This document shows, one piece after another, positions 1-64,000 of a DNA stretch of 64,000 nucleotides (position 1 is its first letter; the number at the start of each line of letters is the position of its first letter). A program made the position numbers and the translations under genes. The DNA is from Propionivibrio soli (GTDB lineage: Bacteria; Pseudomonadota; Gammaproteobacteria; Burkholderiales; Rhodocyclaceae), in contig NZ_JANZKY010000004.1 of the NCBI RefSeq assembly GCF_025770765.1, forward strand, positions 1 to 64,000. The letters are read 5' to 3'. The notes below the pieces were generated by a model. It saw only the letters and a list, made by a program, of their open reading frames with translations. It ran no database searches and was not told the origin of the DNA.

Positions 1-911
1 TGTTGAGAGAAGATGAAATTGGTTTGACGGCGCAAGCGCTGAACCGCCTTATCGATAAATTGCAGGGCAACCTCAAGACGATTCTGGAACGCTCGGCCTC
101 GGTTGCCCATTCTGCGAACCAGATGGCAGCTACCTCAGGACAAGTAGCCATCGCGTCGCATCAGCAAAGTGAGTCAGCGGCGAACATGGCCGCCACGGTC
201 GAACAAATGACCGTCAGCATCAACCACGTCGGTGATCGCGCGAGCGAGGCAGACCGCCTGTCCACCCAGTCCGGGACTTTGGCCGCATCAGGGGAGTCGA
301 TCATTGGCAAGACGGTAGACGACATCAACAAGATTTCCGACACAGTCCATCAGGCGGCTGATCGCATACGCGAATTGGTCGAAAACAGTCAACGAATCTC
401 TAGCGTTGTCGCCGTAATCAAAGAGGTAGCTGACCAGACCAATCTTCTTGCTCTGAATGCGGCCATTGAGGCGGCTCGAGCCGGAGAACAAGGACGGGGA
501 TTCGCGGTTGTTGCCGACGAAGTGCGTAAACTCGCTGAACGAACGTCCGCGTCAACTCAGGAAATATCAAAAACGATTGAGTCCATGCGAACCGGAGCCG
601 ACGAAGTGGCCATGAGGATGGAAAGCGTCGTTGCCGAAGTTGGGCGTGGCGTCGACTCTGCCAGCAAAGCGAACGAAGCGATTAACCAGATCGGGATCGG
701 AAGCAGGAATGCGGTGGAAATGGTTCAAGAAATCTCTTCCGCCATTCGCGAACAAGCTTCGGCGATGACGACCATCGCGCAGCAGGTCGAACGGATCGCT
801 CAGATGTCCGAAGAGAGCAGCGCGGCCGCCGACAATAGCGCGCAGGTAGCCAAGGATCTCGACAACCTCGCGACAGAAATGCAACACATCGTCCGCGCTT
901 ACCGACTCTAG
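1..911 (+). CDS. Methyl-accepting chemotaxis protein, 3' part
   Basis: This is the cytoplasmic signalling half of a chemotaxis receptor that relays ligand state to CheA/CheW. The visible 302 residues open in the end of a HAMP linker (motif [15 protein letters not shown]) and continue as a long heptad-rich coiled coil. The hairpin tip (about residues 135-180) carries the receptor hallmark [19 protein letters not shown] followed by [18 protein letters not shown]. The gene enters from beyond the left edge, so the ligand-binding domain, membrane segments and true start are missing. It ends in HIVRAYRL, with no NWETF-type CheR tether. The stop at 909-911 is followed by about 260 bases without a gene. 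The family assignment is certain; the ligand is unknown. Confidence 0.95.
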
Positions 912-1173
912 CGTGGAGCGAAAATGCCCATCCACATTTCGCCAGCCATTCGTCAGCAGTTCGGCTAGAGCTGGCCACCGACAGCTTTCAAATCTATGTC
1001 AGCGAAGCACGGGTTATCGGTCCCGTTTAGCCGGCCTGGTTTCGTAGAGTCTCGATATTAGTATTTCAACTTACTCTCTTCGGACATCTGCGATCCGTTC
1101 AACCCGCTGCGCCTTGGTAGTCATCACCGATGCTCATCATGCTCGGATCCATCATCCAGTGCCAACCAATCTT

Positions 1174-1728
1174 TTAACCCCGCCGTTCGATTTGACCGAC
1201 CAGCCAGTCCACGACATCGTCGACGAGTTGATCGACACAATTCGCGACTTTCGCTCCGGGCAAATGGACGTCCTCGAAGATGGCGAACACGTCTTTTCCC
1301 CATTTGAGGCCAAGCGCCTTCTCCGAGATCGTGCCCATGTTGCCGCCTATGGCCACGAGGCACAAGCTGCTGCGTGCGATGATGGCGTTGCGGATTTCCC
1401 CCATGCCCGTCGGAATAGCAACGGAGAGGTACGGATTTGCCGAACGGGCATCTTCTTCGGGAAGAACGCCGATGGCTATTCCCCCAGCTTCCGTTGCTCC
1501 CTGCGCCGCCGCTGCCATAACGCCGCCGCGTCCGCCACAAATCACCGCAAATCCCGCCTGCGCCAGAACGGCGGCAACTTGGTGTGCCGCGCCGGTTTCA
1601 TGCGGACCTCCGTCGCCTGGCCCGATAATTCCCACTGGCTGCTGAAGCCGGTGACGACCCGACTGATGCGCCTGCAAGCGTGCGATTTTTTCAGTGCGTT
1701 TTACGTTCGCGTCGGTTGGTGATGACAT
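1174..1728 (-). CDS. LOG-like / TIGR00725-type Rossmann protein
   Basis: This 184-residue protein has the Rossmann-like fold of the LOG (lysine decarboxylase-like, phosphoribohydrolase-related) family. The N-terminal strand reads VGIIGPGDGG, followed by the nucleotide-binding GGRGGVM motif (about 64-70). The family's second motif, normally PGGxGTxxE, appears as IGGNMGTISE, with a changed first residue but the terminal Thr and Glu retained. Known LOG proteins release bases from nucleoside 5'-monophosphates; the TIGR00725 branch has no proven substrate. The ATG start lies 38 bases inside the end of the upstream permease gene, so it is probably the last gene of the ABC importer operon. A role in that transport system is not evident from the sequence. 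Confidence 0.8.
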   Translation of the reverse strand: MSSPTDANVKRTEKIARLQAHQSGRHRLQQPVGIIGPGDGGPHETGAAHQVAAVLAQAGFAVICGGRGGVMAAAAQGATEAGGIAIGVLPEEDARSANPYLSVAIPTGMGEIRNAIIARSSLCLVAIGGNMGTISEKALGLKWGKDVFAIFEDVHLPGAKVANCVDQLVDDVVDWLVGQIERRG

Positions 1729-2500
1729 CGCCGATTCCTAGGACAAGGACGCAGATAGCCATGAGAACTAACGACATGGCGGCGGCTGCAGAAAAATCCG
1801 TACCGCCATCGCTCACCTTGGCGAGGAGCAGTAGGGGAAGAATGTTTAGTTGCGTACCGACAAGCGCCAGTGCGGTCCCGTAGGTCCCCATCGCCAGTGC
1901 CGCAACGAGGCACCCTGCCGAAAGGACTGAGGGCGCCACCTCCGGAATGACCGTATCGATGAAGGCGCGCAGGCGCGACGCACCGAGCGTACGCGCTGCC
2001 AGGGTGGGGGCATTGTCAAAGTTGGCGAATACCGGATACAGCGACAAAGCAACCCGTGGAATCAGGTAATACGCGTATGCAAACCCCAGACCGCCGACGC
2101 TGTAGATCCAGGACCCAACTTCTGCAGGATCCGCGCCGGCAAACGCCACGATCTGCGTGACGAAACCGGCGCGCCCGAAGCAAAGGATGAATCCATAGGC
2201 GATCACAAGTCCGGAGAATGCGAGCGGCAAGCCAAGCACGGTAAGCATCCATTGGCGATGGTGTGCCGGTTGCCGCGCGATCTCGATGGCAATGGCCGTT
2301 CCGACGAGTGCGGAAACGGCTCCGGCCACCAGCCCGAGGATCACCGTGTTGCGGGTCGCCGCCACGAACAGCGAATCCCCGAACACGCGCCCGAATGCCG
2401 ATCCACCGTCCGAGAACGCTTCCGGCACCAGCGCCAGCAACGGTAGGGTGAAGAACATCAGCATGAACAGCCACGCCAGCCAAGCCCCGTGCTTTTTCAT
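1691..2500 (-). CDS. ABC transporter permease (second permease of importer)
   Basis: This 269-residue inner-membrane permease has about six hydrophobic segments and the binding-protein-dependent transport signature. The EAA-like loop is visible as AARTLGASRLRAFIDTVIPEVAPS (about 166-189), which contacts the ATPase. It starts 12 bases after the binding-protein stop and is transcribed leftward as part of permease-ATPase-binding protein-permease. Two separate permease genes with a single ATPase and an extracellular family 1 binding protein are typical of the spermidine/putrescine, 2-aminoethylphosphonate and ferric-iron importers. The sequence does not allow a choice among those substrates. Confidence 0.88.
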   Translation of the reverse strand: MKKHGAWLAWLFMLMFFTLPLLALVPEAFSDGGSAFGRVFGDSLFVAATRNTVILGLVAGAVSALVGTAIAIEIARQPAHHRQWMLTVLGLPLAFSGLVIAYGFILCFGRAGFVTQIVAFAGADPAEVGSWIYSVGGLGFAYAYYLIPRVALSLYPVFANFDNAPTLAARTLGASRLRAFIDTVIPEVAPSVLSAGCLVAALAMGTYGTALALVGTQLNILPLLLLAKVSDGGTDFSAAAAMSLVLMAICVLVLGIGDVITNRRERKTH

Positions 2501-2512
2501 TGCGCGCCCAGC

Positions 2513-3598
2513 CTATTTTCCGAGCACGGCCTGCGACCACAAGCGGTCGACCTCGGCCTTCTGTTCGGCGGCCTTGACCACGTCAAGCGGGCGGATCTGT
2601 GGCGCTTCCGGCAGCTTCGACTTGACGTCGTCTGACAGTTTGGTGCCAGGAACCGCTGGGCGGACATAACCTTGTGCAAAAAGGCCCTGGCCGATCTCGC
2701 TCATGATGAAGTTGAGCCAGAGTTTACCGGAGTTAGGATTCGGGGCATTCTTGACGAGACTGATGGCATAAGGTGCGGCCGCACTGGCTTCCTTAGGAAT
2801 GACTACCGAGACCGCGTCGCCCATGCCGTCAACGTATTTGGCCTTCAGCCCGTCGTTTTCGTAGCTGATCCAGATCGGGATTTCGCCCTTGAGGAACTTG
2901 GCGTAGGGGGTCGTTCCTTCAACGCGCAAGACGTTGCCGGCAGCTTGCAGTTTGCCCAGATAGTCCGTGCCCGGTTTGACGTTATCGATGCTGCCGCCGT
3001 TGGCGAACGCCGCGGCGAAGGTCAGGACCTGCCCGATGCCGGTCGAACGTGGGTCCAGGTAAACGACCGAACTTTTGTATTCCGGCTTGAGCAGATCAGC
3101 CCAACTCGTCGGCACGTTCTTGACGAGCCTTGTGTTAACCAAGAAGGCGACGTTCAGCGTATGAATCGTGAACCATTTGCCCGACTCTTCGCGGAACACC
3201 GTGGGTAGCTTGTCGAAATTGATGGGCTTGAACGATTCGACAACGTCCTTCTTGACGGCATCAACACCGGACGCTGCGAAATAGTAGGCGGTGTCGGCTT
3301 GGGGACGACGCCGGCTTTTCTCAAGCGAGACAACCGTTGCTGCGGAGCCGATGTCGTTGTAGGTGATTTCGATATCCGGGTAGCGCTTCTTGAAATCGCG
3401 GAACAAGGATTTCCAGTTGGCCCACTCCGGACCGGTGTCGAAGGAAACGACAAGTCCCTCCTTCTGTGCCGCTTCGTATAGCGCTTTCTCTCCCGCGTAA
3501 AGCTCCGGGCCGTCGAACGCCACGGCAACGCCACTCGCGAACGAGAGCGTCGCCATCGCCAGCGCGGCAGCCGATTTGATAAGTTCTCTGCGTTTCAT
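2513..3598 (-). CDS. Periplasmic ABC substrate-binding protein (family 1, AEP/Fe/polyamine-like)
   Basis: This 361-residue binding protein catches substrate in the periplasm for the flanking permeases. The start is set by an AGGAGG ribosome-binding site just upstream; longer in-frame readings have no such site. The leader begins MKRRELIKSAAA, a twin-arginine pattern (RR followed by LIK) with a hydrophobic stretch ending near AVAFDG, so Tat export is plausible. The mature part has the two-lobed family 1 pattern (YDIGSAATVVSLEKSRRRPQADTA region, then DLLKPEYKSSVVYLDPRSTG), close to iron(III)/2-aminoethylphosphonate-type binding proteins. It starts 22 bases after the ATPase stop. The substrate is undetermined. 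Confidence 0.88.
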   Translation of the reverse strand: MKRRELIKSAAALAMATLSFASGVAVAFDGPELYAGEKALYEAAQKEGLVVSFDTGPEWANWKSLFRDFKKRYPDIEITYNDIGSAATVVSLEKSRRRPQADTAYYFAASGVDAVKKDVVESFKPINFDKLPTVFREESGKWFTIHTLNVAFLVNTRLVKNVPTSWADLLKPEYKSSVVYLDPRSTGIGQVLTFAAAFANGGSIDNVKPGTDYLGKLQAAGNVLRVEGTTPYAKFLKGEIPIWISYENDGLKAKYVDGMGDAVSVVIPKEASAAAPYAISLVKNAPNPNSGKLWLNFIMSEIGQGLFAQGYVRPAVPGTKLSDDVKSKLPEAPQIRPLDVVKAAEQKAEVDRLWSQAVLGK

Positions 3599-3620
3599 GT
3601 GACCTCCTTGTGAGTAGTAG

Positions 3621-4649
3621 TTAGCTGTCGAGCAAGGTGATGTGCTCAGGTGGAAGGGCGATGGCGTTGCCCGCAATCTGATGAGATTCGACGAGTAGCG
3701 GTAGTGCAGCGCCATCGGCCAAGAAGTCGTAGCGGTAGATTGATCCCAGGTATCGTTGCGTTCCGATATGCCCCGAGATGCGGTTAGTCGCGTCGCTGGA
3801 GGGCGTCGGCACAATGTTCTCAGGCCGGATCAACGCGAAGACGGACTGGCCCACCTGGCGGTGCCCCGTCGCAGTGGCAAGTCGAGCGAAACCGGCGTCA
3901 ATCAGATCACGAGCGATCACGGTGGCCGGCAAGATCGTTGAAAGGCCAACAAACTCCGCCACGGCTTTGTTCGCTGGTGCCCGATAGATTTCCTCGGGGG
4001 TGGAGAACTGAAGGAGTCGGCCATCCTTGAGCACAGCGACCTTGTCGGCCATGGTCAGCGCTTCTTCCTGGTCGTGTGTAACCAGCAGCGTCGTAGCGTT
4101 GAACCGCTTCTGTATCGTGCGAATCTGGTCGCGCAGATGGCCGCGAATACTGGCATCAAGTGCCGCCAACGGCTCGTCCAGCAACAGCGCCAGCGGGTCG
4201 ATGGCGAGTGCGCGCGCCAAAGCGACTCGCTGCTGTTGTCCACCGGAAAGTCTGGAGATCGAACGCTCGGCATATTCTGCAAGCCCCGTCAGTGCAAGCA
4301 GGTCCCGTGCACGATTCTGTCTCTCATTGAGCGGCACCTTGCGCAGCTTCAAACCATAGGCCACGTTATCGACCACGCTCAGATGAGGGAACAGAGCATA
4401 TTGCTGGAAGACCATACCGATATTGCGCTGATGCATCGGCTTGCCGGCGACATTCTCGCCATTGAGCAGAATCGAACCGGTGTGGCCGGTTTCGAGGCCA
4501 GCAACGAGTTTGAGCAGCGTCGATTTGCCTGATCCGCTCGGACCGATAACCGCCACGAGCTCCCCCGTATCGACTCTCAGGGATACGTCATGCAGGCCAT
4601 GCGTCGTGCCCGGATAGGTGTACGTAATGTGATCGAGGAGAAGACTCAT
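3621..4649 (-). CDS. ABC transporter ATP-binding protein (PotA/FbpC type)
   Basis: This 342-residue ATPase powers the importer. Walker A is GPSGSGKST (about 35-43), the signature is LSGGQQQRVALARAL, Walker B is LLLDEPLAALD and the switch His is in VTHDQEEA. A C-terminal TOBE-like regulatory region follows (ALIRPENIVP, about 265-274). The start used is the ATG at 4649, which overlaps the upstream permease stop by four bases (ATGA), a sign of translational coupling. A longer in-frame reading upstream would lie inside the permease gene and is rejected. The domain layout fits PotA/FbpC/PhnT-like ATPases. Confidence 0.93.
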   Translation of the reverse strand: MSLLLDHITYTYPGTTHGLHDVSLRVDTGELVAVIGPSGSGKSTLLKLVAGLETGHTGSILLNGENVAGKPMHQRNIGMVFQQYALFPHLSVVDNVAYGLKLRKVPLNERQNRARDLLALTGLAEYAERSISRLSGGQQQRVALARALAIDPLALLLDEPLAALDASIRGHLRDQIRTIQKRFNATTLLVTHDQEEALTMADKVAVLKDGRLLQFSTPEEIYRAPANKAVAEFVGLSTILPATVIARDLIDAGFARLATATGHRQVGQSVFALIRPENIVPTPSSDATNRISGHIGTQRYLGSIYRYDFLADGAALPLLVESHQIAGNAIALPPEHITLLDS

Positions 4650-5410
4650 GATTTCTTGATGACAGAGGAAGAAATGAAGGCGGAAGCGCAGGCCAGTAAC
4701 AAGAGAATCACCGTCGCCGCACACGCGAACCCGGTTGCCCCATAGAAGGCCTGCAAAAGGACCACCGGATAGGTGCGGTTCTGGAAACTCGTCAATAGAT
4801 TCGATAGGCCGAACTCGCCGACCGAGATAGCCGCCACCATTACCAATCCACTGATGAGGCTTTGTCGCAAATTCGGAACGACGATGCCAATAAACTGCTG
4901 CCACGGCGACGCACCGAGGGTCGCCGCGGCCGCTTCAAGCCGATCAAGTGCGAGGTGCCGCAGATCGGTCAGCAACGTGTTGGTGAGGTAGGGGAGCGTA
5001 TGGACGGCGTGGGCCGCGATCAGCAATGGAAGGGTTCCAAGCCACGGCGCGTAGTCGGTATTGAAAACGATGATGTAGCCAAAACCGAGCGTGATCGTCG
5101 GAACGGCCACAGGCATTGCGCTCACTAATCGGGCCGCGATACTACCGCGTTGGCCGGCACGGTGGTAGAGCGCATAGGCGAGTGGCACAGCGATGATCGT
5201 GTTGATCACGCAGGCGCTGACAGCAACAGTGAGGCTTGCGACGAACGCCTTGCGGAACGATGGGTCGACCCAGAGTTCAACATACCAGCGGGCGGTTGTG
5301 CCGGAAGGCAGCAATGTGTTCGTCCACGTGCTGCCGAAGCTGCCGACGATCAGGAGGGCGATCGGCAGTAATAGATAGATGCCGTAAATGATCGAAATTC
5401 CGCGAATCAC
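4646..5410 (-). CDS. ABC transporter permease (first gene of importer operon)
   Basis: This inner-membrane permease of about 254 residues has six predicted hydrophobic segments beginning IYGIYLLLPIALLIVGSF. The EAA loop is AAATLGASPWQQFIGIVVPNL. It resembles the PotC-like permease of polyamine, aminoethylphosphonate or iron importers. A GTG start at 5410 with GGAG eight bases upstream is preferred. An in-frame TTG at 5449 would add 13 residues but has no recognisable ribosome-binding site. It is the promoter-proximal gene of the operon and faces the LysR gene. Confidence 0.85.
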   Translation of the reverse strand: MIRGISIIYGIYLLLPIALLIVGSFGSTWTNTLLPSGTTARWYVELWVDPSFRKAFVASLTVAVSACVINTIIAVPLAYALYHRAGQRGSIAARLVSAMPVAVPTITLGFGYIIVFNTDYAPWLGTLPLLIAAHAVHTLPYLTNTLLTDLRHLALDRLEAAAATLGASPWQQFIGIVVPNLRQSLISGLVMVAAISVGEFGLSNLLTSFQNRTYPVVLLQAFYGATGFACAATVILLLLACASAFISSSVIKKS

Positions 5411-5561
5411 GCATTTGCTCCGGATGATGACATCTGCAAGACGCTCCAACTTAGGAGCGATGCGTGATTCTATGCCGGGAATGTTTCAGGAATCTGCGTG
5501 AACGCGTGAAATCTTCGGTTGATTTGTTGAGTAATTGGAAAGTATTAGCCATACTGCGTTC
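5411..5561. promoter_or_regulatory. Divergent promoter region between importer operon and LysR regulator
   Basis: The 151-base gap between two divergent genes is the expected control site for a LysR regulator and its adjacent target. For the rightward LysR gene a candidate sigma70 promoter is TTGATT at 5519-5524, an 18-base spacer and TATTAG at 5543-5548, about 14 bases ahead of its ATG. I could not settle on a single T-N11-A operator. The regulatory link rests on gene arrangement, not on a proven site. Confidence 0.4.
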
Positions 5562-6485
5562 ATGAAACGCTCGTGCCCGACCATCCAGGAACTAATGGCT
5601 TTTGACGCAGTGGCAAGCTTCGAGAGCCTGACACGCGCCGCCGGCGCATTGTGCGTATCGGTCGGTGCTATTAGCAAACAGCTTGCCTCGTTGGAAACCT
5701 TTGTCGGAAAACCGTTGTTTGAAAAGCAAGGCCGGGGTGTGAGGCTCACGGCCATCGGGAGGGAGTATTGGAACAAGATTTCCCCGAGTTTGCGTGCCAT
5801 CGAGTCGGCGACATTCGAGGTGCGCGCTGCGGGATTGAGCAGCGGTGTGCTAACCCTGGCGAGCGTCCCGACGTTCTTGACCAAATGGCTGATCCCGCGA
5901 CTGGGCGAGTTTCGCCGACATTACCCGGGAGTGACATTCAGTTTTCGCCGACATCTCGATCGTGGAGAAACTCAACCGCACGACATTGACGCTTCAATTC
6001 GCTATGGATCGGGAGACTGGCCGAACGTCGTCGCTGACTATATCGCGGGGCGGGAGTTCGTCTGCGTCATTGCGCCCGGGGGCCATGACAGAACGTCTCC
6101 TACCGATCCGCAAACCATGTTGATGGACGCGACACTTCTTCACCACGTTGAAGCGCCGACAGTCTGGCGTAAGTGGGCGTCCCACCATGACCTCGATGCA
6201 TTGCAGACGCTTTCCGGCCCGCGCTTTGCCCAATACGCGGCCATCATTCAGGCGGCCTTAAGTGGTTTGGGTGCGGCCCTGGTTCCGAAAATCCTGGTCG
6301 AAGATGAACTGCAAGATGGGCGGTTGGTGGCCATAGGCAATCCGGTCGATGGCGATCAAGGCCACTATCTGTGCTTTGCCTCAGAGAAAGGTGAGCGTTC
6401 CGTTTTCGCGGCGTTCCGAGAATGGATTCTGACAGAGGGGCATATCGGAGAGCGAGCGGCCATCCGCAGACTCGGACGGGGTTGA
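5562..6485 (+). CDS. LysR-family transcriptional regulator (GcvA-like)
   Basis: This 307-residue regulator has an N-terminal winged helix-turn-helix (about residues 8-65: ELMAFDAVASFESLTRAA then VSVGAISKQLASLE). A periplasmic-binding-protein-like effector domain follows from about residue 90 (GVLTLASVPTFLTKWLIPRL). The pattern of the effector domain (SIRYGSGDWP, later GLGAALVPKILVEDEL) is that of the GcvA subgroup. An earlier in-frame ATG at 5535 is possible, but 5562 fits the usual LysR N-terminus. It is divergent from the importer operon and is the natural candidate for its regulator. The co-inducer is unknown. Confidence 0.9.
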   Translation: MKRSCPTIQELMAFDAVASFESLTRAAGALCVSVGAISKQLASLETFVGKPLFEKQGRGVRLTAIGREYWNKISPSLRAIESATFEVRAAGLSSGVLTLASVPTFLTKWLIPRLGEFRRHYPGVTFSFRRHLDRGETQPHDIDASIRYGSGDWPNVVADYIAGREFVCVIAPGGHDRTSPTDPQTMLMDATLLHHVEAPTVWRKWASHHDLDALQTLSGPRFAQYAAIIQAALSGLGAALVPKILVEDELQDGRLVAIGNPVDGDQGHYLCFASEKGERSVFAAFREWILTEGHIGERAAIRRLGRG

Positions 6486-6541
6486 TCTATAGCCAGGGGA
6501 GTTTTCCTTCCTGGATTTTCACTGGATCATTTCATCGCGTT

Positions 6542-6561
6542 GGCCAAAGAGGACTTTGGCC
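6542..6561 (+). terminator. Hairpin downstream of lysR (weak terminator candidate)
   Basis: GGCCAAAG, a four-base loop AGGA, then CTTTGGCC form a perfect 8-base-pair stem 56 bases after the LysR stop. The following bases (GTATTTGATCC) are not a clean T-run, so this may be a weak terminator or simply a dyad. Confidence 0.4.
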
Positions 6562-6656
6562 GTATTTGATCCTAAAGACAGTCTCCCAGGGATTGCTGCC
6601 ATTGGTGGATTGAACCAACTGAACGACCGCTTAACCCAATGGTTTAGGCAGTACTC

Positions 6657-6681
6657 TGAATCGCCCCGGCTTCCCTAGACA
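6657..6681. repeat. IS terminal inverted repeat (OrfB end)
   Basis: 25-base terminal repeat starting TGAATCGCCCCGG and ending TAGACA. It pairs with 7864-7888 with four mismatches and contains the TAG stop of the transposase. Confidence 0.88.
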
Positions 6682-7508
6682 CTTTCGAGCCGGTTGAAAT
6701 ACTGCTGTTCGAACTGTACCGGAGAAAGCCCGTCTGCATACGAGTGACGACGCTTCGGGTTGTAGAACATCTCGATGTAGTCGAAGACATCCCGCCTCGC
6801 TTCTTCGCGGTCGGCATAGATTCGTCGTCGAATCCGCTCCCGTTTCAGTAGCTGGAAGAAGCTCTCTGCAACCGCGTTGTCGTAACAGTTGCTGCGCCGG
6901 CTCATGCTCGGGACTAGGTTGTGGACCTTCAGGAAGGACTGCCAGTCGTGACTGCTGAACTGGCTGCCCTGATCTGAATGCACGATGACCTCCTGCTTTG
7001 GTTGCCGGCGGCACACCGCCATCAGTAGCGCATTGATCGCCAACTCGCGATCGATGCGAGAGTGCATCGACCAACCGATGACCCGCCGCGAGAAGAGGTC
7101 GAGCACGACACCCAAGTAGAGCCAGCCTTCGTAGGTGCGGATGTAAGTAATGTCCGTCACCCAGACCTGATTCGGCTCGGCGACGTCGAATTCCTGCTGA
7201 ACGTGATTCGGTGCGATCACCGCTGGACGCCCGTAGCGCTGGCCGGGACGCCGACGATAACCCGTGTGCGAGCGCAGCTTCGCCACGCGCATCAGGCGAT
7301 AGACGCGATGCTTGCCGCAGGATTCACCGACCTCGCGCAGATCGTCGGTGATCTTGCGGTAGCCATACACACCGCCGCTTTCCAGCCAGAACTGCTTGAT
7401 GAGTCCGACTAGGCGCCGATCTTCCCTCTGCCGCGCAGACATCGGCGATGTACGCCAAGCGTAGTAGCCGCTCGGATGCACCTTCATCACCCGACACATC
7501 GTCCGCAC
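6675..7508 (-). CDS. IS3-family transposase OrfB (DDE integrase domain)
   Basis: This 277-residue catalytic part of the transposase has a helix-turn-helix-like HTH_21 region at the N-terminus (YGYRKITDDLRE) and an rve integrase core. The catalytic triad is visible as the D of WVTDITYI, the D of VHSDQGSQF and the E of NAVAESFFQLLK. The listed start is an in-frame GTG. The same frame stays open upstream through FIRSHEEQHAV to the slippery site at 7580-7586, so the functional product is most likely the OrfAB fusion made by -1 frameshifting, not free OrfB. Confidence 0.93.
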   Translation of the reverse strand: MRTMCRVMKVHPSGYYAWRTSPMSARQREDRRLVGLIKQFWLESGGVYGYRKITDDLREVGESCGKHRVYRLMRVAKLRSHTGYRRRPGQRYGRPAVIAPNHVQQEFDVAEPNQVWVTDITYIRTYEGWLYLGVVLDLFSRRVIGWSMHSRIDRELAINALLMAVCRRQPKQEVIVHSDQGSQFSSHDWQSFLKVHNLVPSMSRRSNCYDNAVAESFFQLLKRERIRRRIYADREEARRDVFDYIEMFYNPKRRHSYADGLSPVQFEQQYFNRLESV

Positions 7509-7546
7509 GGCATGCTGCTCTTCATGGGAACGAATGAAGGCGTACC

Positions 7547-7825
7547 TTACCGGGACTCCTTGGCAAAGTACGCCGCGGCCTTTTTTAGGATGTCGCGCTC
7601 TTCGGTGACGCGCCGCAACTCCGACTTCAACCGCCGGATTTCTTCCTGCTGACTGCGGGTTTCAGTCCGTTGCGCTTCCGGCACACCGAACTGCTTCATC
7701 CACTGGTACAGGCTGTGCTGGGATACACCCAGCCGTTCCGCCAGATCGGCCACCGCGTGCCCTCGATCGGTCACCTGCTTGACCGCCTCAATCTTGAATT
7801 CATCCGTGTAACGCTTGCCGCTCAT
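7547..7825 (-). CDS. IS3-family transposase OrfA (DNA-binding)
   Basis: This 92-residue protein has a helix-turn-helix (TDEFKIEAVKQVTDRGHAVADLAERLGVSQHSLYQW) and a C-terminal leucine-zipper-like helix (QQEEIRRLKSELRRVTEERDILKKA) that mediates multimerisation and end recognition in IS3 elements. A GGAGG-like site (CCAGGGAGGTGTC) precedes the ATG. It ends KESR shortly after the frameshift site. Confidence 0.93.
   Translation of the reverse strand: MSGKRYTDEFKIEAVKQVTDRGHAVADLAERLGVSQHSLYQWMKQFGVPEAQRTETRSQQEEIRRLKSELRRVTEERDILKKAAAYFAKESR
7580..7586 (-). other. Programmed -1 frameshift heptamer A-AAA-AAG
   Basis: On the reverse strand the orfA codons CTA AAA AAG form the canonical slippery sequence A AAA AAG in the correct phase. 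A -1 slip joins OrfA at its residues DILKK to the continuous upstream extension of the OrfB frame, giving the fused OrfAB transposase known for IS3-family elements. Confidence 0.85.
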
Positions 7826-7863
7826 GACACCTCCCTGGTTGCCTCAAGTGTAAGGCTCAACGG

Positions 7864-7888
7864 TGTCTACAGATTCCGGGGCGATTCA
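7864..7888. repeat. IS terminal inverted repeat (OrfA end)
   Basis: 25-base terminal repeat, the partner of 6657-6681; read outward-in on the reverse strand it also starts TGAATCGCCCCGG. It lies 38 bases upstream of the OrfA start. Confidence 0.88.
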
Positions 7889-8070
7889 GTGAAGAGGTCT
7901 TCGCCGTTCTCGATGGCATCGTCGATATGCATTACCGCGAGGCAGGTGTCGAAAGCATCGTCACGCTTCGCGTTGGCGACATTTTCTTTGCTCAGATCGG
8001 GTGTGAGCACGTCGCTCATCCCCGTGGTGAGGCACGGATCCTCGTGGTGGAGCGCGAGGGCAGTGTATGA
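7889..8070 (+). pseudogene. Truncated cupin-domain protein, 3' end only
   Basis: Immediately to the right of the IS an open frame (in phase from 7891) gives 59 residues beginning EEVFAVLDGIVDMHYREAG and containing VTLRVGDIFFAQIGCEHVAHP. It then stops at TGA 8068-8070. This is the second half of a small cupin (mannose-6-phosphate-isomerase-like) barrel. The first half, including the metal-binding HHH region, is absent and not visible on the other side of the IS (6486-6656). I infer that IS insertion plus adjacent deletion destroyed the gene. Confidence 0.7.
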
Positions 8071-8190
8071 GCAACCTGCCGGCTACCCGTCGTTGCATCC
8101 GATCTGCCCCAGTCCGCTTCGCGGTCTGCTGTCAGCTGAGCTTGCACGCTTTCTCTGTCGGCATCGACTCACTCAAGGAGCAAGCCCTTA

Positions 8191-8889
8191 ATGCAGACGC
8201 AAACCCTGCGAGATGGGGCTGAATCATTCACAGTCTCTGTACACGAAGCCAAGAAAGCTTCCCGAGTTGTGCTTTTTTCGGTGGGCGCAGGGGGCCTGCC
8301 GGAACGTCACGCGACGCTTTTGGACGCCCTGGCTGAATCGGGTTACACGGTCGTTGCACCACATTTCGACCGACTCACTTCGCCCGTTCCTAGCGAAGCC
8401 AACATGACTCTCCGGGCGAGGCGCTTGTCTCTCGCACTCGACGCATTCGCTCTACCCGGCACGCCAGCCGTAGGGGTAGGGCACTCTATTGGCGCAAGTA
8501 CTCTTGTTGCTCTAGCGGGAGCGCAGATGTGGTTAGCGCCTGGCCAGCGCGTCAAGATCGCGCCGGACAGTCGAATAACTCGGCTGGCCCTGTTGGCGCC
8601 ACCCATCGGATTCTTCAAAGCGCCTGGGGCACTCGATGCCGTGCGCGTTCCAATTTTGGCCTGGGTCGGTTCCGGAGATGACATCACACCGCCAGCTCAA
8701 ACGGAATGGTTGGTGCAGGCCATGCGTGATTGGCAAGCCGTCGATGTTCGCGTCACGGCGGGTGCCGGTCATTTCTCATTCATGGATCTGCCACCGCCGC
8801 AAACCACGGAACCCTTGCCAGATAAGCAAGCCTTTCTTCGCGAGTATTCAAGTGAACTACGGTACAGGGCTGAACATGCTAACGATTGA
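8191..8889 (+). CDS. Alpha/beta-hydrolase (dienelactone-hydrolase-like)
   Basis: This 232-residue cytoplasmic hydrolase has no signal peptide. The nucleophile elbow is GHSIG (Ser about residue 95), the acid is probably an Asp in GSGDDITPP (about 157-165) and the catalytic His lies in GAGHFSFMD (about 191-199), so the triad appears complete. An N-terminal oxyanion segment VGAGGLPERH is visible. Length and layout fit dienelactone hydrolase-like or predicted dienelactone hydrolases, but the substrate cannot be named. It overlaps the next gene by 14 bases. Confidence 0.85.
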   Translation: MQTQTLRDGAESFTVSVHEAKKASRVVLFSVGAGGLPERHATLLDALAESGYTVVAPHFDRLTSPVPSEANMTLRARRLSLALDAFALPGTPAVGVGHSIGASTLVALAGAQMWLAPGQRVKIAPDSRITRLALLAPPIGFFKAPGALDAVRVPILAWVGSGDDITPPAQTEWLVQAMRDWQAVDVRVTAGAGHFSFMDLPPPQTTEPLPDKQAFLREYSSELRYRAEHAND

Positions 8890-9343
8890 ACGCGCCTTAC
8901 CCCAAGATGCCCCTGCGATCCTGGCTCTCCAGAGGCTCGCCTTTCAATCAGAAGCGGCCCTCTACAACGACTGGTCGATTCCGCCGATCACGCAAACGCT
9001 CGAGGCGTTACTCGAAGAGTTTTCCGCCGGCATCATTCTGAAGGCGATTGCCGAAGGTCAGCTTGTGGGGTCTGTTCGCGCCAGGTGTCACGATGGCCTC
9101 TGCGAGGTTGGTCGTCTCATAGTGCACCCTGCCTTTCAACGTCGAGGTATCGGCTCACGACTACTAAGGGCCATTGAAGGGCAGTTCCCGGCGGTTACCC
9201 GATTTGAGCTTTTCACCGGAAGCAAGAGTGAAAGCAACCTTCGGCTCTATCAACGGGCTGGCTACCGAATCGCCCAAACCAAGTCGCTCTCTCCGGCGGT
9301 ATCCATCACCTATCTGGAGAAGCGCGCTAATCCAGCCGGCTAG
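8876..9343 (+). CDS. GNAT-family N-acetyltransferase
   Basis: This 155-residue acetyltransferase is predicted to move an acetyl group from acetyl-CoA to an amine. The N-terminus LTIERALPQDAPAILALQRLAF is typical, and the acetyl-CoA pyrophosphate loop is visible as FQRRGIGSRLLRAIE (Q/RxxGxG/A). The C-terminus LRLYQRAGYRIAQT is the usual beta5-alpha4 region. The ATG lies inside the end of the hydrolase gene, so the two are probably co-translated. The acceptor substrate is unknown. Confidence 0.9.
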   Translation: MLTIERALPQDAPAILALQRLAFQSEAALYNDWSIPPITQTLEALLEEFSAGIILKAIAEGQLVGSVRARCHDGLCEVGRLIVHPAFQRRGIGSRLLRAIEGQFPAVTRFELFTGSKSESNLRLYQRAGYRIAQTKSLSPAVSITYLEKRANPAG

Positions 9344-9374
9344 GCCTCGTCTACTAGACTTTACATAATACAAA

Positions 9375-9716
9375 TTATGCGCTTACCGGGTAATTTAAAA
9401 GGCGTTGCAAATTTCGTCTGTTTTTGCCTTTTACTCCATCCGAATCGTCTCGACCGTCGGTCGGATTCTCCAGACGCCGCATAGTTTGTTCGATCCCTCG
9501 GGCGGTCAATACGATTCGGCTATCTTGGCCACCGCTGAACACTTTTTTCCCTTGTACGACTTGCCCCATCGAGCGCCCGGTTCTTGGCGAGCGAGACCAT
9601 TTCGGCGGTCTTCTCGTTTGCGCGCGTGACGCCAGTAACCGTGTCAAATCTCTCTGCGCGCGGACAGCCTCAATAGCGGCGTTTAGGGCCAATAGATTGG
9701 TCTGGTCGGCAATGTC
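9375..9716 (-). pseudogene. Decayed methyl-accepting chemotaxis protein fragment
   Basis: Read on the reverse strand, bases near 9716 down to about 9650 encode [20 protein letters not shown], the receptor tip signature, directly followed by a frame break. A neighbouring frame then gives TRANEKTAEMVSLAKNRAL, while the original frame continues with low-complexity text to a stop at 9375. No receptor start, membrane segment or the downstream [14 protein letters not shown] block is present. This is a remnant with frameshifts and deletions, not an expressed receptor. Confidence 0.65.
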
Positions 9717-9791
9717 TCGATCAGGAAGCTTGTAGGCGGGCCGGCGCCAATGGCGGATAATGGCGGATGCTCGGCCAAGGCGAGGATGTAA

Positions 9792-10805
9792 ATGCCAAGA
9801 TCCCCAGGGGCCGTAATGCGGCTCCCCGCTGAGTTAGCAGAAAAACAAGTGAATACACCAATCTCCTCTTCCCGCTCCGTCAGCGCCGAGTTCATCCTGC
9901 TCTTCGTCGCGATGGTGTGGGGCTTCAATCCGGTGGTTATCAAGATCGGGCTGCAGTGGCTTCCGCCCCAAGCCTATAACTTGGGCCGTCTGGTCGTGGC
10001 CACCATTGTGGGCCTCATCGCGCTCTGGCTGTCGGGTACGTACCGGCGCCCCAGCCGAGCAGACGTGTGGAAGCTGTTCCGGGTTAGCGCATTGGGGTTC
10101 TTTACATTCCAGGTATTTTTCACCGAGGGGCTGCAGCGTACGGCTGCGGGCAACGCCTCTTTTATCATGTGTCTGCTGCCCGTCGGCGTCCTGTTGCTCA
10201 ACAAGCTGTTCGGACTCGAAACCATTACCCGAGCCGTCGTGCTTGGCATCGTCTGTTCGGTTTCTGGCGTGGCCCTGATCGTCGTTGGGACGGGGAAGGA
10301 GTTCAGCCTAGCGGGCCACCATTTCCTCGGCACGGTTTTCGTGATGCTCTCGCAGCTTGGATATGCGTACTACACCGTGTTCTCCAAGGAATTCCAGGCG
10401 CGCTATTCGACCTATCAAATCACTGCCGGCCTGATGGGTTTCACGACTTTGTTGCTGGCCATCTTCGCCCTGCCGGAAACCCTCTCCGTGCGCTGGTTCG
10501 AAGTTCCCGCCGCCGCCTGGGGTAGCGTGCTGTTTTCTGGGATATTGGCGCTTTGTATTTGCAACTTCCTGTGGATATGGGGAACGGGTGTTCTCGGGAC
10601 CTCCCGCGTAGCGATTTTCAACAATGTCTCGCCGGTTTTCGCTGTCGTTTCTGCCTACTTCGTGCTCGGTGAAGAGTTCGGTATTTTGCAGACGCTCGGG
10701 GCCGTGTTCGTGTTCGCCGGCGTGTATATAACGCGCAACCGAGGCAAGTTTGAGAAGCAACGTAGGTATTTAAAATCAAATAATAAAGATTCTTTTTTAA
10801 AGTAA
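9792..10805 (+). CDS. EamA/DMT-family transporter
   Basis: This 337-residue inner-membrane protein has ten hydrophobic segments in two EamA repeats (first FILLFVAMVWGFNPVVIKIGL, second LGTVFVMLSQLGYAYYTVFSK). Members export small metabolites or amino acids; the substrate is not predictable. The start at 9792 follows an AGGA about seven bases upstream; an in-frame ATG at 9816 is possible. The C-terminal tail is strongly basic (NRGKFEKQRRYLKS). It appears to be a single-gene unit. Confidence 0.88.
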   Translation: MPRSPGAVMRLPAELAEKQVNTPISSSRSVSAEFILLFVAMVWGFNPVVIKIGLQWLPPQAYNLGRLVVATIVGLIALWLSGTYRRPSRADVWKLFRVSALGFFTFQVFFTEGLQRTAAGNASFIMCLLPVGVLLLNKLFGLETITRAVVLGIVCSVSGVALIVVGTGKEFSLAGHHFLGTVFVMLSQLGYAYYTVFSKEFQARYSTYQITAGLMGFTTLLLAIFALPETLSVRWFEVPAAAWGSVLFSGILALCICNFLWIWGTGVLGTSRVAIFNNVSPVFAVVSAYFVLGEEFGILQTLGAVFVFAGVYITRNRGKFEKQRRYLKSNNKDSFLK

Positions 10806-10911
10806 ATACGAGATTTTCTTCCGGCTACACTCATGGCATAACGGAGTTCGGAGGTAGTCTCTCCCATTTAGCGATAGTCATCCGATCGCCTTCCCTACGA
10901 GAAAAACAACG

Positions 10912-11496
10912 ATGGATTCCAAACAAGAATATCTTCCCCTCCCCTCGCCGCAAATGTTCGGCGGCAAGCCGCTGATGGAAGTCTTACGCGACAGGGAATC
11001 GAGACGGGAGTTCAGCGCTGAGCCCCTGTCCGACCAGATTCTTGCCGACCTCCTGTGGGCGGCGATCGGCGTCAATCGGCCGGAAAGCGGCAAGCTCACC
11101 GTACCGAACGGCCGCAGCCGACGGGAGATCGACGTCTACCTGATTACGGCAGAAGCCGTTTATCGCTACGACATCGACGGCCATGTCCTGGTGACGACCA
11201 AACGCGGCGACCTCCGCCATCTCGCCGGTAAGCAGGATTTTGTAGCAACGGCGCCAGTGAATCTCGTGTTCGTCGCCGATTTGAATAAGATGCCCGACCT
11301 GACGTTGGAGCAGCAACTAATCTACAGCGCCATCGATGCAGGCTTTTGCGTGCAAAACGTGTATCTCTACTGCACCTCCATTGGCTTGGCTACTGTCGCC
11401 CGAGGCTCGATCGACCGGCAAGCTCTTGGGGTGGCGCTCGACTTCGACAAGCATCACCGCATCGTTCTCGCCCAGAGCGTGGGATATCCAGCCTAA
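10912..11496 (+). CDS. Nitroreductase-family flavoprotein (SagB/ThcOx-like)
   Basis: This 194-residue protein has the FMN-dependent nitroreductase fold. The phosphate-contact motif is RESRREFS (about 27-34), then LADLLWAAIGVNRPESGKLTVPNGRSRREIDVY, typical of the SagB/ThcOx branch in which Arg/Asn/Arg contact FMN. The C-terminal dimer segment reads IDAGFCVQNVYLYCTSIGLATV. There is no neighbouring ribosomal-peptide cluster, so a peptide oxidase role is unsupported; a stand-alone reductase is the safer reading. Confidence 0.85.
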   Translation: MDSKQEYLPLPSPQMFGGKPLMEVLRDRESRREFSAEPLSDQILADLLWAAIGVNRPESGKLTVPNGRSRREIDVYLITAEAVYRYDIDGHVLVTTKRGDLRHLAGKQDFVATAPVNLVFVADLNKMPDLTLEQQLIYSAIDAGFCVQNVYLYCTSIGLATVARGSIDRQALGVALDFDKHHRIVLAQSVGYPA

Positions 11497-11774
11497 GGGA
11501 ACGAGCAAGCCAAGCGGCCGTTTACACCTAGAAAACTGGCCCGGTAGTGCAGGTCGCCTTCGTGGAGTTTTTTTTGCGCCGAGAGTGGGAATGGTCGGCG
11601 CCATGGCCGCCTGCGAAATCAAGCCACCCTTCGCACGATTGCGTCAGGCCAGTCTTTTATAGATGCCACCGTGCCATAAAACCTTCATACATAGCGCGTA
11701 CCTTCGAGGATGCGGACTGAGCCTCTCGGCACTTTCCGCTTCCCGGTTTCATTCCTCTGAGGATTGGTACGCAC

Positions 11775-12290
11775 ATGATGGCAGATCTCGTCGACACGGC
11801 TGGGCAGGCAACCTTCGATAGTCGAGGAAATGCGCCTGAGGGGCGGTTTCGCAACCGCACAGCCGCATTTGTCTGGGGATTTGCCGCCGTGTTCGCCGCA
11901 GCCGTCGTCGCGATTTCGGTGTTGTATTTTCTGAGGGACGTCGAGGCGGCGGGAAGCAGTGAGGTCATCCGGATACTGTTGGCGCTCTTCTGGCTCGGTT
12001 GTTTCGTCTTCGTTCGGTTCGCCTGTCGGCAGTCAGTCACAGAAATAAGGGTCGAGCCCGGAACATTGGAGATCGATTTGATTTTTCCGTTCAGGCGGCG
12101 TACCCGCATGGTCCCTCAAACCAACGTGGCAGCCGTCGGCGTCGTCGATTCTTTCGATTCGGACGGCCACCCTTATTACTACGCTCGGGTACGGCTCATT
12201 GATGGAACGGCGCTGGATTTTTATGAGAGCCACAACGAATCCACGTGCCAAGCCGAGGTGGAACGCTTCAAACAGTGCCTGAATCAGTGA
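11775..12290 (+). CDS. Two-TM membrane protein with PH-like domain, function unknown
   Basis: This 171-residue protein has two hydrophobic helices near the N-terminus (about 33-50 and 65-85). A soluble region follows (VTEIRVEPGTLEIDLIFPFRRRTRMVPQTNVAAVGV) whose strand pattern resembles bacterial PH-like membrane-associated domains. A second ATG lies one codon downstream. I do not recognise a named family member. No operon partner is evident. Confidence 0.65.
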   Translation: MMADLVDTAGQATFDSRGNAPEGRFRNRTAAFVWGFAAVFAAAVVAISVLYFLRDVEAAGSSEVIRILLALFWLGCFVFVRFACRQSVTEIRVEPGTLEIDLIFPFRRRTRMVPQTNVAAVGVVDSFDSDGHPYYYARVRLIDGTALDFYESHNESTCQAEVERFKQCLNQ

Positions 12291-12494
12291 GTCAGTACTA
12301 AAAAGGCCCGGTTATCCAGCGGCTTTCTGACAGGGGCCAATTCCCTCGATTCTGCGTCTTGGTAACCCCGCTCTTAGTGGCTTCGCCATTCGTAGCGCCA
12401 AGTTAGAACCGGACGAAATCCGATGTAGCCCTTTTTCGCGCGCCTGCTTATACTGGGTTCGCTGGCACAACCTTGTGTGACTGGGAGAGCTTCC

Positions 12495-12662
12495 ATGACG
12501 AAACCGAAGACCCGCACACCCGAAGACATCGACGATCTTCCGGACGATCCGCTTGACCTCGATGAGGCCGAACTCGACACCGAGGACTTGCCCGGCGACG
12601 ACGCCGATTTTGACAAGCTGCTCGACGACGCGGTGGCAGACCAGGAGAACTGGTCCGAATAA
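12495..12662 (+). CDS. Small, extremely acidic protein (55 aa)
   Basis: This is a 55-residue product in which 22 residues are Asp or Glu, with repeated DD/DE blocks (DLPDDPLDLDEAELDTEDLPGDDADFD) and a basic N-terminus MTKPKTR. A GGGAG site precedes the ATG by seven bases; an in-frame ATG six codons upstream has no such site. No fold or family is recognisable. The composition suggests an intrinsically disordered DNA mimic, chaperone-like or metal-buffering peptide, but none of this is shown by the sequence. Confidence 0.55.
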   Translation: MTKPKTRTPEDIDDLPDDPLDLDEAELDTEDLPGDDADFDKLLDDAVADQENWSE

Positions 12663-13082
12663 CCTCGCCGCGCGGACACTCTGCGCAGTTTCTCCCTTCA
12701 TAAACACCGCGTTGCCCCGTCGGTGACGCCGGGGGAGCGTTCGCGCTAAAGCAACGCCAACGGCAACGTGATGCCCAGTGATCCCAATGGCGATAATCGC
12801 TGCCACATCTTTCCAGCGCGCAGCGGGCGGCCCCACACCTTGACGCTCCTCTAGCCGGCCGCGGCTTGAGGCGATGAAACTCGCTTTGCCGCACCCTCCT
12901 CTTCACTTTTGCTCGAGTTCGGTCGGCGCTGAGTCAACGCAACTCGCCCAGCATTTGCACGCGGCGTGGCAACGACGGGCCCTGCAGTAAGTCGTTGTTG
13001 ACCTGACTACGGCTTCACTCCTTAGGCTGTTTGTTCTCCGCAGCTTGCGGCCTGTTTCACATTGCATAAAGGAGGTCAGCCA
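12663..13082. other. Intergenic region, no gene seen
   Basis: About 420 bases with normal GC. The overlapping reverse frames here have no recognisable protein pattern. The only clear element is the AAAGGAGG ribosome-binding site just before the gene at 13083. Confidence 0.5.
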
Positions 13083-13547
13083 ATGAATCGCGCTCGAAAC
13101 ACGCTCGAATACACCATGGACGTCACGGGTACCCCGGAGGCCGTCTTTCCATTGCTATGCCCGGTCCGGGAATATGAGTGGATCGACATTTGGGATTGCC
13201 GTCTCGTTTTCTCCGAGTCGGGCAAGGCCGAGCTCGGCTGCGTTTTCCAGACCTGGTTTCCGCAGGACGGCCCCGACGACACGTGGGTTGTCTCGCGGTA
13301 TGAACCTTCGCAAGCCATCGAATTCGTTCGTATCAATGCACTGCGCGCGATTCACTATTCGATACGGCTTCAGGGCGCAGCAGGAGGCAAAAGCACTTGG
13401 ATATGGAGGCAGACTTTGACGGGTTTGAACGACGAAGGCGACGCGCTCGTCATCGCAATCAAGCCGGAAGCCTTTGCCGAAAAGATGGCTATCCTGGAAC
13501 GAAAGCTCAACCATTACCTCGAGACAGGCCATATGTTGAAGGCGTAA
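13083..13547 (+). CDS. SRPBCC (START/Bet v1-like) domain protein
   Basis: This 154-residue single-domain protein has the SRPBCC lipid/hydrophobic-ligand pocket pattern: TPEAVFPLLCPVREYEWID near the start, GCVFQTWFPQ and TWVVSRYEPSQAIEFVRI strands, and a long C-terminal helix (AFAEKMAILERKLNHYLETG). The start is set by a perfect AAAGGAGG seven bases upstream. Ligand and role are unknown. Confidence 0.82.
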   Translation: MNRARNTLEYTMDVTGTPEAVFPLLCPVREYEWIDIWDCRLVFSESGKAELGCVFQTWFPQDGPDDTWVVSRYEPSQAIEFVRINALRAIHYSIRLQGAAGGKSTWIWRQTLTGLNDEGDALVIAIKPEAFAEKMAILERKLNHYLETGHMLKA

Positions 13548-13634
13548 GTTTCACCACACTGGCCCCCGTGTTGTGTAAATCGGCGAGAAACACGGAGGGC
13601 CTTAACCCCGCAATGGTTGAAAGCTCTCCGGACA

Positions 13635-14012
13635 TTACTTGGCTTCGCGTTCCGGATTTCTTTTTTCACCGGGAGGCGGCGGCATATCGCTTGGCCGGCA
13701 AGCGAGCGGCGCTTTAGCCTGGGCGGAGGCGCCCTGCGCTCCGCTGTGTGATGGAGGCGGCGGAGGTAGTGTCTCGCACGTCCCGGAAAGCGTCTTGCCA
13801 TCGGGCATCGTCACCGAACACCCCTCCGCGGCAGTTTTCCCAACGCAAGCCTCGATCGCCCCCGGCGGCGGCCCAGGAGGCCGTCCTTCCATCGGTCGAC
13901 CTTCGGGTGGGCAGCCGGGTTCGTTGCCGTGCGCTTGGGCGCCAAAGCCGCAGAACGCCCCGCCAGTTATCAGCAGCAATGCCGACACGATGGATTTGAG
14001 ATTGCTTTCCAC
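13635..14012 (-). CDS. Secreted proline-rich protein with Cys motif
   Basis: This 125-residue protein has a Sec-type signal (IVSALLLITGGAFCGFGAQAHG, cut near AQA-HG), two proline/glycine-rich stretches (GRPPGPPPGA and ETLPPPPPS) and a small cysteine module EACVGKTAAEGCSVTMPDGKTLSGTC. Similar ACxGK-CSVxxPDG-GTC modules occur in small periplasmic proteins of many Proteobacteria, without a known function as far as I know. The C-terminus is charged (GEKRNPEREAK). It is probably periplasmic. Confidence 0.7.
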   Translation of the reverse strand: MESNLKSIVSALLLITGGAFCGFGAQAHGNEPGCPPEGRPMEGRPPGPPPGAIEACVGKTAAEGCSVTMPDGKTLSGTCETLPPPPPSHSGAQGASAQAKAPLACRPSDMPPPPGEKRNPEREAK

Positions 14013-14201
14013 ACCGCTTTCCTCGATATGACTATGGAAGCGGCATTTTCCTGCGAACCGGTTTTATCGTGGGTTAAGCAGCGTCAAACCGAGTAAGGTT
14101 TGTAAAAAGGTACGAGACGGCCGGTAAAACGACCACTTTTTGATGGAGATCGCAGAGCGCATCAATTGTCCTCGCGCTCTTGCCTGGGATCCCGTCAGGG
14201 A

Positions 14202-15386
14202 TCAGCGACCGAGCCGTCCAGCGGAAAGCGGCGCGGGTCGTCCGAGGAGAAAACCTTGGACATTGTTCACTTTCAGTTCGCGCAAAGCGTCCAGTTCTTC
14301 GGCCGTTTCGACGCCCTCGGCAACGACCTTGCTTCCGGTCTCTTCGGCAAAGCGAACGATTGCCGCCGCCAACGCTCGGCATCCGGAATTGGAATCGATT
14401 TGACGGATAAGGCTGCTGTCGAGTTTGATCATGTCGGGCTTCAGTTTCAGGATATGCCGAAAGCTCGCGAACCCTGCTCCCGCATCGTCCACCGCGAGGC
14501 GCAGCCCCTCCTGGCGCATCGATTGGAGCGCTACCGCGATCAACGAGTAATCCTTGACCGAAACATGCTCAGTGACTTCCAGCACCAAACGTTCTTTCGG
14601 ATACCCATCAAGTACCGATGTGAGTGTGCCTCTGAGGATGGTTTCCGGAGAAACGTTCAGCGACAGGTAAGTGTCGCTAGGAAAATGCTCTAGCGCGGGC
14701 AATGCCTTACGGATGGCTGCAAGCTCAAGCGCTTCCTGGAGTCCGACAATGGCTGCCTCGTTGAACCAGACATCCGGCGTACGAATAGGCTCGGCCGAAA
14801 ACCGGGCCAGCGCCTCGTGGCCTACGATGCGCTGCTCGACGACGTTGAAAATCGACTGGTACACCATCGCGAAAAGATCGTTGTCCAGCGTGGCGCGGAT
14901 GCGCGCCGCCGCTTCGTCGCGAGCACGTTCCTCTTCGAGCAGCTTTTCCAGCAACTTACCGGTGATGTCCGCAAAAAGGCGCATGGCGCGAATGTCCCGC
15001 TCGTTCAGCGTTTCGTCCGCCTGGCGGCTGAAGCAGCAGTACGTGCCGTAAACGTGACCATCACTGAGCGTGATGGGCACGCTCAGGTGGGCACCAACGG
15101 GTACGGCGAGCGTCGCGGGCAGCTTGAGCGCTTCCGGGATTTTCGTTGCATCGCGTATCAGTTCGGGGAGGCGGCCGTCCAGCACGCGTTGGCAATAGCT
15201 GTCTTCGACGGGGTCGGAGCCGCCGACAGTGATCGGAATGCCCTCCCAATCGGAATCGATGTAACGGAATATGCGGCGACCGTCCCGAATCTCGGCGACG
15301 AATGCGACTTCCATCCCAAGTAGCGTACGCACCGAACGTAGCGTCTCGACGACGATTTGGTTGGGTGATGACTTAGCCGTTGTCAT
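14202..15386 (-). CDS. GAF-EAL cyclic-di-GMP phosphodiesterase
   Basis: This is a 394-residue cytoplasmic enzyme. A GAF-like sensor domain (about 15-160) is followed by an EAL domain (about 175-394) predicted to hydrolyse c-di-GMP to pGpG. Active-site elements are visible: the E of HEALARF, LSLNVSPETI, LVLEVTEHV, VDDAGAGFASF in place of the usual DDFGxG, IKLDSSLI and VVAEGVETAEEL, ending in QGFLLGRP. All metal ligands seem kept, so activity is likely. No GGDEF domain is present. The ATG at 15386 is preferred over longer readings because the GAF domain begins shortly after it. Confidence 0.9.
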   Translation of the reverse strand: MTTAKSSPNQIVVETLRSVRTLLGMEVAFVAEIRDGRRIFRYIDSDWEGIPITVGGSDPVEDSYCQRVLDGRLPELIRDATKIPEALKLPATLAVPVGAHLSVPITLSDGHVYGTYCCFSRQADETLNERDIRAMRLFADITGKLLEKLLEEERARDEAAARIRATLDNDLFAMVYQSIFNVVEQRIVGHEALARFSAEPIRTPDVWFNEAAIVGLQEALELAAIRKALPALEHFPSDTYLSLNVSPETILRGTLTSVLDGYPKERLVLEVTEHVSVKDYSLIAVALQSMRQEGLRLAVDDAGAGFASFRHILKLKPDMIKLDSSLIRQIDSNSGCRALAAAIVRFAEETGSKVVAEGVETAEELDALRELKVNNVQGFLLGRPAPLSAGRLGR

Positions 15387-15494
15387 CTTTTTCCACCGAA
15401 GAAAGAACCGTTGGAACCCTCGGCGGGTTTTTTGTTCAGCTTGAAGGCACGGCGAAATCGGTGCCCGGCGCAACGACGTTTTGTTACTGCCTCC

Positions 15495-16172
15495 TCACTT
15501 TGGGCAATTCGGCTCACCTTCTCCGCCGTTCCATTCGCGAAGAAACTGCGCGACGAAGCCCTCCATATAACGGTGGCGTGCTTCCGCGATGGCGCGGCCA
15601 GTGGGGGTGTTCATCCGTTCGCGCAGCAGGAAGAGCTTTTCGTAAAAATGATTGAGGCTCGTCCCCCTGGCCGACTTGTAAGCTTCCGCCGTCGCATGCA
15701 GCACGGGTGGAATATCGGGGTCATAGATTTGCCGTCCGGCGTGGCCGCCGTAGGCGAAGCATCGCGCGATGCCGATGGCACCGAGGGCGTCGAGGCGGTC
15801 GGCGTCTTGCACGCATTGGCCTTCAAGCGTGCGCATGTGCGTCGTCACGCCCGCGCCCTTGAATGAAATCGTTGCCACGATTTCAACGACGTGCTCGACA
15901 GTGCTGTCCGACGCGCCTTCCTGCCTCAGCAAGCGTTCTGCTTCGCGCGGCCCGACTGTCTCGTCGCCGCCGTGGAACTTCCAGTCGGCAATGTCATGAA
16001 CGAGCGCCCCAAGTTCCGCGACTTCGAGATCGGCGCCCTCCTGCTCGGCAATCTTGCGTGCTTGCCGCCACACCCGTTGGATGTGGTGCCAATCGTGGCC
16101 GGAACTCTCGCTTGCAAAACGCTCCTTGATGCTTTCGGCCACTCTACCGATCAGATTCGTTTCCTTTTCCAT
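15495..16172 (-). CDS. HD-domain phosphohydrolase (YedJ-like)
   Basis: This 225-residue protein has a metal-dependent HD fold. The ligands are visible as H in HDWHHIQRVW (about 26-35), HD in LVHDIADWK (about 58-65) and D in QDADRLDALGAIGIAR (about 121-136). This layout, and the C-terminal YEKLFLLRERMNTPTGRAIAEAR, match the YedJ/YpgQ group, for which nucleotide phosphohydrolase activity is known in some members. An ATG three codons earlier abuts the GGAGG directly, so 16172, spaced nine bases from it, is preferred. It lies 27 bases after the next gene upstream. Confidence 0.88.
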   Translation of the reverse strand: MEKETNLIGRVAESIKERFASESSGHDWHHIQRVWRQARKIAEQEGADLEVAELGALVHDIADWKFHGGDETVGPREAERLLRQEGASDSTVEHVVEIVATISFKGAGVTTHMRTLEGQCVQDADRLDALGAIGIARCFAYGGHAGRQIYDPDIPPVLHATAEAYKSARGTSLNHFYEKLFLLRERMNTPTGRAIAEARHRYMEGFVAQFLREWNGGEGEPNCPK

Positions 16173-16199
16173 GCCCGGCATCCTCCACCCATTCCTCGA

Positions 16200-17099
16200 T
16201 CAAGAGCCGCGCTTCTCGAAATACGGCAGCAACGCCTTGGCGGCTTCGACGCGCAGAATTGGATCCGCAGCCGGATCATTCATTACCGCCAACAAGAAAC
16301 TCTTGGGGTCGTCGAAGGACGCAGCAACGCTCAACGCAACGCAATTCTCCGCTTCGGTTTTGTTGAATTGGGACAGATTTGCTGATGAGGGCGAGTTTTC
16401 AGTCTCTGCATTTCCCATCCCAAGTGGATAAACGCCGAGCATCTTGATCGCACGACGAAAGTCCTCGGTACGGATGCTCTCCAACCCACTCAGCAGGTCG
16501 GCTTGTTTGTCCGGGTCGGGGGCCATCCCTAACCCCGGCTCGTCGACGAAGAGGCTGCCGAGAGAGGAATCGATAAAAGCGGACCACCGGGCTGTGGCGG
16601 AATGGAATGCCGGTACCAAGGGCACCGAATCAAGCTCCGGCAATCCGGTGCTGTTGGAGTGCGGATCGCGAAGAGCTTTTCCGGGCGTCCCACCCGGTTC
16701 GAGGCTGCGCAGCAATGCGTGCGCAAAACGCGATATGTCCTCTGCGGGCAAGGGTTCGAAAAACGACAACCAGACAAGAAAACCGCCTTCACCCGATACA
16801 GAGACGGCCGGCTCAGGCAAATGAAGATCGTTACGGATCTTTTCGCAAAGCTCGGCCGCCGGCTTCCAACCGCATTGTGTGTTGAAGCGGATGGCAAGCA
16901 TCCTCGCCAGACCGTTAGCGGCCGTGGGAACAACAGCGATTTCCACGTTACCAGCCAAGCCTCTTTCGAAAATCTCGGCGGTCAGGATATCGGACGCCGC
17001 AATCTCATGGTTTTCTCTGTTTCGCGTCGTCCCCCGTTCTCGGTACCTCGGTTCGCCGAGGAAATACAATCTTTGCAGCTCGGAATAAAGTCTGTTCAT
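16200..17099 (-). CDS. Unknown protein with primase-like and terminase-small-subunit-like patches
   Basis: I do not recognise this 299-residue protein. The middle (about 95-135, PAVSVSGEGGFLVWLSFFEPLPAEDISRF) resembles the strand-helix pattern of archaeo-eukaryotic primase-type domains, where a ser/gly turn precedes a hydrophobic strand and a P-x-D/E helix. The C-terminus (about 262-298, DDPKSFLLAVMNDPAADPILRVEAAKALLPYFEKR) looks like a segment seen in phage terminase small subunits and related helical repeats. Both resemblances are by eye. No signal peptide or membrane segment is evident. It runs in the same direction as the HD hydrolase, 27 bases ahead of it, so they may form an operon. Confidence 0.5.
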   Translation of the reverse strand: MNRLYSELQRLYFLGEPRYRERGTTRNRENHEIAASDILTAEIFERGLAGNVEIAVVPTAANGLARMLAIRFNTQCGWKPAAELCEKIRNDLHLPEPAVSVSGEGGFLVWLSFFEPLPAEDISRFAHALLRSLEPGGTPGKALRDPHSNSTGLPELDSVPLVPAFHSATARWSAFIDSSLGSLFVDEPGLGMAPDPDKQADLLSGLESIRTEDFRRAIKMLGVYPLGMGNAETENSPSSANLSQFNKTEAENCVALSVAASFDDPKSFLLAVMNDPAADPILRVEAAKALLPYFEKRGS

Positions 17100-17692
17100 G
17101 TCTTACCTATTCATTTTGCCGGAGTTCGGAGGATGCTTCGCACCCCTAGGCGAACCAAGTAAAATATTTTAATTCAATGTATTGAGTGTCAGTATTAAAG
17201 TTAGTTCAAGGTTTTGTAAGTTGCATAAGAGGGGCATTACATCCCATTCTCCGATGGACATCCAGTGGGCCTCGGCAGTAAAGGTGCCTTTGACTGCACG
17301 CACTTCACGACCTCTCACCCGAAATACGCGTTGATGGAAGCACGCCCCGAGCTTGAAACATAAGACCGAAACGCAGGTCGGAGGTTACGGTTTTTGTTTC
17401 CTCCGCCCCCTCGCTATCGATCCTTGAGAACAGCAATCTGTTAGGCGGAGAGTGGGAGCCCGTGTCAGTTGCTGCAGAAATCGCAGAGTGGCGCCTTCCT
17501 TGCTAAAACTGCATTTGCATTGATGGCGCAATTGTCGCCATCGTTGGGCAGGAAGGTTGTTGCTCCCCGGAAACAGCCCCACTCAATTCCTGTCGGCCGA
17601 CGGCTTATCGCACGTTGCCTACATGTGATAGCCCTAGAGCCGCACGAGACCGAACACCTTTTCATCTATTCATGTGAAACGGACGAACACAG
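17100..17692. other. Long intergenic region, no gene seen
   Basis: About 590 bases between divergent genes. The first 100 bases are AT-rich (AAAATATTTTAATTCAATG at 17162-17180) and are a likely promoter zone for the leftward gene. A weak dyad CGGAGG...CCTCCG lies near 17379-17406. No tRNA, repeat array or convincing short gene was found; the overlapping frames have no family pattern. Confidence 0.45.
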
Positions 17693-18277
17693 ATGCCGCG
17701 AATGTTCTATTTCATTACTCATCCGAATGTTGTCGTCAGCCGCGACGTGCCGGTACCGCGCTGGCCTTTGTCGGAAACGGGGCGTAGGCGCATGACGGCC
17801 GGCCTGAGGCAACCATGGATAAGCGAACTGTCCGCGATTTACTCCAGTACCGAGCAGAAGGCTATTGATGGCGCTGAGATTCTCGCCGCACACACGGGGC
17901 TGCACTTCTCGCAAGTTCATGACTTGGGAGAAAACGACCGCTCCGCGACGGGTTTTCTCCCGCCTGACGAGTTCGAAGCGGTCGCCGACCAATTTTTTGC
18001 TCAGTCAGAAGATTCGGTGCGCGGCTGGGAAACGGCACGCAACGCGCAACGGCGTATTATCGACGCCGCTCGCGGCATTGCGACCGAGGATCACACGCAA
18101 GGCGCAATTGCCATCGTTTCGCATGGTGCCGTGGGTACGCTTCTCTACTGCCATCTCGCCGGCGAACCGATTTCCCGGCGTTGGGACCAGCCCCCGAATG
18201 GCGGCGGCAACTACTATGCATTCCAACTTGAACCACCGCGGGCTTTTTGTTGGTGGAAACCTTTTGATGAACTTTAA
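17693..18277 (+). CDS. Histidine phosphatase family protein with altered RHG motif
   Basis: This 194-residue protein has the histidine phosphatase fold. The phosphoacceptor His is in FITHPNV (residue 10), where the family normally shows RHG; Arg is replaced by Thr and Gly by Pro. The second catalytic block VSHGAVGTLLYCHLAG (about 141-156) is intact. The IYSSTEQKAIDGAEILA helix is typical of small phosphoglycerate-mutase-like enzymes. Losing the first Arg may change phosphate binding. A related subgroup with HP instead of HG does exist, so this is a variant, not damage. Substrate unknown. Confidence 0.85.
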   Translation: MPRMFYFITHPNVVVSRDVPVPRWPLSETGRRRMTAGLRQPWISELSAIYSSTEQKAIDGAEILAAHTGLHFSQVHDLGENDRSATGFLPPDEFEAVADQFFAQSEDSVRGWETARNAQRRIIDAARGIATEDHTQGAIAIVSHGAVGTLLYCHLAGEPISRRWDQPPNGGGNYYAFQLEPPRAFCWWKPFDEL

Positions 18278-18410
18278 GTTAAGTTCTAAACATATTGATT
18301 TTTTTGCATTTAACGTGGGGCGACATACAGCGATCTAGGTTCTCGCACAGACTCCTTCATGGGAGTTTGGGTTCGCCTCGTGCTACCTCGTGGAATACCA
18401 TACGTTCGCC

Positions 18411-18941
18411 ATGTCGGATGCCAACGCCTTGAACAAGCCCCCAATGCTGTACATTTTTTCCGGCCTTCCGGGAACGGGAAAAACGACTCTGGCTCGCGCC
18501 CTGTCACAACGCCTCGGCGCCTTTTACCTACGCATCGACACCATCGAGCAGGCGCTACGGGATCTTTGCGCTGTAAACGTTCAAGGCGAAGGCTACCGCC
18601 TCGCGTATCGCCTAGCGGCGGACAACTTGAACCTTGGATTTAGTGTCGTGGCCGACTCGTGCAACCCGGTCGATCTCACGCGCCGTGAATGGCAAAACGT
18701 CGCACGCGCCGCCGACGCCGAGTTCCTGGACATCGAAGTCGTTTGTAACGACACGCAGGAGCACAGACGCCGCGTCGAGTGCCGAACAAGCGACATCGAG
18801 GGTTTGGCCTTGCCAACGTGGGATGCCGTTGCATCGCGCGAATGTCATCCGTGGTCCTCCCCTCGTCTCGTTGTTGATACGGAGGGGTGCTCGATTGACG
18901 ACGCGTTGACGAGATTGCTGGAGCGCATTGCCGAAGCTTGA
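18411..18941 (+). CDS. P-loop kinase-like AAA protein
   Basis: This 176-residue nucleotide-binding protein begins with the Walker A FSGLPGTGKTTLARALSQRL (about 16-35), followed by FYLRIDTIEQALRDL (Walker-B-like Asp at R-I-D-T) and a lid region rich in Arg (EHRRRVECR). This is the layout of small shikimate/gluconate/adenylylsulfate-kinase-like phosphotransferases, often annotated only as AAA family ATPase. An in-frame GTG seven codons upstream is a possible start; neither start has a strong ribosome-binding site. Substrate unknown. Confidence 0.83.
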   Translation: MSDANALNKPPMLYIFSGLPGTGKTTLARALSQRLGAFYLRIDTIEQALRDLCAVNVQGEGYRLAYRLAADNLNLGFSVVADSCNPVDLTRREWQNVARAADAEFLDIEVVCNDTQEHRRRVECRTSDIEGLALPTWDAVASRECHPWSSPRLVVDTEGCSIDDALTRLLERIAEA

Positions 18942-19129
18942 TTCTGTTTCTGACTCGGCTGGCATAGTGCGCAACGCTGCTTTAGCCGGCCGTTTTGCGG
19001 CCTCGTTAGAACGTCCGGAGCACAGCATGAAAGCGCCGACGGGCGCACAGCTATGCGGCGTGTCGCCATTCACCATTCCGTTCGCAAGCCTTTGAGGCCT
19101 ATACTCCCAAGATTCTGAAAGGAGATGTC

Positions 19130-20041
19130 GTGCAGGAAGCGAAGGCGCGGGCGCAAGCCATCGTTTGTCTGGTACTTGCGATGGCGATCTGGGGAAGTTC
19201 GTTCGTCGCCCTCAAGATCGCGTTCGCCGAGGTCAGCCCGATGTGGGTCATCTTCGGCCGAATGGCGCTCGGAAGCCTTGTTTTCATAGCGGCCTGGCGC
19301 TGGCGCGGTCGGATTGACTACCGTACAGGCGATTGGAAATATCTGCTCGGGCTCGCTGTCAGCGAACCTTGCCTTTACTTCGTTTTTGAAGCCCTTGCCT
19401 TGCAGAATACGAGCGCCGCGCAAGCCGGGATGGTAACGGCCCTGCTGCCTCTGCTGGTGGCCGTCGCCGCGTATGGACTGCTCGGCGAACGCATCAGCCG
19501 CGCGAGCCTGATCGGTTTTCTGACCGCGGTGGGCGGTGTTGTGTGGCTCAGCCTGTCGGGCTCCGCGGATGAACATGCACCGGCACCGATCCTCGGCAAC
19601 TTCTTCGAGTTCTTCGCAATGGTGTGCGCGACCGGCTACGTGCTCTCCGTGAAATACCTTTCGACCCGCTATTCGGCTTTCGTCCTTACCGCCATGCAAG
19701 CCTTCGTCGGTGTCCCGTTTTTCCTGGCGCTGGCGCTTCTGAGCGAGCCCGTGCCCTTGGCGGTCAGTCGCACGGGGATCGTCGCCGTGGTCTACCTTGG
19801 GGTCATCGTCACCGTCGGCGCCTACGGCTTGTATAACTTCGGCGTGAGTCGGCTGCCGGCGAGCCAAGCATCCGCATTCGTCAATTTGATTCCACTTTTC
19901 TCGCTGCTGATCGCCGTACTGTTGCTCGACGAAACGCTCAATACGCGACAGATGCTGGCTGCGATGCTGGTTTTCGTTGGCGTCGGACTCAGCCAGTACC
20001 GTCCCAAAGCCTCCCCCGCCTTGGCCCAACCGGCCGACTGA
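19130..20041 (+). CDS. EamA/DMT-family transporter
   Basis: This 303-residue inner-membrane exporter has ten hydrophobic helices in two EamA repeats (VCLVLAMAIWGSSFVALKIAF first, FFEFFAMVCATGYVLSVKYLS second). Translation appears to start at GTG 19130, six bases after AAGGAG; no in-frame ATG lies nearby. It is a distant paralogue of the transporter at 9.8 kb, not a close duplicate. Substrate unknown. It ends 78 bases before the CecR promoter. Confidence 0.87.
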   Translation: MQEAKARAQAIVCLVLAMAIWGSSFVALKIAFAEVSPMWVIFGRMALGSLVFIAAWRWRGRIDYRTGDWKYLLGLAVSEPCLYFVFEALALQNTSAAQAGMVTALLPLLVAVAAYGLLGERISRASLIGFLTAVGGVVWLSLSGSADEHAPAPILGNFFEFFAMVCATGYVLSVKYLSTRYSAFVLTAMQAFVGVPFFLALALLSEPVPLAVSRTGIVAVVYLGVIVTVGAYGLYNFGVSRLPASQASAFVNLIPLFSLLIAVLLLDETLNTRQMLAAMLVFVGVGLSQYRPKASPALAQPAD

Positions 20042-20118
20042 CGCTCTTCGGCCGCCCTCCAAGCCCCTCTCGAGCAGGAATTCACCCCTCTGTCGTAGCC
20101 AGATCCGAATTTGATCGG

Positions 20119-20153
20119 TTGACTTAATCAATCGATCAATTAATATTCTGGGC
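20119..20153 (+). promoter_or_regulatory. Sigma70 promoter overlapping a palindromic operator ahead of cecR-ybhGFSR
   Basis: A -35 TTGACT (20119-20124), 16-base spacer and -10 TAATAT (20141-20146) form a near-consensus promoter. The imperfect palindrome TTAATCAATCGATCAATTAA (20124-20143) fills the spacer and is centred on ATCGAT; eight of ten arm positions pair. That is the ideal place for a TetR-family repressor to block RNA polymerase. The first ATG is at 20154, only seven bases past the -10, so the transcript would be leaderless or nearly so. Confidence 0.65.
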
Positions 20154-20837
20154 ATGAACGACACTACGAAACCCATCGACCGCGGCGATACGACGCGGCG
20201 ACAACTCCTTGAGGCGGCTATCGCCGAGTTCGCTCGCGACGGCTTCCATGCGGCGAGCAACCGCGCGATTGCGCAGCGCGCACAGGTCAACCAGGCGCTC
20301 ATCGGCTACCACTTCGGTGGCAAGGAGGGCCTGTATCTCGCGGTCTTCCAGTTCCTTTGCGAGGAGATTCGCGGCCGGGTCGGCCCGGTTGTCGGTCTGA
20401 TCGAAGCGCATCTTTCGCAGCCAGTTCCGAATGGAGGGCCGACAGCGGAGGACCGCGAACAAGCCATCGCCCTCGTCGAGCGGTTGGTCGAGGGCATGAT
20501 CCGGCTGTTCGCCGATCCACAAGCCAAGTCCTGGGCGCAGCTCATCCTGCGCGAGCAGCAAGAGCCGACGAAAGCCTTCGATATTCTCTACGAGGGCTTC
20601 ATGTGCCGTGCGCTACGCGTGGTCACCGGGACGGTGCGACGTATCCGCCCGCAGGATTCTCAGGAACAGGCGTCGATCGTCGTGGCGTCGATCCTCGGCC
20701 AGATTCTCGTCTTTCGCGCCGCGCGCACAGCCCTACTCCGCCATCTTGGATGGGACGACATCGGGCCGGCCCAGATCGACGCGATCCTCAGGCAAGTGAA
20801 GGCCAATGCCAACGCAATTCTCCGTTCCAAGGACTGA
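20154..20837 (+). CDS. cecR: TetR-family regulator of the CecR type
   Basis: This 227-residue repressor has an N-terminal helix-turn-helix (about 14-60: TRRQLLEAAIAEFARDGFHAASNRAIAQRAQVNQALIGYHFGGKEGLY). Its C-terminal ligand/dimer domain has the CecR/YbiH pattern (AQLILREQQEPTKAFDILYEGFM). In E. coli, CecR sits ahead of ybhGFSR and controls it, with links to cefoperazone and chloramphenicol sensitivity. The same order here, and a palindrome in its own promoter, make autoregulation of the whole operon likely. The inducer is unknown. Confidence 0.88.
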   Translation: MNDTTKPIDRGDTTRRQLLEAAIAEFARDGFHAASNRAIAQRAQVNQALIGYHFGGKEGLYLAVFQFLCEEIRGRVGPVVGLIEAHLSQPVPNGGPTAEDREQAIALVERLVEGMIRLFADPQAKSWAQLILREQQEPTKAFDILYEGFMCRALRVVTGTVRRIRPQDSQEQASIVVASILGQILVFRAARTALLRHLGWDDIGPAQIDAILRQVKANANAILRSKD

Positions 20838-20840
20838 CAA

Positions 20841-21836
20841 ATGAACAAGAAGCTGGTGGCACGCATCGCGGTCGGTGTCCTGGTCGTCGCTTCGGCCACG
20901 TATTTCCTTTGGGAAAGGGGTAACGACGGCCCCAAAGCGCTGGTGCTGCACGGAAACGTCGATATCCGTGAAGTCGAACTCGCTTTCCGGCAACCCGGCC
21001 GAATCGTCAAGCTCGCCTTCGACGAAGGGGCCACCGTGCGGCAAGGCCAGTTGCTCGCCGAGCTCGACGCGCAACCGTACGAAGACGCACTGGCCGTGGC
21101 CAAGGCCAACCGCGCTCAAGCCCTGGCGGATCTTGAGAAAATCCGCCGCGGCTCGCGCGTGCAGGAGATCGCCCAGGCCGACGCCGCAGTGCGGCAGGCG
21201 GGCGCGGCCCTCGCCGAGGCCGAACGCAACTTCGCGCGGCAGACCGCGCTTGCAGAGACCGGAGCGGCCAGCGAGCGGACATTGGAAGCCGCGCGCAGCG
21301 CACGCGACCAAGCCCGTGCTGCCTTGGCGTCCGCCGAACAGGGGCTGCTGCTGCGCAAGGAAGGTTCGCGCAAGGAAGACATCGCTGCCGCCGAAGCGCG
21401 CTTTGCCGCTGCCGACGCTCAATTGGCTCAGGCGCAGACTGCACTTGCCGATACCCGCCTCGTTGCTCCCTCGGATGGGCTCATTTCGGCTCGCGTGCGC
21501 GAGGTGGGGAGCATGGTGACAAGCAACTCGTCCGTCTTTACGCTCTCACTACAGGATCCAGTGTACGTCCGCGCCTACGTCAGCCAGCCGCAGCTCACCC
21601 ATGTGCGGCCGGGAAGCCCGGTAACGGTGACCGCCGACGGCACCAACGAATTATTCAAGGGCACCATCGGCTTCATCTCACCGAAGGCGGAATTTACGCC
21701 CAAATCGGTAGAAACCACTGAACTGCGCACAGACTTGGTGTACCGAGTGCGGATCGTTCTGCCGGGCGCGGCGAACGCTCTGCGCCAAGGAATGCCGGTC
21801 ACGGTCACCGTCGACGAACACCGCCGGTCCTCGTGA
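20841..21836 (+). CDS. ybhG: HlyD-type periplasmic adaptor (YbhG-like)
   Basis: This 331-residue membrane-fusion protein bridges the inner-membrane ABC exporter to an outer-membrane channel. A single N-terminal anchor helix (IAVGVLVVASATYFLW) is followed by a lipoyl half-motif (GRIVKLAFDEGATVRQGQLLAELDAQPYE), an Ala-rich coiled-coil hairpin (about 85-205) with many EA/AQ heptads, the second lipoyl half (LVAPSDGLISARVREVGSMV) and beta-barrel strands. Length matches E. coli YbhG. It starts three bases after cecR. Confidence 0.9.
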   Translation: MNKKLVARIAVGVLVVASATYFLWERGNDGPKALVLHGNVDIREVELAFRQPGRIVKLAFDEGATVRQGQLLAELDAQPYEDALAVAKANRAQALADLEKIRRGSRVQEIAQADAAVRQAGAALAEAERNFARQTALAETGAASERTLEAARSARDQARAALASAEQGLLLRKEGSRKEDIAAAEARFAAADAQLAQAQTALADTRLVAPSDGLISARVREVGSMVTSNSSVFTLSLQDPVYVRAYVSQPQLTHVRPGSPVTVTADGTNELFKGTIGFISPKAEFTPKSVETTELRTDLVYRVRIVLPGAANALRQGMPVTVTVDEHRRSS

Positions 21837-21845
21837 CCTGAAGCG

Positions 21846-23612
21846 ATGCAAGGCTCCCCTGAACAATCGTCGGCGATGGATAGCGCAACCTCTCCGAGCA
21901 TTCGCATCGACGGCGTAGTCAAGCGCTTCCCAGGCGTCGTGGCGTTGGCTGGAATCAGCGCGGAAATTCTCCCTGGCCGCTTGACGGGTCTCGTCGGACC
22001 AGACGGCGCCGGCAAGACGACTTTGATGCGCCTGATGACCGGTCTCCTCCGCCCCGACGAAGGATCGATCGACGTGCTCGGCCGCAATACCGTGCGCAAC
22101 CAGGGAGAAATCGCGCATCTTGCCGGTTATATGCCGCAGCGCTTCGGCCTCTACGAAGATCTGTCGGTGATGGAGAACCTCCAGCTTTACGCCGACTTGC
22201 GCGCCCTGCCGCCGGCACAACGCAGGGCGACGTTCGGTCGTCTGCTCGAATTCACCAAGCTCGGGCCCTTTACCGCTCGCCTGGCGGGAAAGCTCTCGGG
22301 CGGCATGAAACAGAAACTGGGCCTCGCCTGCGCCCTGATGGCGCGCCCCGACGTCCTGCTGCTAGACGAACCCGGTGTCGGCGTCGACCCGGTCAGTCGG
22401 CAGGATTTATGGCGCATGGTGAGCGAACTGACCGGTGAAGGCATGGCCGTCGTCTGGTCGACCGCCTACCTCGACGAAGCCGAACAATGCGCTTCCGTAC
22501 TCCTGCTCAATGAGGGGAAGCTCGAATTCTCCGGAAAGCCGGCCGAGCTCACGCACCGGCTGCAAGGACGGAGTTTTCGCGTCGTCGAACCGGAAGGCGA
22601 CCGACGCCGGCTGCTCGCGCAAGCCCTGGATTTGCCGTCGATCAGCGATGGCGTCATCCAGGGCCGCTCCGTACGGCTTGTCGCACGCGCCGGTGAGCCG
22701 ATCGACGCGGCACGGCCGTTGGCCGAAGCGGTGAATGCGCGCATCGAACCTGTCGCCCCGCGCTTCGAGGATGCCTTTGTCGACCTGCTCGGTGGAGGGC
22801 CGGGAGGTTCTTCGGTGATCGCCGACTTGATGGAGCCGGTGGACCTCGCCAGCGATACTGCGGTGTCGTGTTCGAACCTCACGCGCCGTTTCGGCGATTT
22901 CACGGCCACGGACCGCGTGACATTTGACGTCCGGCAAGGTGAGATTTTCGGTCTGTTGGGACCGAATGGCGCCGGCAAGTCGACGACGTTCAAGATGCTT
23001 TGCGGCCTGCTCAAGCCGAGTGAAGGATCGGCGCACGTCGTCGGCCTGGATCTCGCCAGGGCCGCCAGCGCAGCCAAGAACCAACTGGGTTACATGGCCC
23101 AGAAATTTTCGCTTTACGGCCTTCTGTCGGTGCGCCAGAACCTCGAATTCTCGGCCGGCGTATACGGCCTGGCCGGCGCGGAGAAGAAAGGGCGCATCGA
23201 TGAGATGATCGACGCGTTCGAACTGGGCCGGTTCCTCGACGCGGCGCCAAACGATCTCTCGCTTGGCTACAAGCAACGCCTCGCGCTCGCCTGTTCCCTG
23301 ATGCATCGGCCGCCGGTGCTGTTTCTCGACGAGCCGACCTCCGGCGTCGATCCCATTACGCGCCGCGAGTTCTGGACCCATATCAACGGCCTCGTGCGCA
23401 AGGGCGTGACGGTGATGGTCACCACGCACTTCATGGATGAGGCCGAGTATTGCGACCGGGTAGCGCTCATGTATCGCGCCAAACTGATTGCGCTCGACAC
23501 GCCGGATGCCTTGAAGCGCCAGGTCGCGCGTCACGACGACCACGAGCCGACGATGGAAGACGCGTTCATCGGTCTCATCGAACGCATCGACGCCGAGGAG
23601 GCGGTTCGGTGA
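21846..23612 (+). CDS. ybhF: Double-NBD ABC exporter ATPase (YbhF-like)
   Basis: This 588-residue protein carries two ATPase domains in one chain. NBD1 has Walker A GPDGAGKTT, signature LSGGMKQKL and Walker B LLLDEPGVGVDP. NBD2 has GPNGAGKST, LSLGYKQRL and FLDEPTSGVDP. The switch histidine is present in NBD2 (VTTHFMDEAE) but is replaced in NBD1 (WSTAYLDEAE), so the two ATP sites should be unequal; this asymmetry is also typical of YbhF/RbbA-type proteins. It powers the YbhS/YbhR permease pair. Its stop overlaps the next start by four bases. Confidence 0.92.
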   Translation: MQGSPEQSSAMDSATSPSIRIDGVVKRFPGVVALAGISAEILPGRLTGLVGPDGAGKTTLMRLMTGLLRPDEGSIDVLGRNTVRNQGEIAHLAGYMPQRFGLYEDLSVMENLQLYADLRALPPAQRRATFGRLLEFTKLGPFTARLAGKLSGGMKQKLGLACALMARPDVLLLDEPGVGVDPVSRQDLWRMVSELTGEGMAVVWSTAYLDEAEQCASVLLLNEGKLEFSGKPAELTHRLQGRSFRVVEPEGDRRRLLAQALDLPSISDGVIQGRSVRLVARAGEPIDAARPLAEAVNARIEPVAPRFEDAFVDLLGGGPGGSSVIADLMEPVDLASDTAVSCSNLTRRFGDFTATDRVTFDVRQGEIFGLLGPNGAGKSTTFKMLCGLLKPSEGSAHVVGLDLARAASAAKNQLGYMAQKFSLYGLLSVRQNLEFSAGVYGLAGAEKKGRIDEMIDAFELGRFLDAAPNDLSLGYKQRLALACSLMHRPPVLFLDEPTSGVDPITRREFWTHINGLVRKGVTVMVTTHFMDEAEYCDRVALMYRAKLIALDTPDALKRQVARHDDHEPTMEDAFIGLIERIDAEEAVR

Positions 23613-24745
23613 ACCGGCCCTCGATACCCGACATCAGCCTTCTCAGGCTCATCGCGATCGCCCGCAAGGAGACCTACCAGATCTTCCGCGATCCCTCGAC
23701 TCTGCTTGTCGCCTTCGTTTTGCCGGTGGTCATGCTGTTCCTCTTCGCCTATGCGGTGTCGCTCGATACGCGCAACGTACGCATCGGGGTCGTTCTGGAA
23801 TCGGATGGCGAGGCGGCGCAATCGCTGGCGGCCGCATTTTCCGGCAGTCGTTACTTTTCCGTCACGCCTGCCCGCGACCGGCGCGAAATCGAGCCCGCCA
23901 TAGTTGCCGGCAAGCTGCGCGGCTATGTGGTGATCCCGCAGGACTTCACGAATCGCCTGCAACGCGGGCGCACCGATGCGCTCGTGCAAATCGTTACCGA
24001 CGGCACGCAGCCGAACACCGCCACGTTCGTTGCCAACTATGCCAACGGCGTCATCGGGAACTGGATAGCTACGCGAAACCTAGCGGCAACTCCGGCCGCT
24101 ATCGCGGTGCAGCCGCGCTTCTGGTTCAACCCGGAAATGGAAAGCCGCCGCGCATTGATTCCGGGTGCCTTGTCGATCGTCATGACGATCATCGGTACGC
24201 TACTTACCGCGCTCGTCGTAGCGCGCGAGTGGGAGCGCGGCACGATGGAAGGCATATTCTCCACGCCGGCTACCGTGCTGGAAATCCTGCTCGGCAAGCT
24301 TCTGCCCTACTTCTGTCTCGGCCTGATCGCGACCGGCGTCGGCGCCATGCTCGCAGTATGGGTGTTCGGCGTACCGTTGCGCGGGTCGGTCTTCACCCTG
24401 CTGCTCCTCGCCTCGATCTTTCTGATTCCTGCCCTCGGGCAAGGACTGTTGATCTCGACACTCGCCCGCAACCAGTTCGTTGCCGCGCAGCTCGCGCTGC
24501 TTTCGGGCTTCCTACCCGCTTTCATGCTCTCGGGCTTTTTGTTCGAGATCAGCTCGATGCCGAAGGTCATTCAATTCATCACGATCATTGTTCCGGCACG
24601 CTACTTCAACGCCGGATTGCAAACGGTCTTCCTCGCCGGCGACGTGTGGTCGCTGCTCCTGCCTTCACTGGGCGCCCTGCTGCTGATCGGCCTGGTATTT
24701 TTTGTCGTCGTTTTACGCAAGATGCGCAAAACGCTGGAGGTTTAA
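23609..24745 (+). CDS. ybhS: ABC-2 type exporter permease (YbhS-like)
   Basis: This 378-residue permease starts at a GTG that overlaps the ATPase stop (GTGA). It has an N-terminal cytoplasmic helix (ARKETYQIFRDPSTL), one membrane helix (LVAFVLPVVMLFLFAYAVSL), a periplasmic domain of about 130 residues and five more helices from about residue 180. This is the ABC-2 layout with an extended external loop. The ARKE-RD segment is the conserved coupling region. It pairs with YbhR as a heterodimer. Confidence 0.92.
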   Translation: MNRPSIPDISLLRLIAIARKETYQIFRDPSTLLVAFVLPVVMLFLFAYAVSLDTRNVRIGVVLESDGEAAQSLAAAFSGSRYFSVTPARDRREIEPAIVAGKLRGYVVIPQDFTNRLQRGRTDALVQIVTDGTQPNTATFVANYANGVIGNWIATRNLAATPAAIAVQPRFWFNPEMESRRALIPGALSIVMTIIGTLLTALVVAREWERGTMEGIFSTPATVLEILLGKLLPYFCLGLIATGVGAMLAVWVFGVPLRGSVFTLLLLASIFLIPALGQGLLISTLARNQFVAAQLALLSGFLPAFMLSGFLFEISSMPKVIQFITIIVPARYFNAGLQTVFLAGDVWSLLLPSLGALLLIGLVFFVVVLRKMRKTLEV

Positions 24746-24746
24746 C

Positions 24747-25865
24747 GTGTCCGCTCGCTGGATCCGTCTGCGTGCCCAGATCATCAAGGAGCTCTTGTGT
24801 CTCCTGCGTGACCCGAGAAGCCGCATCGTCCTGATCGGTCCGCCGATCATCCAATTGTTCGTCTTTTCCTTCGCCATCACGTTGGAGGTCAAGAATATCG
24901 ACGTCGCGTTGCTTAACCATGACGTCGGTGGCGCTTCCGTCGAACTCGTACAGCAGATCGAGTCCTCCGATCTCGTGCGCCGCATTCGGGTCGCAGGCAG
25001 CGAACGCGAATTGGCCGAATTGATCGATGCGCAACACGTTCTGGCGGGTATTGTGATCCCTGAAACGTTCTCACGCGACGTCGCGCAGGGGCGAAACGCC
25101 ACGGCACAGATTATCATCGACGGTCGCAAGGCCAATGCCGGGCAGATCGCCCTTGGCTATCTACAAACGATCGTCGGCCATGTCGGCGCAACGCTGCGTC
25201 CGACCACCATGAGTGGTGGCGGCGGTGATGCGGCTGCCGTGCGCCACTGGTTCAATCCGAACTTGACCTATCGCTGGTACGTTGTACCCAGCCTCGCGGG
25301 TATTCTCGTCACGTTGGTCGCGCTCATGGTCACGGCCCTGTCGATCGCCCGTGAGCGCGAGCTGGGCACCTTCGATCAGTTGCTTGTTTCCCCCTGTACA
25401 CCAACTGAGATCATCGTGGCCAAAGGGATTCCCGCCTTCCTCGTCGGTATCGTCCTCGCTTCGGTGATGATAGGCGCCGCCGTGTTCCTCTTCGGCATCC
25501 CGTTCACCGGCTCGCTCGGACTGCTGTTCGTCTGTCTGATGCTGTTCATCCTGTCGCTCGTCGGCATCGGTCTGATGATCTCGTCGATCTGCTCGACGCA
25601 GCAGCAGGCGATCCTTGGCACCTTCGCCGTCGTCGTCCCGGCCGTGATCATGTCCGGCTTTGCGACGCCGGTCGAAAACATGCCTCTCGCCCTGCAATGG
25701 ATTGCCGAATGCATCCCCCTCAAGCACTTCCTGATCATTCTGCAAGGCAGTTTCCTCAAAGCGCTGCCGCCCGCCGACGTCTTCGCCAACGCGTGGCCGA
25801 TGGCCGTCATCGCCGTTGTGACGTTGACGCTGGCCACTCTGTTCGTACGCAGCAAGCTCCAGTGA
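24747..25865 (+). CDS. ybhR: ABC-2 type exporter permease (YbhR-like)
   Basis: This 372-residue partner permease has the same ABC-2 plan as YbhS: cytoplasmic helix RLRAQIIKELLCLLRDPRSR, membrane helix IVLIGPPIIQLFVFSFAITLEV, a periplasmic domain and C-terminal helices containing ARERELGTFDQLLVSPCTPTEI. The start is a GTG one base after the ybhS stop. YbhFSR is reported as a cation (Na/Li/H) and drug exporter in E. coli; the substrate here is inferred only by homology. Confidence 0.92.
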   Translation: MSARWIRLRAQIIKELLCLLRDPRSRIVLIGPPIIQLFVFSFAITLEVKNIDVALLNHDVGGASVELVQQIESSDLVRRIRVAGSERELAELIDAQHVLAGIVIPETFSRDVAQGRNATAQIIIDGRKANAGQIALGYLQTIVGHVGATLRPTTMSGGGGDAAAVRHWFNPNLTYRWYVVPSLAGILVTLVALMVTALSIARERELGTFDQLLVSPCTPTEIIVAKGIPAFLVGIVLASVMIGAAVFLFGIPFTGSLGLLFVCLMLFILSLVGIGLMISSICSTQQQAILGTFAVVVPAVIMSGFATPVENMPLALQWIAECIPLKHFLIILQGSFLKALPPADVFANAWPMAVIAVVTLTLATLFVRSKLQ

Positions 25866-25873
25866 GGTTTTCC

Positions 25874-27352
25874 ATGACATCGAGCGCCAGCCTATTCCGC
25901 ACAGTCCGCTTTCTTCCGCCACGCCCGGCGGCGGTTGCACTCATCTCTCTCTTCGCGCTTCTCTCCGGATGCACCGCGGTGGGTCCGGAGCATCGCGTTC
26001 CCGACGTCCCGACTGGTCAGGGCTGGTTGTCGCAACCAGTCGGAGATGTCGACCTGGCGGCCCTTGCTGCCTGGTGGCGCACGCTTGGCGATCCGGACCT
26101 GGAGAAGGTCGTTGACCTCGCGCTGGAGCGCAATCTCGATCTTCGCCAGGCCGATCTCAACATCGAGGCGGCCCGAGCGCTGCTGGTCCGCGCCGAGGCG
26201 CTGTCGGTACCCGTCGTTGCCGCAAATGCGAACGCACAACGGCGCCGGCTGAGCGTCAACAGCCCCGAGTACAACCCGCAACGCTCGCCGAACCAAACCG
26301 TCTCTGATGCCGGACTCGATGCAAGTTGGGAGATCGACCTGTTCGGATCGCTGCGCAGACAACGTGAATCTGCGCAGGCGTCACTGCAGATGAGCGAAGC
26401 CGACGCCGCCGGCCTGCGTATCAGCATCGCGGCCGAAACGGCGCGTACGTATTTCACGCTGCGTGGCGCGCAACGCGAACTCGCCGCTCGTAAGGCGTCG
26501 GTCGACGCGCTGCAGCGCATCCACGGGCTGGTTCGCGACCGGCAACGCGCCGGCGACCTGCCGGTCTCGGAAGTCGAGCGCGCGCAATCGCGCCTCGATC
26601 AAGCCCGCGCCGCTCTCCCCGCCATCGAGGCGCGCCGCCAGGCCGCCGCGATTGCGCTCGGGCTCCTTACCGGCGGCCTTCCCGAATCGCTTGTTTCGCT
26701 GACCACGTCCTCGGGGGCCGAACTGGTTCTCAATCCCTTGCCTGTAGGCGAACGCGCCGACATCCTGCGCCGACGTCCCGATGTCTTGTCCGCCGAACGC
26801 AAGCTGGCGGCGGCCACGGCTGATACCGGGGTTGCAACCGCCGAGTTGTTTCCAAAGCTCACGTTGTCTGCGAGCGCGGGATTCCGCGCGCTTGGCGGTA
26901 GCGCCCTCTTCGATTCCGATAGCCGGCGCGGTGCGCTCGGACCGCTGATCACTTGGCGCGTTTTTGACGGTGGCCGCGTGCGAGCCGAAATCCGTGCGGC
27001 CGAGGCTCGTCAGGAAGCCGCCGCCGTGGGCTATGAAAAGGCCGTGCTCACCGCACTCTCCGATGCGGAAAGAGCGCTCAATCAATATGATCGCTCCCTG
27101 CAATCGATTACGGCCCAGGAGACAGCGGTTGCCAGCACGCGCCGCGCGGCTGAAACCACGCGTCGGCGCTACGAACTCGGCGACACGACGCTCACGGACA
27201 CGCTCGATGCCCAACGCGAACTGACGGATCAGCAGGCCTTGCTCGTCCAGTTCAAAACGAACGCCGCGTCCGATGCAGTGGCGCTGTTCAAGGCGCTTGG
27301 CGGCGGCTGGACACCGTCCGAGAAACCGGGCCTTTCTGCGAGCAGATACTGA
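25874..27352 (+). CDS. NodT-family outer-membrane factor lipoprotein
   Basis: This 492-residue TolC-like channel has a lipoprotein signal with lipobox LLSGC near residue 35, an opening DPDLEKVVDLALERNLDLRQADLNI and two structural repeats of the OMF fold, ending with the coiled segment RRAAETTRRRYELGDTTLTDTLDAQRELTD. It starts eight bases after ybhR and completes a full trans-envelope exporter with YbhG and YbhFSR. E. coli's ybhGFSR operon has no dedicated outer-membrane gene, so this arrangement lets the system act without shared TolC. Confidence 0.92.
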   Translation: MTSSASLFRTVRFLPPRPAAVALISLFALLSGCTAVGPEHRVPDVPTGQGWLSQPVGDVDLAALAAWWRTLGDPDLEKVVDLALERNLDLRQADLNIEAARALLVRAEALSVPVVAANANAQRRRLSVNSPEYNPQRSPNQTVSDAGLDASWEIDLFGSLRRQRESAQASLQMSEADAAGLRISIAAETARTYFTLRGAQRELAARKASVDALQRIHGLVRDRQRAGDLPVSEVERAQSRLDQARAALPAIEARRQAAAIALGLLTGGLPESLVSLTTSSGAELVLNPLPVGERADILRRRPDVLSAERKLAAATADTGVATAELFPKLTLSASAGFRALGGSALFDSDSRRGALGPLITWRVFDGGRVRAEIRAAEARQEAAAVGYEKAVLTALSDAERALNQYDRSLQSITAQETAVASTRRAAETTRRRYELGDTTLTDTLDAQRELTDQQALLVQFKTNAASDAVALFKALGGGWTPSEKPGLSASRY

Positions 27353-27526
27353 GGCGATCCAAAGAAGCCGACCACTCGAAGCGGCATGCCGCCGGTGCCG
27401 GAGGCAGGGGTAGGTTCATCCAGAAAGCACAAGATTTCGGCTCGCGCCCGCCGAGGAACTACGCCTTTGCCTCATAACCTCTCGCAAGAATACATCGGCA
27501 CGGCACGACCATTGCCCATTGCGAGA

Positions 27527-27994
27527 ATGGTATCGAAGAAGGCGCTTCATGGCACGGCATTGACACTCACAGCGCTCGGCTTGGCCCCGGGCGCTGCGCA
27601 CGTGATGGAACTGCCGGTCAAACTTGGCTACCCCCCGGAGATGTATGCCCAGGTCACGAGCACGCTTTACATGTGGTACGGCATCGCCGGGGGGAGCGTA
27701 CAGGTAGCTGCTCTGTTCACGGTTGTCTTTCTAGCTTATCGAACCCGACATTTACCGGCCGGGCGCCTCGCCGCTGTCGCGGCGGCCTCTCTCCTGGCAT
27801 CGCTGCTCGTCTGGGGGTTCGTCGTTTCCCCGGTTAACTCGGCATGGGCAGAAGTGGCGGGCTCAAGCTCTTCCGAGTTCGTTTCCGCCTATAGCCGCCT
27901 TCGGTCGCGCTGGGAGTTTGGCCATGTCGCTGCCTTTATCGGGTGGTTAACCGGCTGGTTTGGGCTCGTTGCGGCTGTCCGCAACACGCCCTGA
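27527..27994 (+). CDS. Four-TM membrane protein of unknown function
   Basis: This integral membrane protein of about 155 residues has four hydrophobic helices (ALTLTALGLAPGAAHVMEL, VQVAALFTVVFLAYR, AAVAAASLLASLLVWGFVV and the C-terminal FGHVAAFIGWLTGWFGLVAAV). The ordering, with a P-V-N-S-A-W loop between helices 3 and 4, is like DUF1772-type proteins. An upstream in-frame extension to 27386 lacks membrane-protein character and a ribosome-binding site. Confidence 0.68.
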   Translation: MVSKKALHGTALTLTALGLAPGAAHVMELPVKLGYPPEMYAQVTSTLYMWYGIAGGSVQVAALFTVVFLAYRTRHLPAGRLAAVAAASLLASLLVWGFVVSPVNSAWAEVAGSSSSEFVSAYSRLRSRWEFGHVAAFIGWLTGWFGLVAAVRNTP

Positions 27995-28073
27995 GCGATC
28001 GTCTTGCTGATCTGTGGCGCGAACAAACCGTCACCGGTTCAAAACCTCCTGTAGAAGTTCAGCCGTACCAAAC

Positions 28074-28100
28074 AAAAAGCCCTCAATAAATCGAGGGCTT
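28074..28100 (-). terminator. Rho-independent terminator of the PEP-CTERM gene
   Basis: On the reverse strand AAGCCCTC, an eight-base loop and GAGGGCTT form an 8-base-pair stem followed by five Ts, 20 bases after the stop of the leftward gene. This is a textbook intrinsic terminator. Confidence 0.85.
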
Positions 28101-28119
28101 CTGGCTATACAGGGTATCG

Positions 28120-28800
28120 CTACGCAGCGTTCTTCCTACGCCTGAACGCCCCGATAGCCGCCACACCAAGGCCAAGGAGTGCCAAGGACGAAGGCTCTGG
28201 AACACCATCGGGAGGCGGTGCCGGCTGGTCGATATAGAACTCATCCATCCCAAAGCAATCGACCGCGCTGGTGATGAAGAATCGAACCAGGTCAACGTTA
28301 TCGAAGGCGCTTCCCAGGAAGATCTTGGTAGCCGGAAAGCCCCAGTCTTCAACCGGTAGCAGTTGCGCGATGCCAGTCGAAATGCCGCCCGAGAATCCTT
28401 CGATGTACGTTTCCTCGTTGCCGCTCGCTGCACCGCCCCCGTTATCCGTATTGGACGTGAGGATGAAGTAATTGAGATCGAAGGTACCGCCGCCCACTTT
28501 GGTGATTTCGATTCCCGTCACCGTCCCGTAGTCCCCTAGGGACCAGTGAGCGTGGATGACGTCGTTCGCCCCGCCATAGTACGGACCGACGTATCCGGTA
28601 CCTCCGACAAAACCGAGCTTGAATCCATTTTCGACGTAGTAATCGCCGTAGCCGCCCATGACCGTGTTGGTCGTAAATAGCGGCGAACCGCCACCGTAGA
28701 GCGTGCCTCCCGTGAAATCGATCACCGCGGCGCTAGCCGGAGCCGCGAGAGCCAGAGCGAACGATGCAGCCGAAAGTACTTTCGCGAGCTTCGTTGTCAT
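28120..28800 (-). CDS. PEP-CTERM sorting domain protein
   Basis: This is a 226-residue exported protein. A Sec signal (VLSAASFALALAAPASA) is followed by a Gly/Tyr-rich body of beta strands (GGTLYGGGSPLF, YVGPYYGGAND). The C-terminal tripartite PEP-CTERM tag is VPEPSSLALLGLGVAAIGAFRRRK (signature, hydrophobic helix, basic tail). Such tags are recognised by exosortase, which is not encoded in this window. Proteins of this class are processed at the envelope and are often tied to exopolysaccharide or biofilm. A GGGAG site precedes the ATG and a strong terminator follows. Confidence 0.92.
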   Translation of the reverse strand: MTTKLAKVLSAASFALALAAPASAAVIDFTGGTLYGGGSPLFTTNTVMGGYGDYYVENGFKLGFVGGTGYVGPYYGGANDVIHAHWSLGDYGTVTGIEITKVGGGTFDLNYFILTSNTDNGGGAASGNEETYIEGFSGGISTGIAQLLPVEDWGFPATKIFLGSAFDNVDLVRFFITSAVDCFGMDEFYIDQPAPPPDGVPEPSSLALLGLGVAAIGAFRRRKNAA

Positions 28801-29147
28801 TGTTTTCTCCCGTTATTCTAGGTATGCGCGCGGACGCATATCTCATGCCGAGGGCATTGAAAAACCATAACAATTTGTTTTTACGCAGATTTTTCCAAAA
28901 CTAAGATGGCGCGATGAGGAGCTGCGTAAAAAACCACGACATACTTGTGGCTTTATTCCTTTGAAACCGCGGAGATAAACAAAGCGGTTTGCGCGGCCGC
29001 AATACCCGGCAAAGGGTAGTGCGGCCGAAGCCACTTCACCACGAGGCGCCTTTTGTCTTTGCATCGTGCATCGAAGCCTCCGCTCGGCAACAGCGGGCAC
29101 ACTTTTCGCACAGTTCCACCCCGTCGCATTCTTTTCCCAAGAACCTC
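28801..29147. other. Divergent promoter region, no gene seen
   Basis: About 350 bases separate the PEP-CTERM gene and the NCS1-kinase gene. The left half is AT-rich (AACAATTTGTTTTTACGCAG around 28869) and a likely promoter zone for one or both genes. The kinase frame stays open upstream to about 28989, but that stretch has no domain pattern, so ATG 29148 is used. Confidence 0.45.
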
Positions 29148-32100
29148 ATGAACGCTCCGGGACTCTCGGCCGCCTCCCTCAAATCGAGCGTCGAGCCATC
29201 GGCCGAGCCTCCGCAGCGGGTGATCAAGATCCGACGCGACTACAACACCTGGGTCGCCAACGAAACGCTGGAGGATTACGCTCTGCGTTTCACGCCACAT
29301 AGTTTTCGCAAGTGGTCGGAGATGCGCGTGGCGAATACGGCGTTTGGCGCTTCCTCGTTTCTGGTGCTGGAAGCGGTCGGCGCGACGATGCTCGTGGGCA
29401 ACGGTTTCGTGAATGCCTTCTGGGCGATTCTCGCGACGGGGCTGATCATCTTCCTGATCGGGCTGCCGATCAGCCACGCCGCCGCCAAGCACGGCCTCGA
29501 TATGGATTTGCTCACCCGCGGGGCGGGCTTCGGCTACATCGGCTCGACGATTACCTCGCTGATCTACGCCTCCTTCACCTTCATCTTCTTCGCGCTCGAA
29601 GCGGCGATCATGGCGTACGCCTTGGAACTCGCATTCCACATCCCGCCCACCTGGGGCTACCTCGTCTGCGCACTCGCGATCATCCCGCTCGTTACTCACG
29701 GGGTAACCGCCATCAGCCGATTACAGGCATGGACGCAGCCGATCTGGGTGGCACTGCTCGTCCTGCCCTTCTTGTTCGTGCTCACCGAAGAACCGGAAGT
29801 GCTCGGCGAACTCGTGCGCTATTCCGGTGCAAAGGGCGACAGCGGCGCATTCTCCATGCCCCTCTTCGGTGCGGCGCTCACCGTCGGCATCGCGCTGGTT
29901 ACCCAAATGGGGGAACAGGCCGATTACTTGCGCTTCATGCCGGAGTGCACATCGCGCAACAAGAAGACATGGTGGGCAGCGATGATGCTCGGCGGCCCCG
30001 GTTGGATCGTGCCGGGCGTTGCCAAGATGCTCGGCGGCGCCCTTCTCGCCTATCTCGCGCTGCGCAATGCCGTGCCGGTCGACAAAGCGGTCGATCCGAA
30101 CCAGATGTACCTGATCGGCTTTTCGCACGTTTTCCCGAATTCGGCGTTGGCGATCGGCGCCACGGTGTTGTTCGTCGTCATCTCGCAGATCAAGATCAAC
30201 GTCACCAACGCCTACGCCGGGTCACTCGCCTGGTCCAACTTTTTCGCGCGGCTTACGCATAGCCACCCCGGGCGCGTGGTATGGGTCGTCTTCAACACGT
30301 TGATCGCCCTGCTACTGATGGAGCTCGATGTCTTCCAGGCCCTCGGCCAGGTACTCGGGCTCTACTCGAACATTGCCATTTCGTGGATGGCCGCCGTGGT
30401 CGCCGACCTTGTCATCAACAAGCCCCTTGGCCTGTCGCCGAAAGGCATCGAGTTCAAGCGCAGCCATCTCTACGACATCAACCCGGTCGGCGTCGGCGCC
30501 ATGGGTATCGCCTCCCTACTCTCCGTCGCCGCCTTTACGGGGGCGTTCGGACCGGACGTGCAGCCCTACGCAAGTTTCATCGCCATCCTCGCCGCCTTCG
30601 TCGCCGCGCCGCTGCTCGCTTGGTGGACGGGTGGCCGATACTACCTGGTGCGCCACGACACCCCCGGTGTCCGGGGCCGGCATCGCTGCTGCATTTGCGA
30701 GCGCGAATACGAAGCCGAGGACACGGCGCACTGCCCGGCCTACAACGGCACGATCTGCTCGCTATGCTGCTCGCTCGACGCGCGCTGCGACGACCTTTGC
30801 AAGCCGGGCTCGAACCTCGCAGGACAATGGCGCAGCCTGCTCGAACGCCTGTTGCCGGCCTCGGTGATCCCCTACCTCGACGCCGGCCTTGTGAACTACC
30901 TGATGCTGATGGCCGGCATCGTACCGGTGCTCGCCGGACTGCTCGGCCTGCTCTATACACACGAGGTATTTGCGCTTGGCGCGTCGCAGGCGCAGCTCGT
31001 CCCGCATCTACAGCAGGTGTTCGTCAAGACGTTCTCCGCGCTTTTGCTGTTCACCGGCATCGGCGCGTGGTGGATGGTGCTGGCGCACAAGAGCCGGCAG
31101 GTGGCGCAGGAGGAATCGAACCGGCAGACGCGCCTCTTGATGCAGGAAATCGATTCGCACCAGCGCACCGACGAGCAGCTTCAGAAGGCCAAGCTCGCCG
31201 CCGACCAGGCCAATCTCGCGAAAAGCCGTTACATCTCGGCAATCAGCCACGAGCTGCGCACGCCGCTCAACAGCATTCTCGGCTACGCGCAGATCCTCGG
31301 CGACGACGAGGCGATTCCGCCTAATCGCCGCCAAGCCGTCGACGTGATCCGCAAGAGCGGCGACCACCTGCTGTCGGTCATTGAGGGTACGCTGGATATC
31401 GCACGGATCGAAAGCGGCAAGATGACGTTGGAAGCGAAGCCCTTCGACTTTCCCGACTTCCTGCAGCAGATCGTCGGCATGTTCGAACTGCAGGCGCGCA
31501 ACAAGGGCTTGGCGTTCCACTACGAACCGGCCGGCGAGATCCCGGCCGTCGTCCGAGCCGATCCGCGCCGCTTGCGCCAGATCCTGATCAACGTGCTCGG
31601 CAACGCTGTGAAGTTTACGGCGACCGGGCAGATCGGTTTCCGCATCGAGTATCGCCACGACCTCGCCGTGTTCGAGATCCGCGATACCGGACCAGGCATT
31701 CCGGAGGACGAGATCGAGCGTATCTTCGAACCTTTCGTTCGCGGCCGGAGTGCGCATGCCGGCGGCAGCGGCGTCGGCCTCACGATCGCGCGCATGCTTA
31801 CGACCCTGATGGGCGGCGAGATGACGTTGACCAGTGTTCCTGGGCAAGGCAGCACGTTCCGCGTGCGGCTGTTCCTGCCGCGCGTCCATGCCGTGCAAGC
31901 CGCGCGTGAGCTCCCCCGCTCCAACCGCATCGGTTACGTCGGCATCCGGCGCCGCATCCTCGTTGTCGATAATGAAAAAGTCGATCGCGAGATGTTGCAG
32001 AACGTCCTTGATCCGCTGGGCTTTCAGGTCGAGCAAGCGGGCGGCGGCGAGGAATGTCTACAGGCGATCCCGGCCTTCGCCCCGCATCTGATTTTCATGG

Positions 32101-32588
32101 ACCTCGCGATGCCCGGCATGGATGGCTGGGAGACGATCCGCCGCATCCGGACCGCGGGGCTCACCGGCGCCCATATCGCCATCCTCTCCGCGAACGCCTT
32201 CGAGAAAGGCCAAGAGAACGACGTCGGGATCGCCGCCGAGGATTTCATCGTCAAGCCGTTGCGTGTCGACGAACTTCTCGACTGGATCGGGCGCAAGCTC
32301 GGGCTGCAGTGGGTCTATGCCGATTCTTCCGAGGTCACGCCGCCCGACCGCCCCGCGGAGCAGCCGCACCACACCGCGGCCACGGCCATTCCGCCGAGCC
32401 GCCACTACTTGGCGGCGCTCGATGAACTCGTCGATCTCGGCTACGTGCGCGGCATCCTCAACAAGCTCGGCGAAGTCGAACGGACTGAGCCGGCAAGCGG
32501 AGAATTCGTAACCATCCTGCGCGGGCTCGCCCGCCAGTTCCAGTTCGACGCCATGAAAGAAATCCTAAGAAAGGCGCGCGATGCCTGA
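29148..32588 (+). CDS. NCS1-transporter-fused hybrid sensor histidine kinase
   Basis: This is a 1146-residue receptor kinase. Residues 1 to about 500 form a complete NCS1-type (cytosine/purine/hydantoin permease) transporter with about 12 helices. Then comes a cysteine-rich knuckle (about 513-551: CCIC, HC, CSLCC, C, C), two more membrane helices (about 585-660), HisKA with phosphoacceptor His 701 in SHELRTPLNSIL, HATPase (N-box LINVLGNAVKF, G1 DTGPGIPEDE) and a C-terminal receiver with Asp 985 in FMDLAMPGMDG. It probably couples nucleobase-like substrate binding or uptake to phosphorelay. It overlaps the response-regulator start by eight bases, so the two are co-translated partners. Confidence 0.9.
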   Translation: MNAPGLSAASLKSSVEPSAEPPQRVIKIRRDYNTWVANETLEDYALRFTPHSFRKWSEMRVANTAFGASSFLVLEAVGATMLVGNGFVNAFWAILATGLIIFLIGLPISHAAAKHGLDMDLLTRGAGFGYIGSTITSLIYASFTFIFFALEAAIMAYALELAFHIPPTWGYLVCALAIIPLVTHGVTAISRLQAWTQPIWVALLVLPFLFVLTEEPEVLGELVRYSGAKGDSGAFSMPLFGAALTVGIALVTQMGEQADYLRFMPECTSRNKKTWWAAMMLGGPGWIVPGVAKMLGGALLAYLALRNAVPVDKAVDPNQMYLIGFSHVFPNSALAIGATVLFVVISQIKINVTNAYAGSLAWSNFFARLTHSHPGRVVWVVFNTLIALLLMELDVFQALGQVLGLYSNIAISWMAAVVADLVINKPLGLSPKGIEFKRSHLYDINPVGVGAMGIASLLSVAAFTGAFGPDVQPYASFIAILAAFVAAPLLAWWTGGRYYLVRHDTPGVRGRHRCCICEREYEAEDTAHCPAYNGTICSLCCSLDARCDDLCKPGSNLAGQWRSLLERLLPASVIPYLDAGLVNYLMLMAGIVPVLAGLLGLLYTHEVFALGASQAQLVPHLQQVFVKTFSALLLFTGIGAWWMVLAHKSRQVAQEESNRQTRLLMQEIDSHQRTDEQLQKAKLAADQANLAKSRYISAISHELRTPLNSILGYAQILGDDEAIPPNRRQAVDVIRKSGDHLLSVIEGTLDIARIESGKMTLEAKPFDFPDFLQQIVGMFELQARNKGLAFHYEPAGEIPAVVRADPRRLRQILINVLGNAVKFTATGQIGFRIEYRHDLAVFEIRDTGPGIPEDEIERIFEPFVRGRSAHAGGSGVGLTIARMLTTLMGGEMTLTSVPGQGSTFRVRLFLPRVHAVQAARELPRSNRIGYVGIRRRILVVDNEKVDREMLQNVLDPLGFQVEQAGGGEECLQAIPAFAPHLIFMDLAMPGMDGWETIRRIRTAGLTGAHIAILSANAFEKGQENDVGIAAEDFIVKPLRVDELLDWIGRKLGLQWVYADSSEVTPPDRPAEQPHHTAATAIPPSRHYLAALDELVDLGYVRGILNKLGEVERTEPASGEFVTILRGLARQFQFDAMKEILRKARDA

Positions 32589-33510
32589 TCTGCCCGAACG
32601 CGACATTTCCGACATCGTTCTGATCGTCGACGACATTCCCGAGAACCTATCGCTGCTGCACGATGCACTGGACGAGTCCGGGTACACCGTCCTCGTGGCC
32701 ACCAACGGCGAATCCGCTTTGCAACGTGCGCGGCAGAGCCTGCCCGACGTGATCCTGCTCGACGCCGTGATGCCGGGCATGGACGGCTTCGAGGTCGCGC
32801 GGCGCCTGAAGGCCGATTTCGCCACTCACCACATCCCCATCGTGTTCATGACGGGGCTGACCGAGACCGAGCACGTGGTCGCCGCCTTCGCCGCTGGCGG
32901 TGCGGATTACGTGACCAAGCCCATCCGCCCGGCCGAAGTGCTGGCACGGATTTCCGCACACGTGCAAAACGCCCGCCAGATGCGCCAGGCGCGTACGGCG
33001 CTCGATGCTTTCGGCCAAGCCACAATCGCGGTACGCGCCGCCGATGGCAAACTGGTGTGGCAGACGGCGCTCGCACGCAAGCTGCTGCACGACTACTTTG
33101 GAACGGGCGAGAAAGAGACACCGCCGCGCCTGCTCGAATGGATTGCGCAAGCCATCGCCTGCCGAAGGGAAAACCGTGAGCCGAATGCGCTGCTCGTTGC
33201 CGAGGGCAGCCGCCGCCTGCTCGCGACCTTCCACGATCAAACGGGCGACGAAGAATGGCTCGTCGTCCTGCGCGAGGAAAACGACGCCTCGGCGATCGAA
33301 TCGCTGATCGCCGCCTTCCGCCTCACGCAGCGCGAAGCGGAAGTCCTCTACTGGGTATCGCTCGGCAAGACGAACAAGGACATCGGCGACATCCTCGGCA
33401 GCAGCCCGCGCACCGTGAACAAGCACCTCGAACACGTTTTCGAGAAGTTGGGCGTCGAAACGCGCACAGCGGCCGCCAACCTCGCCATGAGCAAGATGCG
33501 GGGAGCGTGA
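32581..33510 (+). CDS. LuxR-type response regulator, partner of NCS1-kinase
   Basis: This 309-residue regulator has an N-terminal receiver (about 10-125) with phosphoacceptor Asp 61 in LLDAVMPGMDGF and switch residues MTG and K in VTKPIRPAEV. A middle PAS-like linker (about 140-235) follows, then a C-terminal LuxR/GerE helix-turn-helix (about 245-305: LTQREAEVLYWVSLGKTNKDIGDILGSSPRTVNKHLEHVFEKLGV). It begins inside the end of the kinase gene. Target promoters are unknown; the nearest candidates are nitrogen-compound transport genes such as the urtA-like gene at 59 kb. Confidence 0.92.
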   Translation: MPDLPERDISDIVLIVDDIPENLSLLHDALDESGYTVLVATNGESALQRARQSLPDVILLDAVMPGMDGFEVARRLKADFATHHIPIVFMTGLTETEHVVAAFAAGGADYVTKPIRPAEVLARISAHVQNARQMRQARTALDAFGQATIAVRAADGKLVWQTALARKLLHDYFGTGEKETPPRLLEWIAQAIACRRENREPNALLVAEGSRRLLATFHDQTGDEEWLVVLREENDASAIESLIAAFRLTQREAEVLYWVSLGKTNKDIGDILGSSPRTVNKHLEHVFEKLGVETRTAAANLAMSKMRGA

Positions 33511-33972
33511 GGCCGCAGGCGGTTTTTCGCCCACGGACTCAACGCTTTCGCAGGCCGGAAGCGGCCCTCTTCTTGGCGGGTCTTTTCATAGAGAGTCCTT
33601 ATTATTCAAAATAATAAGAAATTAAATTAATGTTCTGTGTCAATATCATCTAGCCGCCAAACCCCCGGGTTGAGTGCCTGTGCGGGTTCCCACTTTCCTC
33701 CCCGTGGGGCATCGAAAGAATGCCGGGGCGGTCGAGTTCGCAACACTCCTCCCCTGACAAGGTGAGGCCGGGCGGGATTTGCATCGCTTGATTCGACTCT
33801 ATGGCTTCTTAATCCCCTGGCCGATGACGGAGCGGAGAATCGCCTGGCTATTTGACGAAATCGCCCTATCAATGCGTGTCCGACGCCACGCTGATCCGTA
33901 CGCCTTCGTCCTGAAAACCGGGTTGGCATACAATCCGAAGGTTCTGGTCGGATAACACGAAAGGAAAAAGCA
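33511..33972. other. Intergenic region with weak terminator and AT-rich dyad
   Basis: About 460 bases without a recognisable gene. GGCCG-GAAG-CGGCC (33553-33566) followed by CTCTTCTT could end the kinase/regulator transcript. A perfect nine-base-pair AT-only-type hairpin CTTATTATT-CAA-AATAATAAG lies at 33598-33618, in a stretch much AT-richer than its surroundings. The right end supplies the AAGGA site of the SDR gene. Confidence 0.45.
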
Positions 33973-34719
33973 ATGATCGTTCTCATCACCGGCGCAAGTT
34001 CAGGATTCGGCGAAGAAATGGCCCGCCGATTCGTTCGCCAAGGCCACAAGGTGATCGCCACCGCGCGCCGCGCCGAGCGGCTCGCCGAACTGCAGCGCGA
34101 GCTTGGCGACGCCCTGCTCCCCGTCGCCATCGATGTCACCGACGCTGCGTCCATCGATCGCGGCCTCGCGCAACTGACCGACACGTGGAAGCCGATCGAC
34201 GTGCTCATCAACAACGCCGGCCTCGCGCTCGGTACCGAGCCTGCCTACCAGTGTTCGCTCGACGAGTGGACGACGATGATCGATACCAACGTCAAGGGGC
34301 TGGTGACGATCACGCACAAGTTGCTGCCGGCGATGATTGAGCGCAATACAGGCTTGATCATCAACATCGGCTCGATCGCAGGTAATACGGCCTACCCCGG
34401 CGGCAATGTCTACGGATCGACCAAAGCCTTCGTCGAACAATTCACGCGCAACCTGCGCGCCGACCTCGCAGGAACAGGCGTCCGCGCCACCAACATCGCA
34501 CCGGGTCTGTGCGGTGGCACCGAGTTCTCCAACGTACGCTACCGCGGCAATGACGCGGCGGCAGCGAAGGTCTACGAAGGCACCATGCCGCTGACCGCAA
34601 GCGATATCGCCGACGCCGCCTACTGGATCGCCACGCTACCGGCGCACGTCAACATCACGCACATTGAAATGATGCCGACCTGTCAGGGTTACGGCGGATT
34701 CACGATCAAGCGGTCGTAG
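33973..34719 (+). CDS. SDR-family oxidoreductase (YdfG-like)
   Basis: This 248-residue short-chain dehydrogenase uses NAD(P)H. The cofactor glycine motif is TGASSGFG (6-13), then NNAG, a catalytic Ser in NIGSIAG and the YxxxK pair in YGSTKAFVEQFTRNLRADL. The overall pattern, including LPVAIDVTD and PGLCGGTEFSNVRYRGND, matches the YdfG group, which reduces 3-hydroxy acids, L-allo-threonine and malonic semialdehyde. ARRAERL after the glycine motif suggests NADP preference. It looks monocistronic. Confidence 0.92.
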   Translation: MIVLITGASSGFGEEMARRFVRQGHKVIATARRAERLAELQRELGDALLPVAIDVTDAASIDRGLAQLTDTWKPIDVLINNAGLALGTEPAYQCSLDEWTTMIDTNVKGLVTITHKLLPAMIERNTGLIINIGSIAGNTAYPGGNVYGSTKAFVEQFTRNLRADLAGTGVRATNIAPGLCGGTEFSNVRYRGNDAAAAKVYEGTMPLTASDIADAAYWIATLPAHVNITHIEMMPTCQGYGGFTIKRS

Positions 34720-34816
34720 GCGGCGCAAAGCCCGGAGCGGCCCGCAGCGGCTGCTCCTAGATTTGCAGGCGGCGCCGGCTTGACCCATCATGGCAGCCGA
34801 TTGATTCGAGGTCTAC

Positions 34817-35425
34817 ATGGACAAGCCCAACGCTCCTTCCTGCGAAAAGAACCGGGAACCGATTCTTGACGTGCTACGCCAGCACTTCGCCGATCGTCAT
34901 CATGTGCTGGAAATAGGCAGCGGCACCGGCCAGCACGCCATCTTCTTTGCCAAACACTTGCCGCACCTGACCTGGCAGACGTCGGATCGCGCAGAAAATC
35001 TGCCCGGTATCACAGCATGGCTGGACGACGCCGCCCTGCCTAACACCCCGCCCCCTCTGTTACTCGATGTGCAGGAAACCTGGCCGGTCCTATCCTACGA
35101 TGCGGTTTTCTCGGCCAACACCCTGCACATCATGCCCTGGACCGCCGTCGAGTCTCTGTTCGCCGGTCTGACCAGCATCATGGCTCGCAACGCCAAACTG
35201 GCCATCTACGGTCCATTTAACTACGGCGGCCGATTCACCAGCGACAGCAACGCTAGTTTTGATCGCTGGCTCAAGGAAAATGCGCCACATCAAGGAATAC
35301 GGGATTTCGAAAAGGTGCATGCCCTCGCGCAAGGAGCCGGGATGGAGCTGCTTGAGGACCGGCCGATGCCGTCAAATAACCGCTGTCTGGTTTGGCAGGT
35401 AGGGGATAGTGTTGAACTTGGATGA
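34817..35425 (+). CDS. DUF938 SAM-dependent methyltransferase-like protein
   Basis: This 202-residue class I methyltransferase-fold protein has the SAM motif VLEIGSGTGQHAIFFA (about 30-45) and the family-specific block YGPFNYGGRFTSDSNASFD (about 135-153). This combination defines DUF938 proteins, widely conserved in Proteobacteria with no assigned substrate. There is no membrane or signal segment. GC drops sharply after its stop, at the boundary of the next island. Confidence 0.9.
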   Translation: MDKPNAPSCEKNREPILDVLRQHFADRHHVLEIGSGTGQHAIFFAKHLPHLTWQTSDRAENLPGITAWLDDAALPNTPPPLLLDVQETWPVLSYDAVFSANTLHIMPWTAVESLFAGLTSIMARNAKLAIYGPFNYGGRFTSDSNASFDRWLKENAPHQGIRDFEKVHALAQGAGMELLEDRPMPSNNRCLVWQVGDSVELG

Positions 35426-35632
35426 GTAGCGATCAGCGGCACGACCTGCCTTTCGGCATCAAACCTCGAATGGCAGGTTGCCTATTAAAGCCGCCATTCA
35501 CAGTGCTTTAGGATATTTACAAGTTCTTGAGTGCTTCGATTCCTGTCTCTGTCTTAGTTGGCTGCTTGTACCTTTTGCTGCAGACTACCGCTTTGGATCG
35601 TCTGCCTAGATCTTGAATTCCAGGAGTAGGGA

Positions 35633-36820
35633 ATGAGTATTGAAATCGAAATGGGTGAAGTAGAAGATGAACAGGAAGTACCGCCCGCTGGAGTCAAAGA
35701 GCAGGATCCCGACGAGTTTTTTTCGAAAAACGCGTTTCGTATCGTCTACCAGACGAACAACTTTTTCCTACCCCAACTTCGAGATCTCATCGAAAAGGGT
35801 GAAATACTGAATCTGCGGCCGGAATACCAGCGACGCTTACGTTGGACAACTAGTCAGAAGTCCAAGTTGATTGAATCTTTTCTCTTGAACATTCCGGTCC
35901 CGCCAGTATTCCTTTACGAGAGCGACGCGGCTCGGTATGAGGTCATGGACGGTCAGCAGCGGCTAAATGCTGTGCGTGAGTTTATTGCGGGTGACTTTGC
36001 TCTAACGGCATTGCCAGTGCTTAAGCCACTCAATGGGCTCCGCTACTCTAAATGCCCGCCGCGCATCAAGAGAGCGCTCGACCGTGCAAGCATATCGGCC
36101 ATAGTATTACTTCTTGAGAGTGAGACCAAAAAAACACAAGAGCAAATTACGCTCACGGACATTCGTAGGTTCATATTCGACCGCTTGAACACCGGTGGCA
36201 TAAAGCTGAATCCGCAGGAAATCCGTAACGCGCTCAATACCGGAGACTTCAACAAGGTCATCATCGACCTAACTCGCTTCAGGCTCTTCACGAAGGTCTT
36301 CGACATCCCTCCTTACATCGAAAGCGACCCAAACGAGTATTACGAAAACCCGCAGAGGCAGAAAAACATCCTCTATTCAACTATGGGCGATTGCCAACTC
36401 GTTCTTCGATATTTTGCTCTGAGGGACGAGAACAACATCCGCGGCTCGATGAAATCGATGCTGGATCGCGCGATGGAACTCAAGATTACGGGAAATGAAG
36501 GTGAAGCACTTAAGCAGGATTTCATCGACCGTTTCACGTTTCTGCACGACCTTTTCGAAGGAAGGCCCTTCCTGCTTCCGCCAGATGATAAAGGGCACGT
36601 CCGTGTTTCGGCAGCAATATACGATGCCGCGATGGTCGCAATAAACGACCTTTGGGCCATACGCGACGAAATATCCAATGATGCGGCTCAAGTCAGAATA
36701 CGAATGTCAGAAGCTGTAGCCGACCCAGCAAGAATTATCGTGCTGACGGGTCAGGGCAATACTGCAAAAGCAGTTAAAGAGCGGATTGCCCTTCTGCGGG
36801 AGATATTGCGTCCGGAGTAG
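35633..36820 (+). CDS. DUF262 (ParB/GmrSD-N-like) protein of a two-gene module
   Basis: This 395-residue protein has the DUF262 domain, a ParB/Srx-like nuclease/NTPase fold shared with GmrS of type IV restriction and with BrxR/SspE-like defence proteins. The key motifs are kept: RPEYQRRLRW (62-71) and the DGQQR core (Asp 106 to Arg 110), followed by DRLNTGGIKLNPQEIRNAL (about 181-200). The C-terminal half is helical with no recognised nuclease domain. It begins after AGGAGTAGGG and is three bases ahead of the HEPN gene. Codon use and GC (near 50%) differ from the flanks, pointing to horizontal transfer. Confidence 0.88.
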   Translation: MSIEIEMGEVEDEQEVPPAGVKEQDPDEFFSKNAFRIVYQTNNFFLPQLRDLIEKGEILNLRPEYQRRLRWTTSQKSKLIESFLLNIPVPPVFLYESDAARYEVMDGQQRLNAVREFIAGDFALTALPVLKPLNGLRYSKCPPRIKRALDRASISAIVLLLESETKKTQEQITLTDIRRFIFDRLNTGGIKLNPQEIRNALNTGDFNKVIIDLTRFRLFTKVFDIPPYIESDPNEYYENPQRQKNILYSTMGDCQLVLRYFALRDENNIRGSMKSMLDRAMELKITGNEGEALKQDFIDRFTFLHDLFEGRPFLLPPDDKGHVRVSAAIYDAAMVAINDLWAIRDEISNDAAQVRIRMSEAVADPARIIVLTGQGNTAKAVKERIALLREILRPE

Positions 36821-36823
36821 ATT

Positions 36824-37558
36824 GTGGCCACCGTCTTTGAAGTCATTGCTGAAGAGTTCGTCGAGGACATGGAGGCCATTCGCTCCCTAGTTGTTACGTT
36901 TGATGAGCCTCAAAATAATCTCAAGGTACGAATTGCGGCTGCGAATTCATCAACACTCTTGGTCGCAGCAACCTTTGAGGAGTTTGTGCGAGAGATGGCG
37001 CGAGAATACGCTCGATTTGTCGTCAACCGCACTGAGTCGTTTGCGAAACTCCCCTCGAAACTGGCCTCCACGGCTTGGAAGCGAACGATGGAAGGACTTG
37101 CGAAGATTAGGTTTCACGAGGATGAGGCTGGGATGGGAACGGAGAATCCATTCAGTGCCGCTCAAGTTCGGTTCTCTGTAATCCATGATTTTTGCAGCGG
37201 CGACCTCACCCAGGATATTTACCGTGATCTAATCCACAACGAGAACAACATGCGCCCTAATGAATTGAACAGCATGTTTAAGGTGAGTGGTCTAAGTGAC
37301 GTCTGTCGAAAGCTATCACATCGGCAATCAATACTAGACGTCTTAGGCGAAACAGAGGGCGCCAAGGCCCACGGAAAACTCATAAACATGTTGGAGGATT
37401 TTTTCGAGCGTCGTAACGCTATCGCTCATTCCCTGAATCCGGGCCAGTCCAGTGGTCCAGACCAGATCGTGAACGACATCAACTTGCTTGAGAGTTTCGG
37501 GAGAGCTCTTTGCGAGACTCTCGACATACTGACGCAGACAACTCCCGAACGGCAATAA
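36824..37558 (+). CDS. HEPN-domain protein (MAE_28990-like), putative RNase
   Basis: This 244-residue protein has the HEPN signature near the C-terminus: Arg 197-Asn-Ala-Ile-Ala-His 202 in FERRNAIAHSLNP, the Rx4H motif that forms the metal-independent RNase site in HEPN toxins. The N-terminal half is helical (AATFEEFVREMAREYARFV, similar to the start of MAE_28990/MAE_18760-type HEPN proteins). Translation starts at a GTG three bases after the DUF262 stop, with GGAG in the end of the first gene, so it is translationally coupled. It is predicted to be the toxic effector, with DUF262 as sensor or control partner; this division is inference. Confidence 0.8.
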   Translation: MATVFEVIAEEFVEDMEAIRSLVVTFDEPQNNLKVRIAAANSSTLLVAATFEEFVREMAREYARFVVNRTESFAKLPSKLASTAWKRTMEGLAKIRFHEDEAGMGTENPFSAAQVRFSVIHDFCSGDLTQDIYRDLIHNENNMRPNELNSMFKVSGLSDVCRKLSHRQSILDVLGETEGAKAHGKLINMLEDFFERRNAIAHSLNPGQSSGPDQIVNDINLLESFGRALCETLDILTQTTPERQ

Positions 37559-37910
37559 CACTTCTAGAGGTCAAGTGACCGAACAAAGACACCCATTGAT
37601 TGGGGCCGACGGCCCTCCATGATTGAGTAGCAGATTAGTGGCCGATACGTTACTTGCCGTTCGACCTGGCCATTGCATGGAGAGATGTCACGTTTGTTCA
37701 TAATGCGGTGCAGAAGTATCGTCGGCCAAAAGCAACTGGCCGGTATTACTACATGTTGCTATTACGGCGACAATATCGACCGGCTCTTCTGGGTCGATAA
37801 CTGCCCGTCACGTCGACGCGACGACGAGCGTGCAAACCGCATTATTCGTGAACGAACCGGCCTCGCCTGACGCAGACACATCTCGGCCAGGCGAGACCGC
37901 CTCCTTTGCA
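37559..37910. other. Right flank of the DUF262-HEPN island, no gene seen
   Basis: About 350 bases. A short dyad GGGCC-GAC-GGCCC (37603-37615) follows the HEPN gene without a T-run. No integrase, direct-repeat pair or tRNA end that would mark a mobile island could be identified. GC returns to the local norm toward 37800. Confidence 0.45.
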
Positions 37911-38357
37911 TCACCCCGGAATATCCGGTTCGACGAGGTTGGCGAGTTGGATGAGGGATTCCTGCCAGCCGAGGTAGCACATCTCGGGCGGGATGGCTTC
38001 CGGGATGCCTTCTTGCACGATGCTCATTTCGGTTCCGCAAGCCACGGCTTTCAGCGTGACGGTCACCTGCATTTCGCCCGGCAGGTTCGGGTCGTCGAAC
38101 TTGTCGGTATAACGAACCAGTTCGCCGGGGATGAGTTCGCGGTATTCGCCGCCGAACGAGTGGCTGTTGCCCGTGGAAAAGTTGCGGAAGGCCATGCGGA
38201 ATTTGCCACCGACCCGGGCATCCATTTCTTGTACCGAGCAGATAAAGCCGTACGGCGGAATCCATTTGCACATTGCATCGGCTTCGACGAAGGCTCGATA
38301 GACCTTTTCGGGTTTAGTACGTAGGACGCGATGAAGTTTGACAGTGCCGGTAGCCAT
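37911..38357 (-). CDS. SRPBCC (AHSA1-like) protein
   Basis: This 148-residue protein has an Activator-of-Hsp90-ATPase-1-like SRPBCC fold: VLRTKPEKVYRAFVEADAMCKWIPPYGF, the GGKFRMAFRN hairpin, GEYRELIPGELVRYTDKF and a C-terminal helix (LGWQESLIQLANLVEP). A GGAG site precedes the ATG. Related to the SRPBCC genes at 40.3-41.3 kb but too divergent for recent duplication. Ligand unknown. Confidence 0.87.
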   Translation of the reverse strand: MATGTVKLHRVLRTKPEKVYRAFVEADAMCKWIPPYGFICSVQEMDARVGGKFRMAFRNFSTGNSHSFGGEYRELIPGELVRYTDKFDDPNLPGEMQVTVTLKAVACGTEMSIVQEGIPEAIPPEMCYLGWQESLIQLANLVEPDIPG

Positions 38358-38580
38358 GATGAGTTCTCCTTTCTGGTAATGAAGGCGACGCGCGGGCGCC
38401 GCATGAGGCGCCCTCGGCGAACACTTCCTGTCGGGTAAGCAAATCGGCGAAGCCTATCTCGACCTCGTAAATCCGCGTTTCTCGTCGCCCCGATTAGGCT
38501 GCGTTCGCCCGAGAAAGATTCAGTGTTCAATCTTTTTCGACGCTCCAGGGTCGACGCCCGAGCGCGGCGCACATCGACAT

Positions 38581-38970
38581 CTAGCCTTCGATTTTTGCCC
38601 CGGCGGCGGCGAGGAGTTCGCGCAGGATCGAGCGATGACAATGCGACTCATCGTCGCAGTAGCAGCCGACGGAGAAATTCGTCTGTTGCGAGAGCGCGGC
38701 TAGCAGCGCGACGGAATGGGCGCTTTCCGGTGCGGCCATTTCCGCCTTGAACTTGCGGGTGAATGCCGCCCACTGGGCCGGCGTTTCGGCCTGTTGCGCG
38801 AGCTTCATCGTCTCGACGCTCGGCGCGAGATTCGGGAACCAAACGTCGTACCAGTTCTGCCTGCTGAACTCGGATTTCGGCACGCCGCGCGGGGGACGGC
38901 GGACGGTGCCAATGCGCAATCCCTCGCCCTCTGCGCGCGCACTGCCTAATTGGATGATGCGGATCGCCAT
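38581..38970 (-). CDS. DUF488 family protein
   Basis: This 129-residue protein has the DUF488 pattern: an N-terminal IIQLGSARAEGEGLRIGTVRRPPRGVP, a central WYDVWFPNLAPS and a conserved C-terminal CYCDDESHCHRSIL in which the paired cysteines and CHR element are typical. Function is not established; a link to stress or to nucleic-acid repair proteins has only been suggested. GAGGAG precedes the start. Confidence 0.88.
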   Translation of the reverse strand: MAIRIIQLGSARAEGEGLRIGTVRRPPRGVPKSEFSRQNWYDVWFPNLAPSVETMKLAQQAETPAQWAAFTRKFKAEMAAPESAHSVALLAALSQQTNFSVGCYCDDESHCHRSILRELLAAAGAKIEG

Positions 38971-39036
38971 GATGCGCTCCTCAAAAGTAATGGTTCTGGT
39001 GTGGTGTCGGCCGGCTTTCGAAGATTCGAAGAGCCG

Positions 39037-40158
39037 CTATTCCGAACACACAGCGGGCTGCGCGTATTCCATCTCCAACATCACCCATTCGCGCCGCGAT
39101 GCCCCGTAACGCTCGCCGATTTCGCACAGCGTGCGGTTAAGCTGCTTCATCGGCGTGAGACTCGCCGTTAGCGCTACCCGCCGTTTCCCCTCGGTCGCCG
39201 GTTGGGTCACGAGCGCAAGGCCGCTGCGCAGCTTGACCGGGCTCGATTCCGAGACCGCTTCGACCCGCGTTCGCCCGGTGCGCTCCCACGCGTCGGCGGT
39301 GAGCGCAAGCACGGTGTCGTCGCCGCCGGGCGGCACCTCGATATCCCAACGTTCCTTGTTCCAGAAATCCGCCTTGTTGAGGACGTAGTTCCACATGCGC
39401 CCGGCAGTCAACGCGAACGGCGTGCTGTCGTGCGCCGGAGCCCAGGATGCCACGCCCATTTCCGCCGCGACGGAGGCCGCTTTGTCTGGACCACCGATCG
39501 CTTCGACCACGGCAAGCATCGTGGGTATCGAAGCGGTGATGCCGGTCGTCGTGGCAACGCCGCGGTCGGCGACATACCGCCGATGAGGAACGTACGTGGC
39601 ACCCGGGTTCTTGAGCATATCTTTACGGGAGAACCAATGACCGGTGAACCGTCGTCCGTCGAGCAACCCGGCTTCTCCGACAACGACTCCGCCGACGCAC
39701 ACGCCGATGATCCGGGCTCCACGATCGGCCTGCTGCCTGAGCCACGCCAGAATCTCCGGGGCGTTTTCACGCACCATCGCCGGGACGATGACGTAGTCGG
39801 CCCCGGCCGGGTTCTTGCGATCGAACTCGGCCAGGTCCTCCGCCACCTCGACCTCTAGCGCGGGGTAGAGGCGCACGCGCCCTCGGTGCAGGGCAACCGG
39901 CCGCACATCAGCAACATCGGCGCGCTTGAGCACCGCGTGCGTGAGCAGGAAGTCGGTCGTCTCGGTTCCCTCGTTCAACGCCAGCACAGCGATCACTGGG
40001 CGGCCGGCATTGCGAGGCTTCATTGCCTCGACGAACACCTGCTTGTCGCGTTCGAGCGCTACGGGGTCGCCGACAAACGGAGGAACCGTCACTCCCGGCC
40101 CGCATGCAGCCAGGGCGAGTGCGGCAACCGCGGTCAATATCCGGAACATCGAGCGCAT
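39037..40158 (-). CDS. DJ-1/PfpI-family lipoprotein
   Basis: This 373-residue protein has a lipoprotein signal (AVAALALAACG, lipobox AAC), so it is membrane-anchored outside the cytoplasm, which is unusual for this fold. A DJ-1/PfpI glutamine-amidotransferase-like domain holds the nucleophile elbow IIGVCVGGVVVGEAGLLDGR (Cys about residue 148). A second, looser region continues to the C-terminus. A GGAGG lies five bases before the ATG at 40158; an internal ATG three codons later is also possible. Regulators of the GlxA type share the fold but have an AraC domain, which is lacking here. Confidence 0.8.
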   Translation of the reverse strand: MRSMFRILTAVAALALAACGPGVTVPPFVGDPVALERDKQVFVEAMKPRNAGRPVIAVLALNEGTETTDFLLTHAVLKRADVADVRPVALHRGRVRLYPALEVEVAEDLAEFDRKNPAGADYVIVPAMVRENAPEILAWLRQQADRGARIIGVCVGGVVVGEAGLLDGRRFTGHWFSRKDMLKNPGATYVPHRRYVADRGVATTTGITASIPTMLAVVEAIGGPDKAASVAAEMGVASWAPAHDSTPFALTAGRMWNYVLNKADFWNKERWDIEVPPGGDDTVLALTADAWERTGRTRVEAVSESSPVKLRSGLALVTQPATEGKRRVALTASLTPMKQLNRTLCEIGERYGASRREWVMLEMEYAQPAVCSE

Positions 40159-40241
40159 TCGCCTCCTCCATCGTTGGTACTGCGATTTGCACCGACGGCG
40201 AATGTTCCCGCGACCAGGCGGTATTCGATTATGGACAATGT

Positions 40242-40306
40242 GCAACTTTACGGTTGCATTTAGTAAAGGCGTGTCTTATAGTGGCCACAAGCAACCTTAT
40301 GGTTGC
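40242..40306 (+). promoter_or_regulatory. Promoter with two ArsR-type operators
   Basis: Two related palindromes, GCAACTTTACGGTTGC (40242-40257) and GCAACCTTATGGTTGC (40291-40306), are 49 bases apart. Between and over them lies a strong promoter: TTGCAT (40254-40259), a 17-base spacer and TATAGT (40277-40282). The first site overlaps the -35 and the second covers the start region. The second copy is a perfect 6+4+6 palindrome. The ArsR protein encoded at the end of the operon is the obvious ligand. Confidence 0.7.
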
Positions 40307-40324
40307 CTTTTGAGGAGATAGACC

Positions 40325-40789
40325 ATGAGCCACTTCCAGCAAAGTCTTGAGCTTCAAGCGCTCCCTTCTACCATCTATGCGGCACTCACCACGATCGACG
40401 GCCTGCGGGCCTGGTGGACCGAAGAAACCGACGGGAACCCCACCGTTGGCGGCACAGTTCGATTCCGATTCGGGAGCAGCCACAAGGCCATGCGAGTCGA
40501 ATGCCTTGAGTCCGACCGCGAAGTGCACTGGCTGTGTACCGAGGCGCACATCGACCCGGTAGCGCGAAAGGACGAATGGGTGGGCACGCGGATCGCCTTC
40601 CATCTGACGCCACTCGACGGCGGCCGCACGCGACTCGATTTCGAGCACAAAGGGCTGGTGCCCGCGTTTGAGTGTTATGACCTGTGCTGTAATGGCTGGA
40701 GGCATTTCCTGGGCAGCTTGCAGCAATACGTGGAAACCGGCCGCGGTGCGCCCTATGAGCAATGCGTCACAGCCGCCTGTGCCAATTGA
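40325..40789 (+). CDS. SRPBCC (AHSA1-like) protein, first gene of ArsR operon
   Basis: This 154-residue protein has the SRPBCC pattern: LEGFWRAW-like opening (here LPSTIYAALTTIDGLRAWWTEETDGNP), GTVRFRFGS, VGTRIAFHLTPLDGGRTRLDFEHKGLVP and a helix around GWRHFLGSLQQYVETG. It starts after GAGGAG. Together with the next two genes it forms the common SRPBCC-SRPBCC-ArsR arrangement of Proteobacteria, whose substrate is undefined. Confidence 0.88.
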   Translation: MSHFQQSLELQALPSTIYAALTTIDGLRAWWTEETDGNPTVGGTVRFRFGSSHKAMRVECLESDREVHWLCTEAHIDPVARKDEWVGTRIAFHLTPLDGGRTRLDFEHKGLVPAFECYDLCCNGWRHFLGSLQQYVETGRGAPYEQCVTAACAN

Positions 40790-40808
40790 GAGAAGGAGCG
40801 AACAGATT

Positions 40809-41273
40809 ATGAGCACATCGGAAACGGATCGCATCGAACGCCGCATCGTCATCAATGCCCCACGTGCCCGAGTCTGGCGGGCGCTCTCCAACGCCGAGGA
40901 GTTCGGCACCTGGTTTGGGGCCAAGCTCAACGGGCAATCGTTCGTCCCGGGGCAACGTACGCGCGGCCAGATCACGATCTGCCAGTACGAACACATCTGG
41001 TTCGATGTGGTCGTCCAGCGCGTCGAACCGCAGGAGGTGCTGGCATTCCACTGGCACCCCTACCCCGTCGATGCGTCGGTCGACTACGAGCAGGAACCGC
41101 CGACGCTCGTGACCTTCACGCTGAAAGACGCGCCCGGCAACGGCACGCTGCTCACGGTGGTAGAGTCCGGTTTTGACAAGGTGCCGCCGCACCGCCGCCT
41201 GGAAGCCTTCCGCATGAATAATCAAGGCTGGGAAGTCCAGTTGAACAACATCGCCCGCCATGCCAGCGTGTGA
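40809..41273 (+). CDS. SRPBCC (AHSA1-like) protein, second gene of ArsR operon
   Basis: This 154-residue protein opens IERRIVINAPRARVWRALSNAEEFGTWFGAKL and continues with the typical TLVTFTLKDAPGNGTLLTVVESGFDKVP strand. It lies 19 bases after the first SRPBCC gene with AAGGAG ahead of it. The C-terminus overlaps the ArsR start by 14 bases. It is a paralogue of its neighbour at fold level only. Confidence 0.9.
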   Translation: MSTSETDRIERRIVINAPRARVWRALSNAEEFGTWFGAKLNGQSFVPGQRTRGQITICQYEHIWFDVVVQRVEPQEVLAFHWHPYPVDASVDYEQEPPTLVTFTLKDAPGNGTLLTVVESGFDKVPPHRRLEAFRMNNQGWEVQLNNIARHASV

Positions 41274-41649
41274 CACAACGGCGCCCGATACTGGCCCGCG
41301 CAATGCGGGCCTGCCGGCGATCGTCCGCTCCAGCGATGTACTCGCCAGCGTGTTCGCCGCGCTCGGCGACCCGATGCGCTTGAAACTTGTCGCCGTGCTC
41401 TGTGCCGGCGGCGCGTTTTCAATCGCGCAGCTGACGGCCACTACCGATATCAGCCGGCAGGGTGTGACGAAGCATCTTCAGGTGCTCGCGCAGGCCGGCC
41501 TCGTAAGTGACGTCAAGCGCGGCCGCGAACGTTTGTGGCAACTCGAGCCGGGACAGATCGAGGAAGCCAAGCGGACCCTCGAAATCATTGGGCGCGAATG
41601 GGACGTGGCGTTGAGCAAGCTCAAGGCGTTTGCCGAAGCGACCCTCTGA
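41260..41649 (+). CDS. ArsR/SmtB-family transcriptional regulator
   Basis: This 129-residue regulator has a winged helix-turn-helix (VFAALGDPMRLKLVAVLCAGGAFSIAQLTATTDISRQGVTKHLQVLAQAGLV, about 30-80). No cysteine pair for metal sensing (such as ELCVCDL) is present, so it is more likely to sense a small organic ligand than arsenic. It shares an operon and overlapping frame with two SRPBCC genes, and two matching palindromes lie at the operon promoter, which suggests autorepression. Confidence 0.9.
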   Translation: MPACDTTAPDTGPRNAGLPAIVRSSDVLASVFAALGDPMRLKLVAVLCAGGAFSIAQLTATTDISRQGVTKHLQVLAQAGLVSDVKRGRERLWQLEPGQIEEAKRTLEIIGREWDVALSKLKAFAEATL

Positions 41650-41709
41650 CTGGAATCGATAGTCAGAGCTTTCAACGTTCTGAGCACGCTACCTCGCGAC
41701 CGATACCGC

Positions 41710-42120
41710 TCACTCGGGCGCGGTGATTTCGCCGTACCCCTTGCCAACAAACTGCAGCAGGCAGAAGCCGTGGCCGAATGGGTCGGCGAGTACCGCCAGC
41801 TTGCCCCACGTATTCGATTGCACCGGTTGCTCCAGCTTGGCGCCCGCCTCGACGGCGCGTTCCACGGCGACGTCGATGTTGTCGACGACAATGTCCAGAT
41901 GTACGGGGGTCCAGTGCCGCGCGTAGTTACGAAGCTGGGACGAACTTGCGGCCGGCTGGGTTCCTGGTGCATTGGCCAGCAGATAGATCGGCGCCGGTCC
42001 GCCCAACAGCTCCGTTCCGTCTACCCACAATCGGCGGCCCTCCGTAAGGCCGAACGCCCGCGTGTAAAAGTCGATCGCTCTCGGCAAATCGTCGACGTCG
42101 ATATTGATCAGAAACTGCAT
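41710..42120 (-). CDS. VOC (glyoxalase/bleomycin-resistance-like) protein
   Basis: This 136-residue vicinal-oxygen-chelate protein has two beta-alpha-beta-beta-beta modules: NIDVDDLPRAIDFYTRAFGLTEGRRL and LDIVVDNIDVAVERAVEAGAKLEQP, ending ADPFGHGFCLLQFVG. Metal ligands of a glyoxalase I are not obviously complete. Substrate unknown. GGAGG precedes the ATG. Confidence 0.88.
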   Translation of the reverse strand: MQFLINIDVDDLPRAIDFYTRAFGLTEGRRLWVDGTELLGGPAPIYLLANAPGTQPAASSSQLRNYARHWTPVHLDIVVDNIDVAVERAVEAGAKLEQPVQSNTWGKLAVLADPFGHGFCLLQFVGKGYGEITAPE

Positions 42121-42213
42121 GGCGTCCTCCGTCTCACGTAGCGATCACGGAGATCGCCCGGCAAGAATGAGGCCGACGGCGGACAACCCCTGGGCCGTCC
42201 GTCTCGGAGGGCA

Positions 42214-43281
42214 CTACCGCTTCTTGAGATCCTTCTTCACCGACTTGATGAACTTGCCGAAGTCGCGATCCTTTTTGCGCTTTTCGATGCTCGACATCTC
42301 ATGGAACGCCGATTCGTCCCGGAGCTTCAGGTAGTTCTCGTAGTGCTCCTGGGTCACGGCTCCCGACTCCACGGCTTCAAGCACCGCGCAGCCTGGTTCA
42401 CCCGAGTGGCTGCAGTCGCGATAACGGCAGGACGAGCCGAGTCCGACGATGTTGGCAAAGCTGTCGCTGATCCCGCTTTCCGCGCCGATGACGCCAAACT
42501 CGCGCATCCCCGGGCTGTCGATGACCAGCGCACCGCTCTTGAGAACGATGAGTTCGCGGCGCACCGTCGTATGCCGGCCTTCTCCCGTACCACTGACGCC
42601 GCCCGTCTGCAGCGCATCCCGGCCGATCAACCCATTGATCAGCGTGCTCTTGCCCACGCCGGACGAACCGACGAAGCAATAGGTTTTGCCGGGTTGGAGC
42701 CTGCGTTCGAGATCATCAACGCCTTCACGTGTCACGTTGCTCACGGTCAGCACCGAGGCCGAAACGCCCGCCGCCTCGATCTCCGCCAACTGCCGCGCGA
42801 GCACTTCCGGAGCCACCAGATCGGTCTTGGTGAGCAGCACGAGCGGCTCCGCGCCGCCATCCCGCACCATCACCAGATAGCGCTCAAGACGGTTGAGGTT
42901 GAAGTCGTAGTGACACGACTGCACGACCACCACGTAATCGACGTTGGCGGCGATCATCTGGTATTCCCCCGCCGCGCCCGCTGAATTCCGTCGCAACACC
43001 GTCCGCCGTTCCAACAGCGCCCGCACCAGCCCGACGCCTTCCGCAGCGGGTCGTTCGACGCACACCCAGTCGCCAACGCAAGGCCTCTCCTCCGACACCT
43101 GATGCCGATACAAATACCGCCCAGCCAATTTCGCGCGGAAGGTGCCGGTGGGATCCATCAGCCATAATAGATCGCGGTCAACCGCCGCGACCCGCGCGAC
43201 AGTTTCGTCGGCGCCGTAGATGGCGCGCTCTTCGAACCAGTCGGTCCAGCCAAGAGGGGTCAAATCACTTATTTGGAGCAT
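42214..43281 (-). CDS. rsgA: Small ribosomal subunit biogenesis GTPase RsgA
   Basis: This 355-residue GTPase helps mature the 30S subunit. The G motifs are circularly permuted as in all RsgA proteins: G4 LTKTD (about 148-152) precedes G1 GSSGVGKST (about 195-203), then G3 DSPG (about 245-248). An N-terminal OB-like domain and a C-terminal zinc knuckle (CRYRDCSHSGEPGCAV, about 277-292) are visible, followed by a long basic tail (EKRKKDRDFGKFIKSVKKDLKKR). Confidence 0.95.
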   Translation of the reverse strand: MLQISDLTPLGWTDWFEERAIYGADETVARVAAVDRDLLWLMDPTGTFRAKLAGRYLYRHQVSEERPCVGDWVCVERPAAEGVGLVRALLERRTVLRRNSAGAAGEYQMIAANVDYVVVVQSCHYDFNLNRLERYLVMVRDGGAEPLVLLTKTDLVAPEVLARQLAEIEAAGVSASVLTVSNVTREGVDDLERRLQPGKTYCFVGSSGVGKSTLINGLIGRDALQTGGVSGTGEGRHTTVRRELIVLKSGALVIDSPGMREFGVIGAESGISDSFANIVGLGSSCRYRDCSHSGEPGCAVLEAVESGAVTQEHYENYLKLRDESAFHEMSSIEKRKKDRDFGKFIKSVKKDLKKR

Positions 43282-43338
43282 TGATGTGCTTTCTCAATCA
43301 AGCGTCTTCTCTGCCGAAGGGATACGCGCCTTCTTTAA

Positions 43339-43917
43339 TCAGCCTGCTGCAATGCCCGTCCCATTCTCGACCGCTGACCAGTCTGTACGCAGTAAGCCGA
43401 ACTGCAGAAGGTCGCGGAACTCGCCGCCCCAGTAACCCGCTTGGCGAAGGCAACCTTCACGCCGAAAGCCCAATTTCTCTGCCAATCGAAGAGAGGCGTG
43501 ATTCCCGGGATGAATCTGCGCGTCAATCCGGTTCAACTGCATCTCAGTGAAGCCCCAGCAAAGGGCTACCCGCAAAGCCTCGTTCATGAACCCTTGGCCT
43601 CTCGCGCTGAACTCCAGTTCATAGCCTGTCGTACATCGATGCCAAGCGCGGTTCCAAGCGAAGAGCCCACAGCTGCCGATCAGTCGGCCCGTCGATTTCT
43701 CTTCAAGCCCCCAGCGTATGCCAGGATTGGGCAACGAACGCCAGCCCGAGAACTTGGCGATGGTCTTCTCTGCTTCAGCAAGGCTGTTGATCGGGTCCGT
43801 GCCGAAAAATGGCATAGCGCTGGAGTTACTGTAGATTTTGAAGATCGCCGGAGCATCAGAGGCATCAAGCTCACGCAAGCGTAAACGTTTTGTTTGAAGC
43901 TCAGGGAAGGGCAACAT
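43339..43917 (-). CDS. GNAT acetyltransferase (RimJ/RimL-like)
   Basis: This 192-residue acetyltransferase has the RimJ/RimL layout: LQTKRLRLRELDASDAPAIFKIYS start, YELEFSARGQGFMNEALRVALCWGF (acetyl-CoA loop RGQGFM) and a typical LNRIDAQIHPGNHASLRLAEKLGFRREG. Members acetylate protein N-termini or small molecules; the target is not predictable. It is not obviously in an operon with rsgA. Confidence 0.9.
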   Translation of the reverse strand: MLPFPELQTKRLRLRELDASDAPAIFKIYSNSSAMPFFGTDPINSLAEAEKTIAKFSGWRSLPNPGIRWGLEEKSTGRLIGSCGLFAWNRAWHRCTTGYELEFSARGQGFMNEALRVALCWGFTEMQLNRIDAQIHPGNHASLRLAEKLGFRREGCLRQAGYWGGEFRDLLQFGLLRTDWSAVENGTGIAAG

Positions 43918-43975
43918 GATTAACGGGTAAACCTAATGAGGCTGAAGAAACTCCGCGGGACAACAAAGAATCATT

Positions 43976-44476
43976 TCAGCTAACAGAGCCGTTCTCGGTT
44001 TTCTCGCCAAGCAGTTTGGAGAAAAGGACCCGAGGCTGGCCCGGTCCCGCGTAGTCGACGCGTACGGTGCACCCATTGACCTCGCCGTCGCCCGGCAGCA
44101 CTTGGAAACCCAAATGCCGATGAAAAGCGATTGAGTTCTCGTTGACTGGCGACGTGATCGACCGGACCTCGGTGCAGCCAAGACGAGACACCGTCTCGAA
44201 GAAGCGCTGATACAGCAGGCGGCCATAACCCTTGCCACGGCTGGCCGGCGAAACACCAATGAAGTGCGCATAGGCCACTGCCGGAAAAGTCTGCGAACGA
44301 AAGCCAATGAAAAAGGCCGAGACGTCTTCCTCGTCGACCACCACGAAACTCGTCTCCGAGAAATGCTCAAAAAATAGTCGCGGCAACAAGCCGCGAACCG
44401 GCCGGCCGCCCCACCATTCGTCGACGACAGACGTAATTGCTTCGAAGTCAGCAGGTTCAAGGTTGCGCAGCAGCAT
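43976..44476 (-). CDS. GNAT-family N-acetyltransferase
   Basis: This 166-residue acetyltransferase carries the acetyl-CoA loop SRGKGYGRLLYQRFFE (about 81-96) and the ITSPVNENSIAFHRHLGFQ block. It lies five bases after a small membrane-protein gene and is probably co-transcribed with it. Substrate unknown. Confidence 0.9.
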   Translation of the reverse strand: MLLRNLEPADFEAITSVVDEWWGGRPVRGLLPRLFFEHFSETSFVVVDEEDVSAFFIGFRSQTFPAVAYAHFIGVSPASRGKGYGRLLYQRFFETVSRLGCTEVRSITSPVNENSIAFHRHLGFQVLPGDGEVNGCTVRVDYAGPGQPRVLFSKLLGEKTENGSVS

Positions 44477-44481
44477 TGGTG

Positions 44482-44931
44482 TCAGCCCGGTGTCCCATCG
44501 TCATTATTCGCTCCCGTCGTACCGCCCGTCGTTTCGACCCGACACAGTAGCGCAGCAAGCAATCCATATACGCAGAATTCGACCAAACCAAAAGCGAACC
44601 ATGCGACGACGAGCCACGCGGGAATGGGATAGAGAATGTACTGATTGAGATCAACGAGCAAGCCAGCGATCGCGGCGAAGAGCACGCCGTGAACCAGGCC
44701 GCCTCTCAAGCTCCCCGCGTATCGGGACTGCAGATACGTAAACAGGAAAACTACCGAAAGCGCTATGGTTTGCACTAGCGAGAGCACTAGGCTTCGTTCC
44801 GCGGCGGGTCTAGCGAACGCCGCCAGCACCGAATTCGCCTCGCGCAAGATGACCAGATGAACCAGGGCATTCCACAGCAAGGCGAAAAGGAAGATCGATG
44901 TCGCGGCAAGGCAGAAACGCTTCGGAGTCAT
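44482..44931 (-). CDS. Four-TM hypothetical membrane protein
   Basis: This 149-residue protein has four hydrophobic helices: CLAATSIFLFALLWNALVHLVIL, LVLSLVQTIALSVVFLFTYL, GLVHGVLFAAIAGLLVDLNQYILY and LVVAWFAFGLVEFCVYGLLAALL. A GAGG site sits nine bases before the ATG; a longer upstream reading has no membrane pattern. No family recognised. Adjacent to the GNAT gene. Confidence 0.65.
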   Translation of the reverse strand: MTPKRFCLAATSIFLFALLWNALVHLVILREANSVLAAFARPAAERSLVLSLVQTIALSVVFLFTYLQSRYAGSLRGGLVHGVLFAAIAGLLVDLNQYILYPIPAWLVVAWFAFGLVEFCVYGLLAALLCRVETTGGTTGANNDDGTPG

Positions 44932-45212
44932 TGGCGGTCCTCTTCTGTGACGACACCCCTTGAAGCCTAGCATTACTTGGGAGGGCACTCCGCGGGCTAC
45001 CACGCCTAATGACAGCGAGGTGACCGATACCCTACGGTCCTGCCCGAGGGGCAAGAGAGGCCGGTTTTCATGCCGCGCCTCTCTATCAAAGCCCTCAATC
45101 GCGTCAAGTAGCCGGAAACATTGGCCGTTCGCCAATTAGTCCCAATTACTCTCGCATGCAACCGGTCGGCCAGCTGAGCTAGCACCCGATTCGGCCACCC
45201 TGCTCCGTACGT

Positions 45213-45920
45213 TCAGGCTTCCCCGAGGTAAGCCTTGCGCACCCGGTCGTCGACCAGCAAGTCCTTGCCGTTACCGGAGAAGATTATGGTTCCGGTCTCC
45301 ATAACATAGCCGGTGTCGGCAACTTCAAGCGCGGCTTTGGCGTTCTGCTCGACGAGCAGAACGGTCACGCCGGCGGCATTGATCTGCCGAATGATGTCAA
45401 AGATCATGCCGACGAAGAGCGGCGCGAGGCCGAGCGAGGGCTCGTCCATCATAAGGACCTTCGGCTTCGACATCAGGGCGCGGCCAACGGCCAACATCTG
45501 CTGCTCGCCGCCGGAAAACGTGCCGGCCTTCTGCTTATGCCGTTCCTTCAGGCGCGGGAAGAGGCCGAACACGCGTTCGCGGTCGGCTTCGACTTCATCC
45601 TTATTCGTGCGCGCGTAGGCACCGAGGCTGAGGTTTTCGTCGACGGTGAGATTGGGAAAAATGCGGCGGCCTTCCGGAACAAGCACGATGCCCGATTCGA
45701 CGATGGCCTTGGTCGGCGAGCCGAGAATTTCCTCCCCGTTCCAACAGACCGAGCCGCCGCCTGCTTTGACGAGACCCATGATCGAGTTGAGCGTGGTGCT
45801 TTTTCCCGCGCCGTTGGCGCCGACCAGCGTGACGATCTTGCCCGCCGGGACGTCGAGGCTGATGCCGCGCAGGGCGTGAATACCACCGTAGTGGACAGAT
45901 AGATTCTTGATCGACAGCAT
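45213..45920 (-). CDS. livF: Branched-chain amino-acid ABC transporter ATPase LivF
   Basis: This 235-residue ATPase has Walker A GANGAGKST, signature FSGGEQQMLAVGRAL and Walker B MMDEPSLGLAP, with ETGTIIFSGNGKDLL near the end. The LAP after Walker B is characteristic of LivF. It is the last gene of livJHMGF and starts two bases after livG. Substrate range (branched-chain amino acids, or amides/aromatics in related systems) is by homology. Confidence 0.95.
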   Translation of the reverse strand: MLSIKNLSVHYGGIHALRGISLDVPAGKIVTLVGANGAGKSTTLNSIMGLVKAGGGSVCWNGEEILGSPTKAIVESGIVLVPEGRRIFPNLTVDENLSLGAYARTNKDEVEADRERVFGLFPRLKERHKQKAGTFSGGEQQMLAVGRALMSKPKVLMMDEPSLGLAPLFVGMIFDIIRQINAAGVTVLLVEQNAKAALEVADTGYVMETGTIIFSGNGKDLLVDDRVRKAYLGEA

Positions 45921-45922
45921 GG

Positions 45923-46687
45923 TTATTCCACCCCCAGATAGGCCTCAATGACCTTGGGATTTTTTTGGATTTCCTCGGGCGTGCCATGCGCGATGGTCAC
46001 GCCGTAGTCCAGCACATACATACGTTTGCATACGCCCATGACCACTTGCATGTGGTGTTCGATGAGCACGATAGTGAGTTTGAACTGGTCGCGAATCTTC
46101 AGGATGAAGTCCATCAGTTCGACCGACTCCTGCGGGTTCATGCCCGCGGCCGGTTCGTCCAGGAATAGCAGCTTTGGCTCCGTGGCGAGCGCGCGCGCGA
46201 TCTCCAGCCGACGCTGTTTGCCGTAGGGCAGACTGGTTGCCTTGTTTCCTTCGTGCGCACTCAGACCTACCTCATCCAGCAGCGCACGGGCGCGTTCGTG
46301 AACATGCCGTTCCTTCTTCATGTACGACGGCAAGCGCAGGGTGGCTTCGAGCAGGTTGGTTCCCATGCGCATGTGCTGCGCCACGAGAACGTTCTCGAGC
46401 ACGCTCATTTCCTTGAACAAGCGAATATTCTGGAACGTACGGGCCACACCGAGGTGGGTGATGGCGTGCGGCTTCATGCCGGTGATGTCCTTGCCGTCGA
46501 ACATGACCTTGCCGCTGGTCGGCTTGTACACTCCGGTGATGAGATTGAATGAGGTGGTCTTGCCGGCGCCGTTCGGGCCGATCAGGCCGACGATCTCGCC
46601 GGGTTGGACGTCCATGTTCAGTGCCGTGACGGCAGACAGACCGCCGAACTGCTTGTTGACTTCGATGGTTTGCAGCAGGGAACTCAT
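45923..46687 (-). CDS. livG: Branched-chain amino-acid ABC transporter ATPase LivG
   Basis: This 254-residue ATPase has Walker A GPNGAGKTT, signature-region LPYGKQRRLEIARAL and Walker B LFLDEPAAGMNPQE; the AAGMNP extension is a LivG hallmark. The ATG overlaps the livM stop by one base (TAATG). Together with LivF it powers the LivHM permease. Confidence 0.95.
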   Translation of the reverse strand: MSSLLQTIEVNKQFGGLSAVTALNMDVQPGEIVGLIGPNGAGKTTSFNLITGVYKPTSGKVMFDGKDITGMKPHAITHLGVARTFQNIRLFKEMSVLENVLVAQHMRMGTNLLEATLRLPSYMKKERHVHERARALLDEVGLSAHEGNKATSLPYGKQRRLEIARALATEPKLLFLDEPAAGMNPQESVELMDFILKIRDQFKLTIVLIEHHMQVVMGVCKRMYVLDYGVTIAHGTPEEIQKNPKVIEAYLGVE

Positions 46688-47769
46688 TACTCACCCCCCT
46701 TCCCGGACTTCGGTCCACGTTTTGGCAGAAGACCTATTCGGGAGAGCGAATCCCAACTGAACTCGGACGTGCCCATCAAACCCTGCTGACGGAAGATGAC
46801 GACGACCATGAGGAGCGCCGAGAAGAAGACCATGCGCAGGCCGGGAACGCCGTTGGTCACCATGAACCCGAGATTCAGGGGGCCATCGAGGAAGCGCAGC
46901 GCCTCCATCGAGATGGTCACGACAATGGCCGCGACGATCGAACCAGTAATCGACCCGACTCCGCCAAGCACGACAATCAGCAGGATGTCGAAGGTTTTCA
47001 GGAAGATGAACTGTTTCGGGTCGATGGTGGTGAGGTAATGAGCCAACAATCCACCGGCGATCCCCGCGAGGAAACTGGAGATGGTGAACGACAGCACCTT
47101 CATGCCGAAGACGTCGACGCCCATGGACTCGGCGGCGATTTCGTTATCTCGGATCGACTTGAATGCGCGACCGTAGCTCGATTTGATGAGCAGTACCAGA
47201 AACAGGGTGATGACGACAGCCGAGCCCCACGCCCACCACATTGTCGTATAGCGCGGGATGCCTTTGAGGCCGAGCGAGCCGTTAGTGATCGATTGCGTGT
47301 TTGTCAAAACGACGCGGATGATTTCCGAGAACCCAAGCGTGGCGATCGCCAGATAGTCGTCCCGCAGCCGCAACGCGACGACGCCAAGGAACCAGCCGAT
47401 GAATCCCGCAATCAGCCCGCTGACCAGCAGCGCAGGTAGAAAAGGCAGATGCAGATCGAGCAGCCAGGGCGCGATCGGCTGCAGCACAAAGTTGGTCGCC
47501 TTCTGATCCGGCGTCATGGCCAGCAGTGCGCAGGTATAGGCGCCGACCGCCATGAAGCCCGCATGTCCCAAGCTGAACAGGCCGGTAAAGCCGTTGATCA
47601 GGTTGAGCGATAACGCGAGGATGATGTTGATCGCGCAGAGCTTGAAGATCTGCATGGTGAAGCGATCGAACGTCGAATCGAAGACGAAAAGGAGGACAAG
47701 GCCGATCACCGCCGCTCCCAGCGTCAGCATCGCGTCCCGGCTCATGGGCTTTTTCTGGAGCGTATTCAT
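46687..47769 (-). CDS. livM: Branched-chain amino-acid ABC transporter permease LivM
   Basis: This 360-residue permease has about ten membrane helices. It contains the LivM block GHAGFMAVGAYTCALLAM and the ATPase contact region GRAFKSIRDNEIAAESMGVDVF (EAA-like). The start at 47769 overlaps the livH stop by one base (TGATG). It forms the heterodimeric channel with LivH. Confidence 0.94.
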   Translation of the reverse strand: MNTLQKKPMSRDAMLTLGAAVIGLVLLFVFDSTFDRFTMQIFKLCAINIILALSLNLINGFTGLFSLGHAGFMAVGAYTCALLAMTPDQKATNFVLQPIAPWLLDLHLPFLPALLVSGLIAGFIGWFLGVVALRLRDDYLAIATLGFSEIIRVVLTNTQSITNGSLGLKGIPRYTTMWWAWGSAVVITLFLVLLIKSSYGRAFKSIRDNEIAAESMGVDVFGMKVLSFTISSFLAGIAGGLLAHYLTTIDPKQFIFLKTFDILLIVVLGGVGSITGSIVAAIVVTISMEALRFLDGPLNLGFMVTNGVPGLRMVFFSALLMVVVIFRQQGLMGTSEFSWDSLSRIGLLPKRGPKSGKGGE

Positions 47770-48662
47770 CAGACTTTTTCCCCCTGGTTCTTGCCCAGCA
47801 AACCAGTCGGTTTTACCAGCAGGACCATGATCAACAGGACGAAGGCAAAGGCATCTTTGTAGCCGGTGAGCTCGGGCAAGACCGCGATCGTCATCAGTTC
47901 GATGAGGCCGAGCAGCAGCCCGCCGAGGACCGCGCCGGCAATGCTGCCGATACCGCCGACGACGGCGGCGATGAAGCACTTAAGACCGGGCATGATCCCC
48001 ATCAGCGGTTCAAGGCGCGGATACTTCAGCGCCCACAGGATGCCGCCGATCGCCGCCAACGCGCTACCGATGGCGAAGGTGATGGACACGATGCGGTTGA
48101 CGTCGATGGCCATCAGGCGCGCCGCATCGATATCGGTGGATACGGCGCGCATGGCCATGCCGGTCTTGGTGCGGTGCACGATCCACAGCAGAACCGCCAG
48201 CAAAACGGCGGTGACTACGGGAATGATCAGGCTGACAGCAGCGATATGTACGCCGCCGATCACGTGGTTGCCAGCGAACAGGTTGGAAACAGGGAAAGCT
48301 TTTGGCCGTGCGTCGAACAGCACGATGGCCAGGTTTTCGATCAGGAAGGAGGCGCCGATGGCGCTGATCATGATTGAGATGCGCGGCGAGTCTCGCAACG
48401 GACGATAGGCCACGCGTTCGAGGCCGACGCCGAATACCGTCGTAACGACAATGGCCAGGCACACTGCGAGCCACCATGGCATCAGGAACGTGCTGACGCC
48501 GTAGAAGGCGAGATACCCGCCAATCATGAAAACGTCGCCATGGGCGAAGTTGATCAGGCGCAGGATGCCATACACCATCGTGTAACCGATGGCGATCAAC
48601 GCATACAGGCTGCCAAGAGACAGTGCGTTGACGAATTGTTGAAGAAAAGTCTGAAGATCCAT
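47769..48662 (-). CDS. livH: Branched-chain amino-acid ABC transporter permease LivH
   Basis: This 297-residue permease begins MDLQTFLQQFVNALSLGSLYALIAIGYTMVYGI, typical of LivH, and carries the TKTGMAMRAVSTDIDAARLMAIDV cytoplasmic loop (EAA-like). An AAGGAA site precedes the ATG at 48662. It is separated from livJ by about 200 bases holding a strong hairpin. Confidence 0.94.
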   Translation of the reverse strand: MDLQTFLQQFVNALSLGSLYALIAIGYTMVYGILRLINFAHGDVFMIGGYLAFYGVSTFLMPWWLAVCLAIVVTTVFGVGLERVAYRPLRDSPRISIMISAIGASFLIENLAIVLFDARPKAFPVSNLFAGNHVIGGVHIAAVSLIIPVVTAVLLAVLLWIVHRTKTGMAMRAVSTDIDAARLMAIDVNRIVSITFAIGSALAAIGGILWALKYPRLEPLMGIMPGLKCFIAAVVGGIGSIAGAVLGGLLLGLIELMTIAVLPELTGYKDAFAFVLLIMVLLVKPTGLLGKNQGEKV

Positions 48663-48755
48663 GAAGTTCCTTCTGGCCCGCGCCGGCAAGGCCGGTGCGG
48701 GCCGGAGCAAAGCCGGGAAGCCGGACGTAACCTCCGCCTCAGCTTTCGATCATAT

Positions 48756-48804
48756 GAAAATCCGAATGTGTCGGCAGCTTTCGCTACGGCACATCCGGAT
48801 TTTC
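48756..48804 (-). promoter_or_regulatory. Intercistronic hairpin between livJ and livH
   Basis: GAAAATCCGAATGTG (48756-48770) and CACATCCGGATTTTC (48790-48804) pair over 15 positions with one mismatch around a 19-base loop. There is no following T-run in either direction. Such hairpins between a binding-protein gene and its permease genes commonly protect the upstream mRNA and cause partial termination, which makes more binding protein than permease. Confidence 0.6.
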
Positions 48805-48863
48805 GGTTACCACCGGAATGTCAGGTGCGGGCGTAGTACCCGCGATCCCTTATTCTTTTTTAC

Positions 48864-50015
48864 TTATTGCGGCTTGACCGTCGTCAAGAACGCAAACTTG
48901 CCGTCCTTCACCGTCTTGAACACGGCGGCCTTGTCGGCATTGCGTTCGGCATTGATCGTGATGGCGCCGGCGGAGCCTTCAAAGTCCTTGGTCTGCGTGA
49001 GCGCATCGCGGATCTTCTGCGGCTCGGCAGAGTTCGCGCGCTTGATGGCGTCCAGGATGACCAGGTAGGCGTCGTAGCCGAGAGCGGAGACGGCCGACGG
49101 TTCCTTCTTGTACTCGTCGCGGAACGACTTCAGGAACGATTCGGAGGTCTTGTTGATCGGTACGTCGTTGGCAAAGAAGGTCGAGAAGACAGCGCCTTCA
49201 ACCGCGGGACCACCGACTTCGAGGAAGGCCGCCATATCCCATGTATCGCCGCCGATGAACTGCGCGTTGATGCCGAGGGCGCGGGCCTGCTTGATGATCA
49301 ACGCCGACTCGGTGTAGTTGCCGGGGGCGAAGATGGCATCGGGCTCGAACTTCTTGATGTTGGTCAGCTGCGCGGAGAAGTCCTGGTCACCCGTGTTGTA
49401 GTCGGAGGTGGCAACGATCGCGCCTTGATCGCCCGTCAACTTGACGAACTCGTCGGCGAAGAACTTGGCCAGACCGACCGAGTAGTCATTGGAGACCTCG
49501 CGGATGATGGCAACCTTCTTGGCCTTCAGAGTGTTGAATGCGTAGGTCGCGCCGACGACGCCTTGGAACGGGTCGAGGAAGCAGACGCGGAAGTAGTATT
49601 CGTTACCCTTGGTTACGGCCGGGTTGGTAGCAGAAACGGCAACGGCGGGGATCTTGGCTTCGGCGAAGATCGGGCCGCCTGACATCGACAGCGAGCTACC
49701 CCAGGAGCCGATGACGGCGTTGACCTTCTCCTTCTGCGCCAGCACGGTAGCGGCGTTGGCGGCTTCCACCTTATCCGACTTGTTATCAACGGCGACCAGT
49801 TGGACCTTCTTGCCGAGAATTTCCGGGAAGAGTTTGTTGGCCAGCTTGATACCGTCGTATTCATCCGCACCGCCGGCACCGTTGGCACCGGTCAGCGGCT
49901 CGAACACGCCGATCTTGATGACATCGCTGTCGGTGGCGGGCTTCGAGCACGACACCATGGAAAGACCGACTGCCATCGCAGCGGCGACCGTCAGGCACGA
50001 CACGATTTTGTTCAT
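48864..50015 (-). CDS. livJ: Branched-chain amino-acid ABC transporter binding protein LivJ/K-like
   Basis: This 383-residue periplasmic binding protein has a signal (IVSCLTVAAAMAVGLSMVSCSKPA) with possible lipobox MVSC, so it may be a lipoprotein, unlike E. coli LivJ. The body has the Peripla_BP_6 pattern: IKIGVFEPLTGANGAGGADEYDGIKLA, AVIGSWGSSLSMSGGPIFAEAKIPAVAVSATNP, and YDAYLVILDAIKRANS. First gene of the leftward liv operon; GGGGGG precedes its ATG. Confidence 0.93.
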   Translation of the reverse strand: MNKIVSCLTVAAAMAVGLSMVSCSKPATDSDVIKIGVFEPLTGANGAGGADEYDGIKLANKLFPEILGKKVQLVAVDNKSDKVEAANAATVLAQKEKVNAVIGSWGSSLSMSGGPIFAEAKIPAVAVSATNPAVTKGNEYYFRVCFLDPFQGVVGATYAFNTLKAKKVAIIREVSNDYSVGLAKFFADEFVKLTGDQGAIVATSDYNTGDQDFSAQLTNIKKFEPDAIFAPGNYTESALIIKQARALGINAQFIGGDTWDMAAFLEVGGPAVEGAVFSTFFANDVPINKTSESFLKSFRDEYKKEPSAVSALGYDAYLVILDAIKRANSAEPQKIRDALTQTKDFEGSAGAITINAERNADKAAVFKTVKDGKFAFLTTVKPQ

Positions 50016-50035
50016 AGACCCCCCTTTAAGATAAC

Positions 50036-50063
50036 CGGAAAATGCTACAGACCAGGTTTTCCG
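50036..50063 (-). promoter_or_regulatory. Dyad in the livJ leader
   Basis: CGGAAAA (50036-50042) and TTTTCCG (50057-50063) pair around a 14-base loop, about 20 bases upstream of the livJ start. Possibly part of the liv control region; no known operator was recognised. Confidence 0.3.
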
Positions 50064-50163
50064 CAGTCAACATAAAACACGCCTCGATCCGCGAGAAAAC
50101 GGTGAAACAGCAACACTGCGAACGCGAGCACCGACGAAAACTCGGCGCGACCTTAAACAGCAT

Positions 50164-50685
50164 CTACTGGGACGACAACGCTTCGCCTTCAAAAACGCCC
50201 AGCGTACGATTCTTTCGCACTTTGTTCCAGGGAAAACAACAACCGTTCATGACGATATAGACGCCCGCGGCCACGAGTTGCGAGGCGGTAATAGCGCTGC
50301 CGAGGTTGAAAAGCGCGTCGCTCCGCGACACAGCGTACGGCACCATGGCACCTGTCAAGACGATCCGCTTCCCGGTCAGCGCCGGATCTCCGGCCTCGAA
50401 CGCTCGACCGATGACTCCCGCCGTCTCCGTCATGGTATCCGTACCGTGGGTAATGACGATCCGTTCCTCGTCGGCGTTGCGACAGGCGTCCAGGATGCGC
50501 TGCCGATCGGCGTCGCGCATATCCAGACTATCCACCATCTGGTTCAGCTCAAGTTCCACCGGGACGCCAACACGCACCTGCTCAATGATGTCTGGAAGAT
50601 GGGTGTCCTTGAAGTCCAGCTGGCCTCGAATGGCGTCGTAACGCTTATCAAAGGTGCCACCGGTGATGATGATTCGCAGAGTCAT
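50164..50685 (-). CDS. Short asparaginase-domain protein
   Basis: This 173-residue protein contains only the N-terminal asparaginase domain: the first Thr motif appears as TGGTFDKRYD (normally TGGTIA) and the second as ITHGTDTMTETAGVIGRAFE, so both catalytic Thr motifs are present. It lacks the C-terminal domain of full L-asparaginases (about 330 residues). Single-domain forms of this size are common in Proteobacteria. It starts 49 bases after asnS on the same strand, suggesting co-transcription. Confidence 0.85.
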   Translation of the reverse strand: MTLRIIITGGTFDKRYDAIRGQLDFKDTHLPDIIEQVRVGVPVELELNQMVDSLDMRDADRQRILDACRNADEERIVITHGTDTMTETAGVIGRAFEAGDPALTGKRIVLTGAMVPYAVSRSDALFNLGSAITASQLVAAGVYIVMNGCCFPWNKVRKNRTLGVFEGEALSSQ

Positions 50686-50734
50686 GAGTTGCAGAAATCC
50701 CTTTCGGTTACCCACTACGGGCGAGAGGCGTTTT

Positions 50735-52135
<1,401 letters not shown>

Positions 52136-52407
52136 GACGTCCTCGAGAAGAATTGGCGGTTCGACAAAACCGGCAGTATCCCGGAGTGCCCGGCGATGAT
52201 CAACTCCTTGTGCTCGCGGAAACAACAACAAACCCCGCAATCATTTCACGCTCCATGAGGCACTGTGGCCGTACAGACGCCGCGCTAATGCCATTTTCCC
52301 AGCCCGCGGCCAACACCCCGACCAAGTCCGTCGACGCTTACGATCGTTTACCCGCTTGCAATTCAATCCCATCGGGGTAGCCTTTGAAGCTTCGCCACGG
52401 AGGACCC

Positions 52408-53022
52408 ATGATAAGCGTCGAGTTTTTGATCACGTCCCTGATCGTCGTGCTGATCCCCGGTACCGGCGTTCTGTTTACGATTTCCACCGGTCTGTTCCTC
52501 GGCAAGCGCGCGAGTTTGTATGCGGCGATCGGCTGTACGTTGGGGATCGTGCCGCACCTGTTGGCGTGTATTCTCGGTTTGGCCGCCCTCCTTCATGTAA
52601 GCGCCGTCGCCTTCCACACGCTCAAGCTTGCCGGCGCGGCGTACATGCTCTACCTCGCTTGGGCCACTTGGCGCGAGCGCGGCAGTTTCTCGCTCGACAA
52701 ACCGAAGGAATCGGGCAACGCCGGCCGAATCATGATCCGCGCCGTGCTGATGAACATTCTCAATCCGAAGCTCACGATCTTCTTCCTTGCCTACCTGCCG
52801 CAGTTCATCGTCCCCGAGGCGGGCGCGCCGTTGGCGCAAATGCTGTGGCTGAGCGCCGTATTCATGGGGATGACGTTCGCCGTATTCCTTGTCTACGGTC
52901 TGCTGGCGCACGCGGCACAGCGTGCGATCCTCGGCTCGCCGCGCGTGCTCACGTGGTTGCAGAAAGGATTTGCGGCGGTCTTTGCCACGCTCGGCATCAA
53001 CCTCGCCTTCTCGGATCGCTGA
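52408..53022 (+). CDS. LysE-family amino-acid exporter
   Basis: This 204-residue inner-membrane protein has six hydrophobic helices and the LysE opening FLITSLIVVLIPGTGVLFTISTGLFLGKRASLYAAIGCTLG (the PGP-like PGTG motif). GGAGG lies five bases before ATG 52408; an earlier in-frame ATG lacks a site. Members export threonine, homoserine or basic amino acids; substrate not predictable here. Confidence 0.9.
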   Translation: MISVEFLITSLIVVLIPGTGVLFTISTGLFLGKRASLYAAIGCTLGIVPHLLACILGLAALLHVSAVAFHTLKLAGAAYMLYLAWATWRERGSFSLDKPKESGNAGRIMIRAVLMNILNPKLTIFFLAYLPQFIVPEAGAPLAQMLWLSAVFMGMTFAVFLVYGLLAHAAQRAILGSPRVLTWLQKGFAAVFATLGINLAFSDR

Positions 53023-53361
53023 GTCGTAAGGTCAATTGACTGCAGGGCGCCGACACCGGAAACCCGCGGCTCTTCGTTTTGACGGTCCTAGCGATGTTCG
53101 CTGTGCGACTGGCTATCAAACCATGGTCTCTGTTGAGCCCTACTGCCCGGCATAACTCACTAATGCCGAGCCTCTCTGTGGGCCGAACTGGAACTCGCTT
53201 CCGATGATTGGCCACCTCTCGCCCTAACCAGAAAACAAATCTCTGAGTGGCGACAAACGCGGCAAAGCCCCTACGATTTAACCCGTTTCGACAATTCAGG
53301 GCTTCACACAGGCAGTTCAATCGCATACACTGCAGCAACCAAACAACAACAAAGGTTAGTT
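53023..53361. other. Intergenic region, no gene seen
   Basis: About 340 bases between a LysE gene and a small membrane protein. AT-richer toward the right end (AACAACAACAAAGG), which supplies a ribosome-binding site for the next gene. No RNA gene, repeat or convincing short gene found. Confidence 0.45.
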
Positions 53362-53679
53362 GTGTCGCAATATTCAACGCATTCAAATCAATATTCAGTC
53401 CTCGACGACGCGATGCCAAACTTCCCAATGAAGCATCTGTCTTTCGTAACCATCGGTACCGCCGTCTTTGCTCTGGTCACTTTCCTCGTAGGCTCGCTGC
53501 TCACGCATCTCTACTGCCTTTGCTTTGCGCAGAACGATGCCGACATCAACTTCTCGATGATGGTTTTTCTCGCCGTCTGGCCCTTCGTAGCGATCCTCGG
53601 TGGGTACGTTGGGCACCACATCTACAAGATCAAGAGCGCCGGCAAGCACTCCGACGAAAACCGCTGCCAGCCCCAGTAA
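53362..53679 (+). CDS. Small two-TM membrane protein, function unknown
   Basis: This 105-residue protein has two hydrophobic helices (FVTIGTAVFALVTFLVGSLLTHLY, about 28-50, and MMVFLAVWPFVAILGGYVGHHI, about 66-87) and a hydrophilic, basic tail. It begins at GTG 53362 six bases after AAAGG; an ATG 17 codons later would still keep both helices. No family recognised. Confidence 0.6.
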   Translation: MSQYSTHSNQYSVLDDAMPNFPMKHLSFVTIGTAVFALVTFLVGSLLTHLYCLCFAQNDADINFSMMVFLAVWPFVAILGGYVGHHIYKIKSAGKHSDENRCQPQ

Positions 53680-53933
53680 AGCTTGGTCGGCACCGTGGGG
53701 CTTTATCCTACCTCTCCCCACCATTCTCTGATCAGACTCTGCAGCATCCTTTCCTCGGGCGTGGCCTAGGCGCGCAGACTTCACCAACTCGGCCGCGCCT
53801 CATTCGCTTAGCCCTTGCACGCAGTTGCCTATCCTTCGGAGCTTGCTGATGTATATTCGGTAAGCGCGCCGTCGGCAGCTGGGGAGCTGGCGTACGGTTT
53901 TCGAGCGCCTCACCGCCGAAAAGAACCAACACC

Positions 53934-55649
53934 ATGAATCTGCAGCCGCGTTTTCACCTGCTCACCATCATCTTCTTTGTTGTCTTTGCGATTCCCTCTT
54001 GGATCGCTGTGCGCGCTTTGGCTGAGAGCATCATGGAGCAGTGGGCGGTACGCTACGCGGAAAAGCAGGTGCTCTACGACAAGGGGCGAACGCTGCAGCC
54101 GATTCTGCGCGAGGTGGCGCTGTCACGCCAAATGGCGTCTTCACAACCGCTACGCGAGTGGGCTCGCCGCCCAGAAGATAAGGCGCTGACCCAGCGTGCG
54201 GTCAAGGAAATGGAAAACTTCCGGCAGAACTTCCAGGACCACAGCTACTTCGTTGCTTTGCTCGGGAATGGTCACTATTACCACAACAACGCTCAGAACG
54301 AGTTCGGAGGCCAGGAATTCCGTTACGTCATGGACGAGCGCAACAAGAAGGACGCCTGGTTCTACGACCTGATCCGGCAAAAGCGCGACATCCATATCAA
54401 CGTCAATCCTGACCCTAACCTCGGTATCACCAAGCTTTGGATTGACGTATTGATTCGCGATGGCAACGACATCCTCGGCATCGCTGGGACGGGACTCGAC
54501 CTCACTTCATTCATCAAGAACGTGGTCGAGGAAGGCTCACCGGGCGTCACCAGCCTGTTCGTCGATCATGACGGCGCAATCCAGATCCACCGCAATCAGG
54601 CGCTGATCGACTTCGCTTCGATCAGCAAGAACAAATCGCAGCAAAACACGATCGATCTGTTGTTCGAACGTCCCGAAGACCGCAAGGCCGTTCTCGCCGC
54701 CATGAAGGAACTCGAAGTGCGGAAGAAGAACGTGGCCACGCTGTTCGTACAATCGAACGGAAGGCGCCACATTGCGGGCATCGCGTATCTGCCGGAAATC
54801 GACTGGCACGAGATCACCCTGCTCGACCTCGACGTGCTGCTGCCCTTCAGCCAGTTCGCCGGCATCCTGGCCGTCTATACGCTGACGCTGCTCGGCATCC
54901 TGCTGCTCTTCAACCTCGCGTTGACGCGCTTCATCCTCAAGCCGCTCAAACAGCTGGATGCCGGTATGGCCGCCGTCGAAGCCGGCAGTGAGGTACCAGC
55001 CAAGCTCGAAAACCTCGGTACGGGTGAAATCGGGCGGCTGATGAAGCGCTTCGTGCATATGGCGAAGTCAGTGACGATCTCGCGGCGCGACCTCGAGTTC
55101 AAGGTGCAGGAACGTACGATCGCGCTTGAACGGTTAACAAAAATTGACCCTTTGACCGAGCTTCTCAACCGACGCGGGATGACTGAGCGCGTCGAGTCCG
55201 AGCTCAAGCGAGCACGGCGCGAAAACAACCGACTCGGTATCCTCTGGCTCGATCTCGACAACTTCAAGGAGATCAACGACTGGCAGGGGCACGCCGCAGG
55301 GGACCGCGCGCTGGAAGCGATTGCCCGCATCATCGACGCGACGATCCGGCCCTATGACGTCGCGGCGCGTTGGGGCGGTGACGAGTTCCTGATCATGCTC
55401 TACCCGACCGACGAAGCCGTGCTGCTCGCGCTGGGAGAACGGCTGCGACAGGCGGTTGCGGGTTGCCGGTCGGTCGTCGGAAAAGACGGGCAGCCGATCG
55501 AGTTGAGCGCCAGCATCGGCGGCCATCTGGCCGGCAAAGACGAAGAGTTCAACACCGTGTTGCAGCAGGCCGACGGCGCGCTCTATGCCGCCAAGGCGGC
55601 TGGGCGCAATTGCTATCGAACGACGCCGGTTCCTCTCACCGCTGAGTAA
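53934..55649 (+). CDS. dCache-HAMP-GGDEF diguanylate cyclase
   Basis: This 571-residue membrane enzyme is predicted to make c-di-GMP. N-terminal helix (LLTIIFFVVFAIPSWIAV), a large periplasmic dCache-like sensor (about 35-300), second helix (AGILAVYTLTLLGILLLFNLAL), HAMP (about 335-385) and a C-terminal GGDEF domain. The active-site motif is intact (RWGGDEFLIM) with an I-site RPYD five residues before it (RPYDVAARWGGDEF), so it should be feedback inhibited. DPLTELLNRRGM and SASIGGHLA are also typical. It may oppose the EAL enzyme at 14.2 kb. Confidence 0.93.
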   Translation: MNLQPRFHLLTIIFFVVFAIPSWIAVRALAESIMEQWAVRYAEKQVLYDKGRTLQPILREVALSRQMASSQPLREWARRPEDKALTQRAVKEMENFRQNFQDHSYFVALLGNGHYYHNNAQNEFGGQEFRYVMDERNKKDAWFYDLIRQKRDIHINVNPDPNLGITKLWIDVLIRDGNDILGIAGTGLDLTSFIKNVVEEGSPGVTSLFVDHDGAIQIHRNQALIDFASISKNKSQQNTIDLLFERPEDRKAVLAAMKELEVRKKNVATLFVQSNGRRHIAGIAYLPEIDWHEITLLDLDVLLPFSQFAGILAVYTLTLLGILLLFNLALTRFILKPLKQLDAGMAAVEAGSEVPAKLENLGTGEIGRLMKRFVHMAKSVTISRRDLEFKVQERTIALERLTKIDPLTELLNRRGMTERVESELKRARRENNRLGILWLDLDNFKEINDWQGHAAGDRALEAIARIIDATIRPYDVAARWGGDEFLIMLYPTDEAVLLALGERLRQAVAGCRSVVGKDGQPIELSASIGGHLAGKDEEFNTVLQQADGALYAAKAAGRNCYRTTPVPLTAE

Positions 55650-55917
55650 CGCCGAACGGAGGAACACGCGAGGCGATTCGCATCCCGCGAGGCGCGACGC
55701 ATGAAGGGGCCGAGAGCAAGGAAAAGGCCTGCTGCTACGCCTGAATCGGCAAGAGGCACCGAGCGCCGCGGAAGCCGATGCGTCTGAAGCGCAACCGCCG
55801 AGCGTGAAGCGGAAAGTGCGGCAGCTCCGATCGCCGGAGGCTACTCCGGGAACCGGGACATAATCCCGCAGGACAGATCGCAGGAAGCCGCGCGCTTTCG
55901 ACGAACCCGATGACGCC

Positions 55918-57192
55918 TTAGCGCCAGCTCACCATCGCGTAATTCTTCTTGCCGCGGCGCAGCAGCGTAAAGCGGCCGAAGCGGCGTTCGTTGTCGGTGA
56001 GTTGGAAGTCAAGCGCATCCACCTTCATCCCATTGACGGTAACGCTGCCACTTTGCAGGAAGGTGCGCGCTTCGCTCTTGGACTTGGCGAGGCTTGCAGC
56101 CACCAACACGTCGATCAGGCTCGTCTGCGTTCTCTCCAACGCCACGCCCGGCACGCCATCCTGCGCCAATTGCTCGAATTCCCATTGGTTGAGCGCGTCG
56201 AGATTGCCCGAGAACAAACTCTGACTGATGCGTTGTGCGGCTTCGAGGGCCGCCTTGCCATGCACCAGCTCGGTGGCCTGCTCGGCGAGAATGCGCTGCG
56301 CTTCCGGTTTTTGCCCGCTGGCCTTGTCGGCGGCTTCGATCTCCTCGATCTGCGCCATTGGCAGGAAGGTGAAGTAGCGCAAGAACTTGTAGACATCGGC
56401 GTCGGCCGTGTTGAGCCAGAACTGATAGAAGGCGTACGGAGAGGTCTTCGTCGCATCGAGCCACACGGCGCCCGATTCGGTCTTGCCGAACTTGGTGCCG
56501 TCGGATTTCGTCACCAGCGGCAGCGTCATGCCAAATACATGCTTCTGATGCAGACGGCGCGTGAGGTCGGCACCGGCGGTGATGTTGCCCCACTGGTCCG
56601 AGCCGCCGATCTGCAAGACGCAACCATGGCGGCGATTGAGTTCGGCAAAGTCGTAGCCCTGCAAAAGGCTATAAGAGAACTCGGTGTAGGAGATGCCCTG
56701 CTCGTCGCGGTTGATGCGCTGCTGCACCGACTCCTTCTTGATCATCGCATTGACCGAGAAGTGCTTGCCGATGTCGCGCAAGAAGTCGAGCGCGCCCATC
56801 GGACCGAACCAGTCGTAGTTGTTCGCCATGATGGCCGCATTCGGGCCTTCGAAATCGAGGAAAGGCGAAACCTGCCCGCGGATCTTCTCGACCCAGCCGG
56901 CGATGACTTCGGGCGTATTGAGCTTGCGTTCGGTGGCTTTGAAACTCGGATCGCCGATCATACCCGTTGCACCGCCAACCAACGCGATCGGCTTGTGCCC
57001 CGCCTGCTGGAAACGCTTCAGGAGCAGTACCGGCACCAGATGTCCCAAGTGGAGGCTATCGGCCGTCGGGTCAAAGCCGCAATACAGCGTCACCGACTCC
57101 TTGGACAAAAGCTCATCGAGCGCGGCGGCATCCGTAATCTGGGCGATCAAGCCACGTGCCTGCAAGTCCTGGAGCAGTGCGGACTGGTACAT
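55918..57192 (-). CDS. tyrS: Tyrosyl-tRNA synthetase
   Basis: This 424-residue class I synthetase has the HIGH-type motif HLGHL (48-52), KMSKS-type motif KFGKT (about 233-237) and a C-terminal S4 RNA-binding domain ([16 protein letters not shown], about 375-390). The specificity segment [31 protein letters not shown] is typical. A GGAG site precedes ATG 57192; the longer in-frame reading is not needed. Confidence 0.96.
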
Positions 57193-57574
57193 CGGAAATT
57201 TCTCCAAAAGGACGGCAATTCCCTTGCCGTTGTTATTCGACGAAGGGCGGGATTCTACCACGCGGCCCGATAGGGCTTCAGCGCGGAGAGAGGCTGCGTG
57301 ATGCCTTCGAGGGCCGCTAGCAGAGCAAAGCGACCATGGACGGCACGGCTGATGGACAAGAAAGCGTTGTTAATCCCCTTGTTCCCTCTTGTCAGCGGCA
57401 CGGCGAACAGCCCATGTCGGTCGTCCTGCAACGACAAAATTCTTCTGTTTCGTAGACTCGACGGAATCCTCAGCAAACGCGCGAGACTCGTGCCGAAAGA
57501 ACTTTTTACGCCGCTTCAATCGCCCTTTCCCCTTTGTCCGCCCTTTGCCGGCGAGGATGGCGGATCAAGCTTCT
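57193..57574. other. Upstream region of tyrS, no gene seen
   Basis: About 380 bases. On the reverse strand a TAGAAT element at 57250-57255 could be the -10 of tyrS. Several short overlapping frames occur but none has a family pattern. Confidence 0.4.
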
Positions 57575-58651
57575 TCAGTGGGCCCGTAGCGCTCCCGGCA
57601 GATTGTCCACGTTCAGGCGTTCGCTCCACTCCCGCATCTGCGATGCGAGGACGGGCTCGACGGGAATGCCGCTCATGCGGCGTACCTTCTCCTCACTCAA
57701 TTCGGGGTCTCCGGGCATCAACGGTTGGCCCGGTTCGCCGGCGAGCGCGCGGGCAACCTGCTCTACGGTGGCGGCCAGCGCGGCGCCACCGGCAAAGCGC
57801 ATCGGATCGAGCATCAGGAAGAAGGCGCCGAGGTGGCGCGGCTCATCCATGGCTGTGAACATGTTGGAGATGGTCGGCCCATACGGGTTGCCGTTGAGCG
57901 GTCCGCACAGGAGGTCGATCATCAGAGCCAGCCCATAACCCTTGTGCCCGTACTCGGCGCCGCCGAGCGGCGTCAGCGCCCGCGCGGCGACCGCGTCGGT
58001 GGTCAGGTTACCGAATTCGTCATAAGCGACGCCGGGCGGCAACGGGTGGCCTTCGCGGCGGGCATTCATGACGCGGTTGAACGGAATCGACGTGGTCGCC
58101 ATATCGAGGCAAGCCGGTTCGTGGCCTTCGCGCGGGAAAGTGATGGCAATCGGATTGGTACCGAAGAAGGCGCGCGTTCCGCCGTGCGGCGCGGCCATGC
58201 TGTCGGAATGCGTAAACGCCATGGCGATCAGCCCAGCGCGCGCCGCGGGTCGTGCGTACAACGCCATCGCGCCGCAGTGCGACGAGTCGGTGACGCCGAC
58301 AACGCCGACGCCGGAACGCCGCGCGAGATCCGCTGCCACGGCCGCCGCCCGATGCGCGACGATGATGCCGTGGCCTTGGTCGCCGTGCACCTGCGCCGTG
58401 GCGGGGCCCGTCTCCTTGACCGTGATGTTCGGGCGTGCCTTGATCGATCCCCGCGTCAGGCGCTCCATGTAGTGCGGCAGGCGGCCGATGCCATGCGAAT
58501 CGATGCCCCAAAGGCTGGTTTGCACCAAGCTGTCCGCAAGTTGCCGGGCGTCGGCCGCCGTCATGCCAAGGGCTTCGAGGCAACAGCTCGCCCAGTCGGA
58601 AATGGACTGATGGGGAACGAAGGCGCTCCCGGGAATGATCGGCTGGCTCAT
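57575..58651 (-). CDS. Ldh2-family (malate/L-lactate/ureidoglycolate) dehydrogenase
   Basis: This 358-residue NAD(P)-dependent oxidoreductase has the Ldh_2 fold, which differs from classical lactate dehydrogenases. Hallmarks are TSLWGIDSHGIGRLPHYMERLTRG (active-site His in DSHG), VTDSSHCGAMALYARPAARAGLIAMAFTHSDSMAAPHGG and the cofactor block GTNPIAITFP followed by EYGHKGYGLALMIDLLCGPL. Substrates in the family include malate, lactate, sulfolactate and ureidoglycolate. Its neighbour UrtA hints at urea/ureide metabolism but does not prove it. Confidence 0.92.
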   Translation of the reverse strand: MSQPIIPGSAFVPHQSISDWASCCLEALGMTAADARQLADSLVQTSLWGIDSHGIGRLPHYMERLTRGSIKARPNITVKETGPATAQVHGDQGHGIIVAHRAAAVAADLARRSGVGVVGVTDSSHCGAMALYARPAARAGLIAMAFTHSDSMAAPHGGTRAFFGTNPIAITFPREGHEPACLDMATTSIPFNRVMNARREGHPLPPGVAYDEFGNLTTDAVAARALTPLGGAEYGHKGYGLALMIDLLCGPLNGNPYGPTISNMFTAMDEPRHLGAFFLMLDPMRFAGGAALAATVEQVARALAGEPGQPLMPGDPELSEEKVRRMSGIPVEPVLASQMREWSERLNVDNLPGALRAH

Positions 58652-59166
58652 ATTGGGAAGGTTTCGTGTTGGAAAGGACCGGGCGAAGCGCGCGGGTTTT
58701 CTTCGTTGTGTTCGAGCGCTTCAACAACCCCAAAGTATATTGGATCGCCAAGGACCCGGCCAGCCGGGCGGGGATCGAGAGAGCACGGGGAGAGCGTCGA
58801 GAAAAGCCTAAGGCGTTCCGGCTTGCTGTCGTGTTCTCGCCCGCCGTCTCACCCTGCCAAAAGAAACAAGGGGAGTTATGCAGCGGATCTTTATCCATCA
58901 ACCGCGGAGAACCCCTGCCGGCCTCCCCTTGTCAGGGACGGAGTGTTGCCACGCAGCGGTTACGCTCTCCCGACATCCCTTGTCGGGCATCCCGCCTTTT
59001 CAAGGTTGCTCTTCCGCAAGCGCCGAGCGCTAGCTCTCAGAGCCGCTCACTACGCCATCTAACGTATTCCGGGCGCAAGGCCCCTTCCTTAATCTGGCGC
59101 CGTGCCATGGACGAAAAGTCCTCGCCCTGGCCCGACGCCTATGCCACCCGATTAAGGAGTCCTTGC
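58652..59166. other. Upstream region of the urtA-like gene, no gene seen
   Basis: About 515 bases. A dyad CCCGACA-TCCCT-TGTCGGG lies at 58969-58987, without a T-run. No sigma54 -24/-12 element could be recognised with confidence. The right end gives AAGGAGTC ahead of the ATG. The urtA-like frame stays open upstream of the ATG but that part has no protein pattern. Confidence 0.4.
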
Positions 59167-60438
59167 ATGAAAACCCGCCGCACCTTCATCAAAGCGACCG
59201 TGCTGTGCGCTTCGATTGCCGCCATGGGGCTGACTGCCCTGCCGTCATTTGCCGCCGATACCATCAAGGTCGGCATCCTTCATTCGCTTTCGGGAACGAT
59301 GGCCATTTCCGAAACGGCGCTGAAGGAAACCGCCTTGATGACGATCGACGAAATCAACAAGGCCGGCGGCGTGATGGGCAAGAAGCTCGAACCCGTCGTC
59401 GTCGACCCCGCATCGAACTGGCCACTGTTCGCCGAGAAAGCCCGTCAGCTGCTCACCAAGGACAAGGTCGCCGTCACCTTCGGCTGCTGGACCTCCGTGT
59501 CGCGCAAATCGGTGCTGCCGGTCTACAAGGAACTCAACGGTCTGCTCTTCTATCCGGTGCAGTACGAAGGCGAAGAGCTTGAGAAGAACGTCTTCTACAC
59601 GGGCGCCGCGCCCAACCAGCAGGCGATCCCGGCGGTCGAGTACCTGATGAGCAAGGACGGCGGCGAAGCCAAGCGTTTCGTCCTGCTCGGCACCGACTAC
59701 GTCTATCCGCGCACGACCAACAAGATCCTGCGCGCCTTCCTGAAATCCAAGGGTGTCGCCGAGGCCGACATCATGGAGGAATACACGCCGTTCGGTCACA
59801 GCGACTATCAGACGATCATCGCCAAGATCAAGAAGTTCGCCTCCGAAGGCAAGAAGACGGCCGTCGTCTCGACGATCAACGGCGACTCGAACGTGCCGTT
59901 CTACAAGGAACTCGGCAATGCCGGTCTGAAGGCCACCGATGTGCCGGTGGTCGCTTTCTCGGTCGGCGAAGAGGAACTTCGCGGCGTCGATACCAAACCG
60001 CTCGTTGGTCACCTCGCCTCGTGGAACTACTTCATGTCGCTCAAGAACCCCGAGAACGACAAGTTCGTGAAGATGTACAAGGACTGGGCGAAGAAGCAGA
60101 AACTCCCGAACGCCGACAAGGTCGTGACCAACGACCCGATGGAAGCGACCTACATCGGCATCCATATGTGGAAGCAGGCCGTCGAGAAGGCCAAGAGCAC
60201 CGATGTCGACAAGGTGATCGCCGCGATGGCGGGCCAGACCTTCAAGGCGCCGAGCGGTATCACGTCCAAGATGGACGAAACGAACCACCACCTGCACAAG
60301 TCGGTGTTCATCGGCGAAGTGAAGGCCGACGGCCAATTCAACGTCGTCTGGAAGACGCCGGGTCCGGTCCGCGCGCAACCGTGGAGCCCGTTCATCCCCG
60401 GCAACGAGTCGAAGAAGGACGGCCCGGAAGGCATGTAA
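59167..60438 (+). CDS. urtA: UrtA-like urea/short-chain amide binding protein (Tat-exported)
   Basis: This 423-residue periplasmic binding protein begins MKTRRTFIKATVL, a clear Tat motif, and is cut after SFAA. The body matches UrtA/FmdD: IKVGILHSLSGTMAISETALKETALMTIDEINKAGGVMGKKLEPVVVDPASNWPLFAEKARQLL, FGCWTSVSRKSVLPVYKELNGLLFYPVQYEGEE, LGTDYVYPRTTNK, YTPFGHSDYQTIIAKIKKF. The usual urtBCDE permease/ATPase genes do not follow; a terminator ends it directly. Either the other subunits lie elsewhere or it works with another ABC system. Confidence 0.9.
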   Translation: MKTRRTFIKATVLCASIAAMGLTALPSFAADTIKVGILHSLSGTMAISETALKETALMTIDEINKAGGVMGKKLEPVVVDPASNWPLFAEKARQLLTKDKVAVTFGCWTSVSRKSVLPVYKELNGLLFYPVQYEGEELEKNVFYTGAAPNQQAIPAVEYLMSKDGGEAKRFVLLGTDYVYPRTTNKILRAFLKSKGVAEADIMEEYTPFGHSDYQTIIAKIKKFASEGKKTAVVSTINGDSNVPFYKELGNAGLKATDVPVVAFSVGEEELRGVDTKPLVGHLASWNYFMSLKNPENDKFVKMYKDWAKKQKLPNADKVVTNDPMEATYIGIHMWKQAVEKAKSTDVDKVIAAMAGQTFKAPSGITSKMDETNHHLHKSVFIGEVKADGQFNVVWKTPGPVRAQPWSPFIPGNESKKDGPEGM

Positions 60439-60455
60439 GCGCTTCAAGCCGCAAA

Positions 60456-60484
60456 GAAAAACGGGGGCCTCGCCCCCCGTTTTT
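60456..60484. terminator. Bidirectional intrinsic terminator
   Basis: AAAAACGGGGG, a short GC loop and CCCCCGTTTTT form a strong hairpin with A-tract on one side and T-tract on the other. It ends both the rightward urtA-like gene and the leftward sugar-importer operon, which converge here. Confidence 0.88.
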
Positions 60485-60497
60485 CAATCCGTGCTCA

Positions 60498-61313
60498 CTA
60501 CCCTTTGACGGCGCCCATCGTCAGGCCTTTGACGACGTACTTCTGAAAAATCATCGTCAATGCGATCGCAGGCGCCATGATCGCTACCGCCGCGGCCATC
60601 ACGCCGCCCCAGTCGACCTCGGCATACGAGAGAAAGTTATAGACGGCGATCGGCAGGGTCTTCGTCTTCTCCATGCTCAGCACTTGCGAGAACATGAAGT
60701 TGTTCCAGGAAAAGATGAACGACAACGTCGTGGCGGTGATGATGCCGGGTCCGGAAAGCGGCAGGATAATCGCCAGGAAGGCATGCTGTCGCGTTGCCCC
60801 ATCGACCATCGCTGATTCCTCGAGCTCGCGCGGGATCGCTTCGAAGTACGATGACATGATCCAGACGACGATCGGCAGCGCGATCAGCATGTGGCTGAGC
60901 ACCAGCGCGACGTAGCTGTCCATCAAATCCAGGCGGGAAAAAATGATGTACCACGGCATCAAGAATGAAATGCCGGGCATGAGACGCGCGAGCAAGATGA
61001 AAACCGCCAGCTTCTTCTGCGCAAAGCGCGCAATCGAGTACGCGGCCGGCAGACCAAGCAGGAGTGACAGCGCCACGGCGAAGCCGCCGACGATTGTCGA
61101 GTTGATGAAGTATTTGAGGAAATCCTGCTCCTCAAAAACCTTCCGGTAGTTGGCCAACGTCGGCTCGAAGAAAAGTTTTGGCGGCCACGAAATGATGTCG
61201 ACCTGCGTCTTGAACGACGAGGAGAGCATCCACAAAAAAGGAAAGAGGACGACGAGCGCGATCAGCACGACGGCAATATAGAAGAGAACGTTCGAGAGAA
61301 TTTTCTTGTTCAC
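60498..61313 (-). CDS. Carbohydrate ABC transporter permease (MalG type)
   Basis: This 271-residue permease of the CUT1 family has six helices, with the coupling loop EAIPRELEESAMVDGATRQHAFLAIILPLSGPGI (EAA motif) near the middle and a C-terminal ALTMIFQKYVVKGLTMGAVKG, the usual MalG end. The start is a GTG at 61313 with GAGGAG seven bases upstream; an overlapping TTG at 61328 sits before that site. Last gene of the importer. Confidence 0.9.
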   Translation of the reverse strand: MNKKILSNVLFYIAVVLIALVVLFPFLWMLSSSFKTQVDIISWPPKLFFEPTLANYRKVFEEQDFLKYFINSTIVGGFAVALSLLLGLPAAYSIARFAQKKLAVFILLARLMPGISFLMPWYIIFSRLDLMDSYVALVLSHMLIALPIVVWIMSSYFEAIPRELEESAMVDGATRQHAFLAIILPLSGPGIITATTLSFIFSWNNFMFSQVLSMEKTKTLPIAVYNFLSYAEVDWGGVMAAAVAIMAPAIALTMIFQKYVVKGLTMGAVKG

Positions 61314-61324
61314 TCGGAAGCTCC

Positions 61325-62203
61325 TCAATTTTCAGCCGACGCGCGGGCCTTCATGATGGCCAGGCTGCACATGAAGACGATCAGGAACAAGGCAACCAGG
61401 ACGACCGCCGATTGCCCCATGCGGAAGTACTCGAAGCTGTACTTGAACCCCATGATGTTCAGGGTTTCGGACGCGTAGCCCGGACCACCGCCGGTCATCG
61501 CGAAGATGATGTCGAAGGTCTTCAGCGCATCGATCAGGCGCAGGATCATCGCCGTCAGGATGACCGGCATGACCATCGGGATCGTTACGTACCGGAGGAT
61601 CTGCCATTCGCTGGCGCCGTCGACCCGGGCCGCTTCGACCGGCTCGTCGGAAAGGCTGGCGAGGCCGGCCAAAACGATGAGGGTTATCATCGGCGTCCAT
61701 TGCCATACGTCCACCAGGATCAGCGATGGAATAACCGTACTATCGCTCGAAATCCAATGTCCCTGCGGTAGTCCGAGCGAACTCAAGACGAAGTTGGCGA
61801 GCCCGATCGTCGGGTCGTAGAAAAGATTGAACACGATGCCGACAGCGACCGGCGTCGCGACCAGCGGTAAGAGCAGAAGCAGCTTGGCGATGCTCTTGCC
61901 GACGAAGGCGCGATTCAGGATCAAGGCGATGGTGACGCCGAGAACGACCTCGATGATCACGGCGAACACAGTGAAATAGAAGGTGCGGGCTACGGCGTCG
62001 AGAAAACGCGGCTCGGTCAAAACCCGCAGATAGCTATCGAACCCAACGATTTTTGCGGGCATGCCGGACGTCAGGTTCCAATTGGTAAAGCTGAGGAACA
62101 GCGTGTAGAGCACAGGGAAGACCATCAGCAGGGCGATGAAAATGACGGCCGGCAGCGGAAAAAGAACCGGCAGATTGCGTTCGGTAAAGCTCGACTGGCT
62201 CAT
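61325..62203 (-). CDS. Carbohydrate ABC transporter permease (MalF type)
   Basis: This 292-residue CUT1 permease has six helices, opening LPVLFPLPAVIFIALLMVFPVLYTLFLSFTNWNL, with the EAA loop EPVEAARVDGASEWQILRYVTIPMVMPVI and a typical DALKTFDIIFAMTGGGPGYASETLNIMGFKYSFE. Pairs with the MalG-type permease that begins 11 bases after its stop. Together with the upstream binding protein it imports a sugar or polyol. Confidence 0.92.
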   Translation of the reverse strand: MSQSSFTERNLPVLFPLPAVIFIALLMVFPVLYTLFLSFTNWNLTSGMPAKIVGFDSYLRVLTEPRFLDAVARTFYFTVFAVIIEVVLGVTIALILNRAFVGKSIAKLLLLLPLVATPVAVGIVFNLFYDPTIGLANFVLSSLGLPQGHWISSDSTVIPSLILVDVWQWTPMITLIVLAGLASLSDEPVEAARVDGASEWQILRYVTIPMVMPVILTAMILRLIDALKTFDIIFAMTGGGPGYASETLNIMGFKYSFEYFRMGQSAVVLVALFLIVFMCSLAIMKARASAEN

Positions 62204-62270
62204 TGAATCCCTCTGAAATCAAATCGCGGCACGGAGGGCGCCCCGGCCCCCCGCGCAAAGCGCCGTCTGA

Positions 62271-63533
62271 TTACTTACCGTACTCGCCCGTATCCTTGAG
62301 CAAACCGTTCACCTGGTTCACCTTGTCTTTCGCCATCTTTTCCAGATTGGCCGAAGTTCCCTTGGTGTTGATCGACTCGATGATCAGTTCGCCGATCAGG
62401 TCGCGCGCTTCGCCAACGGCGCTCATATACGGCCGGTCGACTGGCGTCCCGTTCTTGGCGGCGAAGGTACGCGTTTCGATGAGTCCGGGATTGATCTTCG
62501 AGAGCACCACCTCATCCGACCACACCGATGAGCGCGCCATCGTGATGTTGCCGACCATACCCTTGATCGCCATCTCCTTGCTCGTCGCCCAGTCGAGGAA
62601 CTTCATCGCGAGGTCCTTCTTTTTCGACTGCTGGGCGACCGACATACCCCACGAAGACACGATGAACGGTGCGTTGGTCTTCGGGCCCGCCGGGAAGTTG
62701 GCGATGCCGAAATTCTCCACCGGGACCTGAGTCTTCGACGGATCGATGATCTGGCCAAGGAATACCGAGGCGTCCGTCCACATGGCTACCTTGCCCGCCT
62801 GGAAGAGCGGCATGATGTTTTCCCACGACATCGACGTCACACCCTTCGGGCCGTAGGTGCCGAGCAGCTTGCCGTAGAAGCGCAACGCGTCGACCGCGGC
62901 TTTCGAGTCGAAGACGGCGGTGCCCTTGTCGAGATACTGCCCGCCGTAGTTATAGACGTAGCTGGAAAGCTGGGTCACCGCCGCCGCCCCCTTGCCGCGC
63001 GAAGCGATGCCCGCCACCGCCTCGGAATTGAGCTTTTGCGCCGCGGCTTCGAGCTCCGTGAAGTTCGTCGGCACCTTGATGCCGGCTTGCTGCAAGAGGT
63101 CCTTGCGGTAATAGAGAACCTGCCATTCCGTAACCAGCGGCACGATGTATGGTTTGCCGCCGAAGGATGCCGCCCCCATGATGTTCTTCGGATAGTCGGC
63201 AAAATCGTATGCCGTCAGCGGGGCATACCAGCCGTTTTTCGCGAACATCTTGCCTTCCTGCAGGGGGCGCGTCATGAAGACGTCGACCGTCGAGGATTTC
63301 GTCGCGAACTCGGTCGTCAGTTTTTGCGTCAGTTGGCTTTCCTGCAGGCTTTCGACGTTAACCTTGATGCCCGACTGTTTTTCGAATTGCGGAATCGATT
63401 GCTTGATCAGTTCTCCATACGGGTGATTCGCCAGCAGCACGCGGATTTCACCGGATTTGGCTTGAGCCATCGCCCCTCCCGAGATGCAGAGCGAAGACAG
63501 AACCGCCACCGACGTTACGAGTATTTTTCTCAT
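62271..63533 (-). CDS. Sugar/polyol ABC transporter binding protein
   Basis: This 420-residue extracellular family 1 binding protein has a Sec signal (ILVTSVAVLSSLCISGGAMA, cut near AMA-QA) and the pattern EIRVLLANHPYGELIKQSIPQFEKQSGIKVNVESL, PYIVPLVTEWQVLYYRKDLLQQAGIKVPTNFTEL and MPLFQAGKVAMWTDASVFLGQI. GGAGG precedes the ATG. First permease gene follows after 67 bases. The substrate is likely a sugar alcohol or hexose but is not decided by sequence. Confidence 0.9.
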   Translation of the reverse strand: MRKILVTSVAVLSSLCISGGAMAQAKSGEIRVLLANHPYGELIKQSIPQFEKQSGIKVNVESLQESQLTQKLTTEFATKSSTVDVFMTRPLQEGKMFAKNGWYAPLTAYDFADYPKNIMGAASFGGKPYIVPLVTEWQVLYYRKDLLQQAGIKVPTNFTELEAAAQKLNSEAVAGIASRGKGAAAVTQLSSYVYNYGGQYLDKGTAVFDSKAAVDALRFYGKLLGTYGPKGVTSMSWENIMPLFQAGKVAMWTDASVFLGQIIDPSKTQVPVENFGIANFPAGPKTNAPFIVSSWGMSVAQQSKKKDLAMKFLDWATSKEMAIKGMVGNITMARSSVWSDEVVLSKINPGLIETRTFAAKNGTPVDRPYMSAVGEARDLIGELIIESINTKGTSANLEKMAKDKVNQVNGLLKDTGEYGK

Positions 63534-63651
63534 AAGACCTCCACAAATTAGAAAACAGGCTCAGCCAGGAACAACCTCTTTGGAATGACTTGTTGGACAA
63601 CCTCCCGACGGCTTTCGGCAAACGCAGCGCTCTGCGGCATTCCGGATGCCG

Positions 63652-64000
63652 TCAAGCGATCGTGAGCGACGTATCCTTGTCGAAAACGTGCGTCTTGGGC
63701 ATTTTCAAGGCCACCTGCAGCGTGTCCCCAACCTCGATCGCCCTGTCCGGAACCTCCATCCGCGCGACAATCGAGTGCCGTCCACAGCTTAGGTAAACAA
63801 AGACCTCCGAGCCAAGGAGTTCGACGACCTCGGCGCGCGCCGTGAGGATGTTTTGTTCGCCTGAAACGCCGTTGCCAGCAAGCGCCATGTCTTCCGGGCG
63901 TACGCCGAAGACGATTTGGCGCCCGACGTAGCCGGCGAGTGAGGCGTTGAACGCTTCCGGGAGCGCGACCTTGAAGCTTTCGGCGTCGACGATCAGACCG
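63652..64000 (-). CDS. CUT1-type ABC transporter ATPase, 3' part
   Basis: This is the C-terminal regulatory portion of a MalK/UgpC-like ATPase, cut by the right edge. The visible 115 residues include the TOBE-domain motif FGVRPEDMAL (normally GIRPEHL) and strands TARAEVVELLGSEVFVYLSCGRHSIVARME and DTLQVALKMPKTHVFDKDTSLTI. The Walker motifs lie beyond the window. It is the first gene of the leftward sugar importer operon within the window, with 118 bases before the binding protein. Confidence 0.9.
   Translation of the reverse strand, partial: GLIVDAESFKVALPEAFNASLAGYVGRQIVFGVRPEDMALAGNGVSGEQNILTARAEVVELLGSEVFVYLSCGRHSIVARMEVPDRAIEVGDTLQVALKMPKTHVFDKDTSLTIA

Follow-up and report, generated by a model that had tools for sequence, protein, structure and literature searches.

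A mobile DUF262-HEPN gene pair of Propionivibrio soli, a putative anti-phage cassette with the same two kinds of parts as PD-T4-2

What is the function of two adjacent AT-rich genes in Propionivibrio soli, one encoding a DUF262 protein and the other a HEPN protein? An initial annotation of the DNA proposed that the pair could be a minimal defence module. The genes lie in a window of 64,000 nucleotides, the whole stretch analyzed here (assembly GCF_025770765.1, contig NZ_JANZKY010000004.1, positions 1-64,000 of the forward strand).

The gene pair and its surroundings

The DUF262 gene (GmrSD_N, ParB/Srx-like NTPase), a putative sensor or regulator, spans positions 35633-36820 of the forward strand and encodes 395 amino acids from an ATG start. 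The HEPN gene (RiboL-PSP type), a putative RNase effector, spans 36824-37558 on the same strand and encodes 244 amino acids; both open reading frames are found at these positions in the ORF list and in the sequence. As the initial annotation had stated, the second gene begins with GTG three bases (ATT) after the first, whose stop codon is TAG. A GGAG Shine-Dalgarno-like sequence runs into this stop codon (36814-36820, forward strand), and among 18 relatives, eight have GGAGTRR immediately 5' of the HEPN start codon. Translation of the two genes is therefore likely to be coupled via the GGAG that overlaps the stop codon, in keeping with an operon.

The foreign composition first ascribed to the pair was borne out, the GC content being 0.497 versus 0.597 in the rest of the window. 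Sliding windows of 1926 bp with a GC content that low make up 0.6% of the total and all overlap the pair. The pair is real and beyond chance because both proteins are recognizable elsewhere at 40-78% aligned identity (HEPN in 18 loci, DUF262 aligned from 17 loci). The nearest flanking genes scanned with Pfam encode DUF938, a short-chain dehydrogenase and an AHSA1-like protein, with no evident tie to the pair; the AHSA1 homologue follows HEPN on the opposite strand. No direct repeats bracketing the pair were found in 35300-38000. A single sigma-70-like site was seen, within the HEPN gene, and chance alone would account for it; no common motif stood out among 21 upstream regions. At 6675-7508 the window has an ORF that, by eye, resembles a transposase of the IS3 family. 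The 17-mer at 36426-36442, which codes for ENNIR of DUF262, is nearly identical (16 of 17 positions) to that at 37239-37255, which codes for ENNMR of HEPN; both lie in conserved stretches, and their likeness is probably due to chance.

No other convincing defence gene was found in the window with PADLOC. Its 47 ORFs gave matches to mad3 (four), AriA (one) and mad8 (one), which are taken to be generic ATPases or kinases.

The DUF262 protein

The assignment of the first protein to the DUF262 family is upheld by a match to Pfam GmrSD_N (PF03235, E 7.9e-25), which is its only Pfam domain. The RPxYQR and DGQQR cores are present as R62-P63-E-Y-Q66-R67 and D106-GQQR-110. In an alignment of 18 DUF262 proteins (including that of the window and leaving out the interrupted copy of locus L028), three motifs are invariant in 18/18: QR (Q66 R67; 35828-35833, forward strand), DGQQR (D106-R110; 35948-35962, forward strand), which belongs to the NTP pocket, and FxxxN (36176-36190, forward strand), of which F182 and N186 are fixed. 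These three are named as motifs of the DUF262 domain in the available text of PMC12137116. The genome of P. soli has one DUF262 protein of this type.

The HEPN protein

The second protein matches the Pfam family HEPN_RiboL-PSP (PF18735) with an E value of 3.3e-16 and a score of 60.2 bits versus a cut-off of 28.4, and it carries the Rx4H motif at R197-H202, as originally read from the sequence. The score for the MAE_28990 HEPN family is just under its cut-off (25.7 versus 26.8 bits). Matches to PADLOC models are weak, the best being to BrxL (E 0.0013), and the NsnB and PD-T4-2_B models give no match at E values up to 1.

The Rx4H catalytic motif (R197-N198-A-I-A201-H202; 37412-37429, forward strand) is found in 18 of 19 clade members, including the window protein. 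The clade is also marked by a signature, LIHNENNMR (residues 136-144; 37229-37255, forward strand), which contains N142. A conserved acidic residue, E52 (36977-36979, forward strand), may contribute to the active site. E52, N142, R197, N198 and H202 are invariant in an alignment of 12 hand-chosen HEPN proteins linked to DUF262, of which 3 are from the window clade. The other 9 share 16-22% identity with the window protein, and at that level the positions assigned to E52 and N142 depend on how the sequences are aligned. The chosen rows omit L005, L011, L031, L033, L042, L066-L068 and L072, so the invariance is uninformative about short HEPN proteins like that of PD-T4-2. The conserved residues point to a working, if so far predicted, HEPN nuclease. 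No significant match to solved structures was obtained by sequence; HEPN would presumably adopt the helical fold of its family and form a dimer.

One copy departs from this pattern. In L030 (10001-10498) the HEPN frame stops at 165 amino acids, inside the contig, and none of the three forward frames past the stop contains Rx4H; the adjoining DUF262 frame is open. This HEPN copy looks decayed, with its C-terminal catalytic part lost, and the loss slightly lowers confidence in a defence function for the pair.

Conservation as a two-gene unit

A scan with the HEPN protein as query, using one genome per species, yielded 18 HEPN loci at 42-74% identity (16 in Pseudomonadota, 1 in Gemmatimonadota and 1 in an Acidobacteriota bin). 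DUF262 is directly upstream in 18/18 of them, at 60-78% identity in 17; in L028 it is in two pieces (68% and 51%). The pair, whose spread had been left as a question for a search across genomes, is thus conserved well beyond close relatives, in three phyla. The loci came from a HEPN query, so the count means that this HEPN clade goes with DUF262 and not the converse.

Several lines of evidence define the limits of the unit. DNA similarity between the window and the other loci (L002-L068) is confined to 35623-37535. In 18/18 loci the AT content of the pair exceeds that of its flanking DNA (the span in L028 includes its insertion). Clustering with blastp found no third gene family recurring in the 18 loci, save four common to L025 and L026. 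Distances between DUF262 proteins correlate with those between HEPN proteins (r 0.87 over 17 taxa, with none of 2000 permutations as high); the two trees have 7 of 14 splits in common, with no conflict between splits with support of at least 90. HEPN evolves faster (mean distance 0.478 versus 0.317 for DUF262). The differing flanks, the end of similarity at the ORFs and the correlated distances indicate that a compact two-gene unit moves as one.

In L025 (Aureimonas) and L026 (Neomegalonema), which belong to different families, the DUF262 proteins are almost identical; with the four shared neighbour families, this indicates recent transfer. In L028 (592-3562) an apparent insertion sequence with a transposase-like ORF, recognized by eye, splits DUF262 and leaves the HEPN frame open.

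Distribution and mobility

The spread of the pair is patchy. A HEPN profile found no match among 296 further genomes of the family and, among 397 further ones of the phylum, a single match, a distant HEPN relative with DUF262 beside it (L070). Some DUF262 relative is present in 10 of the 99 nearest genomes, including the genome of the window itself. The best among the other near genomes is at 41% identity in a congener (L002), where its partner is a different RiboL-PSP HEPN.

A scan of IMG/VR gave 7 viral contigs with the HEPN gene; DUF262 is upstream in 5 of the 7, and the contig ends before it in the other 2. Six of the contigs were scanned with PHROGs (L059 was omitted as a near-copy of L058), and terminase, portal, minor head or primase genes are near the pair in four (L054, L055, L056 and L058). 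L057 and L060 carry mostly families of unknown function. The DNA of L055 and L057 appears to be that already sampled as L027 and L017. The window HEPN protein has no match in plasmids or named phages. Its DUF262 partner has relatives in 87 named-phage records and 761 plasmid records; in the two phage records opened, those of a P2-like Vibrio phage and Peduovirus P24B2, a RiboL-PSP or MAE_28990 HEPN adjoins DUF262. Phage-like contigs carry near relatives of the pair; more remote relatives are found on plasmids and in P2-like phages.

No empty site was shown, since DUF938 was not found in congeners and the matching flanking genes are mostly at separate places. The DUF938 gene to the left of the pair (34817-35425) has no counterpart in 27/27 congeners, some of them incomplete, at E values up to 1e-30, and the variable stretch may therefore reach beyond the pair. 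Around the 18 loci, 145 neighbouring ORFs, of which some are surely spurious, matched 46 PADLOC families at E 1e-15, a number that comes without a background rate. Each of the 25 families listed out of the 46 was matched by one protein, among them GajB, a type I restriction enzyme, Csx1, mad3 and a Cas12-like protein, and the matches are not tied to particular loci.

Partners of DUF262 proteins

A tree was built of 50 DUF262 proteins. HEPN queries supplied 21 of them, DUF262 similarity 22, the NsnB model 5 and the PD-T4-2_B model 1; the remaining one is that of the window. The tree leaves out L028 (interrupted), L055 (like L027), L057, L059 and L061-L064 (duplicates), and L041 and L056 (no DUF262 found). 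The window protein falls in a clade of 21 rows (support 99/98), all of them HEPN-linked, and several of the deeper branches of the tree are long, so that placement there is unsure.

The rows were first labeled as 36 HEPN-linked, 8 ATPase-linked and 6 other. Four of the six were then reassigned to HEPN, namely L011, L066 and L068, whose neighbours are similar to other HEPN partners, and L034, which has an Rx4H fragment in a split frame. The final census is 40 HEPN, 8 ATPase and 2 other; within the 22 rows found by DUF262 similarity it is 17, 3 and 2. For plasmids and phages the census covers 5 of 20 listed plasmid matches and 2 of 15 listed phage matches (from the 761 and 87 in all), and L031 was opened because its label already named HEPN. 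According to Pfam, the partners of the DUF262 relatives L007-L009 are AAA_15/AAA_21 proteins.

On a Nostoc plasmid (L034, 7171-8208), DUF262 is followed by an unannotated HEPN-like frame in two pieces with the motif RNQIAH. The two remaining rows are from congeners (L012, 60-2401; L010, 844-3227), where a gene for an EcoRI-type adenine methyltransferase precedes the DUF262 relative; that of L012 matches PF13651 (E 9e-130) and that of L010 clusters with it. No HEPN was recognized beside DUF262 in these two loci.

Proposed mechanism and alternatives

The reading that we favor, with moderate confidence, is that the two genes form a mobile anti-phage cassette, with DUF262 sensing an infection cue and controlling a HEPN RNase. 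DUF262 would bind and hydrolyze NTP and serve as sensor and gatekeeper; in a putative complex with HEPN it would hold its partner inactive until an infection cue appears, or activate it only upon that cue. The cue would most likely be a feature of phage DNA, because the DUF262 relatives GmrS, BrxU, SspE and GrwA read DNA modification. Once released, HEPN, presumably as a dimer, would cut RNA at a site formed by E52, N142, R197, N198 and H202, which would stop the phage from multiplying and probably sacrifice the infected cell. The patchy spread, phage-like carriage, AT-richness, intact motifs, co-inheritance and the precedent of PD-T4-2 count in favor of such a cassette, as do the confinement of DNA similarity to the pair and the distant DUF262-HEPN pairs of the two phages. 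The absence of another convincing defence gene in the window, the decay in L030 and the absence of a match to solved structures count against it.

The pair may instead be a plain toxin-antitoxin system in which HEPN is a constitutive RNase toxin and DUF262 its antitoxin, serving plasmid or prophage maintenance with phage defence as an incidental effect. HEPN toxins are common in toxin-antitoxin systems according to the available part of PMC3710099, and an antitoxin-first gene order, coupled translation, the phage-like contigs and the relatives on plasmids would all agree with such a role, as would L030, where a short HEPN beside an open DUF262 has the expected look of toxin loss. However, DUF262 is larger than HEPN and has a complete NTPase signature, which a simple antitoxin would not need. 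The split DUF262 of L028 suggests that DUF262 is not an indispensable antitoxin, as the HEPN frame is open there, unless the insertion silences HEPN. On balance this explanation appears unlikely. Systems in which a restriction-modification complex is paired with an anticodon nuclease, such as PrrC, provide the model for another explanation. DUF262 would itself act on foreign DNA, by attacking or marking it, and HEPN would be a suicide RNase that serves as a second line. DNA methyltransferase genes adjoin the distant DUF262-HEPN pairs L031 and L035, and L072 has one two genes away; these also fit the DNA-reading step of the cassette. Moreover, the MAE_28990 HEPN is tabulated in an operon with a ParB nuclease and a methylase (PMC3710099, table). 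No methyltransferase or other third gene recurs in the window clade by blastp clustering, however, and the window DUF262 protein has no second domain in Pfam, making a restriction-type role quite improbable. The possibility that HEPN is a non-catalytic RNA binder, the pair regulating expression or repair, draws on the view in the same source that some HEPN domains are non-catalytic. It is highly improbable given that Rx4H is kept in nearly all clade members, that E52, N142 and N198 are kept in the wider selection, and that the distribution is patchy and mobile.

The cassette reading can be extended tentatively. DUF262 would be a portable infection sensor with a swapped output, which is a DUF1524 DNase in GmrSD, a P-loop ATPase in Menshen and an HEPN RNase in a broad family that includes PD-T4-2 and the window clade as branches. 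The HEPN branch would then couple a DNA-reading NTPase to an RNA cutter that it turns on (DNA in, RNA out), the site of the cutter being made of the five residues above. We regard this as possible, with less than even confidence. In the portions of the literature examined, DUF262 is characterized as a regulator of DNases (GmrSD, BrxU, SspE and GrwA). A minimal cassette with a DUF262 NTPase in control of an RNase would separate sensing from killing, and the sensor could then be studied alone.

Comparison with known systems

The PADLOC models NsnA, NsnB and NsnC are, we presume, components of Menshen. NsnA is the best PADLOC model for the window DUF262 protein (E 9.9e-57). It also ranks first for the DUF262 proteins of four HEPN-linked plasmid pairs, which shows that NsnA is a broad model. 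In contrast to Menshen, no NsnB-type ATPase adjoins the window gene, HEPN being next to it, and DUF262 proteins whose neighbour is an ATPase (NsnB-type or AAA) group apart in a clade of 8 rows (support 99/99). The NsnB model matches in 266 of 274 genomes and in 14/14 controls, and is read as a P-loop ATPase and not as HEPN. Identity with Menshen was rejected on gene content (no ATPase) and on the position of DUF262 in the tree. A literature search found no paper naming both NsnA and NsnB. PADLOC 2.0.0 strongly labels the DUF262 half alone, as NsnA, and surveys that use it would therefore half-call or miss the window clade.

GmrSD, BrxU, SspE and GrwAB have in common with the window clade a DUF262 protein with QR, DGQQR and FxxxN, but no DUF1524/HNH nuclease was found fused or adjacent to the window protein, the partner being a separate HEPN. 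Nuclease-bearing and doublet architectures are among the 20 commonest clusters in a survey of enterobacterial GmrSD, in the part available (PMC12373910). An operon of DUF262, an ATPase and a BECR-RNase is proposed in the accessible text of PMC11980606, where DUF262 is likewise grouped with an RNase.

The initial annotation knew of no experimental description of this pair, a statement that does not hold for its kind. PD-T4-2, from E. coli ECOR65 (Vassallo et al. 2022), gives E. coli protection against T4, and ECOR65 from which it has been deleted is more sensitive, with increased plaquing by T4 (PMC9519451, available text); it is listed under both DUF262 and HEPN PF18735 in a review, in the part that was available (PMC10952713). 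The association itself was tabulated in 2013 by Anantharaman et al., who place Ribo L-PSP-HEPN in an operon with ParB (PMC3710099). The window HEPN is of the same Pfam family with the same ParB-like type of partner; the table, however, gives the association only, and the available text does not single out the window clade or its signature. A literature search, within the licences that it covered, found no description of the window clade.

The representative of the PD-T4-2 type among the loci, L042 (PD-T4-2_B, E 1.6e-61), has DUF262 directly upstream of HEPN, as in the window, and an Rx4H motif, RNRVAH. Its DUF262 is homologous to that of the window (hhalign probability 98.9%, E 1.1e-17), and the window DUF262 matches PD-T4-2_A (E 4.6e-26), with NsnA scoring higher. 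The HEPN proteins differ more: that of the window has 244 amino acids and that of L042 has 167, and the latter is under the PF18735 cut-off (18.7 versus 28.4 bits). The PD-T4-2_B model misses the window HEPN and finds no match in its genome at E values up to 0.001, and the two DUF262 proteins are on separate branches of the tree. A profile of the window-clade HEPN compared with the HEPN of L042 and of two plasmid pairs gave hhalign probabilities of 1.4, 1.7 and 3.0%, which are not significant and count against the cassette. Links between single HEPN sequences extend no further than nearer relatives (L070, 39 bits; L065, 28 bits; L071, 20 bits). A pair from an E. coli plasmid (L033) is in between, its HEPN scoring 66 bits on PF18735 and matching PD-T4-2_B (E 4.4e-4), with no significant hhalign match to the window clade. 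By these models the window pair is neither Menshen nor PD-T4-2, and judging from its sequence it is made of the same two kinds of parts as PD-T4-2. The resemblance to PD-T4-2, a pair that blocks a phage in E. coli, suggests that it represents a new sub-type within a type of immune system that is already known.
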